Shown here one piece after another: positions 1-64,000 of a stretch of DNA of 64,000 bases. Position numbers and translations under genes: made by a program. The stretch is from Algoriphagus sp. TR-M9 (GTDB lineage Bacteria > Bacteroidota > Bacteroidia > Cytophagales > Cyclobacteriaceae): positions 4,336,501 through 4,400,500 of the forward strand of contig NZ_CP115160.1 in NCBI RefSeq assembly GCF_027594545.1. The letters are read 5' to 3'. The stretch's first letter is position 1. Each line of letters begins with the position of its first letter. The notes under the pieces are model-generated. The model saw only the letters and a program-made list of their open reading frames with translations, was not told the origin of the DNA and did not search any database.

Positions 1-191
1 GCTACCTCCTCCCTTCTACCAGGGATGATTTCTATTCTTCAGCTATTTTCCAAAAAATCATGCGTTTTGCTCAGTTCAACAGCAAACAATGTAAAATAAA
101 GGAGTACAAGAATCGTTTGATTCTTACACTGTCCAATGTTTCAACGATTTCACGTGCTCAAATCAAGCTAAAAGAGATGAATGAAGCCTGA
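1..191 (+). CDS. mfd: C-terminal end of a probable transcription-repair coupling factor (partial)
   Basis: An open frame enters from the left edge (first complete codon at base 3) and stops at TGA 189-191, giving about 62 residues. The piece has the pattern FYSSAIFQKIMRFAQ, then KCKIKEYKNRLILTLSNV, then a short helical tail. This resembles the small C-terminal domain of Mfd, the ATP-dependent translocase that removes stalled RNA polymerase and recruits UvrA. The assignment is from memory of the family ending and rests on a short stretch, so another large protein with a similar tail is possible. About 175 bases follow before the next gene and contain a 7-bp hairpin (TTTGGCG/CGCCAAA, 249-269) without a T run. 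Confidence 0.5.
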   Translation, partial: YLLPSTRDDFYSSAIFQKIMRFAQFNSKQCKIKEYKNRLILTLSNVSTISRAQIKLKEMNEA

Positions 192-367
192 TAAATGAAT
201 TATTTTACTGGCATAAATATTGCAGTTTTGCCTCCCGAATTTGCAGTTTTTGGCGATTTTCGCGCCAAATAGCTTAGTTTAAAAATATAACTGCAAGTTA
301 AATCATTGCAAGTGCTTGACATAGCTTATATATTAGCACACTGAAAAAGACCTTAAACTATTATAAT

Positions 368-1591
368 ATGCGTCTGAGTAACAAATCTTGGGGAATGTGG
401 GTAGCGGCTTTGGCCATCGTCGGCAGCTCTATTCTTACCTCATGTAATAAAACTCCTGGCTATGGCAGAAGAACTGCCGCTAAGCCTGGCAAAAAAAGTG
501 CTACCACCGGTGCCGAGTTCAGTTTTGACGAAACGGACACCACACAATTTTTTGTAGCGAAAAACGCCGAGCAAATCCCAGGGCCAAATTTGAAGTTTAT
601 CCAAGGTGGTAGAGCCGTACTGGGTACGCAGGAGGAAGATGTAATGGCCTTCCGTGATAATCAGGAAAGAACGGTAACCCTTGCCAATTTCTACATGGAT
701 GAAACCGAAATCACTAATAATGACTATCGGGAGTTTGTTTTCGATATGAAGAAAAAAGTGAGCGCGGATTCCATTTTGAAACTTGAGCCTTCAGAAGAAG
801 TATGGGATGGTGCCATGACCTTCAATGACATGTACCAAACTTACTACTTCAGATTCCCTGGCTTTAACTTCTATCCAGTAGCAGGGGTGTCTTGGACTCA
901 GGCCAATACCTATGCTAAATGGAGAACTGAATACGTACAGGAAATCATCCGAGAAGAGCGTGGGCTTGACTCTTCGTTCACCAAAAGCCAATTGGTAGAA
1001 AGAGGAGTTGCGCTAGCTGATTATAGATTGCCATCTGAAGCAGAATGGGAGTACGCAGCGAAAGCCATGATCGGTACACAATATATGGACGAAAACCAGG
1101 AATACGGCCGAATCTATCCTTGGGATGGTCGAGGCGTTCGTAATCCTTACAACGTAAAAAGAAAAGGCAAGCAAGGTGATTTCCTGGCCAACTTCAAAAG
1201 AGGTAGAGGTGACTACGGCGGAATCTCCGGTGGACAGCGAAATGATGGAGACATCATCCCAACCAATGTTTACGATATGGCGCCAAACGATTTCGGCCTT
1301 TACCATATGGCAGGAAATATGAATGAGTGGGTACAGGATGTTTATAAACCTCTTTCCTACCAGGATTTTGATGACCTTAACCCCGTGAGAAAGGCGACAC
1401 CAGATGATGATATGGAGGATTACAGCAGCGCGCTGCTTACCGATGACTTGAGAGTTTACAAAGGTGGTTCTTGGAGAGATGTGACTTACTGGCTTGCCCC
1501 AGGTACCAGAAGGTTTATGCATCAGGACTCAGCTACCAACCACATTGGTTTTAGATGTGCCATGATTTCGATCGGAGAAAAAGGCAAATAA
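368..1591 (+). CDS. gldJ: GldJ-type gliding motility / type IX secretion lipoprotein with FGE-sulfatase fold
   Basis: A 407-residue lipoprotein. The N-terminus has a hydrophobic segment and a lipobox ending at Cys26 (ILTSC), so it is probably anchored in the outer membrane facing the periplasm. From about residue 74 to the end it is a formylglycine-generating-enzyme-like (SUMF1) domain: MDETEITNNDYREF, YRLPSEAEWEYAA, AGNMNEWVQD, VYKGGSWRD and a closing GFRC block. GldJ and GldK share this fold. In gldK loci gldL, gldM and gldN follow, and they do not here, so GldJ fits better. GldJ is needed for gliding and stabilises type IX secretion components in Flavobacterium. The fold is clear; the choice between GldJ and GldK is inference. 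Confidence 0.8.
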   Translation: MRLSNKSWGMWVAALAIVGSSILTSCNKTPGYGRRTAAKPGKKSATTGAEFSFDETDTTQFFVAKNAEQIPGPNLKFIQGGRAVLGTQEEDVMAFRDNQERTVTLANFYMDETEITNNDYREFVFDMKKKVSADSILKLEPSEEVWDGAMTFNDMYQTYYFRFPGFNFYPVAGVSWTQANTYAKWRTEYVQEIIREERGLDSSFTKSQLVERGVALADYRLPSEAEWEYAAKAMIGTQYMDENQEYGRIYPWDGRGVRNPYNVKRKGKQGDFLANFKRGRGDYGGISGGQRNDGDIIPTNVYDMAPNDFGLYHMAGNMNEWVQDVYKPLSYQDFDDLNPVRKATPDDDMEDYSSALLTDDLRVYKGGSWRDVTYWLAPGTRRFMHQDSATNHIGFRCAMISIGEKGK

Positions 1592-1613
1592 GCTAAGGCC
1601 AAACACCATATTG

Positions 1614-1647
1614 AAAGCCCCGTCAAATTTTTTTGACGGGGCTTTTC
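1614..1647 (+). terminator. Intrinsic terminator after gldJ
   Basis: A strong stem (AAAGCCCCGTCAAA pairing with TTTGACGGGGCTTT) around a T-rich loop follows the gldJ stop by about 22 bases and ends in a T-rich tail. Confidence 0.85.
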
Positions 1648-1746
1648 ATTTTAATTACGACTTCAACAAAAGCTTATTTACCTGAAAAACAGCTTTTTAT
1701 CCTGATTATTTGTAAATTAAAGGAAACACCTTAAACCCAAATAATC

Positions 1747-2190
1747 ATGGAAACTATCACTAAAATCGAAACTTGGGCAGACGCCCATCATCCCCAGTGG
1801 ATTGACTTCCTGAGAATCCTGCTAGGCTTATTTATCCTGTATAAGGGAGTGCTGTTCATTTCAAACACAGATGCCCTGATGAATCTAATGGAGAATAAAG
1901 ATCTGCAATTTTTCAATCTTGGATTAGCCCATTATGTTGCCTTCGCCCACCTGGTAGGAGGGTTTCTGATAGCGCTAGGGCTGGTAACACGCTTTGCCAT
2001 ACTCTTCCAGCTTCCCATACTTCTAGTCGCAGTGTTCTTTGTCAATATTGACTCTGGATTTCTATCGGTATCCAATAATCTGGAATTTGAGCTCTCCCTA
2101 CTGGTACTTATTCTTTTGATCGTATTCTTGGTTTATGGATCAGGTAAATTCTCACTGGATCATTACATGAAGCAGCACCCGAAGTGGTAA
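1747..2190 (+). CDS. DoxX-family inner membrane protein
   Basis: A 147-residue protein with four hydrophobic segments (about residues 20-37, 58-80, 83-101, 112-130). The short charged N-terminus followed by FLRILLGLFILYKG, and the second helix with AHLVGGFLIALGLVTR, are typical of the DoxX family. Related proteins include subunits of thiosulfate:quinone oxidoreductase and many uncharacterised membrane proteins, so the name does not give a substrate. It stands alone between a plus-strand terminator and a convergent minus-strand gene. The start ATG is close to the first helix and needs no correction. Confidence 0.8.
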   Translation: METITKIETWADAHHPQWIDFLRILLGLFILYKGVLFISNTDALMNLMENKDLQFFNLGLAHYVAFAHLVGGFLIALGLVTRFAILFQLPILLVAVFFVNIDSGFLSVSNNLEFELSLLVLILLIVFLVYGSGKFSLDHYMKQHPKW

Positions 2191-2205
2191 GAGATGTCTA
2201 GAATT

Positions 2206-2805
2206 CTATTTTAACCTGATTCCAGCTTTGATCTCTATGGGCAGGTCATTCTCCTTAGGAGGAATGGGGCATGCATATCCAGTAGCATAGGCGCAATAGG
2301 GGTTGTAGGCCTTATTGAAATCAATCGCTATCGTATTGCCAGCAGGGATACTCAAACCAATATACCTTCCTCCACCATAGGTTTGATTACCATTAGTCTG
2401 GTCTGTGAAGGGTAGAAATAAATAATCCTTGTATTTCTCCTGCGTGCGGAGCTTATGACTTTGATAAATGTTCAAGCGATACGCTTGCCCATTCAATGTA
2501 AAAGTAGCAATCCCAAAAATATCGTAATCCTGAAGTGAATGAGCTGAGGTCTTCATCTGAAAAGTACTAGGGGTAGGAAGCCGTTCAAATTTTGCAATTA
2601 CATGGTATTTTTCATCAATGGGAAAAAAGCGATGACCGGTAAACTCTCTTCGTTGTTTTGCAGAAAGGGGGGACTCATCTGGGTCTTTATATTCCTCATT
2701 TAGTTCTTCTTGAAATTCCTTAATCGCTGACTCATACGTAGTTTGTGCTTTCACCAAGTTCAGAAAACAGACAAGAATCAGAATAGAAGTAAAGAGTTTT
2801 ATCAT
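2206..2805 (-). CDS. Exported DUF1684 protein
   Basis: About 199 residues from the preferred ATG at 2805. An in-frame ATG at 2847 would put 14 extra residues ahead of the signal peptide, whereas 2805 gives MIKLFTSILILVCFLNLVKAQ, a normal export signal. The C-terminal half carries the DUF1684 signature: a threonine/asparagine-rich turn, TYGGGRYIGL, then DFNKAYNPYCAYATGYACPIPP with two cysteines, ending in LPIEIKAG. The function of the family is unknown; several members are annotated as periplasmic. It is convergent with the DoxX gene, with only 15 bases between the stops. Confidence 0.85.
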   Translation of the reverse strand: MIKLFTSILILVCFLNLVKAQTTYESAIKEFQEELNEEYKDPDESPLSAKQRREFTGHRFFPIDEKYHVIAKFERLPTPSTFQMKTSAHSLQDYDIFGIATFTLNGQAYRLNIYQSHKLRTQEKYKDYLFLPFTDQTNGNQTYGGGRYIGLSIPAGNTIAIDFNKAYNPYCAYATGYACPIPPKENDLPIEIKAGIRLK

Positions 2806-3084
2806 TTGCTTCACATGTGTTATTAAAAGAAAGCTTAGCCTGTCCAAAGCTTAATTTACCTAAATCTATAACCTAGCGGCTTTCAGGCTGGGCTTACTGA
2901 TCCATTAGGACAGAATAATCCACCAAAATAGAAATTAGTCCTGAAATAAAGTGAGATGACCAATCTTATTTTGAGCTCATACTGTATGATTTCAAAGTAA
3001 ATTTTAATCCCTTCATTTTCAATCCTTAAGCAAATCTCATTAAATTGAAGAGTACGCAGATTTTTCACTTTTACACCGCAAACC

Positions 3085-4074
3085 ATGGAAAACAAATACG
3101 GCTTTTTGAAGATGAATTTGACTGAATTTGAATCTTGGATTCATTCTCAAAGGATTGCCCGCACCATTCTTACGATTCAGCAACATCACACCTGGAGCCC
3201 AAACTACGCCCACTTTAATGGTAGCAATCACTTTGAGAGGCAAAATGCCATGAAAAACCATCACGTTAGAAATAATGGATGGAGTGATATAGGCCAGCAC
3301 TTTACTACCTTTCCGGACGGAACCATTCTCACGGGAAGGTCACTGGAAGCTATCCCAGCCTGTATTTTTGGGGCAAACAGGGACTCCTTGTGCATAGAAC
3401 ACCTAGGGAATTTTGATGAAGATGGAGATCAGATGTCCAGCGAACACCGGCTGACTATCATTAAAATGACAGCTATTCTATGCGATAAATTCAGACTTCC
3501 GGTGAACACCTTCAGTATTATCTACCACCATTGGTTCAATCTGAGCACTGGAAAAAGGAATAACGGTACAGGAGGCAACAAATCGTGCCCAGGAACCAAT
3601 TTCTTTGGTGGAAACAAGGTGGAAGATTGCATGGCGAATTTTCTTCCACTAGTACAGCTAGAAGTCAATTCAGACCTGAGCCCAGCTCCACCTCCGGCAA
3701 TCGAAAAGTATGTAGCAGTCACAGCCAGCGCATTGAATGTACGTGTGGCACCCAGAGGATCTGCTTCCAAAGCTCCAGACAGGGGAGCTGCGCTGTTAGG
3801 TGCTATTTTGAGGATTTATGATGAGTCAAACGGCTGGTTAAAAATCTCCAAAAGCCAGTCTCACTGGGTGTACGGCAGATATACCTCCGATGTGAAGCGC
3901 GCAACTGTAAATGCCGATGTCCTGCGTGTCAGGAGCGGACCCGGAACTGGATATGCTATAGTGGATAATCTCATGAAGTCTGAAGAAGTTTTTATTTCCA
4001 CTATAGAAGGAGACTGGTGTAAGCTCAGTTTGGAAGAAAAATGGCTGAGCAAAAACTACTTGGATTTCAGTTAA
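3085..4074 (+). CDS. N-acetylmuramoyl-L-alanine amidase with two SH3b domains
   Basis: A 329-residue protein. Residues about 28-190 form an Amidase_2/PGRP domain: QQHHTWSP holds a probable zinc histidine, HHWFNL and NKSCPGTNFF carry the later zinc/catalytic positions, and TFPDGTILTGRSLEAIPA matches the usual substrate-groove strand. Residues about 208-265 and 272-329 are two bacterial SH3 repeats (ALNVRVAPRGSAS and VLRVRSGPGTGYAI), which normally bind peptidoglycan. It would cut the amide bond between muramic acid and the stem peptide. I see no classical signal peptide, so it may be cytoplasmic, released by lysis, or exported another way. A phage-lysin-like role is possible, but no phage genes are nearby. 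Confidence 0.85.
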   Translation: MENKYGFLKMNLTEFESWIHSQRIARTILTIQQHHTWSPNYAHFNGSNHFERQNAMKNHHVRNNGWSDIGQHFTTFPDGTILTGRSLEAIPACIFGANRDSLCIEHLGNFDEDGDQMSSEHRLTIIKMTAILCDKFRLPVNTFSIIYHHWFNLSTGKRNNGTGGNKSCPGTNFFGGNKVEDCMANFLPLVQLEVNSDLSPAPPPAIEKYVAVTASALNVRVAPRGSASKAPDRGAALLGAILRIYDESNGWLKISKSQSHWVYGRYTSDVKRATVNADVLRVRSGPGTGYAIVDNLMKSEEVFISTIEGDWCKLSLEEKWLSKNYLDFS

Positions 4075-4137
4075 TCCTCTCGGAAATGACAAAATGATGC
4101 TCATTTTGAGGAATAATTACAAAATAGAAAATTCTCA

Positions 4138-4177
4138 AATCCTGCCTAAGATGTGTTTAGGTAGGATTCTTTTTTTG
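4138..4177 (+). terminator. Intrinsic terminator after the amidase gene
   Basis: A 12-bp stem (AATCCTGCCTAA pairing with TTTAGGTAGGATT) is followed by seven T. A second perfect 8-bp hairpin (CAAAATGA/TCATTTTG) lies just upstream at about 4090-4108. Confidence 0.8.
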
Positions 4178-4262
4178 GAATGGAGTTGGTGAAGTATTAG
4201 TTGCTTTCAGACAGAAGCTGCTTCCAAAAGTGGAAGTAATTACCAACTTAACCACAAGAACC

Positions 4263-4823
4263 ATGAGTTTATTAAAAGATGTAAGAGTAGCCATTCTCGC
4301 TACAAACGGATTTGAAGAATCAGAACTGATAGAACCACAGCGGGCACTGGAAAAAGAAGGTGCTGAGGTATTTATCATTTCTACCGAAAATGATCATATC
4401 AAAGGCTGGAAAGATGGCAATTGGAGTGAAGCGATTAAAGTAGATGCTAGAGTAGATCAGGTGAGTTCCAAAGACTTTGACTCCCTATTGCTCCCCGGAG
4501 GCGTGATTAATCCTGACCTACTGAGGAGAGAAATGTCTGCCGTAGAGTTTGTGAAAAGCTTCTTTGAGGATCATAAACCTGTGGCTGCCATCTGTCATGG
4601 ACCGCAAATGCTCATTGAAGCAGAAGTAGTGAATGGCCGTACCTTAACTTCCTTTGAATCCATCCGGAAAGACCTAGAAAATGCAGGCGCACACTGGGTA
4701 GATGAGGAAGTAGTGGTGGACAGTGGGCTGGTCACCTCCAGAAGTCCAAAGGATCTGCCAGCTTTCAATAAAAAAATGGTAGAGGAATTCAGAGAAGGTA
4801 AACATGCCGGACAAACAGCCTAA
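4263..4823 (+). CDS. DJ-1/PfpI family type 1 glutamine-amidotransferase-like protein
   Basis: About 186 residues from ATG 4263 (MSLLKDVRVAILATNGFEE); a longer reading from 4230 would add 11 residues ahead of the first strand that family members lack. The nucleophile elbow is AAICHGPQML with the reactive cysteine, and the acidic partner lies near NGFEESEL. The block LLLPGGVINPDLLRR is typical of the PfpI/YhbO/DJ-1 subgroup. Family members are reported as deglycases, glyoxalase III or chaperone-like stress proteins; which applies here cannot be told from sequence. It is a single gene with its own terminator. Confidence 0.88.
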   Translation: MSLLKDVRVAILATNGFEESELIEPQRALEKEGAEVFIISTENDHIKGWKDGNWSEAIKVDARVDQVSSKDFDSLLLPGGVINPDLLRREMSAVEFVKSFFEDHKPVAAICHGPQMLIEAEVVNGRTLTSFESIRKDLENAGAHWVDEEVVVDSGLVTSRSPKDLPAFNKKMVEEFREGKHAGQTA

Positions 4824-4827
4824 AACA

Positions 4828-4863
4828 AAAATCCTCGGATCTATTTCGATCCGAGGATTTTTA
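4828..4863 (+). terminator. Intrinsic terminator after the PfpI gene
   Basis: A perfect 13-bp stem (AAATCCTCGGATC/GATCCGAGGATTT) with a 6-base loop and a T tail starts a few bases after the stop. Confidence 0.88.
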
Positions 4864-4942
4864 TTCAATATGTAAATCGGCATTTCTGCCAGTAGAGCTG
4901 CCAAATGACATAAGATTCGGAAAATCCCAGAATTGAGTGCTC

Positions 4943-5043
4943 TTCGGCCTCCTGTCAATTGTACTGAGCGCAATCGAAGCCCGATCTTCTGCCCCTTCAA
5001 ACAAAGGAAATAGCCTCACTGGCAACATTGCGGATAATCACAT
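4943..5043. repeat. Dispersed repeat family A, copy 1
   Basis: An intergenic stretch with AATTGTACTGAGCG (4957-4970, also at 8418-8431) and the end motif ATTGCGGATAATCA next to the stop codon of the minus-strand membrane-protein gene. The same end motif recurs at about 8483, 10264 (inverted) and 55746. It has no coding potential. Confidence 0.6.
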
Positions 5044-5050
5044 TTTTTAA

Positions 5051-5620
5051 TTAAAATCGCAGGCCAGCTGTGATGAAAAAGCCATTTGTTTTGCCTAAAT
5101 CTATGCCATCCAAATCATTTTCAAGATTGGTCACTGACCATTCATAACTCATGTCCACAAAGAAAATAGCTATATCTACTCCGGCACCTGCAAAAACTCC
5201 CCAGTTGGTTGAATTAAAATCATCCTTATCAAAATCATCACCTACGCTGGTAAGGAAAAACCCTGAACCACCACCAAACACACGCAAGGCCAAGGTAGAA
5301 GAATCTCTACCCAGTACATTCAGGCCCACGGCCACAGGAACTCGTATGCCGTTCAGATTGGCCTTTAAATCATCCGAGGTGAGATCATCACTGTCCTTGA
5401 ATTCAGCTGATTTCCCCATGTAAAATACCCCTGGCTCAAAGTATAATTTTTCTCCAAACGCAATACTGGCCCCTACTTGCCAGCCAGCCTGTCCAGACAC
5501 GCCATCATCTGCTTGAGTCATGTTGGTAAAATTCACTCCAGCTCCAGGTTTGAAATTCTGAGCTTGTAGACTTGTTCCAAAAACCAATAGCAGCAAAAGT
5601 GTGATCAGTAAATTTTTCAT
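5051..5620 (-). CDS. Outer-membrane beta-barrel protein (PorT-like, PF13568 type)
   Basis: 189 residues from ATG 5620, which starts MKNLLITLLLLLVFGTSLQAQ, a clear signal peptide with cleavage after AQA-type residues. The frame stays open to 5809, but that extension would bury the signal. The rest consists of short amphipathic strands (KPGAGVNFTNMTQ, GWQVGASIAFGEKLYFEPGVFYM, and a final FFITAGLRF ending in Phe), the pattern of small Bacteroidota eight-stranded barrels. Its role is unknown; PorT itself belongs to the type IX system, but this protein is only a member of the wider fold family. It is divergent from the S9 peptidase gene. Confidence 0.8.
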   Translation of the reverse strand: MKNLLITLLLLLVFGTSLQAQNFKPGAGVNFTNMTQADDGVSGQAGWQVGASIAFGEKLYFEPGVFYMGKSAEFKDSDDLTSDDLKANLNGIRVPVAVGLNVLGRDSSTLALRVFGGGSGFFLTSVGDDFDKDDFNSTNWGVFAGAGVDIAIFFVDMSYEWSVTNLENDLDGIDLGKTNGFFITAGLRF

Positions 5621-5812
5621 AGTTGTTATATAAAGTGATTTCTTATAAATATAAAGCTCTAAAAACCATATAAATATACTTAACCAAAGCCGAATAAAAG
5701 ATTTTGGCAGATTATTTTTCCCTTCATATATCCGAAAACTACCGTCCATGAATTTCTGGCTTAATGTTAGAAAAAAGCGAATTATCTTAGGAATGATCTT
5801 TATAACCAAACT

Positions 5813-8254
5813 ATGATGATAAAAAACTACTTACAAACACTGATTCTTGGTGTCCTATTACTCACAGGCGCGAGTACATGGGCCCAAACGGGGTATCAAA
5901 AACCTCCAAAGGAAATCACCGATCTGTTCAATGCACCTAGCACACCTTCTGTGGTTTTCAGCAAAGCAGGAGATTGGATGCTACTACTCGAAAGTGCAGA
6001 CAATCCTAGTATTGAGGACCTATCCCAACCTGAATTGCGGATCGCAGGACTTCGAATCAACCCGGCTACTTCAGGACCCAGCCGTGGCAGAGGAGTGGAA
6101 AACCTTAAAATCAAAAACACCAAAACCGGAGAGGAAACCCAAATAACCGGCCTTCCGGCAAAGCCAAATATGGGCGGGTTTTCACTATCCGATGATGAAA
6201 AATACCTGGCTTTCACACAAACCGAAGTTAATGGAATCAGCCTCTACGTGGTGGATTTGACCAGCTTCCAAGCCAAAAAACTCACCGATGCGATTGTCAA
6301 TGAAACCTATGGCAATGCAGTCATTTGGACTCCAGACAATCAGATTATTCTGAAGGCTGCCAATCCTAACCGTGGTGATATGCCACAGAAACCTATGGCT
6401 CCGGCAGGTCCCATCATTCAGGAAACTTCAGGAGATGCCGCCCCAAGCAGAACCTATCAGGACCTCTTAGAAAATCCACATGACGAAAATCTATTTGCCT
6501 ATTTCATGGATTCCCAGCTCATGATGGTCAGCCTAGATGGGACAAAAAAGCCATTTGGAGCTCCTGGCATGATCAAATCAATGGATCTTTCGCCGGACGG
6601 CTCCTACCTTATGGTAGAAGTCATCAAAAAGCCTTTTTCTTATTTGGTACCTGCTTACAGATTCCCGTATGATGTGGAAATCTGGGGCATAGATGGGACT
6701 AAGAAGAAAACTTTTGCCGAAATCCCATTGGATGAAAACCGCCCTACGGGTTTCGATGCCACAGTCACAGGTCCTCGCTCTATCAACTGGAGAGCAGACA
6801 AGCCGGCCATGCTTTACTGGGTAGAAGCTCAGGACGGCGGAGACGCCAGAGTAGAAATGGAAGAGCGTGAAATTATCTACACATTGGATGCGCCATTTAC
6901 TGCTGAAAAGAAAAAGTTGACCACCTCGGCATACCGATTTGCCGGAATTGCTTGGAGTGATGATGAGTTTGCCATCCTCAATGAGCGCTGGTCCAGATCC
7001 CGCAAAGAAGTACGCTCCGTCATTAATCCTTCTGATCCTTCTCAGCCAAAAAGAGTAATCATCGATCGTTCTTCAGATGATTTGTATAATGATCCAGGAG
7101 ATCCTGTTTACACCAAAAATGAATTCGGAGAAAATGTGTTGCTTCGCAATGGAGACCTTTTGTACATGACCAGTCCCGGCGGTTCTCCAGAAGGTAATAT
7201 GCCTTTCCTATCTACTTTCAACACCAAAACCAAAGCGCAGGAAATCCTCTGGAGATCACAAGCCCCTTATTATGAGCGAGTGGTAAAGGTATTGGATGAA
7301 AAGGCAACGGAATTTATCACTTTAAAGGAAAGCACTGATATTCAACCGAACTATTGGTTGGTAAATACCAAAAAGCGTATCGCTCCACAGCAAATCACCG
7401 CATTTGCCCACCCTTACGAGTCCATCAAAAACATCAATAAAGAACTGGTGACCTACGAAAGAGAAGATGGGCTAAACCTCTCTGCCGTGGTCTATACGCC
7501 AGAGGGTTACGATCCTGAGAAGGATGGTAGATTACCAGTCTTGATGTGGGCCTATCCTAGAGAGTATAAGTCTGCAGCAGTTGCAGCTCAGGTGAGAGGC
7601 TCCAAGTATGCCTTTACCCGTTTGAGCTGGGGTTCTCCGCTTTACTGGGTGACACAGGGCTATGCCATCATGGATAGAACAGAAATGCCTATCGTAGGAG
7701 AAGGGGATAAGGAGCCAAATGATTATTTCATCGACCAGCTCGTCCTGAATGCAGAAGCAGCAATAGATAAAATCGTAGATATGGGCATAGGAGATCGCGA
7801 CCGCATCGCCGTAGGCGGGCATTCCTATGGAGCCTTCATGACCGCCAACCTGCTTTCGCATACGGATCTTTTTGCCGCAGGAATCGCAAGATCTGGAGCG
7901 TACAATAGAACTTTGACTCCTTTTGGCTTCCAATATGAGCAGCGTACCTACTGGGAAGCTCCGGAAGTTTACTTCAATATGTCTCCCTTCTCCTTTGCGG
8001 ATCAGGTGAAAACCCCGATCCTACTAATTCACGGACAGGCAGACAATAATTCTGGAACATTCCCGATTCAGTCAGAACGCTATTACAACGCGTTAAAAGG
8101 CCATGGAGCTACAGCAAGGTTGGTTTTTCTTCCTAATGAAAGTCATGGGTATGCAGCTCAGGAATCCATATTGCATACTCTTTGGGAAATGGACACCTGG
8201 CTGGATAAATATGTAAAGAACAAATACCCTGACGGAAAAATAGACAATAAATAA
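5813..8254 (+). CDS. Secreted S9 family prolyl-oligopeptidase-type peptidase
   Basis: An 813-residue protein with signal peptide (about residues 1-25, ending STWAQ). Residues about 90-500 are blade-like repeats of a beta-propeller (for example GFSLSDDEKYLAFTQ, SMDLSPDGSYLMVEV). The C-terminal alpha/beta-hydrolase domain has the serine elbow GGHSYGAF with Ser671, the aspartate in HGQADNNSG and the histidine in NESHGYA, so the catalytic triad is complete. It is expected to cleave peptides in the periplasm or outside the cell, probably as an acyl-aminoacyl- or dipeptidyl-peptidase; specificity cannot be read from sequence. It is monocistronic with its own terminator. Confidence 0.92.
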   Translation: MMIKNYLQTLILGVLLLTGASTWAQTGYQKPPKEITDLFNAPSTPSVVFSKAGDWMLLLESADNPSIEDLSQPELRIAGLRINPATSGPSRGRGVENLKIKNTKTGEETQITGLPAKPNMGGFSLSDDEKYLAFTQTEVNGISLYVVDLTSFQAKKLTDAIVNETYGNAVIWTPDNQIILKAANPNRGDMPQKPMAPAGPIIQETSGDAAPSRTYQDLLENPHDENLFAYFMDSQLMMVSLDGTKKPFGAPGMIKSMDLSPDGSYLMVEVIKKPFSYLVPAYRFPYDVEIWGIDGTKKKTFAEIPLDENRPTGFDATVTGPRSINWRADKPAMLYWVEAQDGGDARVEMEEREIIYTLDAPFTAEKKKLTTSAYRFAGIAWSDDEFAILNERWSRSRKEVRSVINPSDPSQPKRVIIDRSSDDLYNDPGDPVYTKNEFGENVLLRNGDLLYMTSPGGSPEGNMPFLSTFNTKTKAQEILWRSQAPYYERVVKVLDEKATEFITLKESTDIQPNYWLVNTKKRIAPQQITAFAHPYESIKNINKELVTYEREDGLNLSAVVYTPEGYDPEKDGRLPVLMWAYPREYKSAAVAAQVRGSKYAFTRLSWGSPLYWVTQGYAIMDRTEMPIVGEGDKEPNDYFIDQLVLNAEAAIDKIVDMGIGDRDRIAVGGHSYGAFMTANLLSHTDLFAAGIARSGAYNRTLTPFGFQYEQRTYWEAPEVYFNMSPFSFADQVKTPILLIHGQADNNSGTFPIQSERYYNALKGHGATARLVFLPNESHGYAAQESILHTLWEMDTWLDKYVKNKYPDGKIDNK

Positions 8255-8267
8255 GTTGTAGAATCAC

Positions 8268-8306
8268 TCAAAAGCCCTTCTGAAATGATCAGAGGGGCTT
8301 TTTTTG
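8268..8306 (+). terminator. Intrinsic terminator after the S9 peptidase gene
   Basis: The stem AAAAGCCCTTCTGA/TCAGAGGGGCTTTT is followed by a run of seven T, about 15 bases after the stop. Confidence 0.85.
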
Positions 8307-8381
8307 TTTTAAATATATACGCTTTCTACGAGTAAAAGGACAGGGCAATTTAGGATAGGTTAGACTTAAGAATCGCGGCCT

Positions 8382-8504
8382 ATTCGGCATGCCTACCGGC
8401 AAGGCAGGTCTTCGGTAAATTGTACTGAGCGAATTCGTAGTATCGGTTTTGCAACCAAATAATCGAAGGACGAAAGGTGCCTGGCATAGTTGCGGATAAT
8501 CATA
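8382..8504. repeat. Dispersed repeat family A, copy 2
   Basis: It contains CCTACCGGCAAGGCAGGTC, AATTGTACTGAGCG and the end motif GTTGCGGATAATCAT, which abuts the stop codon of the minus-strand gene ending at 8507. Orientation and position relative to the stop match copies 1 and 4. Confidence 0.6.
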
Positions 8505-8506
8505 TT

Positions 8507-9010
8507 TTATTTCTTATTCAAGGTCATCTCAAAAAACTGGTACCAGTTGCCTCCGGAGTTTACTTCTCCTATTTCATGCCATTGCCCTTGGTCATTGAGC
8601 TGGATTACATACCTTACATTTTCTACAGGATACCAATAGAGTACCTGATCTACCAACTCAGCTTGGTAGGTTCCGTGCTGATTACTCTGCAGGAAAGAGT
8701 GAAATTCAAACTTCCCACTGCCCTCGGCCATAGTGACAATCGCCATGGCATTATGGACGGTTTTGCCATTGGAGGTGCCTTGACCTTCTATTAGCAGTGC
8801 GGTGCCGTCCAGTTTAAAGCTGACTATTTCCGTCTGCTCAAATTCCATTTTCTCCCTGCTTTGATTCATCATCCAGCCGGCACCTTGCCATTCACCTTCT
8901 AAAAATGACAAGTTCTTAAGTTCTCCTTGGGCCTCTTTGTTCAGTTCATAATTTTGACCGATGGCGAAAAAGGGCAAAAGAGATAAGATCAATACGATTA
9001 GATTTTTCAT
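8507..9010 (-). CDS. Secreted lipocalin-like / DUF1579-type protein of unknown function
   Basis: 167 residues with an N-terminal signal (MKNLIVLILSLLPFFAIGQ). The mature part starts with NLSFLEGEWQGAGWMM, a motif seen at the start of calycin-type barrels (DUF1579 and similar), followed by alternating strands ending in YQFFEMTLNK. No catalytic residues are recognisable. It is the last gene of a minus-strand group with the winged-helix regulator and the membrane protein upstream (gap 42 bases). An 18-base operator-like element lies just before its start (9018-9035), so it may have its own regulated promoter. Confidence 0.6.
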   Translation of the reverse strand: MKNLIVLILSLLPFFAIGQNYELNKEAQGELKNLSFLEGEWQGAGWMMNQSREKMEFEQTEIVSFKLDGTALLIEGQGTSNGKTVHNAMAIVTMAEGSGKFEFHSFLQSNQHGTYQAELVDQVLYWYPVENVRYVIQLNDQGQWHEIGEVNSGGNWYQFFEMTLNKK

Positions 9011-9017
9011 GTGTAAA

Positions 9018-9035
9018 TTGGTTTATAATGTAAAC
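9018..9035 (-). promoter_or_regulatory. Operator-like 18-mer, copy 1
   Basis: Read on the minus strand this is GTTTACATTATAAACCAA, with the dyad GTTTA-N5-TAAAC, directly upstream of the gene starting at 9010. The identical 18 bases occur in opposite orientation at 10123-10140, on the other side of the same gene group. The neighbouring winged-helix protein is the obvious candidate ligand, but this is inference. Confidence 0.4.
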
Positions 9036-9052
9036 TTAAAATTCAAAATTTT

Positions 9053-9340
9053 TTAACTGATGTAATTTTTCAATGCATTCACATAAGTTTCGAACGCATT
9101 GACACCATGCTTAGTGATTTTAGCTGTGGTCAAGGGTCGTTTTCCTTTAAAAGACTTTTCAATTTCTATATAGCCTGCTTTTTCAAGCTTATCCAGCTGC
9201 ACACTAAGATTGCCCGCTGTGGATTCTGTTTTTTCTTTCAGAAAAGTGAATTCCGCAGACTCCACACTGATCAGTAAAGACATGACTGCCAGGCGCAACT
9301 GAGAATGTAATAAAGGGTCTAAAGGCTTAAACTCGCTCAC
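9053..9340 (-). CDS. Winged-helix transcriptional regulator (HTH_27 type)
   Basis: 95 residues. The order SQLRLAVMSLLISVESAEFTFLKEKTESTAGNLSVQLDKLEKAGYIEIEKSF matches single-domain winged-helix repressors of the PF13601 group: a recognition helix in GNLSVQLDKLEKAG and a basic wing GKRPLTTAKITKHG. Family members usually control an adjacent membrane or transport gene. Its start overlaps the end of the upstream membrane-protein gene by 14 bases, so the two are surely co-transcribed and probably translationally coupled. It likely regulates the paired membrane protein and perhaps the downstream secreted protein. Confidence 0.85.
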   Translation of the reverse strand: MSEFKPLDPLLHSQLRLAVMSLLISVESAEFTFLKEKTESTAGNLSVQLDKLEKAGYIEIEKSFKGKRPLTTAKITKHGVNAFETYVNALKNYIS

Positions 9341-9902
9341 GATAGGTGTTTTTCAGGTAATAACCGGGCACAAGATATCCCAAAATCATGGCAATGCCAG
9401 CTACTAAATATTGATCTGAGACTGGAACTAGAAAAGCCACAACTGCGGCAATTGCCAATACTACAGCCCCTAATTTGACCATGGAGACTCTGATCAAGCT
9501 TCCAGTGGCAAACATTCCGACTGCCGCCAAAAGTAAAATCACCGGATTATGGTTAAAGCCCAGAACAGGCATAAAGCCCAACACGACAACAATACCCATA
9601 AACACTCCAATCCATAGCTGATTCAATACCTGATCTAAATGAGTTTTGATTTTTGCCTTACTTTTTTTCTTTATTCCCCAGAAAAAACTGATAAATACTG
9701 AGGGCAAAACCAACACCCAAACATAGTAAGGGTGCTCAAACCCTGCTTTTTCTAAAGCATAATGTCCAAAGCTACAGATTGAAATCACCCAGCCCCAAAG
9801 AAGAAAATAAAAACTTCCATCACCGGCTGCCTCTTGTTTTGCTTTGGCTATCATATCTGTGATGATCGCCAAAGACTCGCTACTGCTTAGTTCTTTTTTC
9901 AT
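9327..9902 (-). CDS. Multi-pass membrane protein paired with a winged-helix regulator
   Basis: 191 residues from ATG 9902 (MKKELSSSESLAIITDMIAKAKQE). The frame remains open to 9956, but the extra 18 codons lie inside dispersed repeat B and are not expected to be protein. There is a soluble 30-residue start, then about five hydrophobic helices (roughly 32-50, 58-75, 95-115, 118-138, 145-178). The pattern, including the pairing with a small HTH protein, is common in Bacteroidota; the function is unknown. No Shine-Dalgarno is visible, as is usual in this phylum. Confidence 0.75.
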   Translation of the reverse strand: MKKELSSSESLAIITDMIAKAKQEAAGDGSFYFLLWGWVISICSFGHYALEKAGFEHPYYVWVLVLPSVFISFFWGIKKKSKAKIKTHLDQVLNQLWIGVFMGIVVVLGFMPVLGFNHNPVILLLAAVGMFATGSLIRVSMVKLGAVVLAIAAVVAFLVPVSDQYLVAGIAMILGYLVPGYYLKNTYRERV

Positions 9903-9993
9903 GTGTTTATAATTTTTTTTAAGGTCACGTGGAATCTTCGCATGAATTATAATCATCCCTCTGTGTGTCGCTTCGGGTCATGCTTGATTTCAT
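9903..9993 (-). repeat. Dispersed repeat family B, copy 1
   Basis: A 91-base unit which on the minus strand begins ATGAAATCAAGCATGAC and ends AAATTATAAACAC right against the start codon at 9902. It matches copy 2 (17022-17114) in the same place relative to a start codon, and copy 3 (17115-17233). Shared blocks include GGAATC, GATTATAATC-like and GCATGAC segments. Confidence 0.7.
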
Positions 9994-10122
9994 ATTAATA
10001 ATGGTTTTTTAGTGGATCACCAATCTTAAAAGCAGGAAAACATCTTATCGTGACGATAACCCACATGTGAGCTTGACTCTCCAAGTCATTTATGAAATAG
10101 CTTACGGTACAAAATTAAACAG

Positions 10123-10140
10123 GTTTACATTATAAACCAA
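10123..10140 (+). promoter_or_regulatory. Operator-like 18-mer, copy 2
   Basis: GTTTACATTATAAACCAA on the plus strand, identical to the element at 9018-9035 read on the minus strand. It lies about 220 bases upstream of the membrane-protein gene start at 9902. Confidence 0.4.
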
Positions 10141-10263
10141 ACAATCTCATAAACTTTCAAGGTTAACCCATTTGAAGCCTTGATCCATAACCCCACTAGT
10201 CAGTGCTTCAGCTTACCTGACTCGTGCAAGCTTTTACTCAAATCTCGAGAAGAAAATGAATCT

Positions 10264-10320
10264 GATTATCCGCAATGATGCCAGTAGTTAAAGAATGTGG
10301 CTGGATAGTAGCGGATAATC
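10264..10320. repeat. Repeat family A fragment arranged as an inverted repeat
   Basis: Perfect 10-base arms GATTATCCGC (10264-10273) and GCGGATAATC (10311-10320) enclose 37 bases. The left arm with AATGATGCC is the inverted form of the family A end motif. Confidence 0.6.
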
Positions 10321-10510
10321 GTCCACCGACAACAGTCCACTGCCCTCAGTACGTAGAAAGAAACCTTAACCCATAATTTCTCTCGCTACTGGAAAGAAAG
10401 CGGATATCCATAAAAATGAATATAAATTTCCAAGCTAACCACCATCTTTTTCCACGATTCGCCTACAAAAATCCAGGTCTAAAAACAGATGCTTTTAAAC
10501 CAAGAAAAAT

Positions 10511-10524
10511 AGCATTTAAATGCT
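10511..10524. promoter_or_regulatory. Perfect 14-bp palindrome upstream of the BCCT transporter gene
   Basis: AGCATTTAAATGCT is fully self-complementary and lies about 115 bases before the proposed start. It could be an operator, but nothing else in the window matches it. Confidence 0.25.
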
Positions 10525-10639
10525 CTTAAAAAGGCTTTTTTAATGTTTAGCTTTACTTTTCTAAGGGTCAAAAATGCTGTAAATTAGCCAAAAAACCACC
10601 CTTATTATCGAAAGTTCAAAAAGCACCCAAACTCCGTTT

Positions 10640-12139
10640 TTGAAAAGTATCCAACCTTGGGTTTTCTTCCCTTCCGCTGGACTCATCCTCATCTTTGTCA
10701 CCCTTACTTTAATCTTCCAAGAATCTGTAGGTACGCTGTTTGAAAACATTCAAGCTACCATCTCCAAAGATTTCGGGTGGCTGTATGTCATAGCCGTCAA
10801 TGTAGTCCTAGTTTTCTGCATCTACCTTGGATTTGGCAGATATAAAAACATTAGGCTGGGAGGCCCCGATTCCAAACCGGAATTCAGTACTTGGGCCTGG
10901 CTCAGTATGCTGTTCAATGCCGGCATAGGCTTAGTATTAATGTTTTATGCAGTGGCAGAGCCGATCAGCCATTTTTCTAATCCGCCTTATGGTGAAGCTG
11001 GTACACTAGCTGCTGCTAATAATGCACTTAACCTTTCCTACCTGCATTGGGGGCTTCACGGCTGGGGGGTCTATGCTTTGATGGGACTGGCTATTGCGTT
11101 TTTCACCTATAATCGTGGCCTTCCATTGGGAGTGCGCTGGATATTATACCCACTTTTGGGAGATAAACTGAAGGGTCCCATCGGACACCTTATCGATACC
11201 ATGGCTGTAGTAGCCACTATGTTTGGGCTGGCCACTACCTTAGGACTGGGGATTCAGCACATTAATTCCGGTATGAATTACCTTTTTGGTGTACCAGATA
11301 GTCCTCAAGTACAGGTTATACTTATTGGAATTATAACAATATGTGCCACCATCTCTGTGGTCTCAGGCCTGCATAATGGCATTCAACTTCTAAGCAAAAT
11401 AGCCTCAATCATGGCTATAATTTTGATGGCATTTATGCTGATCGTAGGACCAACATTGTTCATTATCGGGTCCACGGTTCAGAGCACCGGCTTTTATCTA
11501 CAAAGTCTAATCGGCACCTCCACCTGGATGGAAATTTACCGAGGTACGCACTGGATGGACAGTTGGACATTTTTTTATTGGGCCTGGTGGTTTGCTTGGG
11601 CTCCATTTGTGGGACTGTTTATCGCCAGAATATCGAAAGGCCGGACCATCCGAGAGTTTATATTGGGCGTATTGTTAGGTCCTACCGCTGCGAGTATAAT
11701 TTGGATTTCCATTTTTGGAAGTACTGCTTTTCATATCGAGCTTTTCGGGCCAGGAGGAATCAGTGAGGCCGTTCAGGAAAACATCAATACTGGATTATAT
11801 TCTTTGCTGCAAATGTTCCCTCTTCCCTACCTAAGTATTCTTTTTGTGGTGATCGCTGGAGTGATATTCTTTGTCACCTCTTCAGATAGCGGATCGCTAG
11901 TGATTGATTTTATCACCAGCGGTGGCAAAGATGATACTCCAGTGAAATTGAGGATATTCTGGGCACTCATTGAAGGAGCTGTGGCTGCGGTTCTGGTATT
12001 AGGTGGAGGCTTAGTGGCACTCCAAACAGGATCTTTGGTCACCGGATTGCCAGTTTGTGTATTGATGTTACTGGTTTGTTACGCTGTCAACAAGGCTTTG
12101 AAAAAGTATCAAGAAGAACAAAAAGAAAACCGCGAATAG
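10640..12139 (+). CDS. betT: BCCT family choline/betaine transporter
   Basis: A 499-residue protein with about twelve hydrophobic segments. The family core is clear: FNAGIGLVLMFYAVAEP (start of TM3 region), WGLHGWGVYALMGLAIAFFTYNRGLPL, and the aromatic substrate box YWAWWFAWAPFVGLFIARISKGRTIREF, followed by VIFFVTSSDSGSLVIDF. BCCT carriers take up choline, betaine or carnitine, driven by sodium or protons. There is no usable ATG: TTG at 10640 gives MKSIQPWVFFPS just before the first helix, with an in-frame stop at 10580. It is convergent with the choline-dehydrogenase-type gene, which supports choline as substrate. No copy of the susC/betB operator is seen upstream. Confidence 0.9.
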   Translation: MKSIQPWVFFPSAGLILIFVTLTLIFQESVGTLFENIQATISKDFGWLYVIAVNVVLVFCIYLGFGRYKNIRLGGPDSKPEFSTWAWLSMLFNAGIGLVLMFYAVAEPISHFSNPPYGEAGTLAAANNALNLSYLHWGLHGWGVYALMGLAIAFFTYNRGLPLGVRWILYPLLGDKLKGPIGHLIDTMAVVATMFGLATTLGLGIQHINSGMNYLFGVPDSPQVQVILIGIITICATISVVSGLHNGIQLLSKIASIMAIILMAFMLIVGPTLFIIGSTVQSTGFYLQSLIGTSTWMEIYRGTHWMDSWTFFYWAWWFAWAPFVGLFIARISKGRTIREFILGVLLGPTAASIIWISIFGSTAFHIELFGPGGISEAVQENINTGLYSLLQMFPLPYLSILFVVIAGVIFFVTSSDSGSLVIDFITSGGKDDTPVKLRIFWALIEGAVAAVLVLGGGLVALQTGSLVTGLPVCVLMLLVCYAVNKALKKYQEEQKENRE

Positions 12140-12169
12140 TCAAATTCGCGGCTTCTCCGAATCATTTTG

Positions 12170-12199
12170 CCCTCTTAATCGATTTTTAGAGGGATTTTT
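12170..12199 (+). terminator. Terminator between the convergent transporter and dehydrogenase genes
   Basis: CCCTCT (12170-12175) pairs with AGAGGG (12188-12193), followed by ATTTTTC. It overlaps the last codons of the minus-strand gene. A second perfect stem, CCGCGAAT/ATTCGCGG (12130-12151), spans the transporter stop. Confidence 0.5.
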
Positions 12200-13847
12200 C
12201 TTTGTCAGTCAGTTCTTTCTGAAAATATGGAGCATGCTCCGGATCCAGAGGTTTTTTCCCCAAAATAATATCTGCGGCCTTCTCTGCCACCATCATCACT
12301 GGCGAGTAAATATTCCCATTGGTAACATAAGGGAATACGGAAGCATCCACTACACGAAGGTTTTCTACACCGTGCACTTTCAGGGTTTTAGGATCAGTGA
12401 CATCCATAGGACCAACACCCATTCTACAGGTAGCGCAAGGATGATAGGCACTTTCCCCTTCTTTGGCCACAAAATCAAGAATCTCCTCATCCGTCTGAAC
12501 ATCCTTGCCGGGCGAAAGTTCTTCGCCCATTAATTCAGACATGGCTTCAGTTTCAATTAATTTTCTAGAAAGACGAATCGCTTCTATCCACTCTTTTCTT
12601 TCTTTTTCAGTAGAAAGATAATTGAATAAAATACTCGGGTATTCGGTAGGATCAGCTGATTTGATTTTCACCCGCCCTCGCACATCCGTATTCATAGGCC
12701 CCACGTGTAACTGAAATCCATGGCCTTCTTTGGGAGCGGTACCATCGTATCGTATCGCAATAGGTAAAAAGTGAAATTGAAGATTTGGGTAGTCTACCTC
12801 CTCATTACTTCTGATAAATCCGCCCGCCTCAAAATGATTGGATGCACCTAGTCCTTTTTTCCTAAACAACCAGTCAAATCCGATTTTAGGAGCTTTCCAC
12901 GGACTTAATGCTGGGTATAAACTCACTGGTTTTTTGGCTGCCCATTGAACATACACTTCTAAGTGATCCTGCAAGTCCTCGCCCACACCAGGCAAGTCAT
13001 GAACCACTGGAATTCCAAGACTTTTCAGGTGTTCCGCATTTCCCACTCCTGAAAGCTGCAGAAGTTGCGGAGAATTGATGGCGCCTCCGCAGGAAATGAT
13101 TTCCTTTCCATAAACCTGCTTTACTTTACCGCCTTGCTTGTACGCTACACCCACTGCTTTTTTTCCTTCAAACAGCACCCGCATCACGGTGGCTTGGGTT
13201 TCTATATGAAGATTTTTTCTCTGGCCTTTTACCGGATGAATGTAGGCCCGAGCTGCATTGAGCCTCCTGGAATTGTAAATCGTTTGATCAAACTTACCAA
13301 ACCCTTCTTGCTGGTAGCCATTGACGTCATCTGTGAGCGGATATCCTGCTTCCTGAACTGACTCAAAAAAGGCATCAAACAGGGGGTTGTCGCATTTCGG
13401 TGTAGTCAACTTTAAGTTTCCCTGATCACCACGGTAAGCATCTCCTCCGATCAATCGATCCTCTACTCGCTTAAAATAGGGGAGGCAGTGCGCATAATCC
13501 CATTCTTCCATTCCCTCATCCTTAGCCCACTTTTCAAAATCCATGGCATTGCCACGGATCCAGATCATGCCGTTGATACAGGAAGATCCACCCAAAACCT
13601 TTCCCCGGGGTTGGGCTATTCTTCGATTGTGCATATGAGGCTCAGGATCTGAGGAATATCCCCAGTTGTAATTAGTCCCTGTAAGCAAATACGTCAATGC
13701 CGCTGGCATGTGTATTCTAAAATCCCATTTGTAATCAGGTCTCCCTGCCTCAAGTACTAGTACTTCATTGGTTGAATTTTCACTAAGTCGGTTGGTCAAA
13801 ACGGCTCCAGCTGAACCTCCACCGACAATTATATAATCGTACGTCAT
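12186..13847 (-). CDS. betA: GMC-family FAD oxidoreductase, choline dehydrogenase type
   Basis: 553 residues from ATG 13847 (MTYDYIIVGGGSAGAVL); a TTG six codons earlier is less likely. The Rossmann motif GGGSAGAV and the first GMC signature GKVLGGSSCINGMIWIRG are followed by the second signature GAINSPQLLQLSGVG, and the C-terminal block SAYHPCATCRMG carries the catalytic histidine (His469), ending NIYSPVMMVAEKAAD. This arrangement is closest in style to BetA, which oxidises choline to betaine aldehyde. Other primary-alcohol dehydrogenases share the fold. It is the last gene of a minus-strand run susC-susD-phosphodiesterase-betA and converges on the BCCT carrier, which favours choline. Confidence 0.88.
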   Translation of the reverse strand: MTYDYIIVGGGSAGAVLTNRLSENSTNEVLVLEAGRPDYKWDFRIHMPAALTYLLTGTNYNWGYSSDPEPHMHNRRIAQPRGKVLGGSSCINGMIWIRGNAMDFEKWAKDEGMEEWDYAHCLPYFKRVEDRLIGGDAYRGDQGNLKLTTPKCDNPLFDAFFESVQEAGYPLTDDVNGYQQEGFGKFDQTIYNSRRLNAARAYIHPVKGQRKNLHIETQATVMRVLFEGKKAVGVAYKQGGKVKQVYGKEIISCGGAINSPQLLQLSGVGNAEHLKSLGIPVVHDLPGVGEDLQDHLEVYVQWAAKKPVSLYPALSPWKAPKIGFDWLFRKKGLGASNHFEAGGFIRSNEEVDYPNLQFHFLPIAIRYDGTAPKEGHGFQLHVGPMNTDVRGRVKIKSADPTEYPSILFNYLSTEKERKEWIEAIRLSRKLIETEAMSELMGEELSPGKDVQTDEEILDFVAKEGESAYHPCATCRMGVGPMDVTDPKTLKVHGVENLRVVDASVFPYVTNGNIYSPVMMVAEKAADIILGKKPLDPEHAPYFQKELTDKEKSL

Positions 13848-13910
13848 CGATTTTTTGTAATTCAAAGAATAAGAAAGACAAGATCTCCTTGCAAAAGCTA
13901 ATCGCCTTCC

Positions 13911-15161
13911 TTATTCTGTTTCTTCAATAATCCAATAGTTCAAGAAGCCTGCAGGGGTTTCTAAAACTACTTTATAAAACTCAGAATCAGGCTTATCTGT
14001 TTGGAATGAATACGCTTCAGCCTCCAGTTCCACTTCACCTATAGCTTCATAGGTATCCTTTCCACCTGTTTTAAAGTTATTGCTGGTACTGAGCCAGACT
14101 TGCCCATTTCCTTCTGAAGAAAGGGATTTCCAGCTTAAGTGGATGGTATTACCTTCCTTCACCGCTTTGAACTGACTGGCGTTCACAGGACCTATAAAAG
14201 GCACGCCATCGAGTTCCATGGCTTTGTCCTGAGGCACTTTCAAATCCAGGAAATTAACGATGGAAGGGAAAATATCAACCATTTGACCGGTTTCAGCGGA
14301 ATGAGCATTGAGTTCCTCAGCGTTAGTAGCTATCCAAACACTTCGCTCTCGATCACTTTGCCCACCGTGGCCATACCCATTCATCTCCCGACCATGATCT
14401 GTGGTGATGACGATCAGCCAATCTTCATTGAATTTAGCTTCTCGCTCTTGGATGGCTTCCCAGACTCTACCGATCTGCACATCAGCTTTTTGCACTGCAT
14501 CGACAAACTCTGGACTGTTTCCATACCGATGAGACATATCATCTGTGAACTCGAGGTACATCCAGGATAAATCCGGCGCATTTTCACGAATCGTTTTAGC
14601 TGCTTCTTTTGATACAGCTTCATCTATATTATAGATGAAAATCCTTCCTTCATCATGCGGATACTTAAGCGTATCCAGTTCCAAGCCATCGAAGTGATAA
14701 TCGAAAGTCAACTGATTGGTTTGCGGTAATTTTGCCCCGGCAAGTTTGGTTCTATTATCCAGCCAGGTGGAGAATATACCGATAGACTTTTCTGGATATT
14801 GCTCCTTAAATATGCTGAAAATGGTGGGATAATGGTAATTGGGATCTTTGATGCTATTTCCCCAGACATTGTGCTTATTGGCCCATACTCCCGTCAAAAG
14901 GGAATTGTAACCCACCGCAGAGATCGTTGGGGTTTGGCTATAAGCATCTTTTTCTCCACCCATAGTCGCCTTCATCAAGCCACCTTCTGCTACGATTTTG
15001 TCCAAATTAGGGGTAGCCACTGTGTCGATAACATCATCGGGAATTCCATCTACAATGACGAAAAGGACTTTTTTAGCTTTTGGTTCTTCCTGATTTTCTT
15101 TGGTAGAACATGCCTGTAAAGCCAACAGACCCATACAGCTTGCTAGAATAAATTTCTTCAT
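13911..15161 (-). CDS. Alkaline-phosphatase-superfamily phosphodiesterase lipoprotein (NPP-like)
   Basis: 416 residues from ATG 15161; the lipobox ends LLALQAC at Cys18, so it is membrane-anchored. Metal and nucleophile positions of the nucleotide pyrophosphatase/phosphodiesterase group are visible: VIVDG (Asp38), TISAVGYNSLLTG with Ser81 in the nucleophile slot, TDDMSHRYG, ITTDHGREMNGYGHGG. A CxPxR sulfatase motif is absent, so it is not a choline sulfatase. NPP family members hydrolyse phosphodiesters; the choline-specific mammalian NPP6 also has serine as nucleophile (from memory). Residues about 335-416 look like a fibronectin-type beta domain. Its place between susD and betA suggests glycerophosphocholine-like substrates; this is inference. 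Confidence 0.82.
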   Translation of the reverse strand: MKKFILASCMGLLALQACSTKENQEEPKAKKVLFVIVDGIPDDVIDTVATPNLDKIVAEGGLMKATMGGEKDAYSQTPTISAVGYNSLLTGVWANKHNVWGNSIKDPNYHYPTIFSIFKEQYPEKSIGIFSTWLDNRTKLAGAKLPQTNQLTFDYHFDGLELDTLKYPHDEGRIFIYNIDEAVSKEAAKTIRENAPDLSWMYLEFTDDMSHRYGNSPEFVDAVQKADVQIGRVWEAIQEREAKFNEDWLIVITTDHGREMNGYGHGGQSDRERSVWIATNAEELNAHSAETGQMVDIFPSIVNFLDLKVPQDKAMELDGVPFIGPVNASQFKAVKEGNTIHLSWKSLSSEGNGQVWLSTSNNFKTGGKDTYEAIGEVELEAEAYSFQTDKPDSEFYKVVLETPAGFLNYWIIEETE

Positions 15162-15227
15162 TTTAATAATTAGGTAACTAGAGAAGCCCGGAATGAAAAA
15201 CACCGGGCTTCAAATTCAAATTGTCTT

Positions 15228-17021
15228 TTATTCCCAACCGAATATCTGTGTAAGATTTGGGTTGAGTGTAACCTGCTGAATAGGAACTGGTCGGTAATAG
15301 TATTTAGGCTCTACAAAGTCTCTTTGCTTTGTATCAGTCACCATCATTCCTCCATTCTCACCATTCTGAAGAAATACATCAACGTTTTCCTCGATAGTGC
15401 CGGCTTTATAATAGATCAACTCTTCTCCGAGACTATTTTTCTCTTTGGCATCGCCCACTGGAATATCGGCGTCTTTACTGATCAAAATTATATCCTCTAT
15501 TCCATCTCCTGTAAGATCATACTTGCCCAGACCATCAAAGTACATTCCTTGAGGAATATTTTCGAATAGTTTGCCGGCGTGCCATCTCATCATGTCATCA
15601 TATCTATATCCTTCTACAGCTAGTTCTATTCTTCTTTCCCTTCTAATCTCCAGATGAACACCTAGGTTTGCTCCGCTCAGATTTGGGTATTTTTCTACCA
15701 AAAATGGATCAGGATTCCTATTTGCATCGCTCAGATTCAGAGCTGGCATCCCTGCTCTTTGGCGTAGTAGGTTGATGGACATGTCCAGGTCAGCCTGGGT
15801 CAGCTCGTCAAGCTCTACCTTTGCCTCTGCATAGTTCAGCAACACTTCCGCATAGCGATATACCGGAAAATCTGCGCTTCCCGCCTCTACATTGTCTATC
15901 GTATTCTGATAGCCTTTGAGCTGGTGATAACCTGTAAAATTTTTACTCAAAGTCTGGATGTAAGGCTTAGTATTGGGAGCCTGAACCCAACCTGGATAGA
16001 CTATAGTTTGCTTTAGTCTAGGGTCTCTGTTTTCAAACTCTTCTACAAAGCCTTTAGTCTCATAACCAGGAACAGAGGAATAATAGGTGCCATCCTTCAT
16101 TAAGTAGCTCATCACCAAATCTCTAGCCGGAGATTGCTCATAATCACCAAAAACTCCGGTGTTGATATCCCAACCCCTATCTTTTTCAGCGTCGTACGGG
16201 TTTACCAGGATTACTTCAGCATTGCCCAGTAGATCTTGAGATGAGAACAAAGTAGCGTAGTCACTTTCAGGATTACCCGTGGAATGAATAGAAAACATGC
16301 CAGAATTCATGATCTCACTGGATAGATCACGCGCCTTTTGTATGAGTGCCGTAGCGGATCCTTCTAATCCTAGTTCGCTATGGTATTTTCTGTAAGTGCC
16401 TTCATACAGCGCTAGACGTGCATAGAAGGCTTTCACTGCCCATACTCCAGGAGTCCCACTTGGCACTTCTTCCCGGACGTTATTAGCGGCGAATTCCAGA
16501 TCCTCCATTACTTTGGACATCACCATTTCTCTAGAGTCCCGGGCTTTATAAAGCTGCTCTTCATCACTTGGATCTAGGGTGTGCTCATACCATGGCACAT
16601 CTGAGTATCGCTTGATCATTCCGAAATAGAATACAGCTCTGTAATACCTGGCCAAACCTACATAATGTGCAATCGCCTCTTCAGAACCAACTGCCTTCTC
16701 ATAGTTGTCCAGAAAGTAGTTGATATCCCTCAAGGCACCCCAATTCCAGCCACCCGTGAGGGTTTGGGAGCTTGGAGTTCCAGTAACTATGTTTTTGATT
16801 TCCACTGCCCCGGTAGTCCCTAGGTTATCACTGCTTTGATCAGCCTGATAGCTCCCGGGGCCAGCCATGGTAAGTAGGCCATTGACATAAAGTTCCAGAT
16901 CTTCCTCAGTTTTGAAAAACTCCTCTGGTGCCACAGAAGTCTGTGGATACCTATCTAGAAAATCATCGTTGCAGGAGGACAAAGCCAACACTGCGCTCAA
17001 TAGGACGATATACTTTTTCAT
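15228..17021 (-). CDS. SusD-like nutrient-binding outer-membrane lipoprotein
   Basis: 597 residues from ATG 17021 (MKKYIVLLSAVLALSSC, lipobox Cys17). The open frame reaches 17114, but those 31 codons are repeat B. Typical RagB/SusD features: DDFLDRYPQTSVAPEEFF near the start, YYRAVFYFGMIKRYSDVPW in a TPR helix, and the C-terminal block LEIRRERRIELAVEGYRYDDMMRWHAGKL. SusD proteins sit as a lid on the SusC barrel and bind the ligand outside the cell. It lies downstream of susC, but separated by 231 bases holding two repeat B copies instead of the usual short gap. The substrate is unknown; context suggests choline phosphoesters. Confidence 0.93.
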   Translation of the reverse strand: MKKYIVLLSAVLALSSCNDDFLDRYPQTSVAPEEFFKTEEDLELYVNGLLTMAGPGSYQADQSSDNLGTTGAVEIKNIVTGTPSSQTLTGGWNWGALRDINYFLDNYEKAVGSEEAIAHYVGLARYYRAVFYFGMIKRYSDVPWYEHTLDPSDEEQLYKARDSREMVMSKVMEDLEFAANNVREEVPSGTPGVWAVKAFYARLALYEGTYRKYHSELGLEGSATALIQKARDLSSEIMNSGMFSIHSTGNPESDYATLFSSQDLLGNAEVILVNPYDAEKDRGWDINTGVFGDYEQSPARDLVMSYLMKDGTYYSSVPGYETKGFVEEFENRDPRLKQTIVYPGWVQAPNTKPYIQTLSKNFTGYHQLKGYQNTIDNVEAGSADFPVYRYAEVLLNYAEAKVELDELTQADLDMSINLLRQRAGMPALNLSDANRNPDPFLVEKYPNLSGANLGVHLEIRRERRIELAVEGYRYDDMMRWHAGKLFENIPQGMYFDGLGKYDLTGDGIEDIILISKDADIPVGDAKEKNSLGEELIYYKAGTIEENVDVFLQNGENGGMMVTDTKQRDFVEPKYYYRPVPIQQVTLNPNLTQIFGWE

Positions 17022-17114
17022 CTGTTTATAATTTGTTTTTAAAAGGTCAGATGGAATCTCGCATGGATGATAATCATACCAGTGTGTGACGTATTCCGTC
17101 ATGCTCGATTTCAT
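17022..17114 (-). repeat. Dispersed repeat family B, copy 2
   Basis: A 93-base unit between ATGAAATCGAGCATGAC (minus strand, from 17114) and AAATTATAAACAG at the susD start codon. It is similar along its length to copy 1 at 9903-9993, with the same end points relative to a start codon. Confidence 0.7.
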
Positions 17115-17233
17115 GTGTTTATGATTTGATTTTTATTCGTCACAACCTGTCCCGTGACGAAGGAAACGGGATGGAATCCTGCATTATTGACAATCACCCC
17201 TAAATGTGATGTTTTTGCCATGCTCGATTTCAT
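17115..17233 (-). repeat. Dispersed repeat family B, copy 3 (longer form)
   Basis: A 119-base unit in tandem with copy 2. It begins ATGAAATCGAGCATGGC on the minus strand and ends AATCATAAACAC before the next ATGAAA. It carries an extra hairpin, CGTCAC/GTGACG (about 17149-17170), absent from the other copies. Confidence 0.65.
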
Positions 17234-17252
17234 GATCTTGTTCATTTCTTAA

Positions 17253-20200
17253 TTACAAATCGATATTAACCCCGAAAGAGAATTTTCTCTGGAAAGGATA
17301 AGCCCATCCGTAGCCATCATTGATCGCTTCAGGATCTACGAAGTTTTTGATAGGAGAAAACTCGAAAATGTTTTCTCCGGACACATAGAATCTCACTCTT
17401 GTCACTTTGAGTTTTTCCAAAACCGGAGCTGGCATGCTGTAGCCAAGCGTGATGTTCTTAATTCTCAAATAGGCTGCATTTTGCAGGTATCTGGTTTGGG
17501 AAATATCCAATCCAGAACCGTAATTATTATCCGCAAGCCAAGCCTGAAGTACTGGGAATTCTGAATCCAAATTTTGCTCTGCCAGACCTGCATCTATGTA
17601 AGACTGGGAATGCTGGGCCATGAGCGCATCGCTGTCGGCTGCCCCTCTGTAGAAGTCCAGGTTCCAAGGGTAGATATTCGCATAGGGCTGCTGGTAAGGT
17701 CCCCAGAATAGATAGTGTCTAGGGTAATAATCTCTTTTGCCCACACCCTGCAGAAAAACCGATAGGTCAAATCCGCGATGGCTCATGTCAAAATTAAATC
17801 CATAGCGGTATCTAGCCGTGGTATTGCCAATAATGGACAAGTCTTTTGGGTCTGTAGCAGTTTGGCCTTCTTCAATTTTCCCGTCTCCGTTCAGATCCTT
17901 GTACTTTGGCCAGCCTGGCACTACAGAAATGGCTCCCCAGGGCACTATTGCAGACTGGTCTAGATTGGCTATTTGGTCTTCATTTTCCATGATTCCATCA
18001 TTTACCAATCCCCAGATTTCGCCGATTTCTTGGCCTACTCTATAGTTTGATAGCAATTCGTTTTCATTTTGAAAACTGGTGATATGAGACCTTGAGTCAG
18101 AGAGTATGGCTTTGACACCAAATTTCACTGGATTAGCAGCATTACCAAACTGATCTCTGTACCCTATAGACAATTCAAATCCTTTAGTTCTCAGATCAGC
18201 CGCATTTTGCTTCGGAGGGCTGGTGCCAAGTACCGCGGGTAGCTCTACAGGATCGGTAAGCATCCCCTTGGTATCTCTGATGAAATAATCAAACGTACCT
18301 GTCACACGATCTCCAAGTAGGCCAAAATCCAGACCTACGTTATTGGTCACCACTTTTTCCCATGTATAGTTAGTAGGATCAACAGCTAGGGAAGGCGATG
18401 AGGTAATTACCGTTTGCTGACTTCCGTCAATTAAATAACCGGAAAGGCCTGTAGGCAAGGACTGGATATATCCAAAGTTGGACACATTTTGATTACCCAG
18501 GCTACCATAAGAGGCTCTCAACTTAAATGTCGAAACCACGTTGCTCAGACCAGAGAAAAAATCCTCATCCATCATCAGCCAAGAGCCGGACACTGAAGGG
18601 AAAAAGCCCCAACGATTGTCACTTGGGAATCTTGAAGAGCCATCATATCTCCCGTTTACTTCTAAGATATATTTGCCTTTGAAGGCGTAATTCAATCTAC
18701 CGAAACCGCTGCGCAAAGCATAGGTACTGTAGGTAGGTGTCACGAAAGCATCTCCTGTAGTTAAGCCTATGTAGGGCAGAGATGAAGAGATCAGGACTCT
18801 TCGCTCAGCTTGAATCGTGGAGTATTCATAGTTCTCCTGATTAAAACCCACTAACACGTCGAATTTATGATCACCTAGGGATTTGGAATACTTACCGAAA
18901 AGATCAAAAATAGTATTGATCAGGGTACCGTTTCTTTCGATTACAGAACCTGTGCCTCCTTCAGTTCTGACATCCTCTGGTCCAAAACCAATGTTGAATT
19001 TACGCTGATCCCAGTGGTATTTCCACTGTTCTCTTTTGAAACTCGCACGTCCCGTAAAAGTCAAATCACCATCCAAAAATGAAGCCGTAGCCTGGGTGAT
19101 ATTCTGAAAACCGATCATGTCTTCCTTATTTCTACCTCCATCTACCAGCTCAGCGGCAGTTCTACCCGCACTTGTATTTGCCCAGGTGCCGTCAGGATTA
19201 TTGACCACATCCGTGGGCTGTAGGTAATAAATATCAGTAATATCATTGGTAGGATCAGCTCGCTCGGTCTGGTAAATATTCAGGTTATTGTCCACAGCAA
19301 GCCATTTCAGGGGCTTCACGTTGATTTTGGCCCGCAGGGAATACCGATCCCAGTAATCTGGAGCCAATTTATTCAGGCCATTTTCCTTAGTATAATCACC
19401 GGAAACGTAATAGCCGATAGGCATTTTGCCACCGCTGTTACCACTGATAGACAGGCTTTGATTGGTGGAGAAGCTGGAGGAATTGAAAAAGTAGTCATTC
19501 CAATTGTTGTTTCCCATGTAGGCCCATAGGTTAGGGTTGGTAGGGTCTAATCTGGTATCTTCCACCGAAGGGTCTTCAGAGCGTTCCTTTGCCCACTGAT
19601 AATGTGCATCTGAATAGTTTACATAATCCCATGGTGTGTTATTGGTAGAAGTTTCCAATACCCTGGAATAAATATAAGGATCGGTGACAGGCTCAGGTAA
19701 GACGGAAGGCCGTCCCCAGGCAAAATTACTGTTGTACGAAATCTGTTGCTTTCCCTCAGTTCCGTTTTTAGTAGTGATCAGAATCACTCCAAAAGCTGCT
19801 CTCGCTCCATAAATAGCCGCAGATGCAGCATCTCTCAACACCGAATAAGATTCGATATCTGAAGGACTCAGCCTTAAAAGGTCACTTTCATTTCCCGGTA
19901 TACCATCTATGACGATTAGCGGACCGCCACCATTGATAGAAGTAAACCCGCGAATATTGATATTCGGCACCGTGCCTGGCTTTCCACCTTGATAGGTAAT
20001 GTTCAGCCCGGGGCTCATGCCTTGTAAGCCTTGAACCACATTGGCAATAGGCCGGTTGGCAATATCCTCACCTGCCAATTGATCCACTGCACCCGTTACA
20101 TTTACTTTCTTCTGTGTACCATAGCCCACTACTACCACTTGCTCCAGAAGCGTATCCTCTTCTTTCAGCGTAAGGTCGATGATGGACTGTCCCTCTACGG

Positions 20201-20486
20201 GTATTTCTACCGTTTGGTAGCCAATGAATGAAAAAACCAACACCGGATTTTCCGTAGAGACCTGCAGGGTATAGGCGCCGTCCAGATCCGTGATGGTCCC
20301 ATTTTGGGTTCCTTGTTCCAAAACAGACACCCCCGGCATACCCAATCCAGAAATATCTGTAACATTTCCTTTGACCTGACTTTGGGCAAAGGACTGGGAA
20401 AGCCCAATCAGCATTGCCAAAGCCAAAAGTCCCATCGTCCTTATCCGGGACATAGGGACACAGATTCTTTGTAAAACTTCCTTCAT
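17253..20486 (-). CDS. SusC/RagA-family TonB-dependent outer-membrane transporter
   Basis: A 1077-residue protein with signal peptide (about 1-34, ending QSFAQ). Residues about 37-115 are a carboxypeptidase-D-like regulatory domain (VKGNVTDISGLGMPGVSVLEQGT). The TonB-box/plug start is EQVVVVGYGTQKK, then the plug with VNIRGFTSINGGGPLIVIDG and SYSVLRDAASAAIYGARAAFGVILITTK, the SusC signature. The remainder is the 22-strand barrel, ending in a Phe-rich strand KFSFGVNIDL. It imports a ligand using TonB energy together with the downstream SusD. Its promoter carries the same palindrome as the phosphoesterase and betB promoters. No SusC-linked ECF sigma/anti-sigma pair is present, so control is probably by the TetR protein. 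Confidence 0.95.
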   Translation of the reverse strand: MKEVLQRICVPMSRIRTMGLLALAMLIGLSQSFAQSQVKGNVTDISGLGMPGVSVLEQGTQNGTITDLDGAYTLQVSTENPVLVFSFIGYQTVEIPVEGQSIIDLTLKEEDTLLEQVVVVGYGTQKKVNVTGAVDQLAGEDIANRPIANVVQGLQGMSPGLNITYQGGKPGTVPNINIRGFTSINGGGPLIVIDGIPGNESDLLRLSPSDIESYSVLRDAASAAIYGARAAFGVILITTKNGTEGKQQISYNSNFAWGRPSVLPEPVTDPYIYSRVLETSTNNTPWDYVNYSDAHYQWAKERSEDPSVEDTRLDPTNPNLWAYMGNNNWNDYFFNSSSFSTNQSLSISGNSGGKMPIGYYVSGDYTKENGLNKLAPDYWDRYSLRAKINVKPLKWLAVDNNLNIYQTERADPTNDITDIYYLQPTDVVNNPDGTWANTSAGRTAAELVDGGRNKEDMIGFQNITQATASFLDGDLTFTGRASFKREQWKYHWDQRKFNIGFGPEDVRTEGGTGSVIERNGTLINTIFDLFGKYSKSLGDHKFDVLVGFNQENYEYSTIQAERRVLISSSLPYIGLTTGDAFVTPTYSTYALRSGFGRLNYAFKGKYILEVNGRYDGSSRFPSDNRWGFFPSVSGSWLMMDEDFFSGLSNVVSTFKLRASYGSLGNQNVSNFGYIQSLPTGLSGYLIDGSQQTVITSSPSLAVDPTNYTWEKVVTNNVGLDFGLLGDRVTGTFDYFIRDTKGMLTDPVELPAVLGTSPPKQNAADLRTKGFELSIGYRDQFGNAANPVKFGVKAILSDSRSHITSFQNENELLSNYRVGQEIGEIWGLVNDGIMENEDQIANLDQSAIVPWGAISVVPGWPKYKDLNGDGKIEEGQTATDPKDLSIIGNTTARYRYGFNFDMSHRGFDLSVFLQGVGKRDYYPRHYLFWGPYQQPYANIYPWNLDFYRGAADSDALMAQHSQSYIDAGLAEQNLDSEFPVLQAWLADNNYGSGLDISQTRYLQNAAYLRIKNITLGYSMPAPVLEKLKVTRVRFYVSGENIFEFSPIKNFVDPEAINDGYGWAYPFQRKFSFGVNIDL

Positions 20487-20569
20487 AAACTATTCTTTTG
20501 AATTGATTCGTTGCACAATTTTTTGTTCCAAAATCACCCGGTTTTCGCCATTTTATAATCTTAGATTTA

Positions 20570-20585
20570 TTGAATATTCATTCAA
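20570..20585. promoter_or_regulatory. Predicted BetI-type operator at the susC promoter
   Basis: TTGAATATTCATTCAA differs at two positions from the perfect operator at 21820-21835 and 48676-48691. On the minus strand its first three bases are the last three of the -7 box TAATATTG, so a bound protein would block polymerase. Confidence 0.72.
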
Positions 20586-20613
20586 TATTAAATACTGATT
20601 TTTACATTTCAAA
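20583..20613 (-). promoter_or_regulatory. susC promoter
   Basis: On the minus strand: TTTG (20613-20610), a 19-base spacer, then TAATATTG (20590-20583). This fits the Bacteroidota primary-sigma pattern TTTG-N19-TAnnTTTG with one mismatch. The transcript would start near 20576, leaving a leader of about 90 bases. Confidence 0.65.
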
Positions 20614-20795
20614 GGAATTAAATTTCATTTAGTAATATCTTAACGAATAATTAATACTGAGTGAGGATATTTTACGTTCTGGAAAAAGTACGATAATAAA
20701 GGTCATGAATGAGGTGGTTTACCTACGAAAAAATGGGTTCAAGACTCAGGATAGAAGGATATTTGGAATAGAAAAAAACAGCTCCACCGGGTCAA

Positions 20796-20825
20796 AAATA
20801 AAAAAGCAGCCTATCAAGCTGCTTA
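20796..20825 (-). terminator. Terminator after the phosphoesterase gene
   Basis: On the minus strand AAGCAGCT pairs with AGCTGCTT-type sequence around a short loop and is followed by a T run. It lies about 25 bases after the stop and separates this gene from susC. Confidence 0.7.
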
Positions 20826-20848
20826 TCAAAGGATAGGTGAAATCACAT

Positions 20849-21745
20849 CTACACCAATGGGAAGTAAGAATTTTCTACGCTGCCATCTGCATAGAGTTTC
20901 AGGATGGCATAGCCGGGTGGTGTTTCCAGGTAATATTGCTTTCCTGCTGACTCTTCATCTCCCTCTCCCCACCAGAAGCCACTCAAGGATCCATTGCAGA
21001 AATAATGCACGTCATTGTACCAGGTTCTGTCCAATAGGTGCTGATGACCACTTAGGCATACACGCACCTTATCTTTGTGCTTATAAAATAGTTTTTTCAA
21101 TTCCTTGTGATCCTTATGTTGACCACCTACTAGAGCATTTGTAATCGAGGTAATCGGAAAGTGGGACATGATCAGGGTAGGTGTGCCGGTAGGTAAGTTT
21201 TCCAAGTCCTCTTCCAACCATTTCATTTGCTCCTCACCCAGGCTGATCCCTTCATGGTTTCCATCCAAAATAACAAAGTGCCAATTTCCCTTATCAAAAC
21301 TGTAGTATTCAGCGGGCATCCCCAGCCTTTTCACCACATAGGATTTGCCGTACATGGGTTCTTTTTCTTTATTGGCGACATCCCACCAGGGGTCATGATT
21401 GCCAATGCAGCTGTACACCTCTTGCTCTTTTATCCTTTCACAAAAGAGATCCCATGCCTGCCATTGCTCGAGCACTCGATCCCTGCTCACCCCGTCATAG
21501 GATGCATCATGAATACTGTCCCCTCCATTCAGGTAAAAGTCCGGCTGATGCGCTTTCACCCGCTCTAGCCATTCCATGGCACGGGTAGGTATATTATCCT
21601 CTGGCCTAATGTGAACATCTGTAATATGTGCCACCGTCAAATAATCTCCTTTTGTTTTAGGTTCAGATGCTGAAGCTAAACCTGCCGGAAGTACTACCCC
21701 CGTAGTGAGTAGGCTGGACTTGGCTAGAAAACTTCTCCGTTTCAT
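20849..21745 (-). CDS. Tat-exported calcineurin-like metallophosphoesterase
   Basis: 298 residues. The N-terminus KRRSFLAKSSLLTTGVVLP is a twin-arginine export signal. All metallophosphoesterase motifs are present in order: D-x-H (Asp43, His45 in ITDVHI), GGDS, GNHD, SHFP and GHQH, giving a two-metal centre. The enzyme would act in the periplasm on phosphate mono- or diesters. Its own promoter carries the exact operator shared with betB, and it lies beside the TetR gene, so I infer a role in releasing choline from phosphocholine or a related ester. The family alone does not fix the substrate. Confidence 0.88.
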   Translation of the reverse strand: MKRRSFLAKSSLLTTGVVLPAGLASASEPKTKGDYLTVAHITDVHIRPEDNIPTRAMEWLERVKAHQPDFYLNGGDSIHDASYDGVSRDRVLEQWQAWDLFCERIKEQEVYSCIGNHDPWWDVANKEKEPMYGKSYVVKRLGMPAEYYSFDKGNWHFVILDGNHEGISLGEEQMKWLEEDLENLPTGTPTLIMSHFPITSITNALVGGQHKDHKELKKLFYKHKDKVRVCLSGHQHLLDRTWYNDVHYFCNGSLSGFWWGEGDEESAGKQYYLETPPGYAILKLYADGSVENSYFPLV

Positions 21746-21819
21746 GTTTTTTTGCTGGTAATTTATCTATAGAACTAGTTGCTTAGAAAGAACCTTTCGA
21801 AGATCTGCAAGTGCCAATC

Positions 21820-21835
21820 TTGAATGGTCATTCAA
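21820..21835. promoter_or_regulatory. Predicted BetI-type operator between phosphoesterase and TetR genes
   Basis: TTGAATGGTCATTCAA, a palindrome with two central bases unpaired (TTGAATG-NN-CATTCAA minus the overlap), lies in the divergent interval. It overlaps the -7 box of the phosphoesterase promoter by three bases and is 82 bases before the TetR start, so autoregulation is possible. It is identical to 48676-48691. Confidence 0.78.
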
Positions 21836-21863
21836 TATTATATATTGTTAATTTTTAATCAAA
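21833..21863 (-). promoter_or_regulatory. Promoter of the phosphoesterase gene
   Basis: On the minus strand: TTTG (21863-21860), 19 bases, TAATATTG (21840-21833). Spacing and sequence equal those of the susC promoter, and the operator starts at the same base of the -7 box. Confidence 0.68.
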
Positions 21864-21916
21864 AGAACATAGAATAAATACAAAGTTGATTAACTTAGTT
21901 TTATTATTTAGTTAGC

Positions 21917-22501
21917 ATGAGTACGAAAGTTTCCATAGACAGGAAAAGAGAAATTATTGAGGGGTTTTACGAACTTTCCAAGATTAACGGAATAGAGAAC
22001 ACCTCCATCGCGAAAATCGGTAAGCATCTGGGAATGCCACCGAGCTTGATCATGCATTATTTTCCCACCCGGGATATATTGATCTCACATTTGATCTCCT
22101 TTATACTCAAAAGGTTATTGAAAATTTACACTCCCATCATCCAAGAATTAAGAGTTCAAAATTACACTGACCCCGTCACTTTTGTAGACAGGCTATTTTC
22201 CAGAGATTGGAATTTACTTATCGACGACGGGGTATTTTACAGCTGTTTCAGTCTGATATTTAGAAATGAAACCATCAAGCGGGAATTCCGAAACCTCCAC
22301 CTCAAACTGCGAGAAAATTTAAAGGAGATCCTGGACCAGGATGAAAAATTGAAGCAAAAAGATACTGCTCTACTGGCTGAGCAAATCTTTGTGGTCGTAG
22401 AGGGAGCCTATTACTACCTCTCCATGATCGAAGATGAAGAACAGTATGATGAAAAGGTCAAAATCTTCAAAAATCAGGTGCATCAACTCCTACAGCCCTA
22501 G
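21917..22501 (+). CDS. TetR family regulator, BetI-like
   Basis: 194 residues. The N-terminal helix-turn-helix NTSIAKIGKHLGMPPSLIMHYFPTRDILISHLI resembles that of BetI (SIA..I...G....I.HYF....LI), the choline-sensing repressor of betaine synthesis genes. The C-terminal ligand domain (about residues 60-194) is helical and too divergent to assign a ligand by eye. It is divergent from the phosphoesterase gene with a perfect palindrome between them; the same palindrome precedes betB and, slightly changed, susC. I infer that it represses these promoters and is released by choline or a choline ester. I leave the symbol blank because orthology to BetI is not proven. Confidence 0.85.
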   Translation: MSTKVSIDRKREIIEGFYELSKINGIENTSIAKIGKHLGMPPSLIMHYFPTRDILISHLISFILKRLLKIYTPIIQELRVQNYTDPVTFVDRLFSRDWNLLIDDGVFYSCFSLIFRNETIKREFRNLHLKLRENLKEILDQDEKLKQKDTALLAEQIFVVVEGAYYYLSMIEDEEQYDEKVKIFKNQVHQLLQP

Positions 22502-22624
22502 TCCCCAATTGTAGGCTGCATTTTTTCAGGAGCGATAAACCGGCGCTTTAGCTTCAGCATTTTCCACACTTCAAGTCAGAATATATCCCTTGTTTTTTGC
22601 TAAATTCAGGCAGCTACATCTAAG

Positions 22625-23083
22625 ATGATAATGAAAAATATTTTTGATCCAGAAGTACACGAGCAAACCATACAAAGAATCCAGTCCCTTACTCCAGAAA
22701 GTACCCCTAAGTGGGGAAAAATGAGTGTGGACCAAATGCTCGCGCATTGTTGTGTACCCTATGAAATGGCTTATACCGACAAACATCCCAAGCCGAATGC
22801 TTTCATGAGATTTCTGCTGAAAACAATTGTGAAAAAAGGAGTGGTCAATGAAAAACCTTATCCCAAAAATGCCCGGACTGCTCCTGCATTTATTATCAGC
22901 GAAAGGAAAGACTTTGACTACGAGAAAAACAGGCTCATCGCTTTTATCCAAAAAACCTTCGATTATGGCTCAAACTACTTCGATGGCAAAGAGTCCCTAT
23001 CCTTTGGCCCTATGAGCAGCCAAGAATGGAACAACCAGTTTTATAAGCACCTGGATCATCACCTCACCCAATTTGGAGTATGA
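22625..23083 (+). CDS. DUF1569 protein (DinB-like helical bundle)
   Basis: About 152 residues; a second ATG two codons in (22631) is an equally good start. The motif PKWGKMSVDQMLAHCCVPYEM matches the DUF1569 family, whose members resemble DinB/YfiT four-helix metal-binding proteins, with the histidine of MLAHC and HLDHHL near the C-terminus as possible ligands. The function is unknown. Its stop overlaps the start of the next gene by four bases (ATGA), so they are translationally coupled. Confidence 0.75.
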   Translation: MIMKNIFDPEVHEQTIQRIQSLTPESTPKWGKMSVDQMLAHCCVPYEMAYTDKHPKPNAFMRFLLKTIVKKGVVNEKPYPKNARTAPAFIISERKDFDYEKNRLIAFIQKTFDYGSNYFDGKESLSFGPMSSQEWNNQFYKHLDHHLTQFGV

Positions 23084-23448
23084 TCCACCCAGCCAAATCC
23101 ATCCGGACATTTCTGGGAGCTAAAAATTATGCAGATAGCAGGCGCTTCTACGAAGTGCTAGGGTTTGAGGTGCGTCCCATTTCCGAAAATATGTGCTTGG
23201 TGCGTATCAAAGATCAATTCTACTTTTACCTGCAGGATTATTATGTGAAAGCTTGGTGCGAAAACTCCATGGTTTTTCTGGAAATCGAGGGAGATTTGGA
23301 AAGCTACTGGGAAGCAATCAAAATCCTCGGACTTCCTGATAAATTCCCGGGCGTAAAGCTTTCTGAAATCGTGAAAAACGATTGGGGTAATGAATTTTTC
23401 TTACACGATCCCGCAGGGAACCTTTGGCATTTTGGCATTTTCAAATAA
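23080..23448 (+). CDS. VOC/glyoxalase-fold protein
   Basis: 122 residues with the vicinal-oxygen-chelate pattern: SIRTFLGAKNYADSRRFYEVLGFEV at the start and NEFFLHDPAGNLWHFGIF at the end. Members include glyoxalase I, dioxygenases and bleomycin-type resistance proteins; here the usual metal-binding His/Glu set is incomplete (YADSRRFYE rather than an H at the start), so it may be a binding protein rather than a metalloenzyme. It is coupled to the DUF1569 gene by a 4-base overlap. Confidence 0.75.
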   Translation: MIHPAKSIRTFLGAKNYADSRRFYEVLGFEVRPISENMCLVRIKDQFYFYLQDYYVKAWCENSMVFLEIEGDLESYWEAIKILGLPDKFPGVKLSEIVKNDWGNEFFLHDPAGNLWHFGIFK

Positions 23449-23553
23449 TAATTCTGCCTTACTCCATGTGGAAACCAGAAATTTAGTTAATTTAACTTTT
23501 ATATTCAGTTAATTTTCAGTAGTTTAATAGACTTAACTTGAAACCTAAATACC

Positions 23554-24156
23554 ATGAAACATCTACTCACATTAATCGCCTGCTTAGGCTTTATCAGCAC
23601 GGCTGCTTTTGCTCAAAGCCCAGCAGGGGTACTGGAAATGAACAAATTATTCTCCAAAAACCTAAAATACAGCACTGAGGCACGAAATGCAGATATACAG
23701 GGCACAGTTCTACTTTCGATTGAAATTGATGACCAAGGGTACCCGGCAAATGTCAAAGTCCTGGAAGGCAATCCCATACTCGTCGAAGAAGTACAAGACA
23801 CCTATACCAAGGTGGAAGAAAATTGGAAGCCTGCTTACTTAGGAGATAAGGCGTTTGGACAAGAATACTTACTGGCCGTGAAATTTAAAATGCAGGAGCC
23901 CCAGAAAGATCCAAGAGACCCATTCACTGTCACCGCCCATGCTAAGAAAAAACCAGTAACTATAGAAGACTATACAGAAAGAATCGCAGAGAGTCCACTC
24001 GATGCTGGCCTGTATGAAAGGCGTGCAAATCTGTACGAATTCCAAGGACAAAAACTCTTGGCAGAAATGGACAGAAATCAGGTAGCTTTTCTAAAAGACA
24101 AATTTCTGACCCAAATAGTAGTAGTTGGATATGGTCCGCAGTACAGGAGCCTATAA
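23554..24156 (+). CDS. Exported TonB-C-terminal-like protein ending in a TonB-box-like motif
   Basis: 200 residues with signal peptide MKHLLTLIACLGFISTAAFAQ. Residues about 40-115 resemble a TonB C-terminal domain (ADIQGTVLLSIEIDDQGYPANVKVLEG, then WKPAYLGDKAFGQEYLLAVKFKM). Residues about 130-180 are a helical linker. The extreme C-terminus IVVVGYGPQYRSL copies the motif that opens SusC plugs (VVVVGYGTQ in the susC gene of this window). It lacks the N-terminal membrane anchor of true TonB, so it is probably a free periplasmic protein. The function is unknown; a link to TonB-dependent transport is inferred from both ends of the protein. Confidence 0.7.
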   Translation: MKHLLTLIACLGFISTAAFAQSPAGVLEMNKLFSKNLKYSTEARNADIQGTVLLSIEIDDQGYPANVKVLEGNPILVEEVQDTYTKVEENWKPAYLGDKAFGQEYLLAVKFKMQEPQKDPRDPFTVTAHAKKKPVTIEDYTERIAESPLDAGLYERRANLYEFQGQKLLAEMDRNQVAFLKDKFLTQIVVVGYGPQYRSL

Positions 24157-24183
24157 AATCAAAAGGTGATTATTTATATTTCG

Positions 24184-24212
24184 GAGGGGCATGAATTTGC
24201 CTCTCTTTTTTT
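24184..24212 (+). terminator. Intrinsic terminator after the TonB-like gene
   Basis: GAGGGGCA pairs with TGCCTCTC (one G-T pair), six-base loop, then seven T. Confidence 0.8.
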
Positions 24213-24266
24213 ATTCCAGCTCAGTTAATAAGCTCTATCAGATCCTTTTTTCGGTCTGATTCTTGA

Positions 24267-24274
24267 TATTTTTG
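24267..24274 (+). promoter_or_regulatory. -7 promoter element for the NlpE-like gene
   Basis: TATTTTTG fits TAnnTTTG and lies 21 bases before the start at 24296. No matching -33 TTG is visible at 19-21 bases. Confidence 0.35.
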
Positions 24275-24295
24275 GCAGAAAGAAAAATAAAGACG

Positions 24296-24745
24296 ATGAA
24301 TATTAAACTGATTACATTCGGACTTTTAGCGGCATTGACTCTACAGGCTTCATGCACCTCATCTACCCAAGAATCTGAAACTAAAGTGGAAGAAACCAAT
24401 CCCCTTCCCCTAGGCGATAATACCGAAACCTCAGTGGATTGGAATGGTACTTACAAGGGAACAGTTCCTTGTGCCAGCTGCGAGGGAATCGAGGTAACTT
24501 TGACTTTGAACATGGACAGAACCTACAAGATCGTCACCAACTACCTGGGCAGAAACGATGCACTGGAACAAGAAAATACGGGTTCATTCACCTGGAACGA
24601 ATCGGGCTCTATCATCACCCTGGAGGAAGTAGCCCAAGGCCCCAATCAATACAAAGTAGGAGAAGGCAGAATATGGCAGCTGGACATGAATGGTGAGGTA
24701 ATCCAAGGCGACCTAGCAGATCACTACATCCTTACCAAGCGCTAA
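24296..24745 (+). CDS. NlpE-like copper-resistance/envelope-stress lipoprotein
   Basis: 149 residues from ATG 24296, which gives a compact signal with lipobox ending at Cys20 (LTLQASC); an upstream start would add 11 residues before it. The core WNGTYKGTVPCASCEGIEVTLTL contains the CxxC of the NlpE N-terminal domain, followed by NTGSFTWNESGSIITLEE. NlpE in enteric bacteria signals envelope and copper stress; in Bacteroidota the role is not established. It is convergent with oxyR, four bases apart. Confidence 0.85.
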   Translation: MNIKLITFGLLAALTLQASCTSSTQESETKVEETNPLPLGDNTETSVDWNGTYKGTVPCASCEGIEVTLTLNMDRTYKIVTNYLGRNDALEQENTGSFTWNESGSIITLEEVAQGPNQYKVGEGRIWQLDMNGEVIQGDLADHYILTKR

Positions 24746-24748
24746 AAT

Positions 24749-25681
24749 TTATTTAAACCTAACTATTTTCCCATGCGCCTTGGAGGTCATTTCTTGAGGA
24801 ATAGACGCGGTGATCTCATTGTACAGCAGCTCTACCAAGCGTTGTTTTAGAAAGCTTCGGTTCAGAATAATACTCACCTCACGCAATGGAGATTCACCGT
24901 TAAAAGGCCTTAATCTGGATTTTTCCTCCGCCGACAAATCCAGGGTAGCGAGCTCCGGAAGTAAAGTTACCCCTTTATACCGGTTGACCATGTTTCTCAG
25001 TCCTTCCAGCGAACCACTTTCGTAATGGAAATTTTTCGGACCATTGAGGCTTTGATCGCAAAGGTTGATCACCTGGTCACGGAAGCAATGCCCCTGCTGC
25101 AAAACCCAAAAATCCTCCTGCTGAATCTGCTCCGGATAAAAAACAGGCTCCTTCAGCGCAGGGTGATCCTGTGAAAAATAGGCAAAGAATTTCTCATAAA
25201 ACATAGGCTTTTCCAACAGCCCATTTTCCTGCAGGGGAGTCACTACAATTCCCAGGTCAAGCTCATCATTTTTAAGCTTTTTCACTACATCATCCGTGAC
25301 CATTTCTTGCACTTCTAGCTTCACGTTCGGGTATTTTTCTAGAAAATTTCGGATAAACAAGTGAAGTAAATACGGAGCCAAAGTTGGGATAATGCCCAGC
25401 TTGATGACACCAGATACATCCCCTTTCATATCCGCCACCAACTCGAAAATCCCCTTGCTTTCGGAAACCACTTTTTTGGCTTGCTGTATGATCCGAACGC
25501 CCATTTCAGTAGGCATCACGGGCATTTTACTCCGATCAAAAAGGATCACTCCCAAGTCCCGCTCTAGCTTGCTGAGCTGCGCACTGAGTGTAGGCTGAGT
25601 GACAAAGCAGCTTTCCGCTGCCTGCCCAAAATGCCTGAATTTATCTACTGCGATGAGGTATTCGAGTTGCTGGATAGTCAT
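24749..25681 (-). CDS. oxyR: Hydrogen-peroxide-sensing LysR regulator OxyR
   Basis: 310 residues. An N-terminal LysR winged helix (AAESCFVTQPTLSAQLSKLERDLGVILFDR, residues about 18-50) is followed by an effector domain. The redox pair is intact: GHCFRDQVINLCDQ places cysteines at 199 and 208, the same numbers as in E. coli OxyR. Peroxide should form a disulfide that changes promoter binding. Its targets are not in the window, although another peroxide-defence pair (ohrR-like/ohr) lies 2 kb away. It is divergent from the Gfo/Idh/MocA gene, 181 bases apart. Confidence 0.93.
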   Translation of the reverse strand: MTIQQLEYLIAVDKFRHFGQAAESCFVTQPTLSAQLSKLERDLGVILFDRSKMPVMPTEMGVRIIQQAKKVVSESKGIFELVADMKGDVSGVIKLGIIPTLAPYLLHLFIRNFLEKYPNVKLEVQEMVTDDVVKKLKNDELDLGIVVTPLQENGLLEKPMFYEKFFAYFSQDHPALKEPVFYPEQIQQEDFWVLQQGHCFRDQVINLCDQSLNGPKNFHYESGSLEGLRNMVNRYKGVTLLPELATLDLSAEEKSRLRPFNGESPLREVSIILNRSFLKQRLVELLYNEITASIPQEMTSKAHGKIVRFK

Positions 25682-25862
25682 GCCAATTCTTTAGTCAGGG
25701 TCTAAAGTAAAAAATTCCAAAATGAGTTTCATCCACCCTACAACCATAACTCTGATTATCAGGAAAATATACTTTTCGAAAAATTTCTCAATCCTCTAAA
25801 AAACCGTAATTTATTCACTGCATTAATTTTATTACCAAATACCTAACCCAAAATATCATCCA

Positions 25863-27173
25863 ATGAGTAAATCAAATTTTTCCCGAAGAAAGTTTATCAG
25901 CGCTGGATTACTCGGCACCGCGGGCGCTACAGTACTTCCCAATATAACTTTTGCCAAAACCCGAAATTCACAGCGCAATGACTTTACAAAAGTAAGGCTT
26001 GGTTTTATCGGTCTGGGAAGACAGGCCAGAGGTCTGCTGAACCGCATGATGAGCATTCCGGCCTTTGAGGTAGTGGCTGGTGCGGATATTTACGAAGTCA
26101 AGCTTCAGCGTTTTAAGCAGGATGTGGAAAAGAATAACGCAGACCATCAAAAATCCAGTGGTCCGCCCACCCTTTATGCAGATTACAAAAAACTTCTCGC
26201 CAACCCTTATGTGGATGCTGTAGTCATTGCTTCTCCGGATCACTGGCATGCGCTAATGGCCATAGATGCCTGCAGAGCCGGCAAAGACATCTACCTGGAG
26301 AAACCCTTGACTTTTACCATCAAAGAGGGGCAGGAATTAATCAAAGCAGTACGATCAAATGGAACCGTGCTGGCCGTGGGCAGTATGCAGCGTTCTTCCT
26401 CAAACTTCCAGCATGCAGTGAAAATGGTTCAAAAAGGAAAACTGGGGAAAATCAAAGAAGTATTGGTCCATGTGGGAGAGCCACCACATCCCAAACCCTT
26501 GGATTTACCAGAACAAAGTATCCCGAATGGACTGGATTGGCAAACCTGGATCGGACCACTGCCTGCAGTTCACTACAATGAGGAACTAAACCCACCCATT
26601 TCCCTGGACCCAGAAGAAAATGAGAAGGTATGGGGAGCTTGGAGATGGTACAAAGAGACAGGTGGTGGACTCATGACGGACTGGGGAGCACACATGATAG
26701 ACATTGCGCAGTGGGGGTTGGGAATGGACAGAAATGGCCCTACTGAGGTGATTCCTGCCACTGTGGATAAACCTCTCACCTACATTTATCCCAACGGCAC
26801 CAAGATGTTGATAACTTCCTTTGATGAGGGTAGGCAGGGAGTCAAATTTATAGGCGAGAAAGGCTGGATTAAAGTGTCCAGAGGTAATTATGACACCTCT
26901 ATGAAAGAGCTGGAAATGCCAAATAAAATCGAAAACAATGGCAGCATGAAACATTATGAGGATTTCTTAGACGCAGTGATCACCAGAAGAGATCCTTTTG
27001 TCCCGGTAGAAATCGGCCATAGCACCTGCGCCATTTGTACTATAGGGAATATCGCCCATGAGCTTAACCGCCCTTTGAAATGGGACCCCATAGCGCAGGT
27101 ATTTTTGGATGATTGGGAGGCCAATACCCATTTACATTATACTTACCAAAATGGCTATTCGTTGAAATCTTAA
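25863..27173 (+). CDS. Tat-exported Gfo/Idh/MocA family oxidoreductase
   Basis: A 436-residue protein starting with a twin-arginine signal (SRRKFISAGLLGTAGATVLP). A Rossmann motif RLGFIGLGRQARGLL follows, then VDAVVIASPDHWHALMAIDACRAGKDIYLEKPLTF, where EKP is the family's conserved lysine motif. The C-terminal domain has TGGGLMTDWGAHMIDIAQWGLG, common to the exported Bacteroidota subgroup of presumed sugar or inositol dehydrogenases with tightly bound NAD(P). The substrate is unknown and no sugar-utilisation genes are adjacent. Confidence 0.9.
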   Translation: MSKSNFSRRKFISAGLLGTAGATVLPNITFAKTRNSQRNDFTKVRLGFIGLGRQARGLLNRMMSIPAFEVVAGADIYEVKLQRFKQDVEKNNADHQKSSGPPTLYADYKKLLANPYVDAVVIASPDHWHALMAIDACRAGKDIYLEKPLTFTIKEGQELIKAVRSNGTVLAVGSMQRSSSNFQHAVKMVQKGKLGKIKEVLVHVGEPPHPKPLDLPEQSIPNGLDWQTWIGPLPAVHYNEELNPPISLDPEENEKVWGAWRWYKETGGGLMTDWGAHMIDIAQWGLGMDRNGPTEVIPATVDKPLTYIYPNGTKMLITSFDEGRQGVKFIGEKGWIKVSRGNYDTSMKELEMPNKIENNGSMKHYEDFLDAVITRRDPFVPVEIGHSTCAICTIGNIAHELNRPLKWDPIAQVFLDDWEANTHLHYTYQNGYSLKS

Positions 27174-27191
27174 TGAGTTGATCCAGCTCCT

Positions 27192-27263
27192 ATGAACAAG
27201 AAACTTAAATACATTATTCTCCTAGAAATCTTAGTGGCAGCCCTTGTTTGTTTCAGTTTGTGA
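27192..27263 (+). CDS. Possible 23-residue hydrophobic peptide
   Basis: The short frame MNKKLKYIILLEILVAALV plus four residues has a basic start and one membrane-spanning stretch. It lies 18 bases after the oxidoreductase stop in the gap before the ohrR-like gene. It looks like a single-pass membrane peptide or a leader peptide, but length alone makes chance likely. Confidence 0.25.
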   Translation: MNKKLKYIILLEILVAALVCFSL

Positions 27264-27323
27264 CACAAGACCACATAAGTTTCAGCGTGTGGATAACTCA
27301 AGTATTGCTTGGCAGTAATTTGC

Positions 27324-27353
27324 TATACAAATTTTATTCAGTTAAATTGTGTA
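27324..27353. promoter_or_regulatory. Candidate operator upstream of the ohrR-like gene
   Basis: An imperfect inverted repeat, TATACAAATTTTA and TTAAATTGTGTA, in the style of OhrR/MarR sites (TACAATT/AATTGTA), ends 20 bases before the start codon at 27374. Confidence 0.35.
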
Positions 27354-27373
27354 AAATACATTTTCCTGCTCTT

Positions 27374-27811
27374 ATGTCTTCTATCCCCATACTTTCCTTT
27401 TCCCTCTATTCCATCTCCAGGCTACTTATCCAACTGATTCAAAGCAAATTAAATGCTATTGAGCTGACTTATCCACAATATTTGGTTTTGGCCACTCTTT
27501 GGGAGCAGGATGGGTTGAAAGTTAATGAAATAGGAAAGCGTCTGTATTTGGATTCAGGTACACTCACTCCTTTGCTGAAAAAGCTGGAAAGGATGAACTA
27601 CGTGCGAAGAAGCAGGAGTGAAATAGATGAGCGTACTGTCAATATTGAATTGACTTACCCTGGTAAATCGCTGCAGAGTAAAGCCCAAAAGCTGCTGGGA
27701 GAACTTGAAGAGACGTTTGAAGAAATGAGCAGTTCGTCAGTTAATGACCTAAACAATTCACTCGAAGGACTGTTAGTAGATATTGAATCATTAAAGCAAG
27801 CTAGCAAATGA
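27374..27811 (+). CDS. OhrR-like MarR regulator lacking the sensing cysteine
   Basis: 145 residues from ATG 27374 (MSSIPILSFSLYSISR). The body matches Bacillus OhrR closely: LTYPQYLVLATLWEQDGL, the recognition block LYLDSGTLTPLLKKLE and a wing RRSRSEIDERTVNIEL. In OhrR the sequence NQLCFLLYASSR holds the peroxide-reactive Cys15; here the aligned stretch is PILSFSLYSISR with Ser8 in that place, and the whole protein has no cysteine. The gene overlaps ohr by four bases, so co-expression is secure. It probably controls ohr but cannot sense hydroperoxide by thiol oxidation. Confidence 0.87.
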   Translation: MSSIPILSFSLYSISRLLIQLIQSKLNAIELTYPQYLVLATLWEQDGLKVNEIGKRLYLDSGTLTPLLKKLERMNYVRRSRSEIDERTVNIELTYPGKSLQSKAQKLLGELEETFEEMSSSSVNDLNNSLEGLLVDIESLKQASK

Positions 27812-28230
27812 AAAAACTGAATATTGATTACACCGCCACCGCAGTAAATTCGGGCGGTAGAAAAGGACATGTGAAAACCGATGATGGTTTACTGGATTTT
27901 GATGTAGCCATGCCAAAGGAAATCGGTGGTGAGGGAGGCAAAACCAATCCAGAGCAATTGTTTGCTGCAGGGTATGCCGCATGTTTTGGGGGCGCCTTGG
28001 GCGCAGTGGCTGGGAAGACCAGCCTGAAAGATTCAGAAATCACAGCAAAAGTACACCTTGGAAATTATGGTCCCGGAGATTTTGGACTAGCAGTGGACAT
28101 TAGCGTAAAGATCCCGAAAGCTAAGTCCCTTGAAGAAGCCCAGAAACTCGTGGATGCCGCACATGCTGTATGTCCATATTCCAAAGCCACAAGAGGTAAT
28201 ATCGAAGTGACCGCGACCGCCATAGAGTAG
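27808..28230 (+). CDS. ohr: Organic hydroperoxide resistance protein
   Basis: 140 residues of the Ohr/OsmC fold. Both catalytic cysteines are present: Cys59 in AAGYAACFGGAL and Cys122 in HAVCPYSKATRGN; the family motif NPEQLFAAGYAACF is intact. Ohr reduces organic and lipid hydroperoxides using dihydrolipoyl thiols in the cytoplasm. Its ATG overlaps the stop of the OhrR-like gene (ATGA), and a bidirectional terminator follows. Confidence 0.95.
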   Translation: MKKLNIDYTATAVNSGGRKGHVKTDDGLLDFDVAMPKEIGGEGGKTNPEQLFAAGYAACFGGALGAVAGKTSLKDSEITAKVHLGNYGPGDFGLAVDISVKIPKAKSLEEAQKLVDAAHAVCPYSKATRGNIEVTATAIE

Positions 28231-28246
28231 GCTCTCGCTTTAAATA

Positions 28247-28283
28247 ATCAGGACTGGTCAAAATTCTAAACCGGTCCTGATTT
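28247..28283. terminator. Bidirectional terminator between ohr and the convergent oxidoreductase gene
   Basis: ATCAGGACTGG pairs with CCGGTCCTGAT (one G-T pair) around a 12-base loop, with A/T-rich flanks on both sides; it touches the stop of the minus-strand gene. Confidence 0.7.
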
Positions 28284-29256
28284 AAATTTTTATTATCGCC
28301 TTTCCGACTAGTTCCCGGTTTTGCATTTTCTTCAACGCTCCTGCAGCATTTTTCAGAGAGAAAATTTCGTATTCATGCCCTTTGATTTTACCATCTAGCA
28401 ACCATTTAGTCAGGACATTCATGTTTTGTCGGTTTTGGCTTTCCTCCACTTTTGAAAAATTACCCCAAAACACCCCCATAATAGAACATCCCTTCAGCAA
28501 GGGTAAATTCATAGGAATCTTAGGGATTTCGCCCGCAGTGAATCCTACGATCAGATAGCGTCCTTTCCAGGCCATTCCTCTCAGCGCCTGCTCGGTGTGA
28601 CTTCCTCCTACAGGATCCAGCACCACATTAACACCCTTTCCCGCAGTCAACTCTTTAAGCTGGTTTTTAAGGTTTTCTTTTTCGTAATTAACCACTTCAT
28701 CAGCGCCAAGTTCTTTACAAAAAGCCAGTTTTTCATCCGATGAAGCTGCCGCAATGACCTTGGCCCCCATGGCTTTACCCAGCTCCACTGCCGCTGCTCC
28801 TATTCCTCCGGAAGCCCCCAATACCAGCAAGGTCTCTCCCTGCTGCAACTGGGCCCGATCTTTCAAAGCATGAAAGGAAGTACTGTAGGTATAAAATGAG
28901 CTGGCCGCCAGCTCTGCGGAAATTCCCTCTGGAATAGAAAATATCCGATCTACATCTACTGCGAGCTGCTCTGCAAATCCTCCCCAGCGGCAGAGAGCCA
29001 ACACCCGGTCTCCTACCTGCCAATCTGTAACCCCATCACCCAAAGCAACAATTTGCCCGGCTGCTTCTCCTCCAGGAGAATAGGGCAGCTCAGGCTGAAA
29101 CTGGTATTTGTTCTGTAGAATCAGTAAATCCGGAAAACTCACTCCACAAGCCTCCACTTTGATCAGCACTTGTCCACTAGCTGGAACGGCCTGAGGTACC
29201 TCCTCTAAAAACAGGTGGTCTGTAGAGCCAAATGTGGTGCATAGCATTGCTCTCAT
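28282..29256 (-). CDS. NADPH:quinone oxidoreductase / zinc-less MDR family enzyme
   Basis: 324 residues from ATG 29256 (MRAMLCTTFGSTDHLFLEEVP); the frame continues 30 codons upstream without family similarity. The pattern is that of quinone-oxidoreductase-type medium-chain reductases: VLIKVEACGVSFPDLLILQNKYQ, PGGEAAGQIVALGDGVTDWQVGDRV, then LVLGASGGIGAAAVELGKAMGAKVIAAASS for NADPH. Structural zinc cysteines are missing. It would reduce quinones or enones. It is divergent from the M20 peptidase gene. Confidence 0.88.
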   Translation of the reverse strand: MRAMLCTTFGSTDHLFLEEVPQAVPASGQVLIKVEACGVSFPDLLILQNKYQFQPELPYSPGGEAAGQIVALGDGVTDWQVGDRVLALCRWGGFAEQLAVDVDRIFSIPEGISAELAASSFYTYSTSFHALKDRAQLQQGETLLVLGASGGIGAAAVELGKAMGAKVIAAASSDEKLAFCKELGADEVVNYEKENLKNQLKELTAGKGVNVVLDPVGGSHTEQALRGMAWKGRYLIVGFTAGEIPKIPMNLPLLKGCSIMGVFWGNFSKVEESQNRQNMNVLTKWLLDGKIKGHEYEIFSLKNAAGALKKMQNRELVGKAIIKI

Positions 29257-29325
29257 TTGCTTTTTGCTTAGGTTTAATTCAAGTTGAAAATTGGGTTTAA
29301 AATAGGCATTTCGTGCTGAAAAGGA

Positions 29326-29333
29326 TAATTTTG
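29326..29333 (+). promoter_or_regulatory. -7 promoter element for the M20 dipeptidase gene
   Basis: TAATTTTG fits TAnnTTTG perfectly and lies 27 bases before the start codon at 29361; a good -33 element is not visible. Confidence 0.35.
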
Positions 29334-29360
29334 AGGCCTTTACCAAAAACCCCTAGCGAT

Positions 29361-30749
29361 ATGGCTGTTAATGATTTTATCCAAGAAAATAAAGACCGAT
29401 TTTTAAATGAATTGCTGGATTTGCTCAGAATCCCTTCCGTAAGTGCTGATCCTAAGTTTAAGGATGACGTTTTTGCAGCGGCAAATTTCGTAAAAGAAAG
29501 CATGGAAAAGGCGGGTGCAGATACTGTGGAAATCTGTGAAACCGCAGGCTATCCTATTGTATATGGTGAAAAAATCATTGACCCAAGTTTGCCTACAGTC
29601 CTGGTGTATGGCCATTATGATGTACAGCCGGCTGACCCTTATGAATTATGGGATTCCCCACCTTTTGAACCTGTGATCAAGAAGACAGCTATCCATCCCG
29701 AGGGAGCGATTTTCGCCCGAGGCTCTGCAGATGATAAGGGGCAATTTTACATGTACGTGAAAGCTTTTGAAGCGATGATGGCTGCTGGGGATTTGCCCTG
29801 CAATGTCAAATTCATGATAGAAGGCGAGGAGGAAGTAGGCTCGGACAATCTGGAGAAATTTGTGATAGAAAATAAAGAGAAGCTCCAGGCAGACGTTATC
29901 CTGATTTCAGATACCCACATGATTTCCATGCAGGATCCTTCCATCACGGTAGGTCTGAGAGGAATGGCCTATATGGAAGTAGAAGTGACCGGTTCCAACA
30001 GAGATCTTCACTCAGGAACTTATGGAGGTGCGGTCGCTAACCCGATCAATGTACTTTGTGAAATGATCGCATCTATGAAGGATGAAAATGACCATATTAC
30101 CATCCCTGGTTTTTATGATAAGGTACAAGAATTGACAGCCGCACAAAGAGAACGCTTGAATCAAGCCCCTTTTGACCTGAAAGAATATCAGGACAAATTG
30201 GATATAGATGATGTTCACGGCGAAAAGGGCTATACAACCATAGAGCGGGTAGGAATCCGCCCTACTCTAGATGTAAACGGAATCTGGGGAGGCTACATAG
30301 GTGAGGGCGCCAAGACAGTTTTACCTTCCAAAGCTCACGCAAAAATTTCCATGAGATTAGTACCGGATCAGGATTGGCATGAGATCTCGGAGTTATTTGA
30401 AAACTACTTCAAATCCATCGCACCAAAATCCGTCAAAGTCAAAGTGAAACCTCATCACGGGGGAGCACCTGCGGTGGTTTCAGATTCTTCTGTGGGATAC
30501 AAAGCTGCAGAGGCAGCTATGGAAGAGACATTTGGGAAAAAACCAATCCCAACGCGTGAAGGGGGATCTATTCCTATCGTGGCCCTGTTCCAAAAAGAAT
30601 TGGGATCAGACCCTATTCTGTTTGGTTTTGGACTGGATACAGATGCCCTCCACTCCCCAAATGAGCACTACGGGGTAAAAAATTACTTTATTGGAATCGA
30701 AACTATAGCAGCATTCTTCCGTCACTTCAAAGAGTTAAGTAACCAATAA
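29361..30749 (+). CDS. M20 family dipeptidase
   Basis: 462 residues from ATG 29361 (MAVNDFIQENKDRFLNELLDLLRIPSVSAD). Metal-site motifs of the M20A dipeptidases are clear: VYGHYDVQPADPYELWDSPPFEP, ARGSADDKGQFYMY and EGEEEVGSDNLEKF, with the dimerisation lid at about residues 200-320 and the late histidine in LHSPNEHY. It is expected to be a cytoplasmic dizinc dipeptidase or carboxypeptidase. No signal peptide is present. It stands alone, 52 bases ahead of dsbD. Confidence 0.92.
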   Translation: MAVNDFIQENKDRFLNELLDLLRIPSVSADPKFKDDVFAAANFVKESMEKAGADTVEICETAGYPIVYGEKIIDPSLPTVLVYGHYDVQPADPYELWDSPPFEPVIKKTAIHPEGAIFARGSADDKGQFYMYVKAFEAMMAAGDLPCNVKFMIEGEEEVGSDNLEKFVIENKEKLQADVILISDTHMISMQDPSITVGLRGMAYMEVEVTGSNRDLHSGTYGGAVANPINVLCEMIASMKDENDHITIPGFYDKVQELTAAQRERLNQAPFDLKEYQDKLDIDDVHGEKGYTTIERVGIRPTLDVNGIWGGYIGEGAKTVLPSKAHAKISMRLVPDQDWHEISELFENYFKSIAPKSVKVKVKPHHGGAPAVVSDSSVGYKAAEAAMEETFGKKPIPTREGGSIPIVALFQKELGSDPILFGFGLDTDALHSPNEHYGVKNYFIGIETIAAFFRHFKELSNQ

Positions 30750-30801
30750 CACAGAACCATTCGCCCAGTTAAATCCGTTGTGATTTAATTCCCCATTGTC
30801 T

Positions 30802-32943
30802 ATGAAACTTCCCTCCATTCAAAAATTCACTCTTTTGAGTGTCTTTTTCTTACTGAGCTGTTTTTCTGCTTTTTCCCAAATCATCAAACCTCCGGTCTGG
30901 ACCAGCAGAATAGAGCCTTCCAATCCAGTGATAGGCGAGGAAGCGACGCTGATTTTAGAGGCTGAAATTCCTACTGGCTGGTACATTTACGCCAACGATT
31001 TTGATGCAGATCTCGGGCCAATATTGGCGACATTGAAGCTGGACAAATCGGAAGCTTTTGAGACAAAGGGGGAGTTTACGGCGATTGGACCGAAAACAAA
31101 ATACGAGGAAATCTGGGAAGGCGATGTCAAGTATTTTATGGGAAATGGAAGGTTTGAGCAGGCTTTCATTCCCAAGGCAGCTTCCGGCAAAGTAAGCGCA
31201 ACGCTGGAATACCAGATGTGCTCTGACCTCACAGGGCAATGCGTGAACTACGATGAGGATATTTTGGTGGAGTTTACGGCACAGCCAAGTGGCAGTTCTG
31301 CTGCTTCTCCTGAAGCAGCAGAAAAAGGATCCAGTCCGGCTTCTGGAGAAGCAGGACAGCAGAATGAGGTCAATTCTTCTTCTGAAACACAAATTTCTGA
31401 GTCAGAAGAGTCTCCATTTGATATTCAGGAGAGTCAAGTGGATGAACCCATAGAAACTTCTGGAAAAACCATAGAAATCCTCCCTGTACAGGAAAATGAG
31501 TCCCTTTGGGGCTTTATGGTTTTGGCATTCTTGGCCGGACTGGCGGCTCTTCTGACACCCTGCGTATTCCCCATGATACCGATGACGGTGAGCTTCTTCA
31601 CCGGAAGGGCAGGAAGTAGAGCTACAGGAATCCGAAATGCCTTTATCTATGGGTTTTCCATCATAGCGATTTACACGGTAGCAGGCACGGCCGTAGCCGC
31701 TATCCAAGGGCCTGAATTTGCCAACTGGCTAGCCACGCACTGGCTGCCGAATCTCTTTTTCTTCGGAATATTTATCTTTTTCGCCCTCGCATTTCTGGGG
31801 CTATTTGAGATTACCTTGCCCTCAGGCCTGGTAAACAAAGTAGATGAAAAAGCCGAAAAGGGAGGGATGATCGGTATTTTCTTTATGGCCTTTACTCTGG
31901 TTTTGGTATCTTTTTCCTGCACCGGACCGATAGTAGGGTCGATTTTGATTTCCTCGGCGGGAGGTGAACTGATCAAACCCATTTTGGGCATGTTTGCCTT
32001 TTCCCTGGCCTTTGCGATTCCGTTTACGCTCTTCGCCATTTTCCCAGAATGGATGAACAGGCTCCCCAAATCCGGTGGCTGGCTGAATTCTGTGAAAGTA
32101 GTTTTAGGCTTCTTAGAACTTGCTTTGGCCTTCAAATTCCTGTCCATGGCCGACCTGGTTTACCATTGGGGCATCTTGGACCGGGATATATTCCTGATTA
32201 TCTGGATTGTCATCTTCTCCGGATTGGGGCTTTATCTTCTGGGCAAAATCCGCCTTCCACACGATTCCCCTTCCGATGTGATTGGAGTCCCAAGACTGCT
32301 ATTAGCCTTGTTCACCTTTATGTTTGTGCTGTACATGATCCCGGGGCTGTTTGGCGCACCCCTGAAATATCTCAGCGGATACTTACCTCCTATGTCCACG
32401 CAGCAGTTTAAACTAACAGGTGGTGTAAATTCGGCAGAAGCCGGAGAGAATATCCTCGGCGAGTCCGTGAAATATGCGGACATCCCGCTAGAAATCCCGC
32501 ATGGAATACAAGGGTATTTCGATTATGAGCAGGCGATGCGGGCTGCAAAAAAGGCCAACAAACCCTTATTGATTGACTTTACGGGTCATGGCTGTGTAAA
32601 CTGCCGCAAGATGGAGGAAAATGTCTGGGTGGATCCGCAGGTGCTGAAGAGATTAAAAGAAGACTTCGTGATGGTCGCGCTTTACATAGACGAACGGTTG
32701 GAGCTTCCAGAAAGTGAATGGTACACTTCGGAATATGACGGAAAGGTCAAAAAGACGCTTGGCAAGCAAAATGCGGATTTTCAGATCACCCGTTTCCAGA
32801 ATAATGCCCAGCCTTACTATGTAATACTGGACCACGAGGAAAACCTGCTGGCCCAACCCAAAGGATATGAAACCGATATCCAGGCGTTTGTGGAGTTTCT
32901 GGACGGGGCAAAAAGTGAGTTCCAACGAAGGGAAGGAAGGTGA
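30802..32943 (+). CDS. dsbD: Thiol:disulfide interchange protein DsbD
   Basis: 713 residues from ATG 30802. Signal peptide, then the periplasmic N-terminal domain (about 30-150) with the redox pair in MCSDLTGQCVNY. After a low-complexity Ser/Glu linker (about 170-225) come eight membrane helices with the cysteines of LLTPCVFPMIPMTVSFF and VSFSCTGPIVG. The C-terminal thioredoxin-like domain has GHGCVNCRKMEENVW (Cys598/Cys601). It passes electrons from cytoplasmic thioredoxin to periplasmic disulfides, for isomerases and cytochrome c maturation. The length is longer than in E. coli because of the linker. Confidence 0.95.
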   Translation: MKLPSIQKFTLLSVFFLLSCFSAFSQIIKPPVWTSRIEPSNPVIGEEATLILEAEIPTGWYIYANDFDADLGPILATLKLDKSEAFETKGEFTAIGPKTKYEEIWEGDVKYFMGNGRFEQAFIPKAASGKVSATLEYQMCSDLTGQCVNYDEDILVEFTAQPSGSSAASPEAAEKGSSPASGEAGQQNEVNSSSETQISESEESPFDIQESQVDEPIETSGKTIEILPVQENESLWGFMVLAFLAGLAALLTPCVFPMIPMTVSFFTGRAGSRATGIRNAFIYGFSIIAIYTVAGTAVAAIQGPEFANWLATHWLPNLFFFGIFIFFALAFLGLFEITLPSGLVNKVDEKAEKGGMIGIFFMAFTLVLVSFSCTGPIVGSILISSAGGELIKPILGMFAFSLAFAIPFTLFAIFPEWMNRLPKSGGWLNSVKVVLGFLELALAFKFLSMADLVYHWGILDRDIFLIIWIVIFSGLGLYLLGKIRLPHDSPSDVIGVPRLLLALFTFMFVLYMIPGLFGAPLKYLSGYLPPMSTQQFKLTGGVNSAEAGENILGESVKYADIPLEIPHGIQGYFDYEQAMRAAKKANKPLLIDFTGHGCVNCRKMEENVWVDPQVLKRLKEDFVMVALYIDERLELPESEWYTSEYDGKVKKTLGKQNADFQITRFQNNAQPYYVILDHEENLLAQPKGYETDIQAFVEFLDGAKSEFQRREGR

Positions 32944-33041
32944 GAATTCAAACAAATACTTTGACTAATACTATAAAAGCCAATACCCCACCGCTATGTA
33001 AGCAATAGGATTATCGGCTTTTTAGTCCTTATCAAGGCAGA

Positions 33042-35279
33042 TCATGGCTTAAGCAATTTACCCTCTAGTACACCTTCAGGTGAACTGTATTTCACCACAT
33101 AAGTTCCCGGCTTGAGCTTGCTGACATCCATGCTGGTCTTGCCCTCCTCCAGCTGCTGACGGTAGAGCTGATTGCCCAGCCGGTCATAAAGGAGCAGCTC
33201 TCCTGTTTCCCCTGCTATCAGCTGCTTCTGCTGTAATCCACTGTCCTGTGACCCGGCCGGGATTCCCAGCACCGCGATCTCCACCTCAGAAGTGGCCGGA
33301 TTGGGTGAGATTCTCAGGCTATAGCCCGTAAAACAGGAAGGCTCGCTTACATAATAATACCCTTTCACCGAGGTTCCACAGTCGTTTATTGCTTCCACTT
33401 CTACATAATAGGTTCTTCCGCAGAAAGGGCTTCTTCTGTTGAAAACCGCAGATGAAGTATGGGAACTCTGCATTACCCCGTCCAGGTACCAGTTATAGGA
33501 AGTAACACCCTGGATTGCCGGGGAGTTGATCTCCACCGTAAAGCGGTTCGGCGGGAAATCCATGTACACATCCTGCGGATAGATGATCGGGGTGGAGGGC
33601 TTGCCTATCCAGAAGGTCTTTTGCACCTGGGTATTCCCACAGGCGGAGGTGATGGTATAGGTGAGGGTCGCTTGGGCTGCTGCTGTGCTACCCGGAGTAA
33701 GTGTAGCTGTCGTGCCGCTGCCCGAAGTAGAACCTGTAAACTGTCCTGATGGAGTAACAGTCCAGGTGGCAGTGCTTCCCGCTGGAAGATTTTGAAGGGT
33801 ATAAGAGCCGGAGGAGCAGAGTAGATCAGGCCCGTCTATACTAGGGATATCAACAGTATTAGTTGTCATCGCTCCTGTATTATTAGGATCAAGCCAATCC
33901 CTTAAACGTGTTTGGGCAGTTCCCCCTCCATTCCAAGATAGATCAATCTTTCCGTAATGCTTTGTAACTGGAGCACAACCATTGTCTCCTCCATGAAGTT
34001 GCCCGACGACCCTCCTATTTTGATCAAATAAGGGGCTTCCTGATGATCCTCCTTCTGTAGTTCCGTTGATCAGGTTTACAGTCCAGTGAGTAGATGCAGG
34101 AGTCGTATTTGTGAAAGGTAAACAGCCAAAGTTCCAGTTTATTGCAGCTGAATTTGTTGCGGGTGCGCTATAGGTTGAGATTTTCATCACATCACCGCTT
34201 GGATGATGAATATTGGCACCAGAGGTTGGAGGTGCAGTGGCTCTTGACCAACCAGCATATTGAATTCCCGTGCTGGCATCAGGTCTGGTGTTCATCTCCA
34301 CCAAGGCAAAGTCAGTATTAAACGACCCCGCCCTAAAGGTCGAACCGTTATAGGTAACCCAAGAAACAGGTTCCGTACTTGGAGTACAAGTTGGGCTTTT
34401 GTATTGAAAACGAAACAGCCAATTTTGAGCTCTATTGATTTCTGCCGCATTTAGCACCCCATTCCCGGTTTCTCCATCACATGGGTTATTTCCAGTATTT
34501 CCAGTATCAATACAATGGAATGCTGTCAGGAAATTAGGAGTCATATCACCACATGTATTGTTCAAAAGCGCTCCTGAGCATACTCTTGTGTTATCAGCCA
34601 ATAAAACCATAGCGACACTATTTGATTCATTTTCCCAGGCAGAAAAAGCGGCGCAGTTCACATTGTTGTGGCATGCTAAAGCATCTCCAAAATTGTTAGG
34701 AGTATTGAACATGTTCTTATACCCGTGAATAACTTTGAATATACTCAACCTGCTAATCCCTTTAGAACTTAGTGGCTCAAAAAGCTCAAGAGTAATCAAA
34801 TCTCCTTGGATTAAGTCCGTGCTGAAATATCCGGAACCACCATCGTAGTTTTGGGACGTAATCGGACCATATACCATAGTTCGATCTTCATTGTAAAGGT
34901 ACATTTCTCCTCCTTCTGGTAGGACTAAATCATCAAAAATCAGGTTGATAGAAAACGCTTCAGGTGACTGGATTCTAAATTTCCATACCTTACCTTCTGT
35001 TATTTCATACCAGGAGCCAGAATTGTTCAGGTCATAATTGACGTCAACCGCGTAACCAAAGCGGAAGGGAACAGCTTGATTAGCTTCTAAAGAGTCCTCC
35101 TGCAACAATTTTTGGACATCTACTTTTGGTACCAGACTTATCGATCCTGATTCGGCGACATTAAAGTATCCTCTTTCTCCCAACAAAGCTTGTTCTGCAT
35201 ATTGGGTCTGTATTTGAGCTACAGAACGGGTTGATAAGAAGATAAGAAAACTCAGTAAAGCAAAGCGAATAGACCACAT
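33042..35279 (-). CDS. Secreted trypsin-like serine protease with type IX secretion C-terminus
   Basis: 745 residues from ATG 35279 (MWSIRFALLSFLIFLSTRSVAQ). The protease domain (about 195-470) has FLTAFHC (His), NTDFALVEM (Asp) and GTTEGGSSGSPLFD (Ser), the lysyl-endopeptidase/trypsin type with many cysteines. Then come PKD/Ig-like segments (about 480-650) and a C-terminal sorting domain beginning LRISPNPATSEVEIAVLG and ending GTYVVKYSSPEGVLEGKLLKP. Such domains direct export by the type IX system and surface attachment, which fits the GldJ gene in the same window. It probably degrades external proteins. Confidence 0.92.
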   Translation of the reverse strand: MWSIRFALLSFLIFLSTRSVAQIQTQYAEQALLGERGYFNVAESGSISLVPKVDVQKLLQEDSLEANQAVPFRFGYAVDVNYDLNNSGSWYEITEGKVWKFRIQSPEAFSINLIFDDLVLPEGGEMYLYNEDRTMVYGPITSQNYDGGSGYFSTDLIQGDLITLELFEPLSSKGISRLSIFKVIHGYKNMFNTPNNFGDALACHNNVNCAAFSAWENESNSVAMVLLADNTRVCSGALLNNTCGDMTPNFLTAFHCIDTGNTGNNPCDGETGNGVLNAAEINRAQNWLFRFQYKSPTCTPSTEPVSWVTYNGSTFRAGSFNTDFALVEMNTRPDASTGIQYAGWSRATAPPTSGANIHHPSGDVMKISTYSAPATNSAAINWNFGCLPFTNTTPASTHWTVNLINGTTEGGSSGSPLFDQNRRVVGQLHGGDNGCAPVTKHYGKIDLSWNGGGTAQTRLRDWLDPNNTGAMTTNTVDIPSIDGPDLLCSSGSYTLQNLPAGSTATWTVTPSGQFTGSTSGSGTTATLTPGSTAAAQATLTYTITSACGNTQVQKTFWIGKPSTPIIYPQDVYMDFPPNRFTVEINSPAIQGVTSYNWYLDGVMQSSHTSSAVFNRRSPFCGRTYYVEVEAINDCGTSVKGYYYVSEPSCFTGYSLRISPNPATSEVEIAVLGIPAGSQDSGLQQKQLIAGETGELLLYDRLGNQLYRQQLEEGKTSMDVSKLKPGTYVVKYSSPEGVLEGKLLKP

Positions 35280-35307
35280 GATAATTACGTTTATAAAAAA
35301 CAAGCAG

Positions 35308-35841
35308 TTAGTTCATCTCAAATTCGATAGAAGTATCAATAGAAACTTCAAATCCTTCAATAGCGGCGAGATCCGTAAAAGACGAGAAATACCTCCCTTT
35401 ATCCATGGGTTGATTTTCCTGTCGGAAGGACCAAAAAAAACCAAATATCATCTCTCGCTTCCCTTGGGGAGGGATTTTCGTTGGTGAGAGATTACTGTCA
35501 ACAAAGTTGAGTGAGTTTTCCGGATCGTAAGGTTTCCCGATTGGATTCATAGTTTCCGATTCCATCTCATATACCAAAAGAAAATCTTCCCTTCCGTAAA
35601 ACTGCGTAAAGAGTCGCCTGTAATCACTCCATGAAAAATACAGTGTGTCCTTAGTATGATTGATAAGATCTAAGCCTATCGAAAAATCCTCTCCGGCATT
35701 TAAGGAATTGGTTCTTTCACCCAATTCGTTGAAAACAACCAATTGAAATTCAAGTCTTTGGCCAGGAGAAAGATCACTTTCCTGACAGGATGAAACCATC
35801 ACCACTGTGATCAATACCAATAATGTGAACAGTGCCTTCAT
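35308..35841 (-). CDS. Hypothetical lipoprotein
   Basis: 177 residues with a lipobox ending VMVSSC (Cys19). The mature part is beta-rich (FQLVVFNELGERTNSLNAGEDFSIGLDLINHTKDTLYFSW), like small immunoglobulin-type domains such as the BsuPI proteinase-inhibitor fold. I do not recognise the family with confidence. It is 28 bases upstream of the secreted protease in the same direction, so both may be one transcript; an inhibitor or maturation role for the protease is possible but speculative. Confidence 0.65.
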   Translation of the reverse strand: MKALFTLLVLITVVMVSSCQESDLSPGQRLEFQLVVFNELGERTNSLNAGEDFSIGLDLINHTKDTLYFSWSDYRRLFTQFYGREDFLLVYEMESETMNPIGKPYDPENSLNFVDSNLSPTKIPPQGKREMIFGFFWSFRQENQPMDKGRYFSSFTDLAAIEGFEVSIDTSIEFEMN

Positions 35842-36157
35842 AAGATCTAAGAATCAGTTATACTATACACTGGACGTCCAAAGCGCCCAAAACGCTTCAA
35901 GAACTTACAAAAAAATCCAACTACAAACCACTGGATTCCAACAAAATGGGGAAAACTCCCGGGAGGAGAGGGATCAAATAAAAAAAGGTCTGTGCGGACA
36001 CAGACCTTGGATAGAGATAAAAATGGAATTACAACACCCTATTCCAGCCATATATCAACGCTAAAACATCCGCTATGACTTTATGACATCCTGAGCCAAA
36101 ATGATCAGACGTCCACGGTCTTATTCCTCCTCTTTTCGAATCGAACTGAGAAACTAT
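35842..36157. other. Intergenic region between lipoprotein and response regulator genes
   Basis: 316 bases without a recognisable gene. It holds the terminator of the two-component operon (35981-36008). I found no clear promoter for the lipoprotein gene. Confidence 0.6.
35981..36008 (-). terminator. Terminator of the two-component operon
   Basis: AAGGTCTGTG pairs with CACAGACCTT around a 4-base loop; on the minus strand it is followed by a run of seven T. It lies about 150 bases after the response regulator stop. Confidence 0.78.
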
Positions 36158-36808
36158 CTACCCTTCAATAATCCTGTTCTTCACTGCCTTTTGTACGGCT
36201 TCCAGCTTACTGTGAACCTGTAGTTTGGTATAGATATTTTCGGTATGCTTCCGCACAGTCTTAGGCGAGATAAAGAGGTTTTCACCAATCTGGTTATAAT
36301 TCAGCCCTTTTGCAGTCTGCTCCAGAATTTCGATTTCCCTTGCTGTCAATTTGATTTCCTCCACTGGCTGCGAAAAGTCCGGTGGATTACGCAATAACCT
36401 GAGTGCTTTCATGGCCACGGATGGAGTCATGGCAGCCCCACCATCCAGTGTATCCAATATTCCCTGGTATAATGTCCTGGGATCCACTTCCTTTAGGAAA
36501 TAGCCGTGCGCTCCTGCTTGTATAGCCTTGAATATGTGCTCATCATCATCAAAAACCGTGAGCATAATGACCTTAATCTGTGGATATTTCTGCGAAACCT
36601 GCCCCACAGCTTCTATTCCGTTCATCTTGGGCATTTCTATATCCATGAGGATAAGGTTGATATTGGAGTCTTTGTCCAGCTGTTCCAGTAGATCGATTCC
36701 ATTGTAGGCTTTATGCTTCACGGACAAATCCGGGAAAAAGGAGAGCTTTTCCAGAATGGCATTCAGCAAAAAACTGTTATCCTCGGCTATCGCAATTTTG
36801 ATGGACAT
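36158..36808 (-). CDS. NarL/LuxR-type response regulator
   Basis: 216 residues. The receiver domain (1-120) has the acidic pair AEDN, the phospho-acceptor Asp56 in LILMDIEMPKMNG, the threonine in MLTVFDDDE and the lysine in YFLKEVD. The C-terminal GerE helix-turn-helix is LTAREIEILEQTAKGLNYNQIGENLFISPKTVRKHTENIYTKL. It should be phosphorylated by the upstream kinase (18-base gap) and bind DNA as a dimer. Its targets are unknown. Confidence 0.94.
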   Translation of the reverse strand: MSIKIAIAEDNSFLLNAILEKLSFFPDLSVKHKAYNGIDLLEQLDKDSNINLILMDIEMPKMNGIEAVGQVSQKYPQIKVIMLTVFDDDEHIFKAIQAGAHGYFLKEVDPRTLYQGILDTLDGGAAMTPSVAMKALRLLRNPPDFSQPVEEIKLTAREIEILEQTAKGLNYNQIGENLFISPKTVRKHTENIYTKLQVHSKLEAVQKAVKNRIIEG

Positions 36809-36826
36809 GCTAATGGGGTTTACGGG

Positions 36827-38683
36827 TTATTGTATACAAACTTGGGTGCCCTGACCGATCTCAGAATCAATTTTCAAGGCTCTTCCTATACGCTCGGCCC
36901 TGGTTTTCATATTGCCTAGACCATTTCCAAAGCCAGTCCCAGCTATTCCCTTTCCATTGTCTTCTATGCAGACCTGCAGCCTGTCGACTGTACCTTTAAA
37001 ATAAATCCTGATCCTACTGGCTCCGGCATGCTTGATGGCATTGTTAATGGCTTCCTGGGCGATCCGGTAAAAGTTCACGCCTTCCATGGAATTGAGCAGG
37101 AAATCTTTTTCCAGATTTTGATCAAAATGCAACTCAAACGCAATCTGAGGACAGGCATTTTTAGCTTTTGAAATCAAAGTGGAAAGCCGGGTTTCCAGAT
37201 CCTGAAGACTGATATTGTCCTTGTTCATGGCCCAAATCGTGTCCCGGAGTTCATTCACTGTCTCCACAGTAAAGGCGGAAATCTGGTCTATTTTGGAAGC
37301 CATACTTTCCTTGCTCAGCTCCATAAATTTCAAATTGTCCAGGGAGGAAACGATAAAGGTCAACTGCGCACCTATATTGTCATGAAGATCCGAGGATATC
37401 CTGTTACGTTGCTCATGAAGCTTCTTCTGGGTTTCCTGCTCTGCATAGATCTGCTGGAGCTTGGCTTCCTGCTCCAAGTGACGGTTTTTGGACTTTTGCC
37501 GGTAGTAAATGAAAAAAGCCACCCCAAGGATAATCAGCAAAAACACCACCAAAAGCAAGACTTGATTATTCCGGTTTTTCACCAACAGTTCATTTTCAGC
37601 CAGGGCAGCACGGGATTCGGCGAGCTCCCTTTCTTTGGTCTGGACCTGGTATTTGGTTTCCAGTTCTCCCAGCATCTTCACCCGCTCCTCCTTGAATATG
37701 CTATCCTTTAACACCGTAAACTCCTCCAAGTAGCCCATGGCGGCAGAAAGCTCCCCCTTTGCTTTGTGGAAGAGATATTGCTCTTCGAGATAGTCCCGCA
37801 TCTTCTCCGTGGACTGGCTGAGCTCCACATATTTGTAAGCGGAGTCCATCATCACTTCCGCCTCCTGAAAGTCCCGTAACTGATAAGCTATGGTTCCCAG
37901 ATTGGTATAATTAGCAGCTAGGCTGTAACTGTTCTGATCCTTCATATTGACCTTTACTGCCGTTTGGAGCCAGGTTTTGGCTTCTTGGTATTTCTGCTGC
38001 TTGAGTAGAGTATTCCCGATGTTATTGAAGGTAAAGCTGATCCGGAGGCTGTCCAGCTCATCTATATTTTCCAGGATTTTGTAATGGTAATGAAGCGCCG
38101 AGTCTGGCTTGTCCCAGTCATCAAAATTGATCCCTATCGCATTCAGTGCAAATGCCTTGAAAGTAGGTCTCGCACCGGAAAAGTCAGCAAGTAGCTCATA
38201 GGCCTTTTTGCCGTATTCTACCCCTTTGGCATAGTCTTCCATGTCATGATAGACCACAGAAATATCCAGCAAAGCATAGCCCATGTAATTGCTGTCCAGC
38301 GCTGCGGTGGCATTTTCCAGCCCTTTTTGGGAATAAAACAAAGCCTGATCCCAGTTGCCGGAGGTAGCTTCAAGACGATTGAGCCGAATGTAGCAAAGGC
38401 TGATCAAGTCACTGTTTTCTTCAGGATTCAGCAGCTTGGCACTTTTCAGAAAAGTCTCATGAGCCAACTCATTTTCAAATTTCCGATTGTAATCTTCTGC
38501 CACAAAAAACCAATAAACTCCACTGTCATTGGCAGAATGCAGGTTTTCTTTTTCCAGCTCAAAAATAATATCAACAGAATCGGAACTCACATAAGTACGC
38601 CCCAGGCGCTCCCTCAGACTTTGAGAAAAAGCCTCTGGCGAAAACAAGAAAAGAAGAAAGACTAGAGTGAGTAGCCGTAACAT
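36827..38683 (-). CDS. Membrane sensor histidine kinase with periplasmic TPR repeats
   Basis: 618 residues: signal peptide, about six tetratricopeptide repeats (residues 50-330, e.g. SLRISFTFNNIGNTLLKQQKYQEAKTW), a coiled segment, one membrane helix (QVLLLVVFLLIILGVAFFIYY, about 378-398), then a HisKA_3 dimer helix with SSDLHDNIGAQLTF (His434) and a HATPase with EDNGKGIAGTGFGNGLGNMKTRAERIGR. This NarX/DesK-class design with TPR sensors is frequent in Bacteroidota. The signal is unknown. It forms an operon with the response regulator. Confidence 0.93.
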   Translation of the reverse strand: MLRLLTLVFLLFLFSPEAFSQSLRERLGRTYVSSDSVDIIFELEKENLHSANDSGVYWFFVAEDYNRKFENELAHETFLKSAKLLNPEENSDLISLCYIRLNRLEATSGNWDQALFYSQKGLENATAALDSNYMGYALLDISVVYHDMEDYAKGVEYGKKAYELLADFSGARPTFKAFALNAIGINFDDWDKPDSALHYHYKILENIDELDSLRISFTFNNIGNTLLKQQKYQEAKTWLQTAVKVNMKDQNSYSLAANYTNLGTIAYQLRDFQEAEVMMDSAYKYVELSQSTEKMRDYLEEQYLFHKAKGELSAAMGYLEEFTVLKDSIFKEERVKMLGELETKYQVQTKERELAESRAALAENELLVKNRNNQVLLLVVFLLIILGVAFFIYYRQKSKNRHLEQEAKLQQIYAEQETQKKLHEQRNRISSDLHDNIGAQLTFIVSSLDNLKFMELSKESMASKIDQISAFTVETVNELRDTIWAMNKDNISLQDLETRLSTLISKAKNACPQIAFELHFDQNLEKDFLLNSMEGVNFYRIAQEAINNAIKHAGASRIRIYFKGTVDRLQVCIEDNGKGIAGTGFGNGLGNMKTRAERIGRALKIDSEIGQGTQVCIQ

Positions 38684-38764
38684 TAAACCTAGAGTGAGTA
38701 CATTTTAAATATATAAAAATGTCTTTGACACTCCATGATTCTGGGCTAATTGTCCAAAAAAATA

Positions 38765-39532
38765 TCACCCATAGATCTCTTCCAGAATCTGAGCTAAGCG
38801 AACGCTGGCTGCAAGTAACCTTTCCTCTAGCAAAGCTCGGGTATCATAATCATAATTATAGGACAGTTTTTTGCTTTCTGGTAGTTTGTAAACCAAAGGT
38901 CTGGCCTCCACAGCTTCCTGTAGCCAATCTTCCATACTGGCTTCCCGGTACCGATCTTCCAGCTCAGGAGTCAGCCTACGCATCAATTCATCCCCTATTT
39001 CGGTATAAGACATAGACCAGCGGTCTATCATCCCAGAATCCCAAACCGCGTGCAGATTGGAGCTCTGCCAAAAATATTCAAGCTTCACGTCATTTCCACC
39101 CCTGTCTTCACCCGTTCCCACGTGCAAAGGCTGATGGATATCCTCCACGATATGGATCAGCATTTTTAGTTTCTCCCCCTCTTCCTTTGGGTTCAAATTC
39201 CCAGCTTTCAATTCCTCCTTCAGGCGATTGATGGCTTCATACGCATCACCGCCTTCTTCTTGGATATGCGGATCGTATTCGCCGTTTTTACTCGTCAAAT
39301 AGTGCCAGGAATAGGCAAAGTCGTAAGCTTGGTCAGATTTGATCTCGTCCATCCAAGTGCCACTTCTACCCAAAGACATGGGGAATAATACCTTATCTAC
39401 TTTTCGGCTCACTGACTTTTTAAGCTGCTGCTCAGCCATATAGCCGATCAAATAATGTCCCAATTGGCCCCAGGCAAAAGACTGCGTGCTGAGCAAAAAC
39501 GCAAACAAGACAGTAGATAGGATTTTTTTCAT
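38765..39532 (-). CDS. S1/P1-type secreted nuclease
   Basis: 255 residues. The signal peptide ends SFA, leaving Trp21 as mature N-terminus (WGQLGHYLIGYMAEQQL), the feature by which S1/P1 enzymes bind zinc. Further ligands are in WMDEI, SWHYL, MLIHIVEDIHQPLHVG and GGNDVKLEYFWQSSNLHAVWDSG. These trinuclear-zinc enzymes cut single-stranded DNA and RNA and 3'-nucleotides, usually for phosphate or nucleoside scavenging. It stands alone. Confidence 0.93.
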   Translation of the reverse strand: MKKILSTVLFAFLLSTQSFAWGQLGHYLIGYMAEQQLKKSVSRKVDKVLFPMSLGRSGTWMDEIKSDQAYDFAYSWHYLTSKNGEYDPHIQEEGGDAYEAINRLKEELKAGNLNPKEEGEKLKMLIHIVEDIHQPLHVGTGEDRGGNDVKLEYFWQSSNLHAVWDSGMIDRWSMSYTEIGDELMRRLTPELEDRYREASMEDWLQEAVEARPLVYKLPESKKLSYNYDYDTRALLEERLLAASVRLAQILEEIYG

Positions 39533-39595
39533 TTTCAGTAGAGGAATGACGGCTGAAATTTATGGAAAAATAGACTTAAGAAAGTTACCTGTATT

Positions 39596-40789
39596 TTATG
39601 CTTTTTCGAGCTCAGAAACTGCCAAGTAAGCCATCAATCCAGCTCCTATTTCCAAGGCATCTTCATCGATGTCAAATGTAGGCGTGTGTACTCCAGAAGT
39701 GATTCCTTTGGCTTCGTTTCGGGTTCCCAATCGATAAAAACAGCCCTCTATTTCCTGGGAATAATAAGCGAAATCCTCCGCTGCCATCCAGATATCCAAA
39801 TCCAGCACATTTTCCTTGCCCAGGTATTCTTCTGCAGCCTGCTGGGATCTATTCGTCAGTTCGGGATCATTTTTCAAAAAGGGGTAACCCTTTCTAATTT
39901 CAAAATCCACTTCTCCGCCCATTCCCTCTACTATGCCTTTGGCAATGGCCGTCATTTTCTCATGAGCTTTGGCACGCCATTCTTCATCCAAAGTTCGGAA
40001 AGTGCCCTGAATCTTCACTTCATTTGGAATCACGTTGGTGGCACCAAGTGCCTCCACTTTGCCAAAGGAAAGTACCGAAGGAATTTTTGGGCTGGCAGCC
40101 CGGCTCACCACCTGCTGTAATGCCACGATCATATGTGAAGCGATCAATACCGGGTCAATCAAAGTCTCCGGCATAGCAGCATGGCCTCCTTTGCCTTTGA
40201 CGGTCACGTAGATTTCGTCTGCACTGGCCATGTAGATACCTGGACGGAAACCTACTTTTCCCACTTCTATAAAAGGCATCACGTGCTGGCCTATGATGCC
40301 GTTTGGACGTGGGTTTTCCAAAACCTTATCGGCAATCATAAAGGATGCACCTCCAGGGGCAACTTCTTCGCCCGGCTGAAAAATCAATTTGATAGTTCCT
40401 TCCCAGTCTTCTTTGACTTCATGGAGAATCTTTGCCGCTCCCAGTAAAGATGCAGTATGCACATCATGCCCACAGGCATGCATTACTCCTGGATTTTGAG
40501 ATTTATAGGGGACATCATTGGCTTCCACTATAGGTAGAGCATCCATATCTGCACGTAGGGCCACTACTCGTTTTTCCGGGTTTTTTCCCTTAATCAGGGC
40601 CGCCCATCCTGTGTCTGCTTTGGATTCTATGATGGTAATTCCTATTTCCTCCAGCTTTACCTTTACAAACTTGGAGGTATTGTATTCCTGATAGGAAAGC
40701 TCAGGATTGGCGTGAAGATGACGACGGTTTGCAATTACTTCTTGTTTATAGGCTTTTGCCAGAGATTTAATTTTGTCCTTCATCATCAT
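39596..40789 (-). CDS. M20D amidohydrolase (hippurate/indole-acyl amidohydrolase type)
   Basis: About 397 residues; three consecutive ATG codons (40789, 40786, 40783) are possible starts. The M20D motifs are HANPELSYQEYNTSKFV, ALRADMDALPIVEANDVPYKSQNPGVMHACGHDVHTA, FQPGEEVAPGGA, and WMAAEDFAYYSQEIEGCFYRLG. Relatives remove acyl groups from amino acids (hippurate, N-acyl amino acids). The start overlaps the end of the SPOR gene by about 20 bases, so the two are coupled. The substrate is not predictable. Confidence 0.9.
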   Translation of the reverse strand: MMMKDKIKSLAKAYKQEVIANRRHLHANPELSYQEYNTSKFVKVKLEEIGITIIESKADTGWAALIKGKNPEKRVVALRADMDALPIVEANDVPYKSQNPGVMHACGHDVHTASLLGAAKILHEVKEDWEGTIKLIFQPGEEVAPGGASFMIADKVLENPRPNGIIGQHVMPFIEVGKVGFRPGIYMASADEIYVTVKGKGGHAAMPETLIDPVLIASHMIVALQQVVSRAASPKIPSVLSFGKVEALGATNVIPNEVKIQGTFRTLDEEWRAKAHEKMTAIAKGIVEGMGGEVDFEIRKGYPFLKNDPELTNRSQQAAEEYLGKENVLDLDIWMAAEDFAYYSQEIEGCFYRLGTRNEAKGITSGVHTPTFDIDEDALEIGAGLMAYLAVSELEKA

Positions 40790-41318
40790 TTTCTTCTTCG
40801 TTGATTTCGTTAAGTGATTTGAATTCTTCGCGTTGGAATCTATCCTGGATGATTCTAGCGGTGGGGAACTGGGATTTGATCATTGCAAAATTCTTTTGCG
40901 CCTCGATCTTATGCGCATAGCGCCCCACCTTTACCAAATACCTAGGCTGCTGGTACTGCATCTGTGGAGTGATATCCGGAAAATACTCGATCAGTTCATC
41001 CTGAGTTTTGAAAGCCTGCTCCCGGTTAATACCTGAAAATACCAATACTGAATAGCCGTTGAAATAAGGCTCAGTTTCATTTTTCGAAATCAACTGCTGC
41101 TGTACTTGCTCCAGCTGTGCGTCTACAGCCTGCACAGATTCTGTATTGCTTGCCGCGGAATTTTCGCCTTGGGCTTCTCTGAAATCTGGATAGGAGGGCA
41201 GAGAACTGCTGACGTTTTCCTGGTAATTGGCATAAGCGGACGCGCCTCCGGCAGACTTCTTTGAAGACGCACAGCCTACCAAAACTACTACTAGTCCTAA
41301 AATCCAGATGATTCGCAT
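40767..41318 (-). CDS. SPOR-domain lipoprotein
   Basis: 183 residues with lipobox ending VVLVGC (Cys16). Residues about 85-165 form a SPOR-like repeat (NGYSVLVFSGINREQAFKTQDELIEYFP, then QPRYLVKVGRYAHKIEAQKNFAMIKSQFPTARII). SPOR domains bind denuded glycan strands at division sites. The tail is acidic (NEINEEENDDEGQN). It is 7 bases downstream of secA and overlaps the amidohydrolase, so it is part of a secA-spor-amidohydrolase transcript. Confidence 0.85.
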   Translation of the reverse strand: MRIIWILGLVVVLVGCASSKKSAGGASAYANYQENVSSSLPSYPDFREAQGENSAASNTESVQAVDAQLEQVQQQLISKNETEPYFNGYSVLVFSGINREQAFKTQDELIEYFPDITPQMQYQQPRYLVKVGRYAHKIEAQKNFAMIKSQFPTARIIQDRFQREEFKSLNEINEEENDDEGQN

Positions 41319-41325
41319 AGCTTAA

Positions 41326-44300
41326 TTAGTTTTCGATGATCACACACTTGCCATCCTGCACATCCTGTTCCACACTTTTAAATTTTACATCATTTTTTGT
41401 GGTCCCGTTGGTGTACTGCACAGACACCTTGTCATTTCTGCCATAGACTTTTTCTGATTTACGTGGCGCAGTGACCTGGGGTGCTGTTCTGCCGGCGTTC
41501 GAAGCAGCGACAGCCGCTCGGTTAGCTCCGGGATTCAAGGTGCTGCCTGCATCCTCTTTGGAGGCTTGCACCTGAGTTTCCGCAGGCTTTTGCGGGGCAG
41601 CTGCATGGACTTGATTAGGATCTTGCTTTGGCAGATCTGCTCTGGTCAAGAATGAGATCATATCCTCATTGAGTTTGCCGATGAAACGCTTGAACATTTC
41701 AAATGCCTCAAACTTATAAATCAAGAGTGGATCTTTTTGCTCATAAACGGCATTTTGTACCGACTGCTTCAGATCATCCATGTCCCGTAGGTGTTCTTTC
41801 CAGTTTTGGTCTATAATCGCCAGCGTTACATTCTTTTCTATAGCTCTGACCAGATCTCTACCTTCAGTTTCGATCATAGATTCAAGATTCACCACCACAC
41901 CGATCTGTTTGATTCCATCAGAAATCGGAACCATAATGTCTTTCACAGTAGCGCCTCTTTCTTCCTGCACACGTTTGAAAATCGGCAGGGCCGTTTCCAT
42001 CATTACTTCACTCTTCTTCTTATAAGCTTCGAAAGCTGCAGTGTAAAGTTCCTGGGTAAGGGTACCTGCATCTTTGGCTTTGAGATCCGCCTCTGTAATG
42101 GTGTAATCTACGCCCAAAGTAGTGAATACATTCATTCGGAAATCCTCCGGATCTGGATTGGTTTTGCCCATATCCACTAAGCCTTCACACACATCAAACA
42201 GTACATTTAAGATGTCCAGCTCCAGTCTTTCTCCTTTCAGTGCATTTCTTCTACGCTTGTAAACCACCTCACGCTGGGAGTTCATCACATCATCGTATTC
42301 GAGTAGCCTTTTTCTGGTACCAAAGTTATTTTCCTCCACCTTGCGCTGAGCACGCTCAATGGATTTGGAAATCATACTGTGCTGGATCACTTCGCCTTCT
42401 TCAAGGCCCATTCTATCCATCAGTTTAGCAATACGGTCCGAGCCGAATAAACGCATCAAGCTATCTTCCAAGGACACAAAGAACTGGGAAGAACCCACAT
42501 CCCCTTGACGACCGGATCGACCACGAAGCTGTCTATCCACACGACGTGACTCATGACGTTCTGTACCGATAATAGCCAGACCTCCGGCTTTTCTAGATTC
42601 CTCGGTAAGCTTGATATCCGTACCACGTCCCGCCATGTTGGTTGCGATGGTCACTGTGCCAGCCTGGCCGGCAAAAGCCACTACATCTGCTTCCTTGGCG
42701 TGCTGCTTCGCGTTCAGTACTTGATGAGGAATTTTCTTCAAGGTCAGCATTCTGCTGAGTACTTCGGAGATTTCTACTGAGGTAGTACCCACCAAGACCG
42801 GACGGCCCGCAGACACCAACTCATTGATTTCATCACCTACAGCATTGAATTTCTCTCGTACGGTTTTGTAGACCTTATCGTCCTTATCTGCTCTGATAAT
42901 TGGTTTATTGGTAGGTATGACTACCACATCCAATTTGTAGATTTCCCAGAATTCCCCAGCTTCAGTCTCCGCCGTACCGGTCATACCGGCCAGCTTGTGA
43001 TACATTCTGAAATAATTCTGCAGGGTAATGGTGGCGTAGGTTTGCGTAGCGTCTTCGACTTTTACATTTTCCTTCGCTTCTATCGCTTGGTGCAATCCGT
43101 CAGAATAACGACGCCCTTCCATCACACGACCCGTCTGCTCATCTACGATCTTGACTTTGCCATCTACCAAAATGTACTCCGTATCCCGCTCAAACATGCA
43201 GTATGCTTTCAGCAACTGGTTTACGGTATGTATTCTTTGTGCTTTTACACTATAATCCTTGATGGCTTCTTCCTTGCGGATCAGCTTTTCCTTTTCGTCA
43301 ACCTCCTCTTTCTCTAGCTCCGCAATCACCACTCCTATATCCGGAAGTACAAAAAATTCCGAGTTTTCATTTTTAGTGGTCATGGTCTCAATGCCCAGAT
43401 CGGTCAGATCTACCACATTGGTTTTCTCGTCTATGGTAAACAACAAAGGCTCGTCTGCCTCTGGCATCTGGCGCTTATTGTCCTGTAGGTAATAATTTTC
43501 CGTCTTCTGAAGAATCACACGTATGCCTGGCTCAGAAAGGTATTTGATCAACGGCTTATACTTAGGCATTCCCCGGTAGGCACGGAAAAGCGCCAAGCCC
43601 CCTTCTTTATCATTTCCATCCGCGATCATCTTTTTCGCGTTGGACAAAAATCCCTGCACTAGCTTTCTCTGCTCATCCACAAGCGTAGCTACCCTCGGCT
43701 TCATCTCATCAAACTCGTGTACGTCACCTTTAGGAACTGGACCAGAAATAATGAGCGGGGTTCTCGCGTCATCGATCAAAACAGAATCGACCTCATCTAT
43801 CATGGCAAAGTGATGCTTACCTTGTACCAAATCACCCGCATCCCGAGCCATATTGTCTCTCAGGTAATCGAAACCAAACTCATTATTGGTACCATAGACA
43901 ATGTCTGATGCATAAGCTTTCTTTCTCCCAGCTGAGTTTGGCTGGAACTTATCGATACAGTTTACGCTCAAACCATGAAATTCGAAAAGCGGAGCATTCC
44001 ATTCGGAGTCACGCTTGGCCAGGTAATCATTGACCGTAACGATGTGTACACCTCTTCCTGCTAATGCATTCAAGTAGGCGGGAAGGGTAGAAACCAGGGT
44101 TTTACCTTCACCAGTAGCCATCTCGGCGATTTTACCCTTGTGCAAGACCATACCACCGATCAGCTGTACATCATAGTGAACCATGTCCCAGACCACTTCG
44201 GTGCCTGCAGCCATCCACTTGTTATGCCAGATTGCATCATCACCCTGGATCTCTACATTAGGTTTAACGGCAGCCAGTTCACGGTCGTTTACAGTCGCCT

Positions 44301-44703
44301 TTACTGTTAGCTTTCCTACTTCCTTGAAGCGTCTGGCGGTTTCTTTTACTACTGCAAAAGCCCTAGGCAGAACCTGCTCCAAAATGACTTCCAAAGCTTC
44401 ATCTCTATCCTTTTCGATCTGGTCGATCTGATTGAAAAGCTGGTCTTTTTCATGAATTGCATTGACAGGAAGCTCATCTACCTTCTGGCGGATCGCTGCG
44501 ATTTTGTCATCGTATTCTTTCAGGTAAGCGTTGATCTCAGATTTGATCTCTGCGGTTTTACCCCTCAGCTCATCATCGCTGAGAGATTTGTATCCTTCAA
44601 AAACCTCATTGATCTGTTTGACTACTGGAAGTACTTCCTTTATATCTCTGTCGGACTTGGTTCCAAATACTTTTGCAAGTCCTTTTGCTATAATATCTAA
44701 CAT
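41326..44703 (-). CDS. secA: Preprotein translocase ATPase SecA
   Basis: 1125 residues, long for SecA but usual in Bacteroidota because of insertions in the N-terminal half (about 350-420 and 440-490). The motor has MATGEGKTLVSTLPAYLNAL (Walker A), MIDEVDSVLIDDARTPLIISGP (Walker B/DEAD-like) and TIATNMAGRGTDI with QLRGRSGRQGD in the second helicase domain. The C-terminus ends DGKCVIIEN after an Ala/Gln-rich linker and has no CxCx8HC zinc motif. It drives proteins through SecYEG. Confidence 0.97.
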   Translation of the reverse strand: MLDIIAKGLAKVFGTKSDRDIKEVLPVVKQINEVFEGYKSLSDDELRGKTAEIKSEINAYLKEYDDKIAAIRQKVDELPVNAIHEKDQLFNQIDQIEKDRDEALEVILEQVLPRAFAVVKETARRFKEVGKLTVKATVNDRELAAVKPNVEIQGDDAIWHNKWMAAGTEVVWDMVHYDVQLIGGMVLHKGKIAEMATGEGKTLVSTLPAYLNALAGRGVHIVTVNDYLAKRDSEWNAPLFEFHGLSVNCIDKFQPNSAGRKKAYASDIVYGTNNEFGFDYLRDNMARDAGDLVQGKHHFAMIDEVDSVLIDDARTPLIISGPVPKGDVHEFDEMKPRVATLVDEQRKLVQGFLSNAKKMIADGNDKEGGLALFRAYRGMPKYKPLIKYLSEPGIRVILQKTENYYLQDNKRQMPEADEPLLFTIDEKTNVVDLTDLGIETMTTKNENSEFFVLPDIGVVIAELEKEEVDEKEKLIRKEEAIKDYSVKAQRIHTVNQLLKAYCMFERDTEYILVDGKVKIVDEQTGRVMEGRRYSDGLHQAIEAKENVKVEDATQTYATITLQNYFRMYHKLAGMTGTAETEAGEFWEIYKLDVVVIPTNKPIIRADKDDKVYKTVREKFNAVGDEINELVSAGRPVLVGTTSVEISEVLSRMLTLKKIPHQVLNAKQHAKEADVVAFAGQAGTVTIATNMAGRGTDIKLTEESRKAGGLAIIGTERHESRRVDRQLRGRSGRQGDVGSSQFFVSLEDSLMRLFGSDRIAKLMDRMGLEEGEVIQHSMISKSIERAQRKVEENNFGTRKRLLEYDDVMNSQREVVYKRRRNALKGERLELDILNVLFDVCEGLVDMGKTNPDPEDFRMNVFTTLGVDYTITEADLKAKDAGTLTQELYTAAFEAYKKKSEVMMETALPIFKRVQEERGATVKDIMVPISDGIKQIGVVVNLESMIETEGRDLVRAIEKNVTLAIIDQNWKEHLRDMDDLKQSVQNAVYEQKDPLLIYKFEAFEMFKRFIGKLNEDMISFLTRADLPKQDPNQVHAAAPQKPAETQVQASKEDAGSTLNPGANRAAVAASNAGRTAPQVTAPRKSEKVYGRNDKVSVQYTNGTTKNDVKFKSVEQDVQDGKCVIIEN

Positions 44704-44807
44704 GTTAGCTAAGTGTGATTCTCTTCTAATTAGGGCTTCAAAATTAAGCCCTTTTTGTTACAATTGATAATAATAACCTCCCATCGGATCAGAACTCCAA
44801 TGCTCGG

Positions 44808-45581
44808 TTAAACGCTTATTTTTCCGGCAAAAACCTGCTCTGCCGGGCCTATAAGCCATACGTTATGATAGGCTCCCTCAGCAGAAGCCTGAAATTTTAC
44901 AGCTAATTGACCACCAAGGGTCTGGATACTTACCTGAGCTTTAGGTTGATCTTTGGCAAAGGCAATAGCCGCCGCCGTTACTCCTGTACCACAGGAAAGT
45001 GTCTCGTTTTCCACACCTCGCTCATAGGTCCGAACAAAAAGCTGGTCTTCACTTACTTTCTCTACAAAGTTCACATTGGTGCCGGAAGGTTCGTATTGCT
45101 GATCGTAGCGCACTTTTTTGCCTTCTTCGAAAATGGGATATTGCTGAAGGTCCTCCACAAACCGGATATGGTGCGGAGACCCGGTATTCACAAAGAAGTC
45201 TTCCGATCTGGACTCGACCCCGGCTACATCCCCCATTTTCAACTCTACGACTCCCTTTGCCAGCACAGCATCATGAGGCCCATCTATGGCCAGAAAATGG
45301 GTTTTCCCTGCTACAATCCCCAGAAATGCCGCAAATGCCACCGCACATCGTGCGCCATTTCCACACATGCTTTGGCTTCCATCAGCATTGAAATAGATCA
45401 TTTCGAAATCAAAATCTGCATGATTCCGGATCAAAATCAATCCATCGGCACCTACTCCAAACTTCCGGTCACAAAGTCTGCTGACCAGTTGTAGATCCTG
45501 CTCATCAAACGCTTCTTTCCGATCGTCGATCATGACAAAGTCATTGCCGGTGCCTTGATATTTATAAAATGAAATCTCCAT
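44808..45581 (-). CDS. dapF: Diaminopimelate epimerase
   Basis: 258 residues from ATG 45581 (MEISFYKYQGTGNDFVMID); upstream codons are not family-like. The two catalytic cysteines are Cys73 in SMCGNGARC and Cys197 in ETLSCGTGVTAA. It converts LL- to meso-diaminopimelate, the step before peptidoglycan and lysine synthesis. It has no partner genes adjacent. An inverted repeat with a -7 box lies 50-75 bases upstream (45631-45655). Confidence 0.96.
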   Translation of the reverse strand: MEISFYKYQGTGNDFVMIDDRKEAFDEQDLQLVSRLCDRKFGVGADGLILIRNHADFDFEMIYFNADGSQSMCGNGARCAVAFAAFLGIVAGKTHFLAIDGPHDAVLAKGVVELKMGDVAGVESRSEDFFVNTGSPHHIRFVEDLQQYPIFEEGKKVRYDQQYEPSGTNVNFVEKVSEDQLFVRTYERGVENETLSCGTGVTAAAIAFAKDQPKAQVSIQTLGGQLAVKFQASAEGAYHNVWLIGPAEQVFAGKISV

Positions 45582-45630
45582 GGTTTTGTATAGTTGCTCT
45601 TGGACAAAAACCCATCCAAGCGAAAGTTGC

Positions 45631-45655
45631 GTGACAAACTTAAGCATCTTGTCAC
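45631..45655 (-). promoter_or_regulatory. Inverted repeat around a -7 box upstream of dapF
   Basis: GTGACAA (45631-45637) and TTGTCAC (45649-45655) form perfect 7-base arms. The minus-strand -7 element TAAGTTTG (45642-45635) overlaps one arm, so a bound regulator could block the dapF promoter. Confidence 0.38.
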
Positions 45656-45812
45656 AAAAACAGACTTATTGTCTGATTCTCAATTTAAAATTCTGCCGAA
45701 TTTATCCCTTCCCCAAAACCTGCTTTGGGTAAAGACTTTAGAAATCTGGAGTTGAAAGGCCGGAATTTCCGGGCTTTTTCATTTATTTCAACCTTTCAAT
45801 TATCACAAAATT

Positions 45813-46280
45813 ATGCAAGACCCTAAGTCACTTACTTCCGTAGCCCTATTTCACGAAACCTTCAAGCACCCTGTTTTGCCTTCTCCCACTATTCCTGAGA
45901 AAGTAAGATGCGAGCTCCGGGTTTCCCTTTTGGCTGAAGAACTGAAAGAACTCGAAGAAGCTATCGCCAACGATGATCTGGTAGAGGTGGCAGATGCCTT
46001 GTGCGACTTACAGTACGTTTTATCCGGTGCGATTTTGGAATTTGGGCTGGGAGAAAAGTTCAAAACACTCTTTGACGAAGTGCAGCGATCCAATATGAGC
46101 AAAGCCTGCAAAACGGAGGAGGAAGCCCAAGCCACCGTGGCACATTACCAGGCCAAAGGAACCGAGTGCTTTTATGAAAAAGAGGGGGATCTATTCCTGG
46201 TCTTCCGACAAGGCGACCGCAAAACCTTGAAATCTGTTAATTATTCGCCGGCTGATCTCAGTGGGATCATCAAATCATAA
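45813..46280 (+). CDS. MazG-like / phosphoribosyl-ATP-pyrophosphohydrolase-type NTP pyrophosphatase
   Basis: 155 residues. The all-alpha NTP pyrophosphatase motif is ELRVSLLAEELKELEEAIANDDLVEVADALCDLQYV: EExxE and ExxD residues that bind Mg2+. Such small proteins hydrolyse nucleoside triphosphates or modified nucleotides, often as house-cleaning enzymes. The C-terminal 45 residues (GDLFLVFRQGDRKTLKSVNYSPADL) look like a small substrate lid. It converges on the mscS gene with a 6-base overlap of the 3' ends. Confidence 0.82.
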   Translation: MQDPKSLTSVALFHETFKHPVLPSPTIPEKVRCELRVSLLAEELKELEEAIANDDLVEVADALCDLQYVLSGAILEFGLGEKFKTLFDEVQRSNMSKACKTEEEAQATVAHYQAKGTECFYEKEGDLFLVFRQGDRKTLKSVNYSPADLSGIIKS

Positions 46281-47141
46281 AGAATCCGGTGTGGCTGTTT
46301 TCAAGCTTTCACTCTGGTAATTCTTCAGTTCTACTATACGGGCCGGCATATTAAAGCCGGCCTTTTCCATTGCCGTGAGTACAGTCAAAATCGCACTGCT
46401 TTTGACCACAGCATCAGAAATCGCTCTTTCAAAAGTATCCACCCAAAAGGTAATTTGGATATTCAGCGTACTTTCCCCCATTTCAGTCACCCATACCTGC
46501 GGAAGCTTGTCCTGAGTCAGTACCCCCGGAACTTCCAAAATAGATTTCCTGATCAAATCCAAAGCTGCATTGTAGTCTGAGCCATAATCCAGGCCCAGCA
46601 TAAAATCATAGCGCAAAAATCCATCGATGGTATAATTGACCAAAGGGTTTTTCAGGATCATCCCATTTGGGATAAAAACATCTTTGCCATCTGCCGTTTT
46701 GACCTGGGTATCGCGAAGGTTCATAGCGAGAACTGTCCCGCGGATTCCGCCTATATCCACGATATCACCTACGCGAAAGGGACGTTTGAAGGCCAGAATG
46801 ATTCCTGCCAGGAAGTTTTCTCCTATATCCTTTAAGGCAAAGCCTATGATAAAAGCGGAAATCCCAGCTCCTGCCAAAAGCCCTGAAACAATTCCTGTCA
46901 AACCGATGACCCTTAATACTATCAAAAGACCAATGAGTATGATCAGGGTACTGAAAATTCCTGCCAAGAAATTGGCCAGCAAGGAATCGTCCATTCGCCT
47001 CACCAGACGAACTCTTAAAAAACGCTTGGATTTTCGGGCAAAGAACACAAACAATAAGAATATTGCCAGTGCTACTCCCCCGATAAGCAGCCATCTTTGT
47101 ATAGTTGGCCAGCTGGAAGATAGATTGATAAATTCATCCAT
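46275..47141 (-). CDS. MscS-type mechanosensitive channel
   Basis: 288 residues from ATG 47141 (MDEFINLSSSW); an upstream TTG is less likely. Three helices (about 17-36, 56-77, 80-112), the third being the pore helix GIVSGLLAGAGISAFIIGFALKDIGENFLAGIILA, then the beta domain FRVGDIVDIGGIRGTVLAMNLRDTQVKTADGKDVFIPNG. It opens under membrane tension to release solutes during osmotic downshock. It lies 50 bases downstream of betB on the same strand, a sensible pairing since betaine is the solute such channels release. Confidence 0.92.
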   Translation of the reverse strand: MDEFINLSSSWPTIQRWLLIGGVALAIFLLFVFFARKSKRFLRVRLVRRMDDSLLANFLAGIFSTLIILIGLLIVLRVIGLTGIVSGLLAGAGISAFIIGFALKDIGENFLAGIILAFKRPFRVGDIVDIGGIRGTVLAMNLRDTQVKTADGKDVFIPNGMILKNPLVNYTIDGFLRYDFMLGLDYGSDYNAALDLIRKSILEVPGVLTQDKLPQVWVTEMGESTLNIQITFWVDTFERAISDAVVKSSAILTVLTAMEKAGFNMPARIVELKNYQSESLKTATPDSL

Positions 47142-47190
47142 TGGAGAAAAATACAAAAAGTAAATCAAAGTTGATTTCTCTCTGATCTGG

Positions 47191-48642
47191 TTAAAAAGGA
47201 TTCCCTAAATCCTTCATCGCCACATAGACCGTTTTCCGTTGGGAATAGTGTTCTATCGCAGCCAAGCCGTTTTCCCGACCGATTCCAGATTGCTTATTTC
47301 CTCCAAAAGGGATTTCTACCGGATTGATATTATAAGTATTGATCCAGCACATGCCTGCTTGCAAGTTAGCCACTGTTCTGTGAGCTCTGCGCATATCGTT
47401 GGTGTACACACCGGCAGCCAGGCCAAATGGAGTGTCATTTGCGCGGCGGATCACTTCTTCTTCCTCCTGAAAGGTCAAAATGGTCATCACTGGTCCAAAA
47501 ATTTCCTCTTTTACAATTCTTTCTTCCTCTTTATGGCTGACGAAAATAGTAGGCTCTACAAAGTACCCCCCTTCACACCCAGGCACTTTTACCTGATTTC
47601 CTCCGTAATGCAATTCTGCACCTTGCTCTTTTCCCAGCTTGATGTAGCTCATCACTTTTTCAAAATGAGTTTGATTGATCAAAGCGCCAATTTGGGTTTC
47701 TGAATCAGCAGGATCTCCAATTTTAAGTGCTTTGGTTTTCTCTATCAGTCGCTCAATAAATTGCTCCTTGATGGATTCGTGGACATATACCCGGGTTCCG
47801 TTGCTACAGATTTCTCCTTGAGTATAGAAGTTTCCTAGCATGGCTCCATAGACCGCTTCGTCCAAATCTGCATCTTCAAAAATGATTATCGGGGATTTAC
47901 CTCCCAGTTCCAAAGTCACATGCTTCAAGGTATTCGCTGAGGCCGCCATGACCTTTTTACCCGTGCCCACCTCACCGGTTATGGATACTTTGGCAATATC
48001 TGGATGCGCAGTCATCATTTGGCCTACCTCTGCATCGCCCTGCACTACATTGAAAACTCCATCAGGCATTCCGGCTTCTTTGAAAACCTCTGCCAACTTA
48101 TAAGCTGTCAAAGGAGTGAGTTCGGCAGGTTTGAAAATCATCACATTGCCGCAGGCCAGCGCTGGAGCCGCTTTCCAACAGGCAATTTGAATGGGGTAAT
48201 TCCAGGCACCGATCCCGGCACATATTCCCAAAGGCTCCCTTTTGGTATAGGCAAAATCTCCACCCAACTCATAATGCTCCCCATGAAGTGAGGGAGCCAA
48301 ACCCGCATAATACTCCAGGCAATCTGCACCGGAAATAACATCTACAGCAATAGACTCTTTGATAGGCTTGCCAACATCCTGAGTCTCCAGTAAGGCCAAC
48401 TCCTCATTTTTTGCTCTCAACAAGCCTGATGCTTGGTGCAAAATCCTACCACGCTCAGTAGGGGACATGGCAGACCAAACCTGAAATCCCTTTTTTGCAG
48501 CTTGAACAGCTTTCTCAAAATCTTCCTGAGAAGCACCTGTTACCACATGAGTAATTTCTCCTGTTGCTGGGTTATAGTTGTCAAACTGCTTGCCGGAACC
48601 GTTAACCGGCTGGTTGTCGATAAAAAGAGGGATGGTTTGCAT
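47191..48642 (-). CDS. betB: Betaine-aldehyde dehydrogenase
   Basis: 483 residues of the ALDH superfamily. GIGAWNYPIQIACWKAAPALACGNVMIFKPAE (NAD site), VTLELGGKSP with the general-base Glu, and GEICSNGTRVYV with catalytic Cys279 are all present. The C-terminal run INTYNINPVEIPFGGNKQSGIGRENG is close to BetB in style. It oxidises betaine aldehyde to glycine betaine. It lies 33 kb from betA, yet its promoter has the same operator as the phosphoesterase gene next to the BetI-like regulator. mscS follows 50 bases downstream. Confidence 0.92.
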   Translation of the reverse strand: MQTIPLFIDNQPVNGSGKQFDNYNPATGEITHVVTGASQEDFEKAVQAAKKGFQVWSAMSPTERGRILHQASGLLRAKNEELALLETQDVGKPIKESIAVDVISGADCLEYYAGLAPSLHGEHYELGGDFAYTKREPLGICAGIGAWNYPIQIACWKAAPALACGNVMIFKPAELTPLTAYKLAEVFKEAGMPDGVFNVVQGDAEVGQMMTAHPDIAKVSITGEVGTGKKVMAASANTLKHVTLELGGKSPIIIFEDADLDEAVYGAMLGNFYTQGEICSNGTRVYVHESIKEQFIERLIEKTKALKIGDPADSETQIGALINQTHFEKVMSYIKLGKEQGAELHYGGNQVKVPGCEGGYFVEPTIFVSHKEEERIVKEEIFGPVMTILTFQEEEEVIRRANDTPFGLAAGVYTNDMRRAHRTVANLQAGMCWINTYNINPVEIPFGGNKQSGIGRENGLAAIEHYSQRKTVYVAMKDLGNPF

Positions 48643-48675
48643 GTTTTAGGATATTTGTGCCACTGCAGGCAAAAG

Positions 48676-48691
48676 TTGAATGGTCATTCAA
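48676..48691. promoter_or_regulatory. Predicted BetI-type operator at the betB promoter
   Basis: TTGAATGGTCATTCAA, identical to 21820-21835. On the minus strand it begins with the last three bases of the -7 box, exactly as at susC and the phosphoesterase gene. Confidence 0.78.
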
Positions 48692-48720
48692 AGTTAGAGG
48701 ACTCTTGAAAAGAGTGCCAA
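48689..48720 (-). promoter_or_regulatory. betB promoter
   Basis: On the minus strand: TTG (48720-48718), a 21-base spacer, then TAACTTTG (48696-48689), a perfect -7 box. The start codon is about 46 bases further on. Confidence 0.6.
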
Positions 48721-48767
48721 TGAAAGGGGGAGAGTTTCGAAAAAATCTTTTACAAGGCGCCAATAAC

Positions 48768-48873
48768 ACAAAAAGCCCCGTATCTCTACGAGGCTTTGAG
48801 TACCAGGAGCGGGAATCGAACCTGTCTGCATCAGGCAGGCCCGCAGTGCCTTACGGCCACAAGATTTTAAGTC
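48768..48873 (-). pseudogene. Broken 3' half of tRNA-Leu(UAA) plus its terminator
   Basis: The stretch repeats 49113-49199 (tRNA-Leu 3' half from the anticodon loop onward plus the terminator): 55 identical bases (48768-48822), a 19-base insertion (48823-48841) and then 32 bases with two mismatches. The insertion is a small hairpin (CCTGTCTG/CAGGCAGG) in the T stem, so this copy cannot fold as a tRNA. No 5' half exists. Confidence 0.88.
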
Positions 48874-49100
48874 CCCAAAATTTTTCGCTTGCCTGTTGTC
48901 GTTTTTAGATATTTTTCAAATTTCCTTGCTTCAGCCCTAGTCGGAAAATCTTTTTGATAAACGAGCTTGAAAGGGCGATAGGGACGGGTCGTTCGCTCAT
49001 AGCCAGAATTATGTCGATAAACCCTTTCTTCCAAATTCGTGGTAAGACCTACATAAACGTAATTTCTAGCAATACTTGATAATGCATATACCGTTACCAT
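48867..49100 (-). CDS. Small GIY-YIG endonuclease ending in tRNA-Leu sequence
   Basis: 77 residues: VYALSSIARNYVYVGLTTNLEERVYRHNSG (GIY-YIG motif and catalytic Arg) and PTRAEARKFEKYLK (catalytic Glu in the EARKxEKxLK signature). It is a UvrC/SLX1-like single nuclease domain without a DNA-binding partner. The last codons, GGG ACT TAA, run into the tRNA-Leu 3'-half copy: ACTTAA is the anticodon-arm sequence, so the stop codon is the UAA of the anticodon region. A complete tRNA-Leu lies 46 bases upstream. Position and flanking repeats suggest that it moves by cutting this tRNA gene. Confidence 0.9.
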   Translation of the reverse strand: MVTVYALSSIARNYVYVGLTTNLEERVYRHNSGYERTTRPYRPFKLVYQKDFPTRAEARKFEKYLKTTTGKRKILGT

Positions 49101-49199
49101 GATAGAATATAAACAAAAAGCCCCGTATCTCTACGAGGCTTTGAGTACCAGGAGCGGGAATCGAACCCGCACGGCCTTACGGCCACAAGATTTTAAGTC
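48874..49199 (-). mobile_element. Putative GIY-YIG element inserted in tRNA-Leu(UAA)
   Basis: The 326-base segment is bounded on each side by the same tRNA position (the end of GACTTAA... in the anticodon arm). It contains a replacement tRNA 3' half with terminator (49113-49199) and the nuclease gene. Insertion of such a unit leaves one working tRNA and one displaced 3' half, as observed. No integrase is present. Confidence 0.6.
49115..49140 (-). terminator. Terminator of tRNA-Leu
   Basis: On the minus strand AAAGCCTCGTA pairs with TACGGGGCTTT (one G-T pair) around GAGA, then T5. An identical copy follows the broken tRNA at 48770-48795. Confidence 0.8.
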
Positions 49200-49229
49200 T
49201 TGCGTGTCTACCTATTCCACCATCCCGGC
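49146..49229 (-). tRNA. tRNA-Leu (anticodon UAA)
   Basis: 84 bases. The acceptor GCCGGGA pairs with TCCTGGT using two G-T pairs; anticodon arm CAAGA-CTTAAAA-TCTTG gives UAA; the variable arm TGGCC-GTAA-GGCC is long as in class II tRNAs; T arm GCGGG-TTCGATT-CCCGC. The discriminator is A and CCA is not encoded. It follows tRNA-Gly on the same strand. Confidence 0.95.
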
Positions 49230-49271
49230 TTCACTCCGACGTATCGGAACTACTTAACTACCTGAAACAAG

Positions 49272-49296
49272 AAAGCCCTTGAATCAAGGGCTTTTT
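49272..49296 (-). terminator. Hairpin terminator between tRNA-Gly and tRNA-Leu
   Basis: AAAGCCCTTGA pairs with TCAAGGGCTTT immediately after the tRNA-Gly 3' end on the minus strand. Confidence 0.75.
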
Positions 49297-49297
49297 G

Positions 49298-49370
<73 letters not shown>

Positions 49371-49408
49371 ATTTGTTACTGGAACGTGATCCAGTTGAAT
49401 TGTGGATG

Positions 49409-49438
49409 CAAAGGTAAGGGTCAAAAATAAATTCACAA
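49409..49438 (-). promoter_or_regulatory. Promoter of the tRNA-Gly/tRNA-Leu locus
   Basis: On the minus strand: TTG (49438-49436), exactly 19 bases, then TACCTTTG (49416-49409). It is the best match to the Bacteroidota consensus in the window and lies about 39 bases before the tRNA. Confidence 0.7.
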
Positions 49439-49537
49439 GCATTCGGCCTTTAAATTTTTTATTTTTTCACACCCAAAACCTAAATTTCTTTGATTTTCAA
49501 GCCTCTAGAAGATTTTTATGCTCCAGATTCTTTTTCC

Positions 49538-52141
49538 TTAATCCATCTTCTTTTTGATCTCATGTAGTTTCAACAAGGCTTCGATTGGCGAAATTGCATT
49601 GATATCTACTTCATCGATCAGCTCCTTGGCTTCCTGAAGTTTTGGATCCATTTCAAACATACTCAATTGGTAATTGTTCTTTGGAATGGATTTTACATTT
49701 TCCTTCTGGTCGGCTACAGCCTTGTCCTTTTCCAGGTGAGACATGATCTCAGCAGCACGCAGAACGATAGGATTAGGCATCCCAGCCATCTGCGCTACAT
49801 GAATACCAAAGCTATGCTCACTTCCTCCTGGCTTTAGCTTCCGCATAAAAATCACTTTGTTGCCCACTTCTTTCACAGATACATTGAAGTTTTTGATTTT
49901 AGGAAAGTCAGTAGCCAACTGATTCAACTCATGGTAATGCGTCGCAAAGAGAGTTTTCGCTCTGAAAGTAGGGTGGTTATGTAAATACTCCACTATAGAC
50001 CAGGCAATGGAAATCCCATCATAAGTAGAAGTACCCCTGCCGATTTCATCCATCAGAACAAGGCTCCGGTCAGACAGATTATTCAGGATGCTAGCCGTCT
50101 CTGTCATCTCCACCATAAAGGTCGATTCCCCCTTGGAAAGATTATCTGAAGCTCCCACACGGGTAAATACCTTGTCTATGATACCTATTCGGGCAAAGGA
50201 AGCCGGGACAAAGCTCCCCATCTGAGCCATAAGCACAGTGAGGGCCGTTTGCCTCAGCAAGGCTGATTTACCGGCCATATTGGGACCGGTGATGATCATA
50301 ATCTGCTGCGAGTCGTGATCCAGGTAGATATCATTGGGGACGTAATTTTCTCCCGGAGGCAACTGCTTCTCAATGACCGGATGCCGGCCATCCTTGATTT
50401 CCAGGGTTTCCGTTTCAGAGACTTTTGGTCGGGAATAGCCATTGGCAAGCGCTACCTGCGCAAATGAAAGCAGTACATCAAGCGTGCCTAAAACCCGCGC
50501 ATTTTGCTGGATCTCCGTGACAAACTGCGCGGTCTCTTGCACTAGCGCCAAGAAAAACCGCTGCTCCATAGCCACCATTTTTTCTTCGGCGTTGAGGATT
50601 TTGTCCTCGTATTCTTTCAGTTCGGCGGTGATATATCGCTCAGCATTCACCAGGGTTTGCTTTCGAATCCACTCCTGCGGTACCTTGTCTTTATGCGCAT
50701 GAGTGACTTCCAGATAGTATCCAAAAACCTTATTGTAAGCGATTTTCAAAGATGTAATGCCGGTACGCTGGACTTCGCGCTGCTGGATTTGCACTAGAAA
50801 ATCCTTTCCGGAATTTGCCAAACCTCTATATTCGTCCAGTTCAGCATCCACGCCGTCTTTGATGATTCCGCCCTGGTGGGTAAGCATGGGAGCATCCTCT
50901 TTCAGCTCAGCGTCTATTTTTTCCAATAGGTACTCACAGGGATGAAGCTGATCAGCAAGTCGCTTTAGCGTAGGATTCTTTTGGTTTTTGAGCAATTCTT
51001 TGATTGGTAAGGTACTTTTCAGTGCCCTTTTGATCTGATTGATTTCCCGTGGATTTGCTCTGCCTACTACCACTTTGGAAATTAGACGCTCCAAATCTCC
51101 TATATGCTTCAAGGGGTCTAGTATATCCTCTATCAGAGTGGAGTTTTGGTAGAAAAAATCTACCACATTCTGACGCTCCTCGATCAGCGCTTTTTCTTTC
51201 AGAGGCAGCACCATCCACTTTTTCATCATACGAGAACCCATGGGTGTCACAGTCTGATCCAGGATATTGATGAGAGGAATTCCGCCTTCGTGCTGGGGGA
51301 AAACCAACTCCAGATTGCGGATGGTAAACTTATCCAACCAGACATACTTCTCTTCAGCTATCCTGGAAATGGCCGAAATATGCTGGATTTCCTTATGCTC
51401 AGTTTCTTCCAAATAGTACAATATGGCACCTGCGGCCACGATTCCAACCTGCAGCTCCTCTATGCCAAAGCCTTTGAGATTTGCCGTCCCAAAATGAGTT
51501 TTGAGCTTTTCATAGGTAAAGTCATATTGATACACCCAGTCCTCGCAGTGGAAAGTAATGAAGTCATTTTTCAATACATCCTCAGCAGTTTTTCTAGCTG
51601 CTTTGGAGTAGATAATTTCAGCAGGGGCAAAGCTTTGGACCAGCTTTTCCAAATAGGCTCCATTCCCTTCCGCGCACATAAATTCACCCGTAGAGAGGTC
51701 AAGAAAGGCTACTCCATGTTTGTCTTTGCCAAAATGTATAGATGCCAAGTAGTTATTTTTCTTGGTATCCAGCACCTGATCATTGAAGGATAGTCCTGGA
51801 GTCACCAACTCTGTAACGCCTCGTTTTACGATTCCTTTGACAGATTTTGGGTCTTCTAATTGATCGCAGATCGCCACCCTATTTCCGGCTCTCACCAGCT
51901 TTGGCAGGTAATTATCCAGAGAATGATGCGGAAAACCGGCCAATTCAATATGAGAAGCTGAACCATTCGCTCTTTTGGTCAAAACGATGTCCAGCACCTT
52001 ACTGGCTTTCACCGCATCCTCACCAAAGGTCTCATAAAAATCCCCTACCCGAAAGAGTAGCAATGCACCAGGATGTTTGGCTTTGATCGCATTGTATTGC
52101 TTCATTAAGGGCGTTTCTTTACCGTCTTTGGACTTACTCAT
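49538..52141 (-). CDS. mutS: DNA mismatch repair protein MutS
   Basis: 867 residues, normal for MutS. The mismatch-binding motif LLLFRVGDFYETFGEDA (Phe-x-Glu in FYETF) is near residue 35; the ATPase has GPNMAGKSALLRQTALTVLMAQMGSFVPA (Walker A), LVLMDEIGRGTSTYDGISIAWSIVEYL and FATHYHEL. It finds mispairs and recruits MutL. No mutL is adjacent. It is divergent from the SpoU methyltransferase gene. Confidence 0.97.
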   Translation of the reverse strand: MSKSKDGKETPLMKQYNAIKAKHPGALLLFRVGDFYETFGEDAVKASKVLDIVLTKRANGSASHIELAGFPHHSLDNYLPKLVRAGNRVAICDQLEDPKSVKGIVKRGVTELVTPGLSFNDQVLDTKKNNYLASIHFGKDKHGVAFLDLSTGEFMCAEGNGAYLEKLVQSFAPAEIIYSKAARKTAEDVLKNDFITFHCEDWVYQYDFTYEKLKTHFGTANLKGFGIEELQVGIVAAGAILYYLEETEHKEIQHISAISRIAEEKYVWLDKFTIRNLELVFPQHEGGIPLINILDQTVTPMGSRMMKKWMVLPLKEKALIEERQNVVDFFYQNSTLIEDILDPLKHIGDLERLISKVVVGRANPREINQIKRALKSTLPIKELLKNQKNPTLKRLADQLHPCEYLLEKIDAELKEDAPMLTHQGGIIKDGVDAELDEYRGLANSGKDFLVQIQQREVQRTGITSLKIAYNKVFGYYLEVTHAHKDKVPQEWIRKQTLVNAERYITAELKEYEDKILNAEEKMVAMEQRFFLALVQETAQFVTEIQQNARVLGTLDVLLSFAQVALANGYSRPKVSETETLEIKDGRHPVIEKQLPPGENYVPNDIYLDHDSQQIMIITGPNMAGKSALLRQTALTVLMAQMGSFVPASFARIGIIDKVFTRVGASDNLSKGESTFMVEMTETASILNNLSDRSLVLMDEIGRGTSTYDGISIAWSIVEYLHNHPTFRAKTLFATHYHELNQLATDFPKIKNFNVSVKEVGNKVIFMRKLKPGGSEHSFGIHVAQMAGMPNPIVLRAAEIMSHLEKDKAVADQKENVKSIPKNNYQLSMFEMDPKLQEAKELIDEVDINAISPIEALLKLHEIKKKMD

Positions 52142-52163
52142 GTGGGTATACTTACTTTTATAC

Positions 52164-52171
52164 TAATTTTG
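52164..52171 (+). promoter_or_regulatory. -7 promoter element for the SpoU methyltransferase gene
   Basis: TAATTTTG fits TAnnTTTG and lies 64 bases before the start; no -33 TTG at the usual spacing. Confidence 0.3.
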
Positions 52172-52234
52172 GGAGAAGATATTCGGTGGGAATATGCCCG
52201 AAAATAAGCCATTCACAAAGCAGAACAAAAAAGC

Positions 52235-52768
52235 ATGAAAAAATTAAGCATGGAAGAGCTCGAACGTGTATCAGTCGAGGAGTTTAAGGAAATGGAAAAA
52301 TCACCCCTTGTGCTAGTGATGGACAACATCCGCAGTCTAAATAATGTGGGATCGGCTTTTCGCACGGGAGATGCATTTAGAGTAGAAAAAATTTTCCTCT
52401 GTGGAATCACCGGCACTCCACCTCACCGGGATATCCAGAAAACTGCCTTGGGAGCCACCGAATCTGTGGAATGGGAATATTGCCTGAACACCATGCTCGC
52501 TATTGAAAAATTAAAGGCAGAAGGCTACCAAATCTGTGCTCTGGAGCAGGTAGATCGCTCTGTGATGCTGAATGAATTCACCCCCGAACAGGGCAAAAAA
52601 TATGCATTGGTATTCGGCAATGAGGTTTTTGGGGTAGAAGAAGAAGTGCTCAATGCCTGCGATGCAGTATTGGAAATACCGCAACTGGGCACCAAGCACT
52701 CCCTGAATATTTCTGTGTCGCTAGGAATAGCGGTTTGGGATCTGATGGTAAAGCTGGAGCAGTTTTAG
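52235..52768 (+). CDS. SpoU/TrmH family RNA 2'-O-methyltransferase
   Basis: 177 residues with the three SPOUT motifs: VLVMDNIRSLNNVGSAFRTGDAF (motif 1), KYALVFGNEVFGVEEEVLNACDAVLEIP (motif 2) and GTKHSLNISVSLGIAVWDL (motif 3), making the knotted SAM site. It methylates a ribose in tRNA or rRNA; the exact target is not clear because it lacks the N-terminal L7Ae-like domain of TrmH/RlmB. The 3' end overlaps the next convergent gene by 4 bases. Confidence 0.9.
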   Translation: MKKLSMEELERVSVEEFKEMEKSPLVLVMDNIRSLNNVGSAFRTGDAFRVEKIFLCGITGTPPHRDIQKTALGATESVEWEYCLNTMLAIEKLKAEGYQICALEQVDRSVMLNEFTPEQGKKYALVFGNEVFGVEEEVLNACDAVLEIPQLGTKHSLNISVSLGIAVWDLMVKLEQF

Positions 52769-53178
52769 TTTTTCTGAAACCTGTACCGAATACCAAAGGA
52801 GCCTCTAATCACCTGGTCATCAACAAAACCTATAATTGGAGCAGCTTCCATATGAAAACCAAAGTCTTTTTGCTCAAAAGGATAAATATTCAAGCCCACT
52901 GGAATCACTATTCCATCGATAAAGCCGACTCTTAATCCCGCTCCCCCATAAAATTCAAAACGATCGGTTTTTTTGAAGATATAGTTTGCTGCCAGCTCAG
53001 CAGTGAGATTCTCAAAGCCGGTATCAGCTCCTAGTCTAAATTCTGGTATAAACTTTTCGCCGAATTGATAATTAACGCCCATAAAAGGCAAATTGCTCTG
53101 ATGAAAACTAATGGTCGTTTGTGAAAAAGCAGTCATGGAAAATAGACCGAAGCAGGCAATTAAAAGTAGTTTTTTCAT
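52765..53178 (-). CDS. Small outer-membrane beta-barrel protein of unknown function
   Basis: 137 residues: signal peptide MKKLLLIACFGLFSMTAFSQ, then alternating strands (FMGVNYQFGEKFIPEFRLGADTG, FEFYGGAGLRVGFIDG, GSFGIRYRF) closing in an aromatic strand. The pattern is that of an outer-membrane barrel, with no further family clue. It is downstream of the thioesterase operon start in divergent-like spacing, and converges on the methyltransferase. Confidence 0.65.
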   Translation of the reverse strand: MKKLLLIACFGLFSMTAFSQTTISFHQSNLPFMGVNYQFGEKFIPEFRLGADTGFENLTAELAANYIFKKTDRFEFYGGAGLRVGFIDGIVIPVGLNIYPFEQKDFGFHMEAAPIIGFVDDQVIRGSFGIRYRFQKN

Positions 53179-53205
53179 TTGTATAAAATTAAGTTGTGTA
53201 AAAGT

Positions 53206-53661
53206 TTATAATCCGATTTCCGTGAGTTTAAGGTGCGTCTTAATCATATTGGAACTGGCTTTGGCTACAATCTTACCAGAATTCTTAATGATTACGGCTT
53301 CCCAATGATTTAGGTTGGCGCCAGATCGAACTAATTTTGCAGAAACTTCCAACTTTTCTCCAATTTTTGCTCCCGACAGAAAATCTACATTCAGATTGAT
53401 GCTAGTCATCAAGTATGGGGAGCCAGCTGCAAAGTTTGCCATCCCGATCACATCATCTATCATCAGTGAAGCGATCCCGCCGTGTAGGATTTTGGCAGGA
53501 TTGCACATTTGAGCAGTCACTTCATAGCTCACCTTCATGTATCCCTTTTCTACTTCCAGCAATGTCCCTCCTAAGGAATTCCCCGCTGGGGAAGGGGTTT
53601 GGTCAAGTTTTTTACCAATCAAGGCTTTGAAGTAAGCCAAACTTTGATTTTCAGATTCCAT
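53206..53661 (-). CDS. PaaI-family hotdog thioesterase
   Basis: 151 residues with the hotdog motif AKILHGGIASLMIDDVIGMANFAAG (HGG and the aspartate) and strands LMTSINLNVDFLSGAKIGEKLEVSAKLVRSG. Such enzymes hydrolyse acyl-CoA esters, e.g. phenylacetyl-CoA or long-chain acyl-CoA. It is the last gene of a minus-strand run with YfiT, SDR and a membrane protein (gap to the previous gene 4 bases). Confidence 0.88.
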   Translation of the reverse strand: MESENQSLAYFKALIGKKLDQTPSPAGNSLGGTLLEVEKGYMKVSYEVTAQMCNPAKILHGGIASLMIDDVIGMANFAAGSPYLMTSINLNVDFLSGAKIGEKLEVSAKLVRSGANLNHWEAVIIKNSGKIVAKASSNMIKTHLKLTEIGL

Positions 53662-53665
53662 AATT

Positions 53666-54259
53666 TCAGTTTTCTGTAAGTCTGGCGAAATCCTCTAGGG
53701 TCTCTAGGATCGCATTTCTCTCTTTTGCCGTATTCCAGATAGGGTTCCAGTCTTCTCCAGACTTCAATTCGATTTTACTTTCAGGATCGAGCCAAGGCTC
53801 CAGTTGGCTTAGGTAATCTAAAAAATCGGATTTGTTTCCATTTTCAAAAAGAAATTCCTTTTCTAGCTTTCCTTCTCTTCCTACACGGAGAGCAATCGGC
53901 CATGAGGTATTAATGGGCTCCAAATACAAATAGGCCTCATCCTTGGTAGGATTTAAAATGATGAGTACATCCAGAAGCGGACGGGAATCCGATTTTTCTC
54001 TATCTGCATGTCTGAATAGCGTCATACCCGCATCGGCACGGATTGCTCTGTCGTAGTGGATAGCTTTTAGGTTTAAGAAAAAAATACGACTGGAGGAGGA
54101 CATCCGAAAAGCTAAGTCTTTGCCAGAATTACTTGCTCTTTTGGAATCAAAAAAAGAAAGAAGAACCACAAAGGCGATAGAAAATATCCCAAAAATCTTT
54201 AGGATTCTGATTAGCTCAGGAGTAAAAACCGCATCTTTCTTTTGCCTTGCTTTGGGCAT
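53666..54259 (-). CDS. Hypothetical single-pass membrane protein
   Basis: 197 residues: a basic N-terminus, one membrane helix (ILKIFGIFSIAFVVLLSFF, about 19-37), then a soluble part of mixed strands and helices (FRMSSSSRIFFLNLKAIHYDR, LLDVLIILNPTKDEAYLYLEP). I do not recognise the family. It is in the middle of the thioesterase-SDR operon, so a role linked to acyl metabolism or the envelope is possible only by association. Confidence 0.65.
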   Translation of the reverse strand: MPKARQKKDAVFTPELIRILKIFGIFSIAFVVLLSFFDSKRASNSGKDLAFRMSSSSRIFFLNLKAIHYDRAIRADAGMTLFRHADREKSDSRPLLDVLIILNPTKDEAYLYLEPINTSWPIALRVGREGKLEKEFLFENGNKSDFLDYLSQLEPWLDPESKIELKSGEDWNPIWNTAKERNAILETLEDFARLTEN

Positions 54260-54287
54260 ATAGGATCATTTACCAGTTTAACTCATT

Positions 54288-55046
54288 TCAGCGCACATAA
54301 GATCCCGCATTGATATCAATGCTAGTGCCCGTAGCATGGTCTGCTAAGCCAGAGCAGAGCAATGTGACCATAGGCGCGATGTCCTCTGGCCTGGTCAATT
54401 CATTCAAAGCAATGTCGTTTAAGGCAAATTCTTCTCCATATTCGGATAGAATTTCATTAGCCATATCTGTCCGCGTAAAGCCTGGCGCGATCAGGAATGC
54501 CTTAATCCCTTGTTTGCCGTAATGCCTGGCGATTGATCTGGTCAGACTAACTACAGCTCCTTTAGAAGCTGCATAAGCCAGGTAATCTGTGGTGTCCCCT
54601 CGGAAGGCTGCGCGGGAAGAAATATTGATGATACGCCCATTTTGATGGGTTTTAGCCTGATCCACGAATTCCTTACAGAGTATACCCAAAGCTGTGGCAT
54701 TCACTGCGAATGTTTCGTTCCAGATTTGCAACCAATCTTCAGTAGCCAGGTCATCCGGTGCAGGTTTGGCCATGCCGGCATTGTTCACAATTGCTGACAA
54801 GGGACCGTATTTTAGGACTAGATTAGGGATAAACCCCATTACTTGATTTATATCGGACAAATCACAGGCTTCCACCTGCGAGGGACCGGCTAATTCACTT
54901 TGAAGTTTTTCGGCTTCTAGTCTATTTCTGTTGCAATGGATAATTACCTCTGCCCCTGATTCTGACAATTGCTTTGCGATAGCTCTTCCTATTCCTCTGG
55001 AAGCACCAGTGACAAGAATGCGTTGATTATGTAGGGAGATATTCAT
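54288..55046 (-). CDS. Short-chain dehydrogenase/reductase (FabG-like)
   Basis: 252 residues with TGASRGIGRAIA (NADP-binding), NNAGMA, the catalytic ISSRAA serine and YAASKGAVV (Tyr-x3-Lys), and the closing GTSIDINAG. It resembles 3-oxoacyl-ACP reductases, but the substrate is not certain. It is in the minus-strand operon, 10 bases after the YfiT gene. Confidence 0.9.
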   Translation of the reverse strand: MNISLHNQRILVTGASRGIGRAIAKQLSESGAEVIIHCNRNRLEAEKLQSELAGPSQVEACDLSDINQVMGFIPNLVLKYGPLSAIVNNAGMAKPAPDDLATEDWLQIWNETFAVNATALGILCKEFVDQAKTHQNGRIINISSRAAFRGDTTDYLAYAASKGAVVSLTRSIARHYGKQGIKAFLIAPGFTRTDMANEILSEYGEEFALNDIALNELTRPEDIAPMVTLLCSGLADHATGTSIDINAGSYVR

Positions 55047-55056
55047 AAAAATCAGG

Positions 55057-55593
55057 CTATTTCCAGTTTTCTCTAAGCATCAGGTGTTGGATGTGTGCCA
55101 AATGATGTTTGGAATGCCACTCATACATTAAAGTCACTTCTGCCAGCGGTATGTTTTTCTGGTATTCAGGGTGATAGTAAGTTTTTTGGAAATCCTCTGA
55201 ATTCATTAATTTCAGAATTTTGGCCCACTTTTCATGCATGGCCTGAATCATAGATAAGGAGCCGGCTATGGGCAAAGTGTAATCATTGAGTTTAGCCCAT
55301 TCTGCTTCCAAATAGGGTTTGATACTCGGATTATCTTCCGTAAGTGCCAGCTTAAAGCGGATAAGCGCATTCATATGACTATCAGCGATGTGATGAATAA
55401 GTTGCTTCACCGTCCAGCCTCCGATCCTATAGGGTGTGTTTAACTGAATCTCAGAGAAACTGGCTAACGTATCGTTCAGGTATTTTGGGAAATTCTGAAT
55501 ATAAGTCGCCGCTCCATCTAGATGTGCTTGAGAAATACGTTCTGGTTTTTGAAACCGGCCAATTGGGTATTTCAAGAATTCAATGTCTGTCAT
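55057..55593 (-). CDS. YfiT-type DinB-fold metal-dependent transferase
   Basis: 178 residues. The DinB/YfiT ligand histidines are in LIHHIADSHMNA and EWHSKHHLAHIQHL, and the opening YPIGRF is a YfiT signature. YfiT-like proteins are nickel/zinc-binding hydrolases or bacillithiol-S-transferase relatives. It is the first gene of the operon with SDR, a membrane protein and a thioesterase. Thiol-transferase activity is inferred from the family only. Confidence 0.9.
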   Translation of the reverse strand: MTDIEFLKYPIGRFQKPERISQAHLDGAATYIQNFPKYLNDTLASFSEIQLNTPYRIGGWTVKQLIHHIADSHMNALIRFKLALTEDNPSIKPYLEAEWAKLNDYTLPIAGSLSMIQAMHEKWAKILKLMNSEDFQKTYYHPEYQKNIPLAEVTLMYEWHSKHHLAHIQHLMLRENWK

Positions 55594-55680
55594 AGTTTAG
55601 GATGATTTGCGGCTTTCCTGCCAGTTAAGAGGCCAAATCAATATAGCACATGTTAAACTTTAGGATTGAGCCCATTTCGT

Positions 55681-55768
55681 CCTGCCCAACGGCAAAGACA
55701 GGTATTCCGTCTTCCGACCAGAAAGGCAAAGGATCTAAGGTGAATGGCATCATTGAGGATAATCATAT
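55681..55768. repeat. Dispersed repeat family A, copy 4
   Basis: CCTGCCCAACGGCAAAGACAGG is followed by GGCATCATTGAGGATAATCAT, ending just before the comF stop codon. The same sense orientation and distance to the stop are seen at copies 1 and 2. Confidence 0.6.
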
Positions 55769-55773
55769 AGTTT

Positions 55774-56466
55774 TTAATCTCCAGCTGCTATCGCAACCAA
55801 ATCTACAGTTTTTGCTCCATTAGCCAAAAGCACATTTGCGCAAGCACACATCGTAGCACCTGTGGTCATTACATCATCCACCAGGAGTACTCTAGCTCCA
55901 CTTACATCAGCTTCAGGAGTCAGGGCAAACACGGTTTCCACATTATCCATACGCTCCAATCTGCTTTTTTGGGTTTGAGTTTCGGTGAATTTTACACGCT
56001 GCAGATCCTTAGAAATAGCAGCCGGTAATTTTTGGTTAAGCCCTTTTGCAAACTCTTCGCTTTGGTTATAACCCCTTCTAGCCTTTTTAAGAGGATGCAG
56101 AGGGACAGGAGTGATTTTATCCCAACTGTGTTCAAAACCACTTTTATAAAGGATTTCCCCATATTTCTTCCCCAGTTCTACTCCTAGTTCGGGCATATTC
56201 CTATACTTCAGTTTATGAAGTAGTTTTTGGCTTTGCCCACCTTTACTGAACTTCAGAAAAGACATCACCATACCAACATTGCTAAGGCCAAGCACTTTAT
56301 CCTTCAAATCATTATCCGAGGACCGTAGATGATAGCTTGTGATCGGGAGACTCCCCGAGCATACCATGCAAAGGCATTCTTCATAATCAAATAGAGACCT
56401 ACCGCAAAGCGCACAATTGCGAGGAAACACTAAATCCAAAAAATCTTTGACAAAAAATAAACGCAT
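55774..56466 (-). CDS. ComF family phosphoribosyltransferase-like protein
   Basis: 230 residues: an N-terminal zinc-finger-like CALCGRSL...CLCMVC, a middle ITPVPLHPLKKARRGYNQSEEFAKGL and the PRPP loop VLLVDDVMTTGATM near the C-terminus. ComF proteins support DNA uptake during natural transformation, or an unknown nucleotide role, in many bacteria. It is single, divergent from the plus-strand block that leads to oriC. Confidence 0.92.
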   Translation of the reverse strand: MRLFFVKDFLDLVFPRNCALCGRSLFDYEECLCMVCSGSLPITSYHLRSSDNDLKDKVLGLSNVGMVMSFLKFSKGGQSQKLLHKLKYRNMPELGVELGKKYGEILYKSGFEHSWDKITPVPLHPLKKARRGYNQSEEFAKGLNQKLPAAISKDLQRVKFTETQTQKSRLERMDNVETVFALTPEADVSGARVLLVDDVMTTGATMCACANVLLANGAKTVDLVAIAAGD

Positions 56467-56508
56467 AGGGAAAAAGACTTGTTCATAAGTGCCTAGGGCA
56501 AATTATGG

Positions 56509-56516
56509 TATATTTG
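56509..56516 (+). promoter_or_regulatory. -7 promoter element for the plus-strand block
   Basis: TATATTTG fits TAnnTTTG and lies 32 bases before the start at 56548. A TTG at 56479-56481 is 27 bases away, too far for the usual spacing. Confidence 0.45.
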
Positions 56517-56547
56517 CTACTTAATTCTTTCCTAAACAGTTAAGTTA

Positions 56548-56889
56548 ATGAATCTCATAGAAGAATTCAACGAGTACCGCAGCCAAATGAATGAAAAGAT
56601 TTTGGCTGAAGACAATAAAGTGATCAAGCGGATTTTCAACCTTGACACAAATGCATTTGCTGAGGGATCAGTAGATGTGCAGACCAAAGAAATGATAGGT
56701 TTAGCCTGTTCTATGGTTTTGAGATGTGATGACTGTGTGCGGTACCATTTAGGAAAATGTCATGAAGTGGGCATGAAAAAGGAACAGGTGTTTGAAGTCT
56801 TTTCTATAGCCACTTTGATAGGAGGTACTATAGTTATCCCACATTTAAGGCGAGCAGCAGAATATTGGGAAAACCTTGAAAACCAGTAG
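56548..56889 (+). CDS. AhpD/carboxymuconolactone decarboxylase-family protein
   Basis: 113 residues with the redox motif RCDDCVRYHLGKCHEVGM (CxxC followed by a histidine) typical of the AhpD-like fold. AhpD is a peroxidase partner; other members decarboxylate lactones. Here the CxxC makes a redox role the better guess. It opens a run of nine plus-strand genes with short gaps (6, 3, 3 and 3 bases to the next four). Confidence 0.88.
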   Translation: MNLIEEFNEYRSQMNEKILAEDNKVIKRIFNLDTNAFAEGSVDVQTKEMIGLACSMVLRCDDCVRYHLGKCHEVGMKKEQVFEVFSIATLIGGTIVIPHLRRAAEYWENLENQ

Positions 56890-56895
56890 TTTAAA

Positions 56896-57258
56896 ATGTT
56901 CAAACGCGATTTAGATCTTGAAAAAAGATGGTCAAAACTACTAGAAGGCCTAAAAGAAACCATCGGCAAAAAACCTGCTGACTTAAATGGCGTACTCTTT
57001 CTTATTGGGGTTCAGGAACTTGGCCAAGGCAACAAGATCTTCAGTAAGGAACAGAAGCAAGATTTGATGCATATCGCAGTTTGCAAGGTTCTGAGTTATG
57101 CTGGTTTTTACGAACTTGATCACGTAGATCAAGATGGATGGCCACACTGGAATCTGATCAAAGAACTACCACATTTTGATTTATTGGATCAAGAGAAACT
57201 TCTAAAAATTCAGGTTTTAGAATACTTTGAAAAGGAATACGAAATAGTAATTGAGTAA
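56896..57258 (+). CDS. Conserved Bacteroidota protein of unknown function
   Basis: 120 residues, helical and acidic at the C-terminus (KELPHFDLLDQEKLLKIQVLEYFEKEY), with the motif LNGVLFLIGVQELGQG near the start. It looks like a conserved protein found beside the xth gene in this phylum, but I cannot assign a domain. It is located between the AhpD-like gene and xth with gaps of 6 and 3 bases, so it is surely co-transcribed. Confidence 0.72.
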   Translation: MFKRDLDLEKRWSKLLEGLKETIGKKPADLNGVLFLIGVQELGQGNKIFSKEQKQDLMHIAVCKVLSYAGFYELDHVDQDGWPHWNLIKELPHFDLLDQEKLLKIQVLEYFEKEYEIVIE

Positions 57259-57261
57259 ATC

Positions 57262-58023
57262 GTGAAAATAATATCGTATAACGTAAATGGCATTCGTGCC
57301 GCTATCAACAAAGGTTTTTTAGACTGGCTAAAAGAGGAAAACCCAGAAATCATTGGTTTACAGGAAGTTAAAGCTAACTTAGATCAAATAGATGCGAGTG
57401 TTTTTGAAGATCTAGGTTACCATGTATACTGGTATCCAGCTTTCAAAAAGGGATATAGTGGAGTAGCCATACTTACCAAGATAAAGCCAAAATCTGTAAA
57501 GCTTGGAATGGACTATTCAAAATATGACGAAGAAGGAAGATTGATCCAAGTAGATTTTGAAGATTTTTCTTTCTTGAATGCCTATTTTCCATCTGGTACC
57601 ACTGGAGATATCCGGCAGACTTTCAAGTACGAATTCTTAGATGATATATACGGCTATACACAAGACCTGAGGAAAGAGAAGCCGAACTTCATCCTGAGTG
57701 GAGATTACAACATTTGCCATAAAGCTATAGACATTCATAATCCCAAAGCCAATAAGAATACCTCAGGTTTTTTACCGGAAGAAAGAGCCTGGATGGATAA
57801 GTTTACAGATTCTGGTTTCATAGATACATTTAGAAAGTTCAATGAAGAACCTCATAACTACTCTTGGTGGAGTTTTAGAGCTAATGCCAGAGCAAAAAAC
57901 TTAGGATGGAGGATAGATTACCATATGGCCACATCCACTTTAGATCCAAGACTAAGAAACGCCAAAATACTAGCGGATATTAAACATTCTGATCATTGTC
58001 CCATTTTAGTTGAAATTGATTAA
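57262..58023 (+). CDS. xth: Exodeoxyribonuclease III (AP endonuclease)
   Basis: 253 residues from a GTG start at 57262 (MKIISYNVNGIRAAINKG). The AP-endonuclease motifs are complete: IIGLQEVKA (Glu), SGDYNICHKAIDIHNPKAN (Asp/Asn), WRIDYHMAT and KHSDHCPI (the final histidine). It nicks DNA 5' of abasic sites in base-excision repair. The GTG start is preferred because no ATG precedes the first strand. Confidence 0.95.
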   Translation: MKIISYNVNGIRAAINKGFLDWLKEENPEIIGLQEVKANLDQIDASVFEDLGYHVYWYPAFKKGYSGVAILTKIKPKSVKLGMDYSKYDEEGRLIQVDFEDFSFLNAYFPSGTTGDIRQTFKYEFLDDIYGYTQDLRKEKPNFILSGDYNICHKAIDIHNPKANKNTSGFLPEERAWMDKFTDSGFIDTFRKFNEEPHNYSWWSFRANARAKNLGWRIDYHMATSTLDPRLRNAKILADIKHSDHCPILVEID

Positions 58024-58026
58024 ACC

Positions 58027-58431
58027 ATGATGGAAAGCATAAAAATTTCTATTCCGTCTCTGATGGAGAACGTAAAAATAATTGAGAGTTTCATAGATAA
58101 TGCTCGGGAAAATTTTGAGATAAATGATGACATCTATGGCAATATCATGATTTCGGTGACAGAATGCATCAGCAATGCCATCATCCATGGAAATCAAAAT
58201 GACAAAAATAAGCTAGTCCATTTAGAGTTGAAACTAGAAAAAGAAATGCTCCTGTTTACCATTCAGGATGAAGGAGATGGTTTTGACTACAATGAGCTAA
58301 AGGATCCTACAGCACCAGAAAACATAGAAAAACCTGGTGGTAGAGGGATATTTCTGATCAAACACCTGTCAGATGAGGTGAAATTTGAAGAAAATGGAAC
58401 AAAAACGGTTTTATCATTCTATATGAATTAA
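58027..58431 (+). CDS. RsbW-like ATP-binding serine kinase/anti-sigma-type protein
   Basis: 134 residues of the GHKL fold: VTECISNAIIHGNQNDKNK (N box), DEGDGFDY (G1 box) and GGRGIFLIKHLSDEV (G2 box). This is the RsbW/SpoIIAB type without a histidine-kinase dimer domain. Such proteins phosphorylate anti-sigma antagonists or act as ATP-binding switches. No antagonist or sigma gene is adjacent. An upstream Met pair is the start. Confidence 0.88.
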   Translation: MMESIKISIPSLMENVKIIESFIDNARENFEINDDIYGNIMISVTECISNAIIHGNQNDKNKLVHLELKLEKEMLLFTIQDEGDGFDYNELKDPTAPENIEKPGGRGIFLIKHLSDEVKFEENGTKTVLSFYMN

Positions 58432-58434
58432 GAT

Positions 58435-58860
58435 ATGGCTATCAATTTCTTTACTGAAGAGGTCAATTTCATCTTAACCAAGAAAAACAAAAGAAAGTCT
58501 TGGCTAAAAGAAATAGCCAATTCGGAAGGCTTCTCCATATCAGAATTAAACTTCATTTTCTGTTCTGACCATTACCTGCATGAAATAAACCTTGAATATT
58601 TAAATCATGACACCTACACAGACATTATAACTTTCGATAATTCAGAAAAGGAAAAGGTCATAGAAGGAGATATATTCATCAGCGTAGAAAGAGTCAAAGA
58701 AAACTCCGAAGATCTAGGCACGGAACTAGAAAAGGAATTAAACAGAGTAATCAGTCATGGCTTATTTCACTTATTAGGTTTCAAAGACAAGACAGATCAA
58801 GAAGCGAAGCTCATGCGCCAAAAAGAGAACTTCGCTATAGAATTATTCGACAATACATAA
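58435..58860 (+). CDS. ybeY: Endoribonuclease YbeY (16S rRNA maturation)
   Basis: 141 residues. The metal site is in VISHGLFHLLGFKDKTDQEA. Two histidines of the HGxLHLxGYDH motif are kept, but the third position is Lys (GFKDK), which I recall as usual for Bacteroidota versions. The N-terminal half has DHYLHEINLEYLNHDTYTDIITFD. It processes the 3' end of 16S rRNA. It is followed by two parS sites and mnmG. Confidence 0.92.
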   Translation: MAINFFTEEVNFILTKKNKRKSWLKEIANSEGFSISELNFIFCSDHYLHEINLEYLNHDTYTDIITFDNSEKEKVIEGDIFISVERVKENSEDLGTELEKELNRVISHGLFHLLGFKDKTDQEAKLMRQKENFAIELFDNT

Positions 58861-58861
58861 A

Positions 58862-58877
58862 CGTTCCACGTGAAACA
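58862..58877. promoter_or_regulatory. parS site 1 (one mismatch)
   Basis: CGTTCCACGTGAAACA contains the 14-base palindrome GTTCCACGTGAAAC; only the outermost base differs from the ParB-binding consensus TGTTnCACGTGAAACA. It is 2 bases after the ybeY stop. Confidence 0.85.
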
Positions 58878-58906
58878 CTTCCTGGCTAAAAAAGGAAATC
58901 AAGAGC

Positions 58907-58922
58907 TGTTCCACGTGAAACA
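58907..58922. promoter_or_regulatory. parS site 2 (perfect)
   Basis: TGTTCCACGTGAAACA is an exact match to the ParB-binding consensus, 45 bases from site 1 and 17 bases before mnmG. Confidence 0.92.
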
Positions 58923-58938
58923 GTAAAAGAAAAACAAA

Positions 58939-60804
58939 ATGTTTCCAGTATACGATGTCATAGTAGTAGGAGCGGGGCATGCCGGATGCGAAGCTGCTCA
59001 CGCTGCAGCCAAAATGGGTGCAAGGGTTCTACTGTGCACCATGAACATGAATACTATTGCCCAAATGTCATGCAATCCAGCAATGGGAGGCGTGGCAAAA
59101 GGACAGATTGTACGAGAAATAGATGCTCTTGGCGGTATGTCAGGCATAATTTCAGATAAGTCCATGATTCAATTCAGAATGCTAAACCGCTCCAAAGGAC
59201 CTGCTATGTGGTCACCTCGTTCGCAAAATGATAGAATGCGGTTTGCTGAAGAATGGAGACTCGCACTAGAAAATACCCCTAATGTTGATTTCTGGCAAGA
59301 AATGATCACAGGTCTAGTAGTATCTAATGGTCAATTAAAAGGAGTACGAACAAGCATAGGTTTAGAAATCCAAGCTAAATCAGTAGTGCTCACAAACGGT
59401 ACATTCCTAAATGGAAAAATTCATATCGGTGAAAAGCAATTTGGAGGAGGAAGGACAGGAGAGGCAGCTGCACGAGGAATTACAGAACAACTGGTAGAGC
59501 TAGGCTTCGAATCAGGACGAATGAAAACGGGAACACCACCACGTGTGGATGGACGCAGCCTGGATTATAGCAAAATGGAAGTTCAACATGGAGATGAGCA
59601 ACCCGAAAAATTCAGTTACTCAAAGGAGACTACAACCCTCAAGAACCAAAAAACCTGCTGGATAACCTATACGAATAAAAATGTTCATGAAAGTCTAGAA
59701 GAAGGATTCGATAGATCACCCATGTTCAATGGTAGAATCCAAGGCTTAGGGCCAAGGTATTGTCCATCCATAGAAGATAAAATCAACAGATTTGCAGAAC
59801 GGGATAGACATCAGATTTTTGTGGAACCAGAAGGATGGAATACGGTAGAAATGTATATCAATGGTTTCTCTACTTCCCTTCCTGAAGATGTTCAATATAA
59901 ATCTCTGAGAAAAATACCTGGGTTCGAAAACGCAAAAATGTTCCGCCCAGGCTATGCAATTGAATATGATTTCTTTCCACCTACTCAGCTAAAACTGACC
60001 TTAGAAACACAATTAATAGATAACTTATATTTCGCTGGTCAAATAAATGGAACCACAGGATACGAGGAAGCAGCATCACAGGGCCTAATCGCTGGAATAA
60101 ATGCAGCATTAAAAGTACAGGAAAAAGATCCCTTCTTACTCAAAAGATCAGACGCGTATATAGGTGTACTAATTGATGATCTAATCAATAAGGGCACAGA
60201 AGAACCTTATAGAATGTTTACTTCTAGAGCAGAATTCCGCCTATTATTGAGACAAGATAACGCTGATCTGCGACTAACTCAACATGGATACGATATAGGC
60301 CTGGCATCCGAAGAAAGGCTTCAGGATATGTTATCCAAGAAAGAGAATACCGCAAAATTGATCAATGATCTCAAGCAGAAAAAATTAGATCCTAAAGTAG
60401 TGAACGAAAGTCTTCAAGAAATGAATACAGCTACTATTAAGGAAAAAACCACTGTTGAAAAACTGCTGAAAAGGCCTCAAATAGTTATTTCACAACTGAA
60501 AGAAATGGATCCAGAATTAGCAAACTATCTGGAAAAATACTCCCCAGCTGTACTAGAACAAGCGGAAGTACAAATAAAGTATGATAGCTACATAGAGAAA
60601 GAACAGCAGATGGTAGAAAAGATGAGCAATATGGAAAACTTCAAAATACCACTCAAGTTTGACTACCAATCTATACCAGCACTTTCAGCCGAAGGAAAAC
60701 AAAAATTGAGTAAAATAAGACCTGAAACCATGGGCCAAGCTTCAAGGATCTCTGGTGTGACTCCGGCAGATTTATCCATAATCACTGTTTACCTTGGAAG
60801 ATAA
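58939..60804 (+). CDS. mnmG: tRNA uridine-34 carboxymethylaminomethyl modification enzyme MnmG
   Basis: 621 residues. The FAD site is VVGAGHAGCEAAHAAAKMG; GGVAKGQIVREIDALGG and FLNGKIHIGEKQFGGGRTGE are signature blocks, and the C-terminal helical domain (about 520-620) with GVTPADLSIITVYL binds MnmE and tRNA. With MnmE it modifies the wobble uridine. It frequently lies near the replication origin, as here (4.4 kb from oriC). Its 5' region carries the two parS sites. Confidence 0.97.
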   Translation: MFPVYDVIVVGAGHAGCEAAHAAAKMGARVLLCTMNMNTIAQMSCNPAMGGVAKGQIVREIDALGGMSGIISDKSMIQFRMLNRSKGPAMWSPRSQNDRMRFAEEWRLALENTPNVDFWQEMITGLVVSNGQLKGVRTSIGLEIQAKSVVLTNGTFLNGKIHIGEKQFGGGRTGEAAARGITEQLVELGFESGRMKTGTPPRVDGRSLDYSKMEVQHGDEQPEKFSYSKETTTLKNQKTCWITYTNKNVHESLEEGFDRSPMFNGRIQGLGPRYCPSIEDKINRFAERDRHQIFVEPEGWNTVEMYINGFSTSLPEDVQYKSLRKIPGFENAKMFRPGYAIEYDFFPPTQLKLTLETQLIDNLYFAGQINGTTGYEEAASQGLIAGINAALKVQEKDPFLLKRSDAYIGVLIDDLINKGTEEPYRMFTSRAEFRLLLRQDNADLRLTQHGYDIGLASEERLQDMLSKKENTAKLINDLKQKKLDPKVVNESLQEMNTATIKEKTTVEKLLKRPQIVISQLKEMDPELANYLEKYSPAVLEQAEVQIKYDSYIEKEQQMVEKMSNMENFKIPLKFDYQSIPALSAEGKQKLSKIRPETMGQASRISGVTPADLSIITVYLGR

Positions 60805-60805
60805 A

Positions 60806-61705
60806 ATGCTAGAAAGACTTACAAAATGCCCTTTGTGCAAAAGTGGTAGGTTTCTAAATTCCCAGGAAATTAAAGATTATGCAGTCAGTAAGGAAACCTT
60901 CATTATTTGTAAGTGCAGATCCTGTGGACTAAAATTTACCAATCCGAGGCCAACAGCAGAAACTATAGGTCCATATTACGATTTTCCAGAATACTATTCC
61001 CATGAGGATAAGGTCAGCAACTTTACCCAACTCATTTATCAAAAGGTCAGAAAGTATTCGGTAAATCAAAAAGTAAAACTCATCAACCGTCTGGTTCCTC
61101 ACAAAGGAAAAATATTGGATTATGGCTGCGGTACCGCTGAGTTTCTGCTAGCTGCAAATAATGATACTTGGAAGGTCACTGGGATTGAACCAAACGAAAA
61201 AGCGAGAAAACTCGGAAATTCAAAACTGGCTGATCAGGTCTTTGAAAGTTTAGACGAAATCAAAGCAGGTAAGCAATTCGAAGTGATAACATTATTTCAT
61301 GTGTTAGAACACGTACACAGTCTTAGAAAAACAGTAAAAAAACTCATAAAACACTTAAAATCAACTGGTTACATCATAATAGCAGTACCAAACTACAAGT
61401 CTTTTGATGCAAAAAAATATGGAAATGAATGGGCAGGCTGGGACGTACCCCGTCACCTCTATCATTTCAATGAATCTGCACTGAATGCTTTCGAAGATAT
61501 ATTTAAGCTGGAACTCGTAGAAAAAATCCCTATGGTATTTGACAGTTATTATGTTTCTCTCTTGTCAGAAGGATACAGAAAACCATCCCAAAACGTTTTA
61601 GCAAAATATCTGAAAGCATTTTCATCCGGTTACCAATCAAATCAGTTGGCAGTGAAAAACCAGGCAAATCATTCCAGTAATATCTTCATTTTCAAAAAGA
61701 GGTGA
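60806..61705 (+). CDS. Class I SAM methyltransferase with N-terminal zinc ribbon
   Basis: 299 residues from ATG 60806, one base after the mnmG stop. Four cysteines (CPLCKSG at about 8-11 and CRSCGLKF at about 38-41) form a zinc ribbon. The methyltransferase part has ILDYGCGTAEFLLAA (motif I), FHVLEHV (motif IV region) and WDVPRHLYHFNE. Relatives methylate polyprenol-linked sugars or small molecules; the target is unknown. The gene shares four bases with the next one. Confidence 0.88.
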   Translation: MLERLTKCPLCKSGRFLNSQEIKDYAVSKETFIICKCRSCGLKFTNPRPTAETIGPYYDFPEYYSHEDKVSNFTQLIYQKVRKYSVNQKVKLINRLVPHKGKILDYGCGTAEFLLAANNDTWKVTGIEPNEKARKLGNSKLADQVFESLDEIKAGKQFEVITLFHVLEHVHSLRKTVKKLIKHLKSTGYIIIAVPNYKSFDAKKYGNEWAGWDVPRHLYHFNESALNAFEDIFKLELVEKIPMVFDSYYVSLLSEGYRKPSQNVLAKYLKAFSSGYQSNQLAVKNQANHSSNIFIFKKR

Positions 61706-63369
61706 AATACAGCAACAAAATAATTCTTTTACTAAGCAGTTGCATTGCTTTTTCCTGTGCTAAACAGAGTTCTCCGATGGGTGGTCCACGCGATGAAGAT
61801 CCACCGGTAGTTATGGAGATGAACCCTATTGATCAAAGCTTAAATTCTAAGCCAGAAGAAATCTCAATTGTTTTTGATGAATATATCAAGCTGGACAATG
61901 CCAATAAGAATATACTCATCACCCCTAGGGTCAACAAGGATGAAGTAATTTTTACAGCCATTAAAAACGTACTAAAGATTGAGCTGAATCAGGATCTGGA
62001 AGAAAACACAACTTACGTCTTTAACTTTCAGAAGGCTGTACAAGATCTATCAGAAGGAAATCCAACAGAAAACTTAAAACTGGTATTCTCTACAGGCCCA
62101 AGTATAGACAGCCTACAAGTCTCTGGTAATGTCTCCTCCTATTTTCCCGGCAGAAACACCAAGGATGAAGACATTCTTGTTGGCCTTTATCCTTTGGAAG
62201 ATACCACAAATGTTTTTACGGCTGCACCATACTACCTGAGTCAGACAGATAGCATAGGTAACTTCAATATCAGTAATATCAAGGAAGGAAAATACCTAGC
62301 CTATGCTTGGAAAGATGATAACAACAGTCTCAAAGCAGAATACAAATCTGAGGCCTTTGATTTTATCACTGACACCATCAGTATTGACCAAAATATTGCA
62401 GGATTACAGTTCAACCTATCTAAAGGAGATCAGACACCTATAAAATTAACCAGATCCTCGCCACTAGGGACAAATTATACCATTGTCTTCAATAAAAACC
62501 CCGCAGAAATTACTTTAGAAAATGAGCAGATTGGAAAAAGTGTATTCTACAGCAAAGGTGATAAGCGTATAAATCTCTATTCCGAATCCATACAAGAAGA
62601 CAGTATTGCAATTAATCTAGCTGTATTGGATTCAGTAGGCTATAGCATAGACACACTGATTTATGCCAAATTTGAAGAATCGAGTAGAAATCCAGATAAG
62701 CTGACTATCACCCCAAATTCAGGCCTAAGTTTTTATCAACAGATGAATGCGGAGTTAACATTCAATAAACCTGTAAAAGACATATTTTTTGATTCCCTAT
62801 ACCTAGCCTATGATACAGCATCCATGATCCAAATAACCCCACAAATGCTCAGCTGGAAGGATTCATTGACCAGAGACGTATTAAATATAAAACTGGAATT
62901 AGCTGATTCGATTCCTTTCGAAATATTTACCTTAAAAGCAGCCGATTCAACCTTCAGAGATATTGAAGGCCAGTACAATGAAGCAGCATTGGCTGCAAAT
63001 TATAAAAAGTTGTCTAGAGAGACTTTAGCAGATGCCATAAGTGGATCCATAGCAGGTGCTGAGCCTCCTTTTATCATTCAACTCCTGGACAGCAAAGGAA
63101 ATCTGAAGAAAGAAACCTACCTAGACAACAGTACCACATTCTCATTCAAACTCATTGAGGCAGGCAACTACCAGATACGGGTAATCGAAGATCTCAATGG
63201 CAACAGACGATGGGATCCAGCAAACTTTGAGAGAAAGAAGCACGCAGAACGCACTTTCTATCTACTAAATCCAGAAACAGGGGACAAAAATATTACCATT
63301 AGAGGGGGATGGACACTCGAAGAACAGGTGATTCAAGCGAGTCCAAAAACAGGCTTAAACACTCCCTAA
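61702..63369 (+). CDS. Bacteroidota Ig-like-domain lipoprotein
   Basis: 555 residues from a GTG start overlapping the previous stop by four bases (GTGA). The lipobox ends CIAFSC (Cys19). Just after it, PMGGPRDEDPPVV is a signature of a conserved Bacteroidota family with an SbsA-type Ig domain (MNPIDQSLNSKPEEISIVFDEYIKLDN), followed by further beta domains. The C-terminus has YQIRVIEDLNGNRRWDPANF, typical of this family. The role is unknown, probably in the outer membrane. It is the last gene before oriC. Confidence 0.85.
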   Translation: MKYSNKIILLLSSCIAFSCAKQSSPMGGPRDEDPPVVMEMNPIDQSLNSKPEEISIVFDEYIKLDNANKNILITPRVNKDEVIFTAIKNVLKIELNQDLEENTTYVFNFQKAVQDLSEGNPTENLKLVFSTGPSIDSLQVSGNVSSYFPGRNTKDEDILVGLYPLEDTTNVFTAAPYYLSQTDSIGNFNISNIKEGKYLAYAWKDDNNSLKAEYKSEAFDFITDTISIDQNIAGLQFNLSKGDQTPIKLTRSSPLGTNYTIVFNKNPAEITLENEQIGKSVFYSKGDKRINLYSESIQEDSIAINLAVLDSVGYSIDTLIYAKFEESSRNPDKLTITPNSGLSFYQQMNAELTFNKPVKDIFFDSLYLAYDTASMIQITPQMLSWKDSLTRDVLNIKLELADSIPFEIFTLKAADSTFRDIEGQYNEAALAANYKKLSRETLADAISGSIAGAEPPFIIQLLDSKGNLKKETYLDNSTTFSFKLIEAGNYQIRVIEDLNGNRRWDPANFERKKHAERTFYLLNPETGDKNITIRGGWTLEEQVIQASPKTGLNTP

Positions 63370-63836
63370 AATACCGTGGATAAGTACCAATATAACTGTG
63401 GATAAACGTGGACATCATTAGGACAAAGGCACACTTACCCACACAGTGCAAATCAGGAAAAACTCCCAAGCTCGTATTTGGGGAAAAGCGTACAGTTATC
63501 CACCACCTAAAATCAGGTAATCCACATCAAAATTTCCCACGCTGTAAAGAAGTCCTTTAATCCACAAAAAGCACAGAATTACTCTAAGTGAATCAATACT
63601 AATAAGTTTCATGTGGAAAAACAGGGGATAACCCGTGGACAAAGCCAATTCAACTTCATTAAAAAAGTGGAGAAGAAAAAAAGTACACTTTATCCCCAAA
63701 TCCACAGCCTTAATAACCCTAATAAAGAATTTTTTAAAAAATCTATTTTACAATTACTATAAAAAGAGAGCGTGGATAAGTCTTTGTATTCGCCTCACAT
63801 TTTGGTAATATTATAGGAACCCAAAATCTAAACCTG
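63370..63836. other. Chromosomal replication origin (oriC)
   Basis: 467 bases with many DnaA boxes (consensus TTWTNCACA). Exact: 63397-63405 (minus) and TTTTCCACA at 63612-63620 (minus). One mismatch: 63375-63383 and 63771-63779 (minus), 63435-63443, 63496-63504, 63518-63526, 63558-63566 and 63690-63698 (plus). A weaker match lies at 63698-63706. The stretch 63707-63770 is almost all A/T and is a good unwinding element. Density, orientation and nearby parS/mnmG make this strong. There is no dnaA gene alongside. Confidence 0.9.
63783..63813 (+). promoter_or_regulatory. Promoter of the acyl-CoA ligase gene
   Basis: TTTG (63783-63786), 19 bases, TAATATTA (63806-63813), one base off the susC -7 box. 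The start codon is 23 bases further; the -33 side lies at the last DnaA box of oriC. Confidence 0.45.
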
Positions 63837-64000
63837 ATGGAGCTTTCTAGACTTTTTGATTTGATACCCGAGCAAATCACCATTTACGATAAGCCTATTG
63901 CCTTATCTAAAAAGGAAAACGGTACTTGGAAAAATTTCTCATCAAGGGATGTCAAAGAAATAGTCGATAATCTCAGCCTTGCATTTTTGAAAATTGGCAT
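63837..64000 (+). CDS. AMP-dependent long-chain acyl-CoA ligase (partial, 3' end missing)
   Basis: The frame starts at ATG 63837 and runs off the window after 54 complete codons. The start MELSRLFDLIPEQITIYDKP and KENGTWKNFSSRDVKEIVDNL resemble the N-termini of Bacteroidota long-chain fatty-acid CoA ligases, which activate fatty acids with ATP. The AMP-binding motif itself lies beyond the edge, so the assignment rests on the N-terminal pattern. Confidence 0.7.
   Translation, partial: MELSRLFDLIPEQITIYDKPIALSKKENGTWKNFSSRDVKEIVDNLSLAFLKIG

Follow-up and report, generated by a model that had tools for sequence, protein, structure and literature searches.

The palindrome that recurs at three promoters of the 64-kb window (the whole stretch of DNA analysed here) is very likely the operator of a TetR-family regulator encoded divergently from one of them, and the three promoters probably form a single regulon in this genome. 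The predicted regulon comprises the susC–susD–phosphodiesterase–betA operon, the gene for a Tat-type phosphoesterase, betB together with the MscS-type channel gene behind it, and probably tetR itself. We consider it probable that the regulator is a BetI-related repressor acting at this operator, that it is released by a choline-type compound, and that the genes under its control lead from SusCD uptake to betaine. The features on which this reading is built are collected in Table 1.

Table 1. Genes, operator copies and promoter elements in the window, with the matches or observations that identify them.
Feature	Position in window	Strand	Evidence or remark
BCCT-family choline/betaine-type transporter, convergent with betA, without an operator of its own	10640-12139	+	PF02028
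betA (choline dehydrogenase), final gene of the susC operon	12186-13865	-	TIGR01810, 820.5 bits (cut-off 732.1); start likely near 13847
Type I phosphodiesterase/NPP-type lipoprotein	13911-15203	-	PF01663; start likely an internal Met near 15161
SusD-type lipoprotein	15228-17114	-	PF07980
SusC-type TonB-dependent outer-membrane transporter, 1077 aa	17253-20486	-	TIGR04056, 816.4 bits
Operator TTGAATATTCATTCAA (two changes), susC promoter	20570-20585	.	susC promoter site also present in related loci
-7-like box TAATATTG, susC promoter	20583-20590	-	TTG at 20610-20612 as -33-like element
Calcineurin-like phosphoesterase, 298 aa	20849-21745	-	PF00149; Tat-like KRRSFLAK start
Operator TTGAATGGTCATTCAA, between phosphoesterase gene and tetR	21820-21835	.	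kept upstream of tetR in relatives
-7-like box TAATATTG, phosphoesterase promoter	21833-21840	-	TTG at 21860-21862
tetR, BetI-related TetR regulator, 194 aa	21917-22501	+	PF18665, 141.9 bits
MscS-type channel, directly behind betB, probably same operon	46275-47168	-	homologue behind betB elsewhere
betB, betaine-aldehyde dehydrogenase	47191-48642	-	NF009725, 763.9 bits (cut-off 593)
Operator TTGAATGGTCATTCAA, betB promoter	48676-48691	.	exact at 6 of the 11 betB promoters of Algoriphagus
-7 box TAACTTTG, betB promoter	48689-48696	-	TTG at 48718-48720

The adjacent susC and susD genes (TIGR04056 and PF07980) identify a SusCD locus. An earlier note on this DNA had placed a Tat-type phosphoesterase, a susC–susD–phosphodiesterase–betA group and betB downstream of the three sites, and the domain and family matches agree with those assignments. 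The N-terminal KRRSFLAK of the phosphoesterase is presumably a Tat-like motif. The phosphodiesterase gives a predicted structure with a mean pLDDT of 90.4. The betB product falls just below the cut-off of a second family model, TIGR01804 (661.4 bits, cut-off 668.6). An MscS homologue lies behind betB at seven of the eleven Algoriphagus betB loci, that of the host included, which might link betaine synthesis to osmotic release.

Promoters of Bacteroidota have the layout TTG/TAnnTTTG, which is also that of the elements at the three sites. The coordinates of the three copies were reproduced, two of them identical and that at susC differing in two positions, just as the earlier note had claimed. 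Re-reading the sequence also bore out its observation that all three copies start at the same base of a minus-strand –7 box, with a TTG lying 19–21 bases upstream. Read on the minus strand, the palindrome opens with a TTG that forms the end of TAATATTG at both the susC and the phosphoesterase promoters, and of TAACTTTG at the betB promoter; a further TTG stands upstream by 19, 19 and 21 bases, respectively. The site is 83 bp from the start of susC, 74 bp from that of the phosphoesterase gene, 81 bp from that of tetR and 33 bp from that of betB. All six Algoriphagus betB promoters that have the site carry TAAATTTG or TAACTTTG immediately next to it. In related loci, 51 of 88 sites at the genes for SusC, phosphoesterase and phosphodiesterase keep the exact TAnnnTTG register and 37 do not.

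How specific is the palindrome to these promoters? The genome searched is a single contig of 4,816,080 bases, of which the window occupies positions 4336501-4400500. The exact sequence TTGAATGNNCATTCAA occurs twice in the 4.8 Mb, both times in the window, where 0.04 occurrences are expected from base composition. The degenerate form TTGAAYRNNYRTTCAA, derived from the sites of close relatives, occurs exactly three times, again all in the window, with 0.6 expected; the reversed-pattern control gave none in either search. The genome-wide search that the earlier note had proposed places all three exact TTGAAYRNNYRTTCAA sites at these promoters and none elsewhere. When up to two mismatches are allowed there are 27 sites in the genome versus 10 in the control. 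The sole extra site with one mismatch to the strict form, at genome position 4008404, falls within coding sequence and was rejected as a further member of the regulon. Statistics taken from the 64-kb window alone are uninformative, as a scan at three mismatches found 6 sites versus 7.5 expected.

Because TTGAAYRNNYRTTCAA was derived from relatives, a named set of distant loci provides a fairer test, though it overlaps in part with the loci used for the derivation. The set comprises the best 80 of 215 loci found, divided into 38 close loci (L139–L176) and 42 distant ones (L177–L218), the latter including Arenibacter, Pedobacter, Flavihumibacter, Larkinella and Prolixibacteraceae. Conservation in related genomes had been suggested as a further check, and it is extensive in this set. 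All 38 of the close loci (37 exact) and 33 of the 42 distant ones (19 exact) have a site, with one mismatch or none, no more than 300 bp upstream of tetR, compared with 0.3 and 0.5%, respectively, in shuffled controls. At the other promoters of these best 80 loci there is no site in 746 (0/351 plus 0/395). In two loci (L204 and L215) a detached phosphodiesterase gene has its own site directly upstream; in L218 the site runs into the beginning of the phosphodiesterase ORF as called mechanically.

The palindrome appears to go with the regulator. We compared 18 Algoriphagus stretches, 15 of them without tetR (14 holding a phosphodiesterase homologue and one, G328, holding betB) and drawn from 15 of the 50 Algoriphagus genomes lacking a tetR match, and three with a divergent tetR. 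No site with at most one mismatch is present in any of the 15 stretches without tetR; nor do these contain a full SusC–SusD pair beside the phosphodiesterase, with a SusC-like gene (38–39%) adjoining it in two. By comparison, all three stretches with a divergent tetR (38–40% identical) have an exact site upstream of tetR and an adjoining SusC gene. In tetR-less Algoriphagus (L256–L266) the phosphodiesterase homologue is found in another neighbourhood, in several cases near a gene of 513–520 aa.

The earlier note described the regulator as resembling BetI. In favour of that likeness, the best NCBIfam models for the protein are those of BetI and the operator dyad is similar; yet the scores lie far below the cut-offs (35.5 of 118 bits for NF001978 and 31.3 of 201.3 bits for TIGR03384), and the C-terminal domain is PF18665 rather than the BetI-type PF13977. 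As the NCBIfam equivalog cut-offs are not reached we do not use the name BetI for this protein; by its sequence the window regulator is BetI-related, and by curated cut-offs it is not BetI. It scores 23.1 bits with TetR_N, just below the cut-off of 24. All 24 regulators scanned are recognised by both BetI models (E ≤ 0.01), and 13 of the 24 by PF13977, E. coli BetI being included in each case. The predicted structure has a mean pLDDT of 90.7, and a fold search with it returned generic TetR matches, with the choline-bound TetR 4kwa at rank 8. The regulator is present in 66 of 295 genomes of the host's family (E ≤ 1e-15), and judged by this protein the closest named relative is Algoriphagus vanfongensis (92% identical).

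The choline reading is supported by the recurrence of betB, betA and CHT genes in genomes that carry tetR. We scored 72 Algoriphagus genomes, 22 of which are <90% complete or >5% contaminated. The regulator gene is present in 22 of the 72 (19 close, and three at about 40% identity). It accompanies betB in 10 of the 11 genomes with that gene, betA in seven of seven, and a CHT1-type choline transporter in four of four. Fisher tests that ignore ancestry give P = 1.1e-5 for betB with all tetR genes, 1.6e-6 for betB with close tetR genes and 3.4e-5 for betA. In the window's genome one operator copy stands in the promoter of betB and another in that of the betA-containing operon. Across Algoriphagus, the betB promoter has the exact operator in 6 of the 11 genomes with betB; it is absent from this promoter in G227, G298 and G299, where tetR is present, in G328, and in G250, where betB follows tetR. 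In G328, which is 89% complete, the betB–mscS pair is kept, and neither tetR nor the site was found.

The choline genes are connected to the regulator in several different ways. In the clade of the window betA lies in the SusCD operon with the BCCT gene adjoining, and betB is under the operator; betA and BCCT genes are found near tetR in five named loci among the best 80 of 215 (L139–L143). A sixth betA-like match near tetR (32%) is a GMC enzyme of A. yeomjeoni. In that species (G250, L144) tetR, betB, the GMC oxidoreductase gene and then a CHT gene stand side by side, and the CHT protein scores 700 bits with 9rws_A (high affinity choline transporter) and 409 bits with 8j74_A (High affinity choline transporter 1). 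Both Echinicola that possess betB, two of six Echinicola-type genomes, have an operator with one mismatch followed by betB, betA and CHT, on a different contig from that of tetR. Close bacterial homologues of CHT1 were observed beside or within bet gene groups in both Algoriphagus and Echinicola (L066:15246-16838; also L226, L249 and L250). A search of the host genome at E ≤ 1e-80 gave no CHT gene; there the BCCT gene stands beside betA. Taken from gene content and gene order, a choline compound is a plausible inducer, and plausibly also part of what SusCD carries.

The positions of the operator suggest how the regulon would work. In the absence of inducer a TetR dimer would mask the start region of each of the three promoters along with the end of its –7 box, a position in which it should block transcription, and it would also sit upstream of its own gene. 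Accumulation of choline, or of a close compound freed from a choline phosphoester, may then release the repressor. Derepression would provide the SusCD importer, the exported lipoprotein phosphodiesterase, the Tat-type phosphoesterase, choline dehydrogenase and betaine-aldehyde dehydrogenase. Acting jointly, these products would capture and cleave compounds of the phosphocholine type and convert the choline to glycine betaine. We infer choline as the inducer, and choline phosphoesters as the substrates of the hydrolases.

How much of this is shared by other genomes? SusC and SusD are both present at ≥40% identity in 69 of the named loci (best 80 of 215), and in 53 of these 69 the phosphodiesterase is present too. 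A homologue of the phosphoesterase is found in 34 of the same best 80, some merely 26–29% identical. The widely conserved unit, as read from these sequences, is TetR–SusC–SusD, usually with the phosphodiesterase, and the bet genes are lineage-specific additions. The best explanation, and in our view a likely one, is that this unit is old and that it acquired bet genes and choline transporters later, in some lineages. The earlier note had one regulator joining SusCD, hydrolysis and betaine synthesis. A single operator and a single TetR for SusCD, two phosphoesterases, betA and betB are supported by our results, but the connection to betA and betB is limited to some Algoriphagus and Echinicola.

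These distributions bear on the strongest of the rival explanations, in which the signal is something other than choline, such as the body of a phosphodiester substrate or one of its products. The regulon would then serve general phosphodiester scavenging, and bet genes would have been recruited in a few lineages since the substrate often carries choline. This is what one might read into the TetR–SusC–SusD units that exist without betB: there is no betB match (E ≤ 1e-150) in any of 12 Cyclobacterium-type genomes (g68) or in four of the six Echinicola-type genomes (g48), and 9 of the 19 Algoriphagus with a close tetR gave no betB match. The phosphodiesterase family is, moreover, common without tetR; its homologues occur in 62 of the 72 Algoriphagus genomes, tetR in 22, and we therefore rejected the idea that the enzyme is exclusive to the regulon. 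At least 10 of the named loci (best 80 of 215) also add a gene of the endonuclease/exonuclease/phosphatase family. Against a non-choline signal, choline genes have been joined to the TetR–SusC–SusD unit in three or more distinct ways, and the operator is similar to that of BetI, which senses choline in E. coli. We regard a non-choline signal as unlikely, and continue to favour choline.

Several loci carry further genes in or beside the unit. In Cyclobacterium loci a DUF5916 gene stands right behind the phosphodiesterase gene, where the window has betA (L075:16960-19170). The endonuclease/exonuclease/phosphatase-family gene lies within the SusCD operon in Echinicola and some other loci (L068:2039-2986 and L200:2712-3797); this superfamily includes the sphingomyelinases. 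A gene related to those of sarcosine oxidases, which passes the N-methyl-L-tryptophan oxidase model, adjoins tetR at L047:8371-9528; the arrangement was seen only in Lunatibacter (L047 and L169 are the same place), and we give it little weight.

A second rival is that of an osmotic-stress regulon, in which the regulator would read osmolyte status, SusCD would import an osmolyte or its ester, and the MscS channel behind betB would belong to the same response. The repeated betB–mscS pairing noted above (7 of 11 loci) and the BCCT and CHT transporters beside bet genes are in keeping with it. However, the exported phosphoesterases would have no role in such a regulon, and TetR–SusC–SusD is retained in genomes without a betB match, so that we consider this very improbable.

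Exact copies of the palindrome also occur away from the regulator. Of those outside the tetR locus in relatives that carry tetR, 14 were read (L235–L248), seven lying within ORFs and seven between them; a BLAST comparison of one of these, L241, with choline genes gave no match. A further 10 occur in a set of 12 Algoriphagus genomes without tetR, and of the two examined L251 lies inside a gene and L252 beside another kind of TetR. The latter, in genome G260, is a PF22604-type TetR (L252:2973-3578) whose upstream end carries TTGAACGTTCATTCAA in exact form, so this type of palindrome is not private to the present regulator family. The sites in the tetR-less genomes are what could be cited for the three palindromes being chance occurrences or the sites of another regulator, an explanation that we can virtually dismiss given the conservation of the site upstream of tetR, its absence from the tetR-less loci examined, and the location of all three exact genomic sites at the three promoters.

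A bet regulon linked to SusCD was not described in the titles and abstracts found by our literature searches, which covered open-licence papers. Many SusCD pairs have no assigned substrate and are usually assumed to carry glycans. The BetI-like operator offers an idea of the substrate for a group of SusCD pairs extending from Algoriphagus to Pedobacter and Arenibacter, namely choline phosphoesters such as glycerophosphocholine. If this is correct it would be one route by which Bacteroidota obtain choline for betaine, and the short DNA signature allows the regulon to be read out from other genomes. More tentatively, and with rather less confidence than for the regulon of this genome, we suggest that there may be a SusCD family in the Bacteroidota dedicated to choline phosphodiesters under a BetI-related repressor, to whose operator several lineages have independently connected choline oxidases and transporters of their own. 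The range of SusCD transport would then include, besides glycans and peptides, a nutrient from phospholipid head groups.

The closest known parallel to the regulatory part of the system is BetI, of E. coli and of Alphaproteobacteria. The sequence TTGATTGGACGTTCAA in the E. coli betI–betT intergenic region, which we take to be the footprinted BetI site, has one mismatch to TTGAAYRNNYRTTCAA; it is the sole match at up to two mismatches in 7 kb, a span in which 37 of 200 shuffles also had one. The window regulator shares with E. coli BetI membership of the TetR family, the dyad TTGA-N8-TCAA, the association with betA and betB, and the divergent arrangement. Unlike the BetI of betIBA–betT, to which it is 14% identical, it lies below the BetI cut-offs, has PF18665 in place of PF13977, and is tied to SusCD and exported phosphoesterases. 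The palindrome of R. pomeroyi BetI1, ATTGACG-CGTCAAT (PMC12442346), has a centre shorter than that of the Bacteroidota operator.

Like SusCD nutrient-uptake loci, the window has adjoining susC and susD genes with hydrolases in the same operon. Most SusCD loci are devoted to glycans, and regulators of other types control most of them. Unlike these, the window has phosphoesterases and a choline dehydrogenase instead of glycan enzymes, and a divergent BetI-related TetR.

Among the hydrolases a comparison can be made with ENPP6, a choline-specific glycerophosphodiesterase whose pocket residues we took from PMC4757880. In a weak alignment (E 5e-05) equivalents of Asp32, the nucleophile Ser71, Tyr75 and Tyr188 are present in all 30 phosphodiesterases aligned, and of Glu190 in 26 of the 30; the retention of these pocket positions counts in favour of the choline reading. 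In contrast to ENPP6, Ala replaces Tyr72 in all 30 and the loop cysteines Cys142 and Cys154 are missing; the window phosphodiesterase has no cysteine beyond the signal peptide and lipobox. A fold search with its model placed sulfatases nearest and ENPP6 at rank 45. With Tyr72 and the loop cysteines absent and sulfatases first by fold, we rejected its identification as ENPP6.

The transporters provide a last comparison. The paper on sfCHT, a bacterial Na+-dependent choline transporter, used two Algoriphagus homologues in an alignment (PMC13220886). We presume that 9rws is sfCHT. By its matches to 9rws_A and 8j74_A, the A. yeomjeoni gene that lies beside tetR–betB is like CHT1 and sfCHT.
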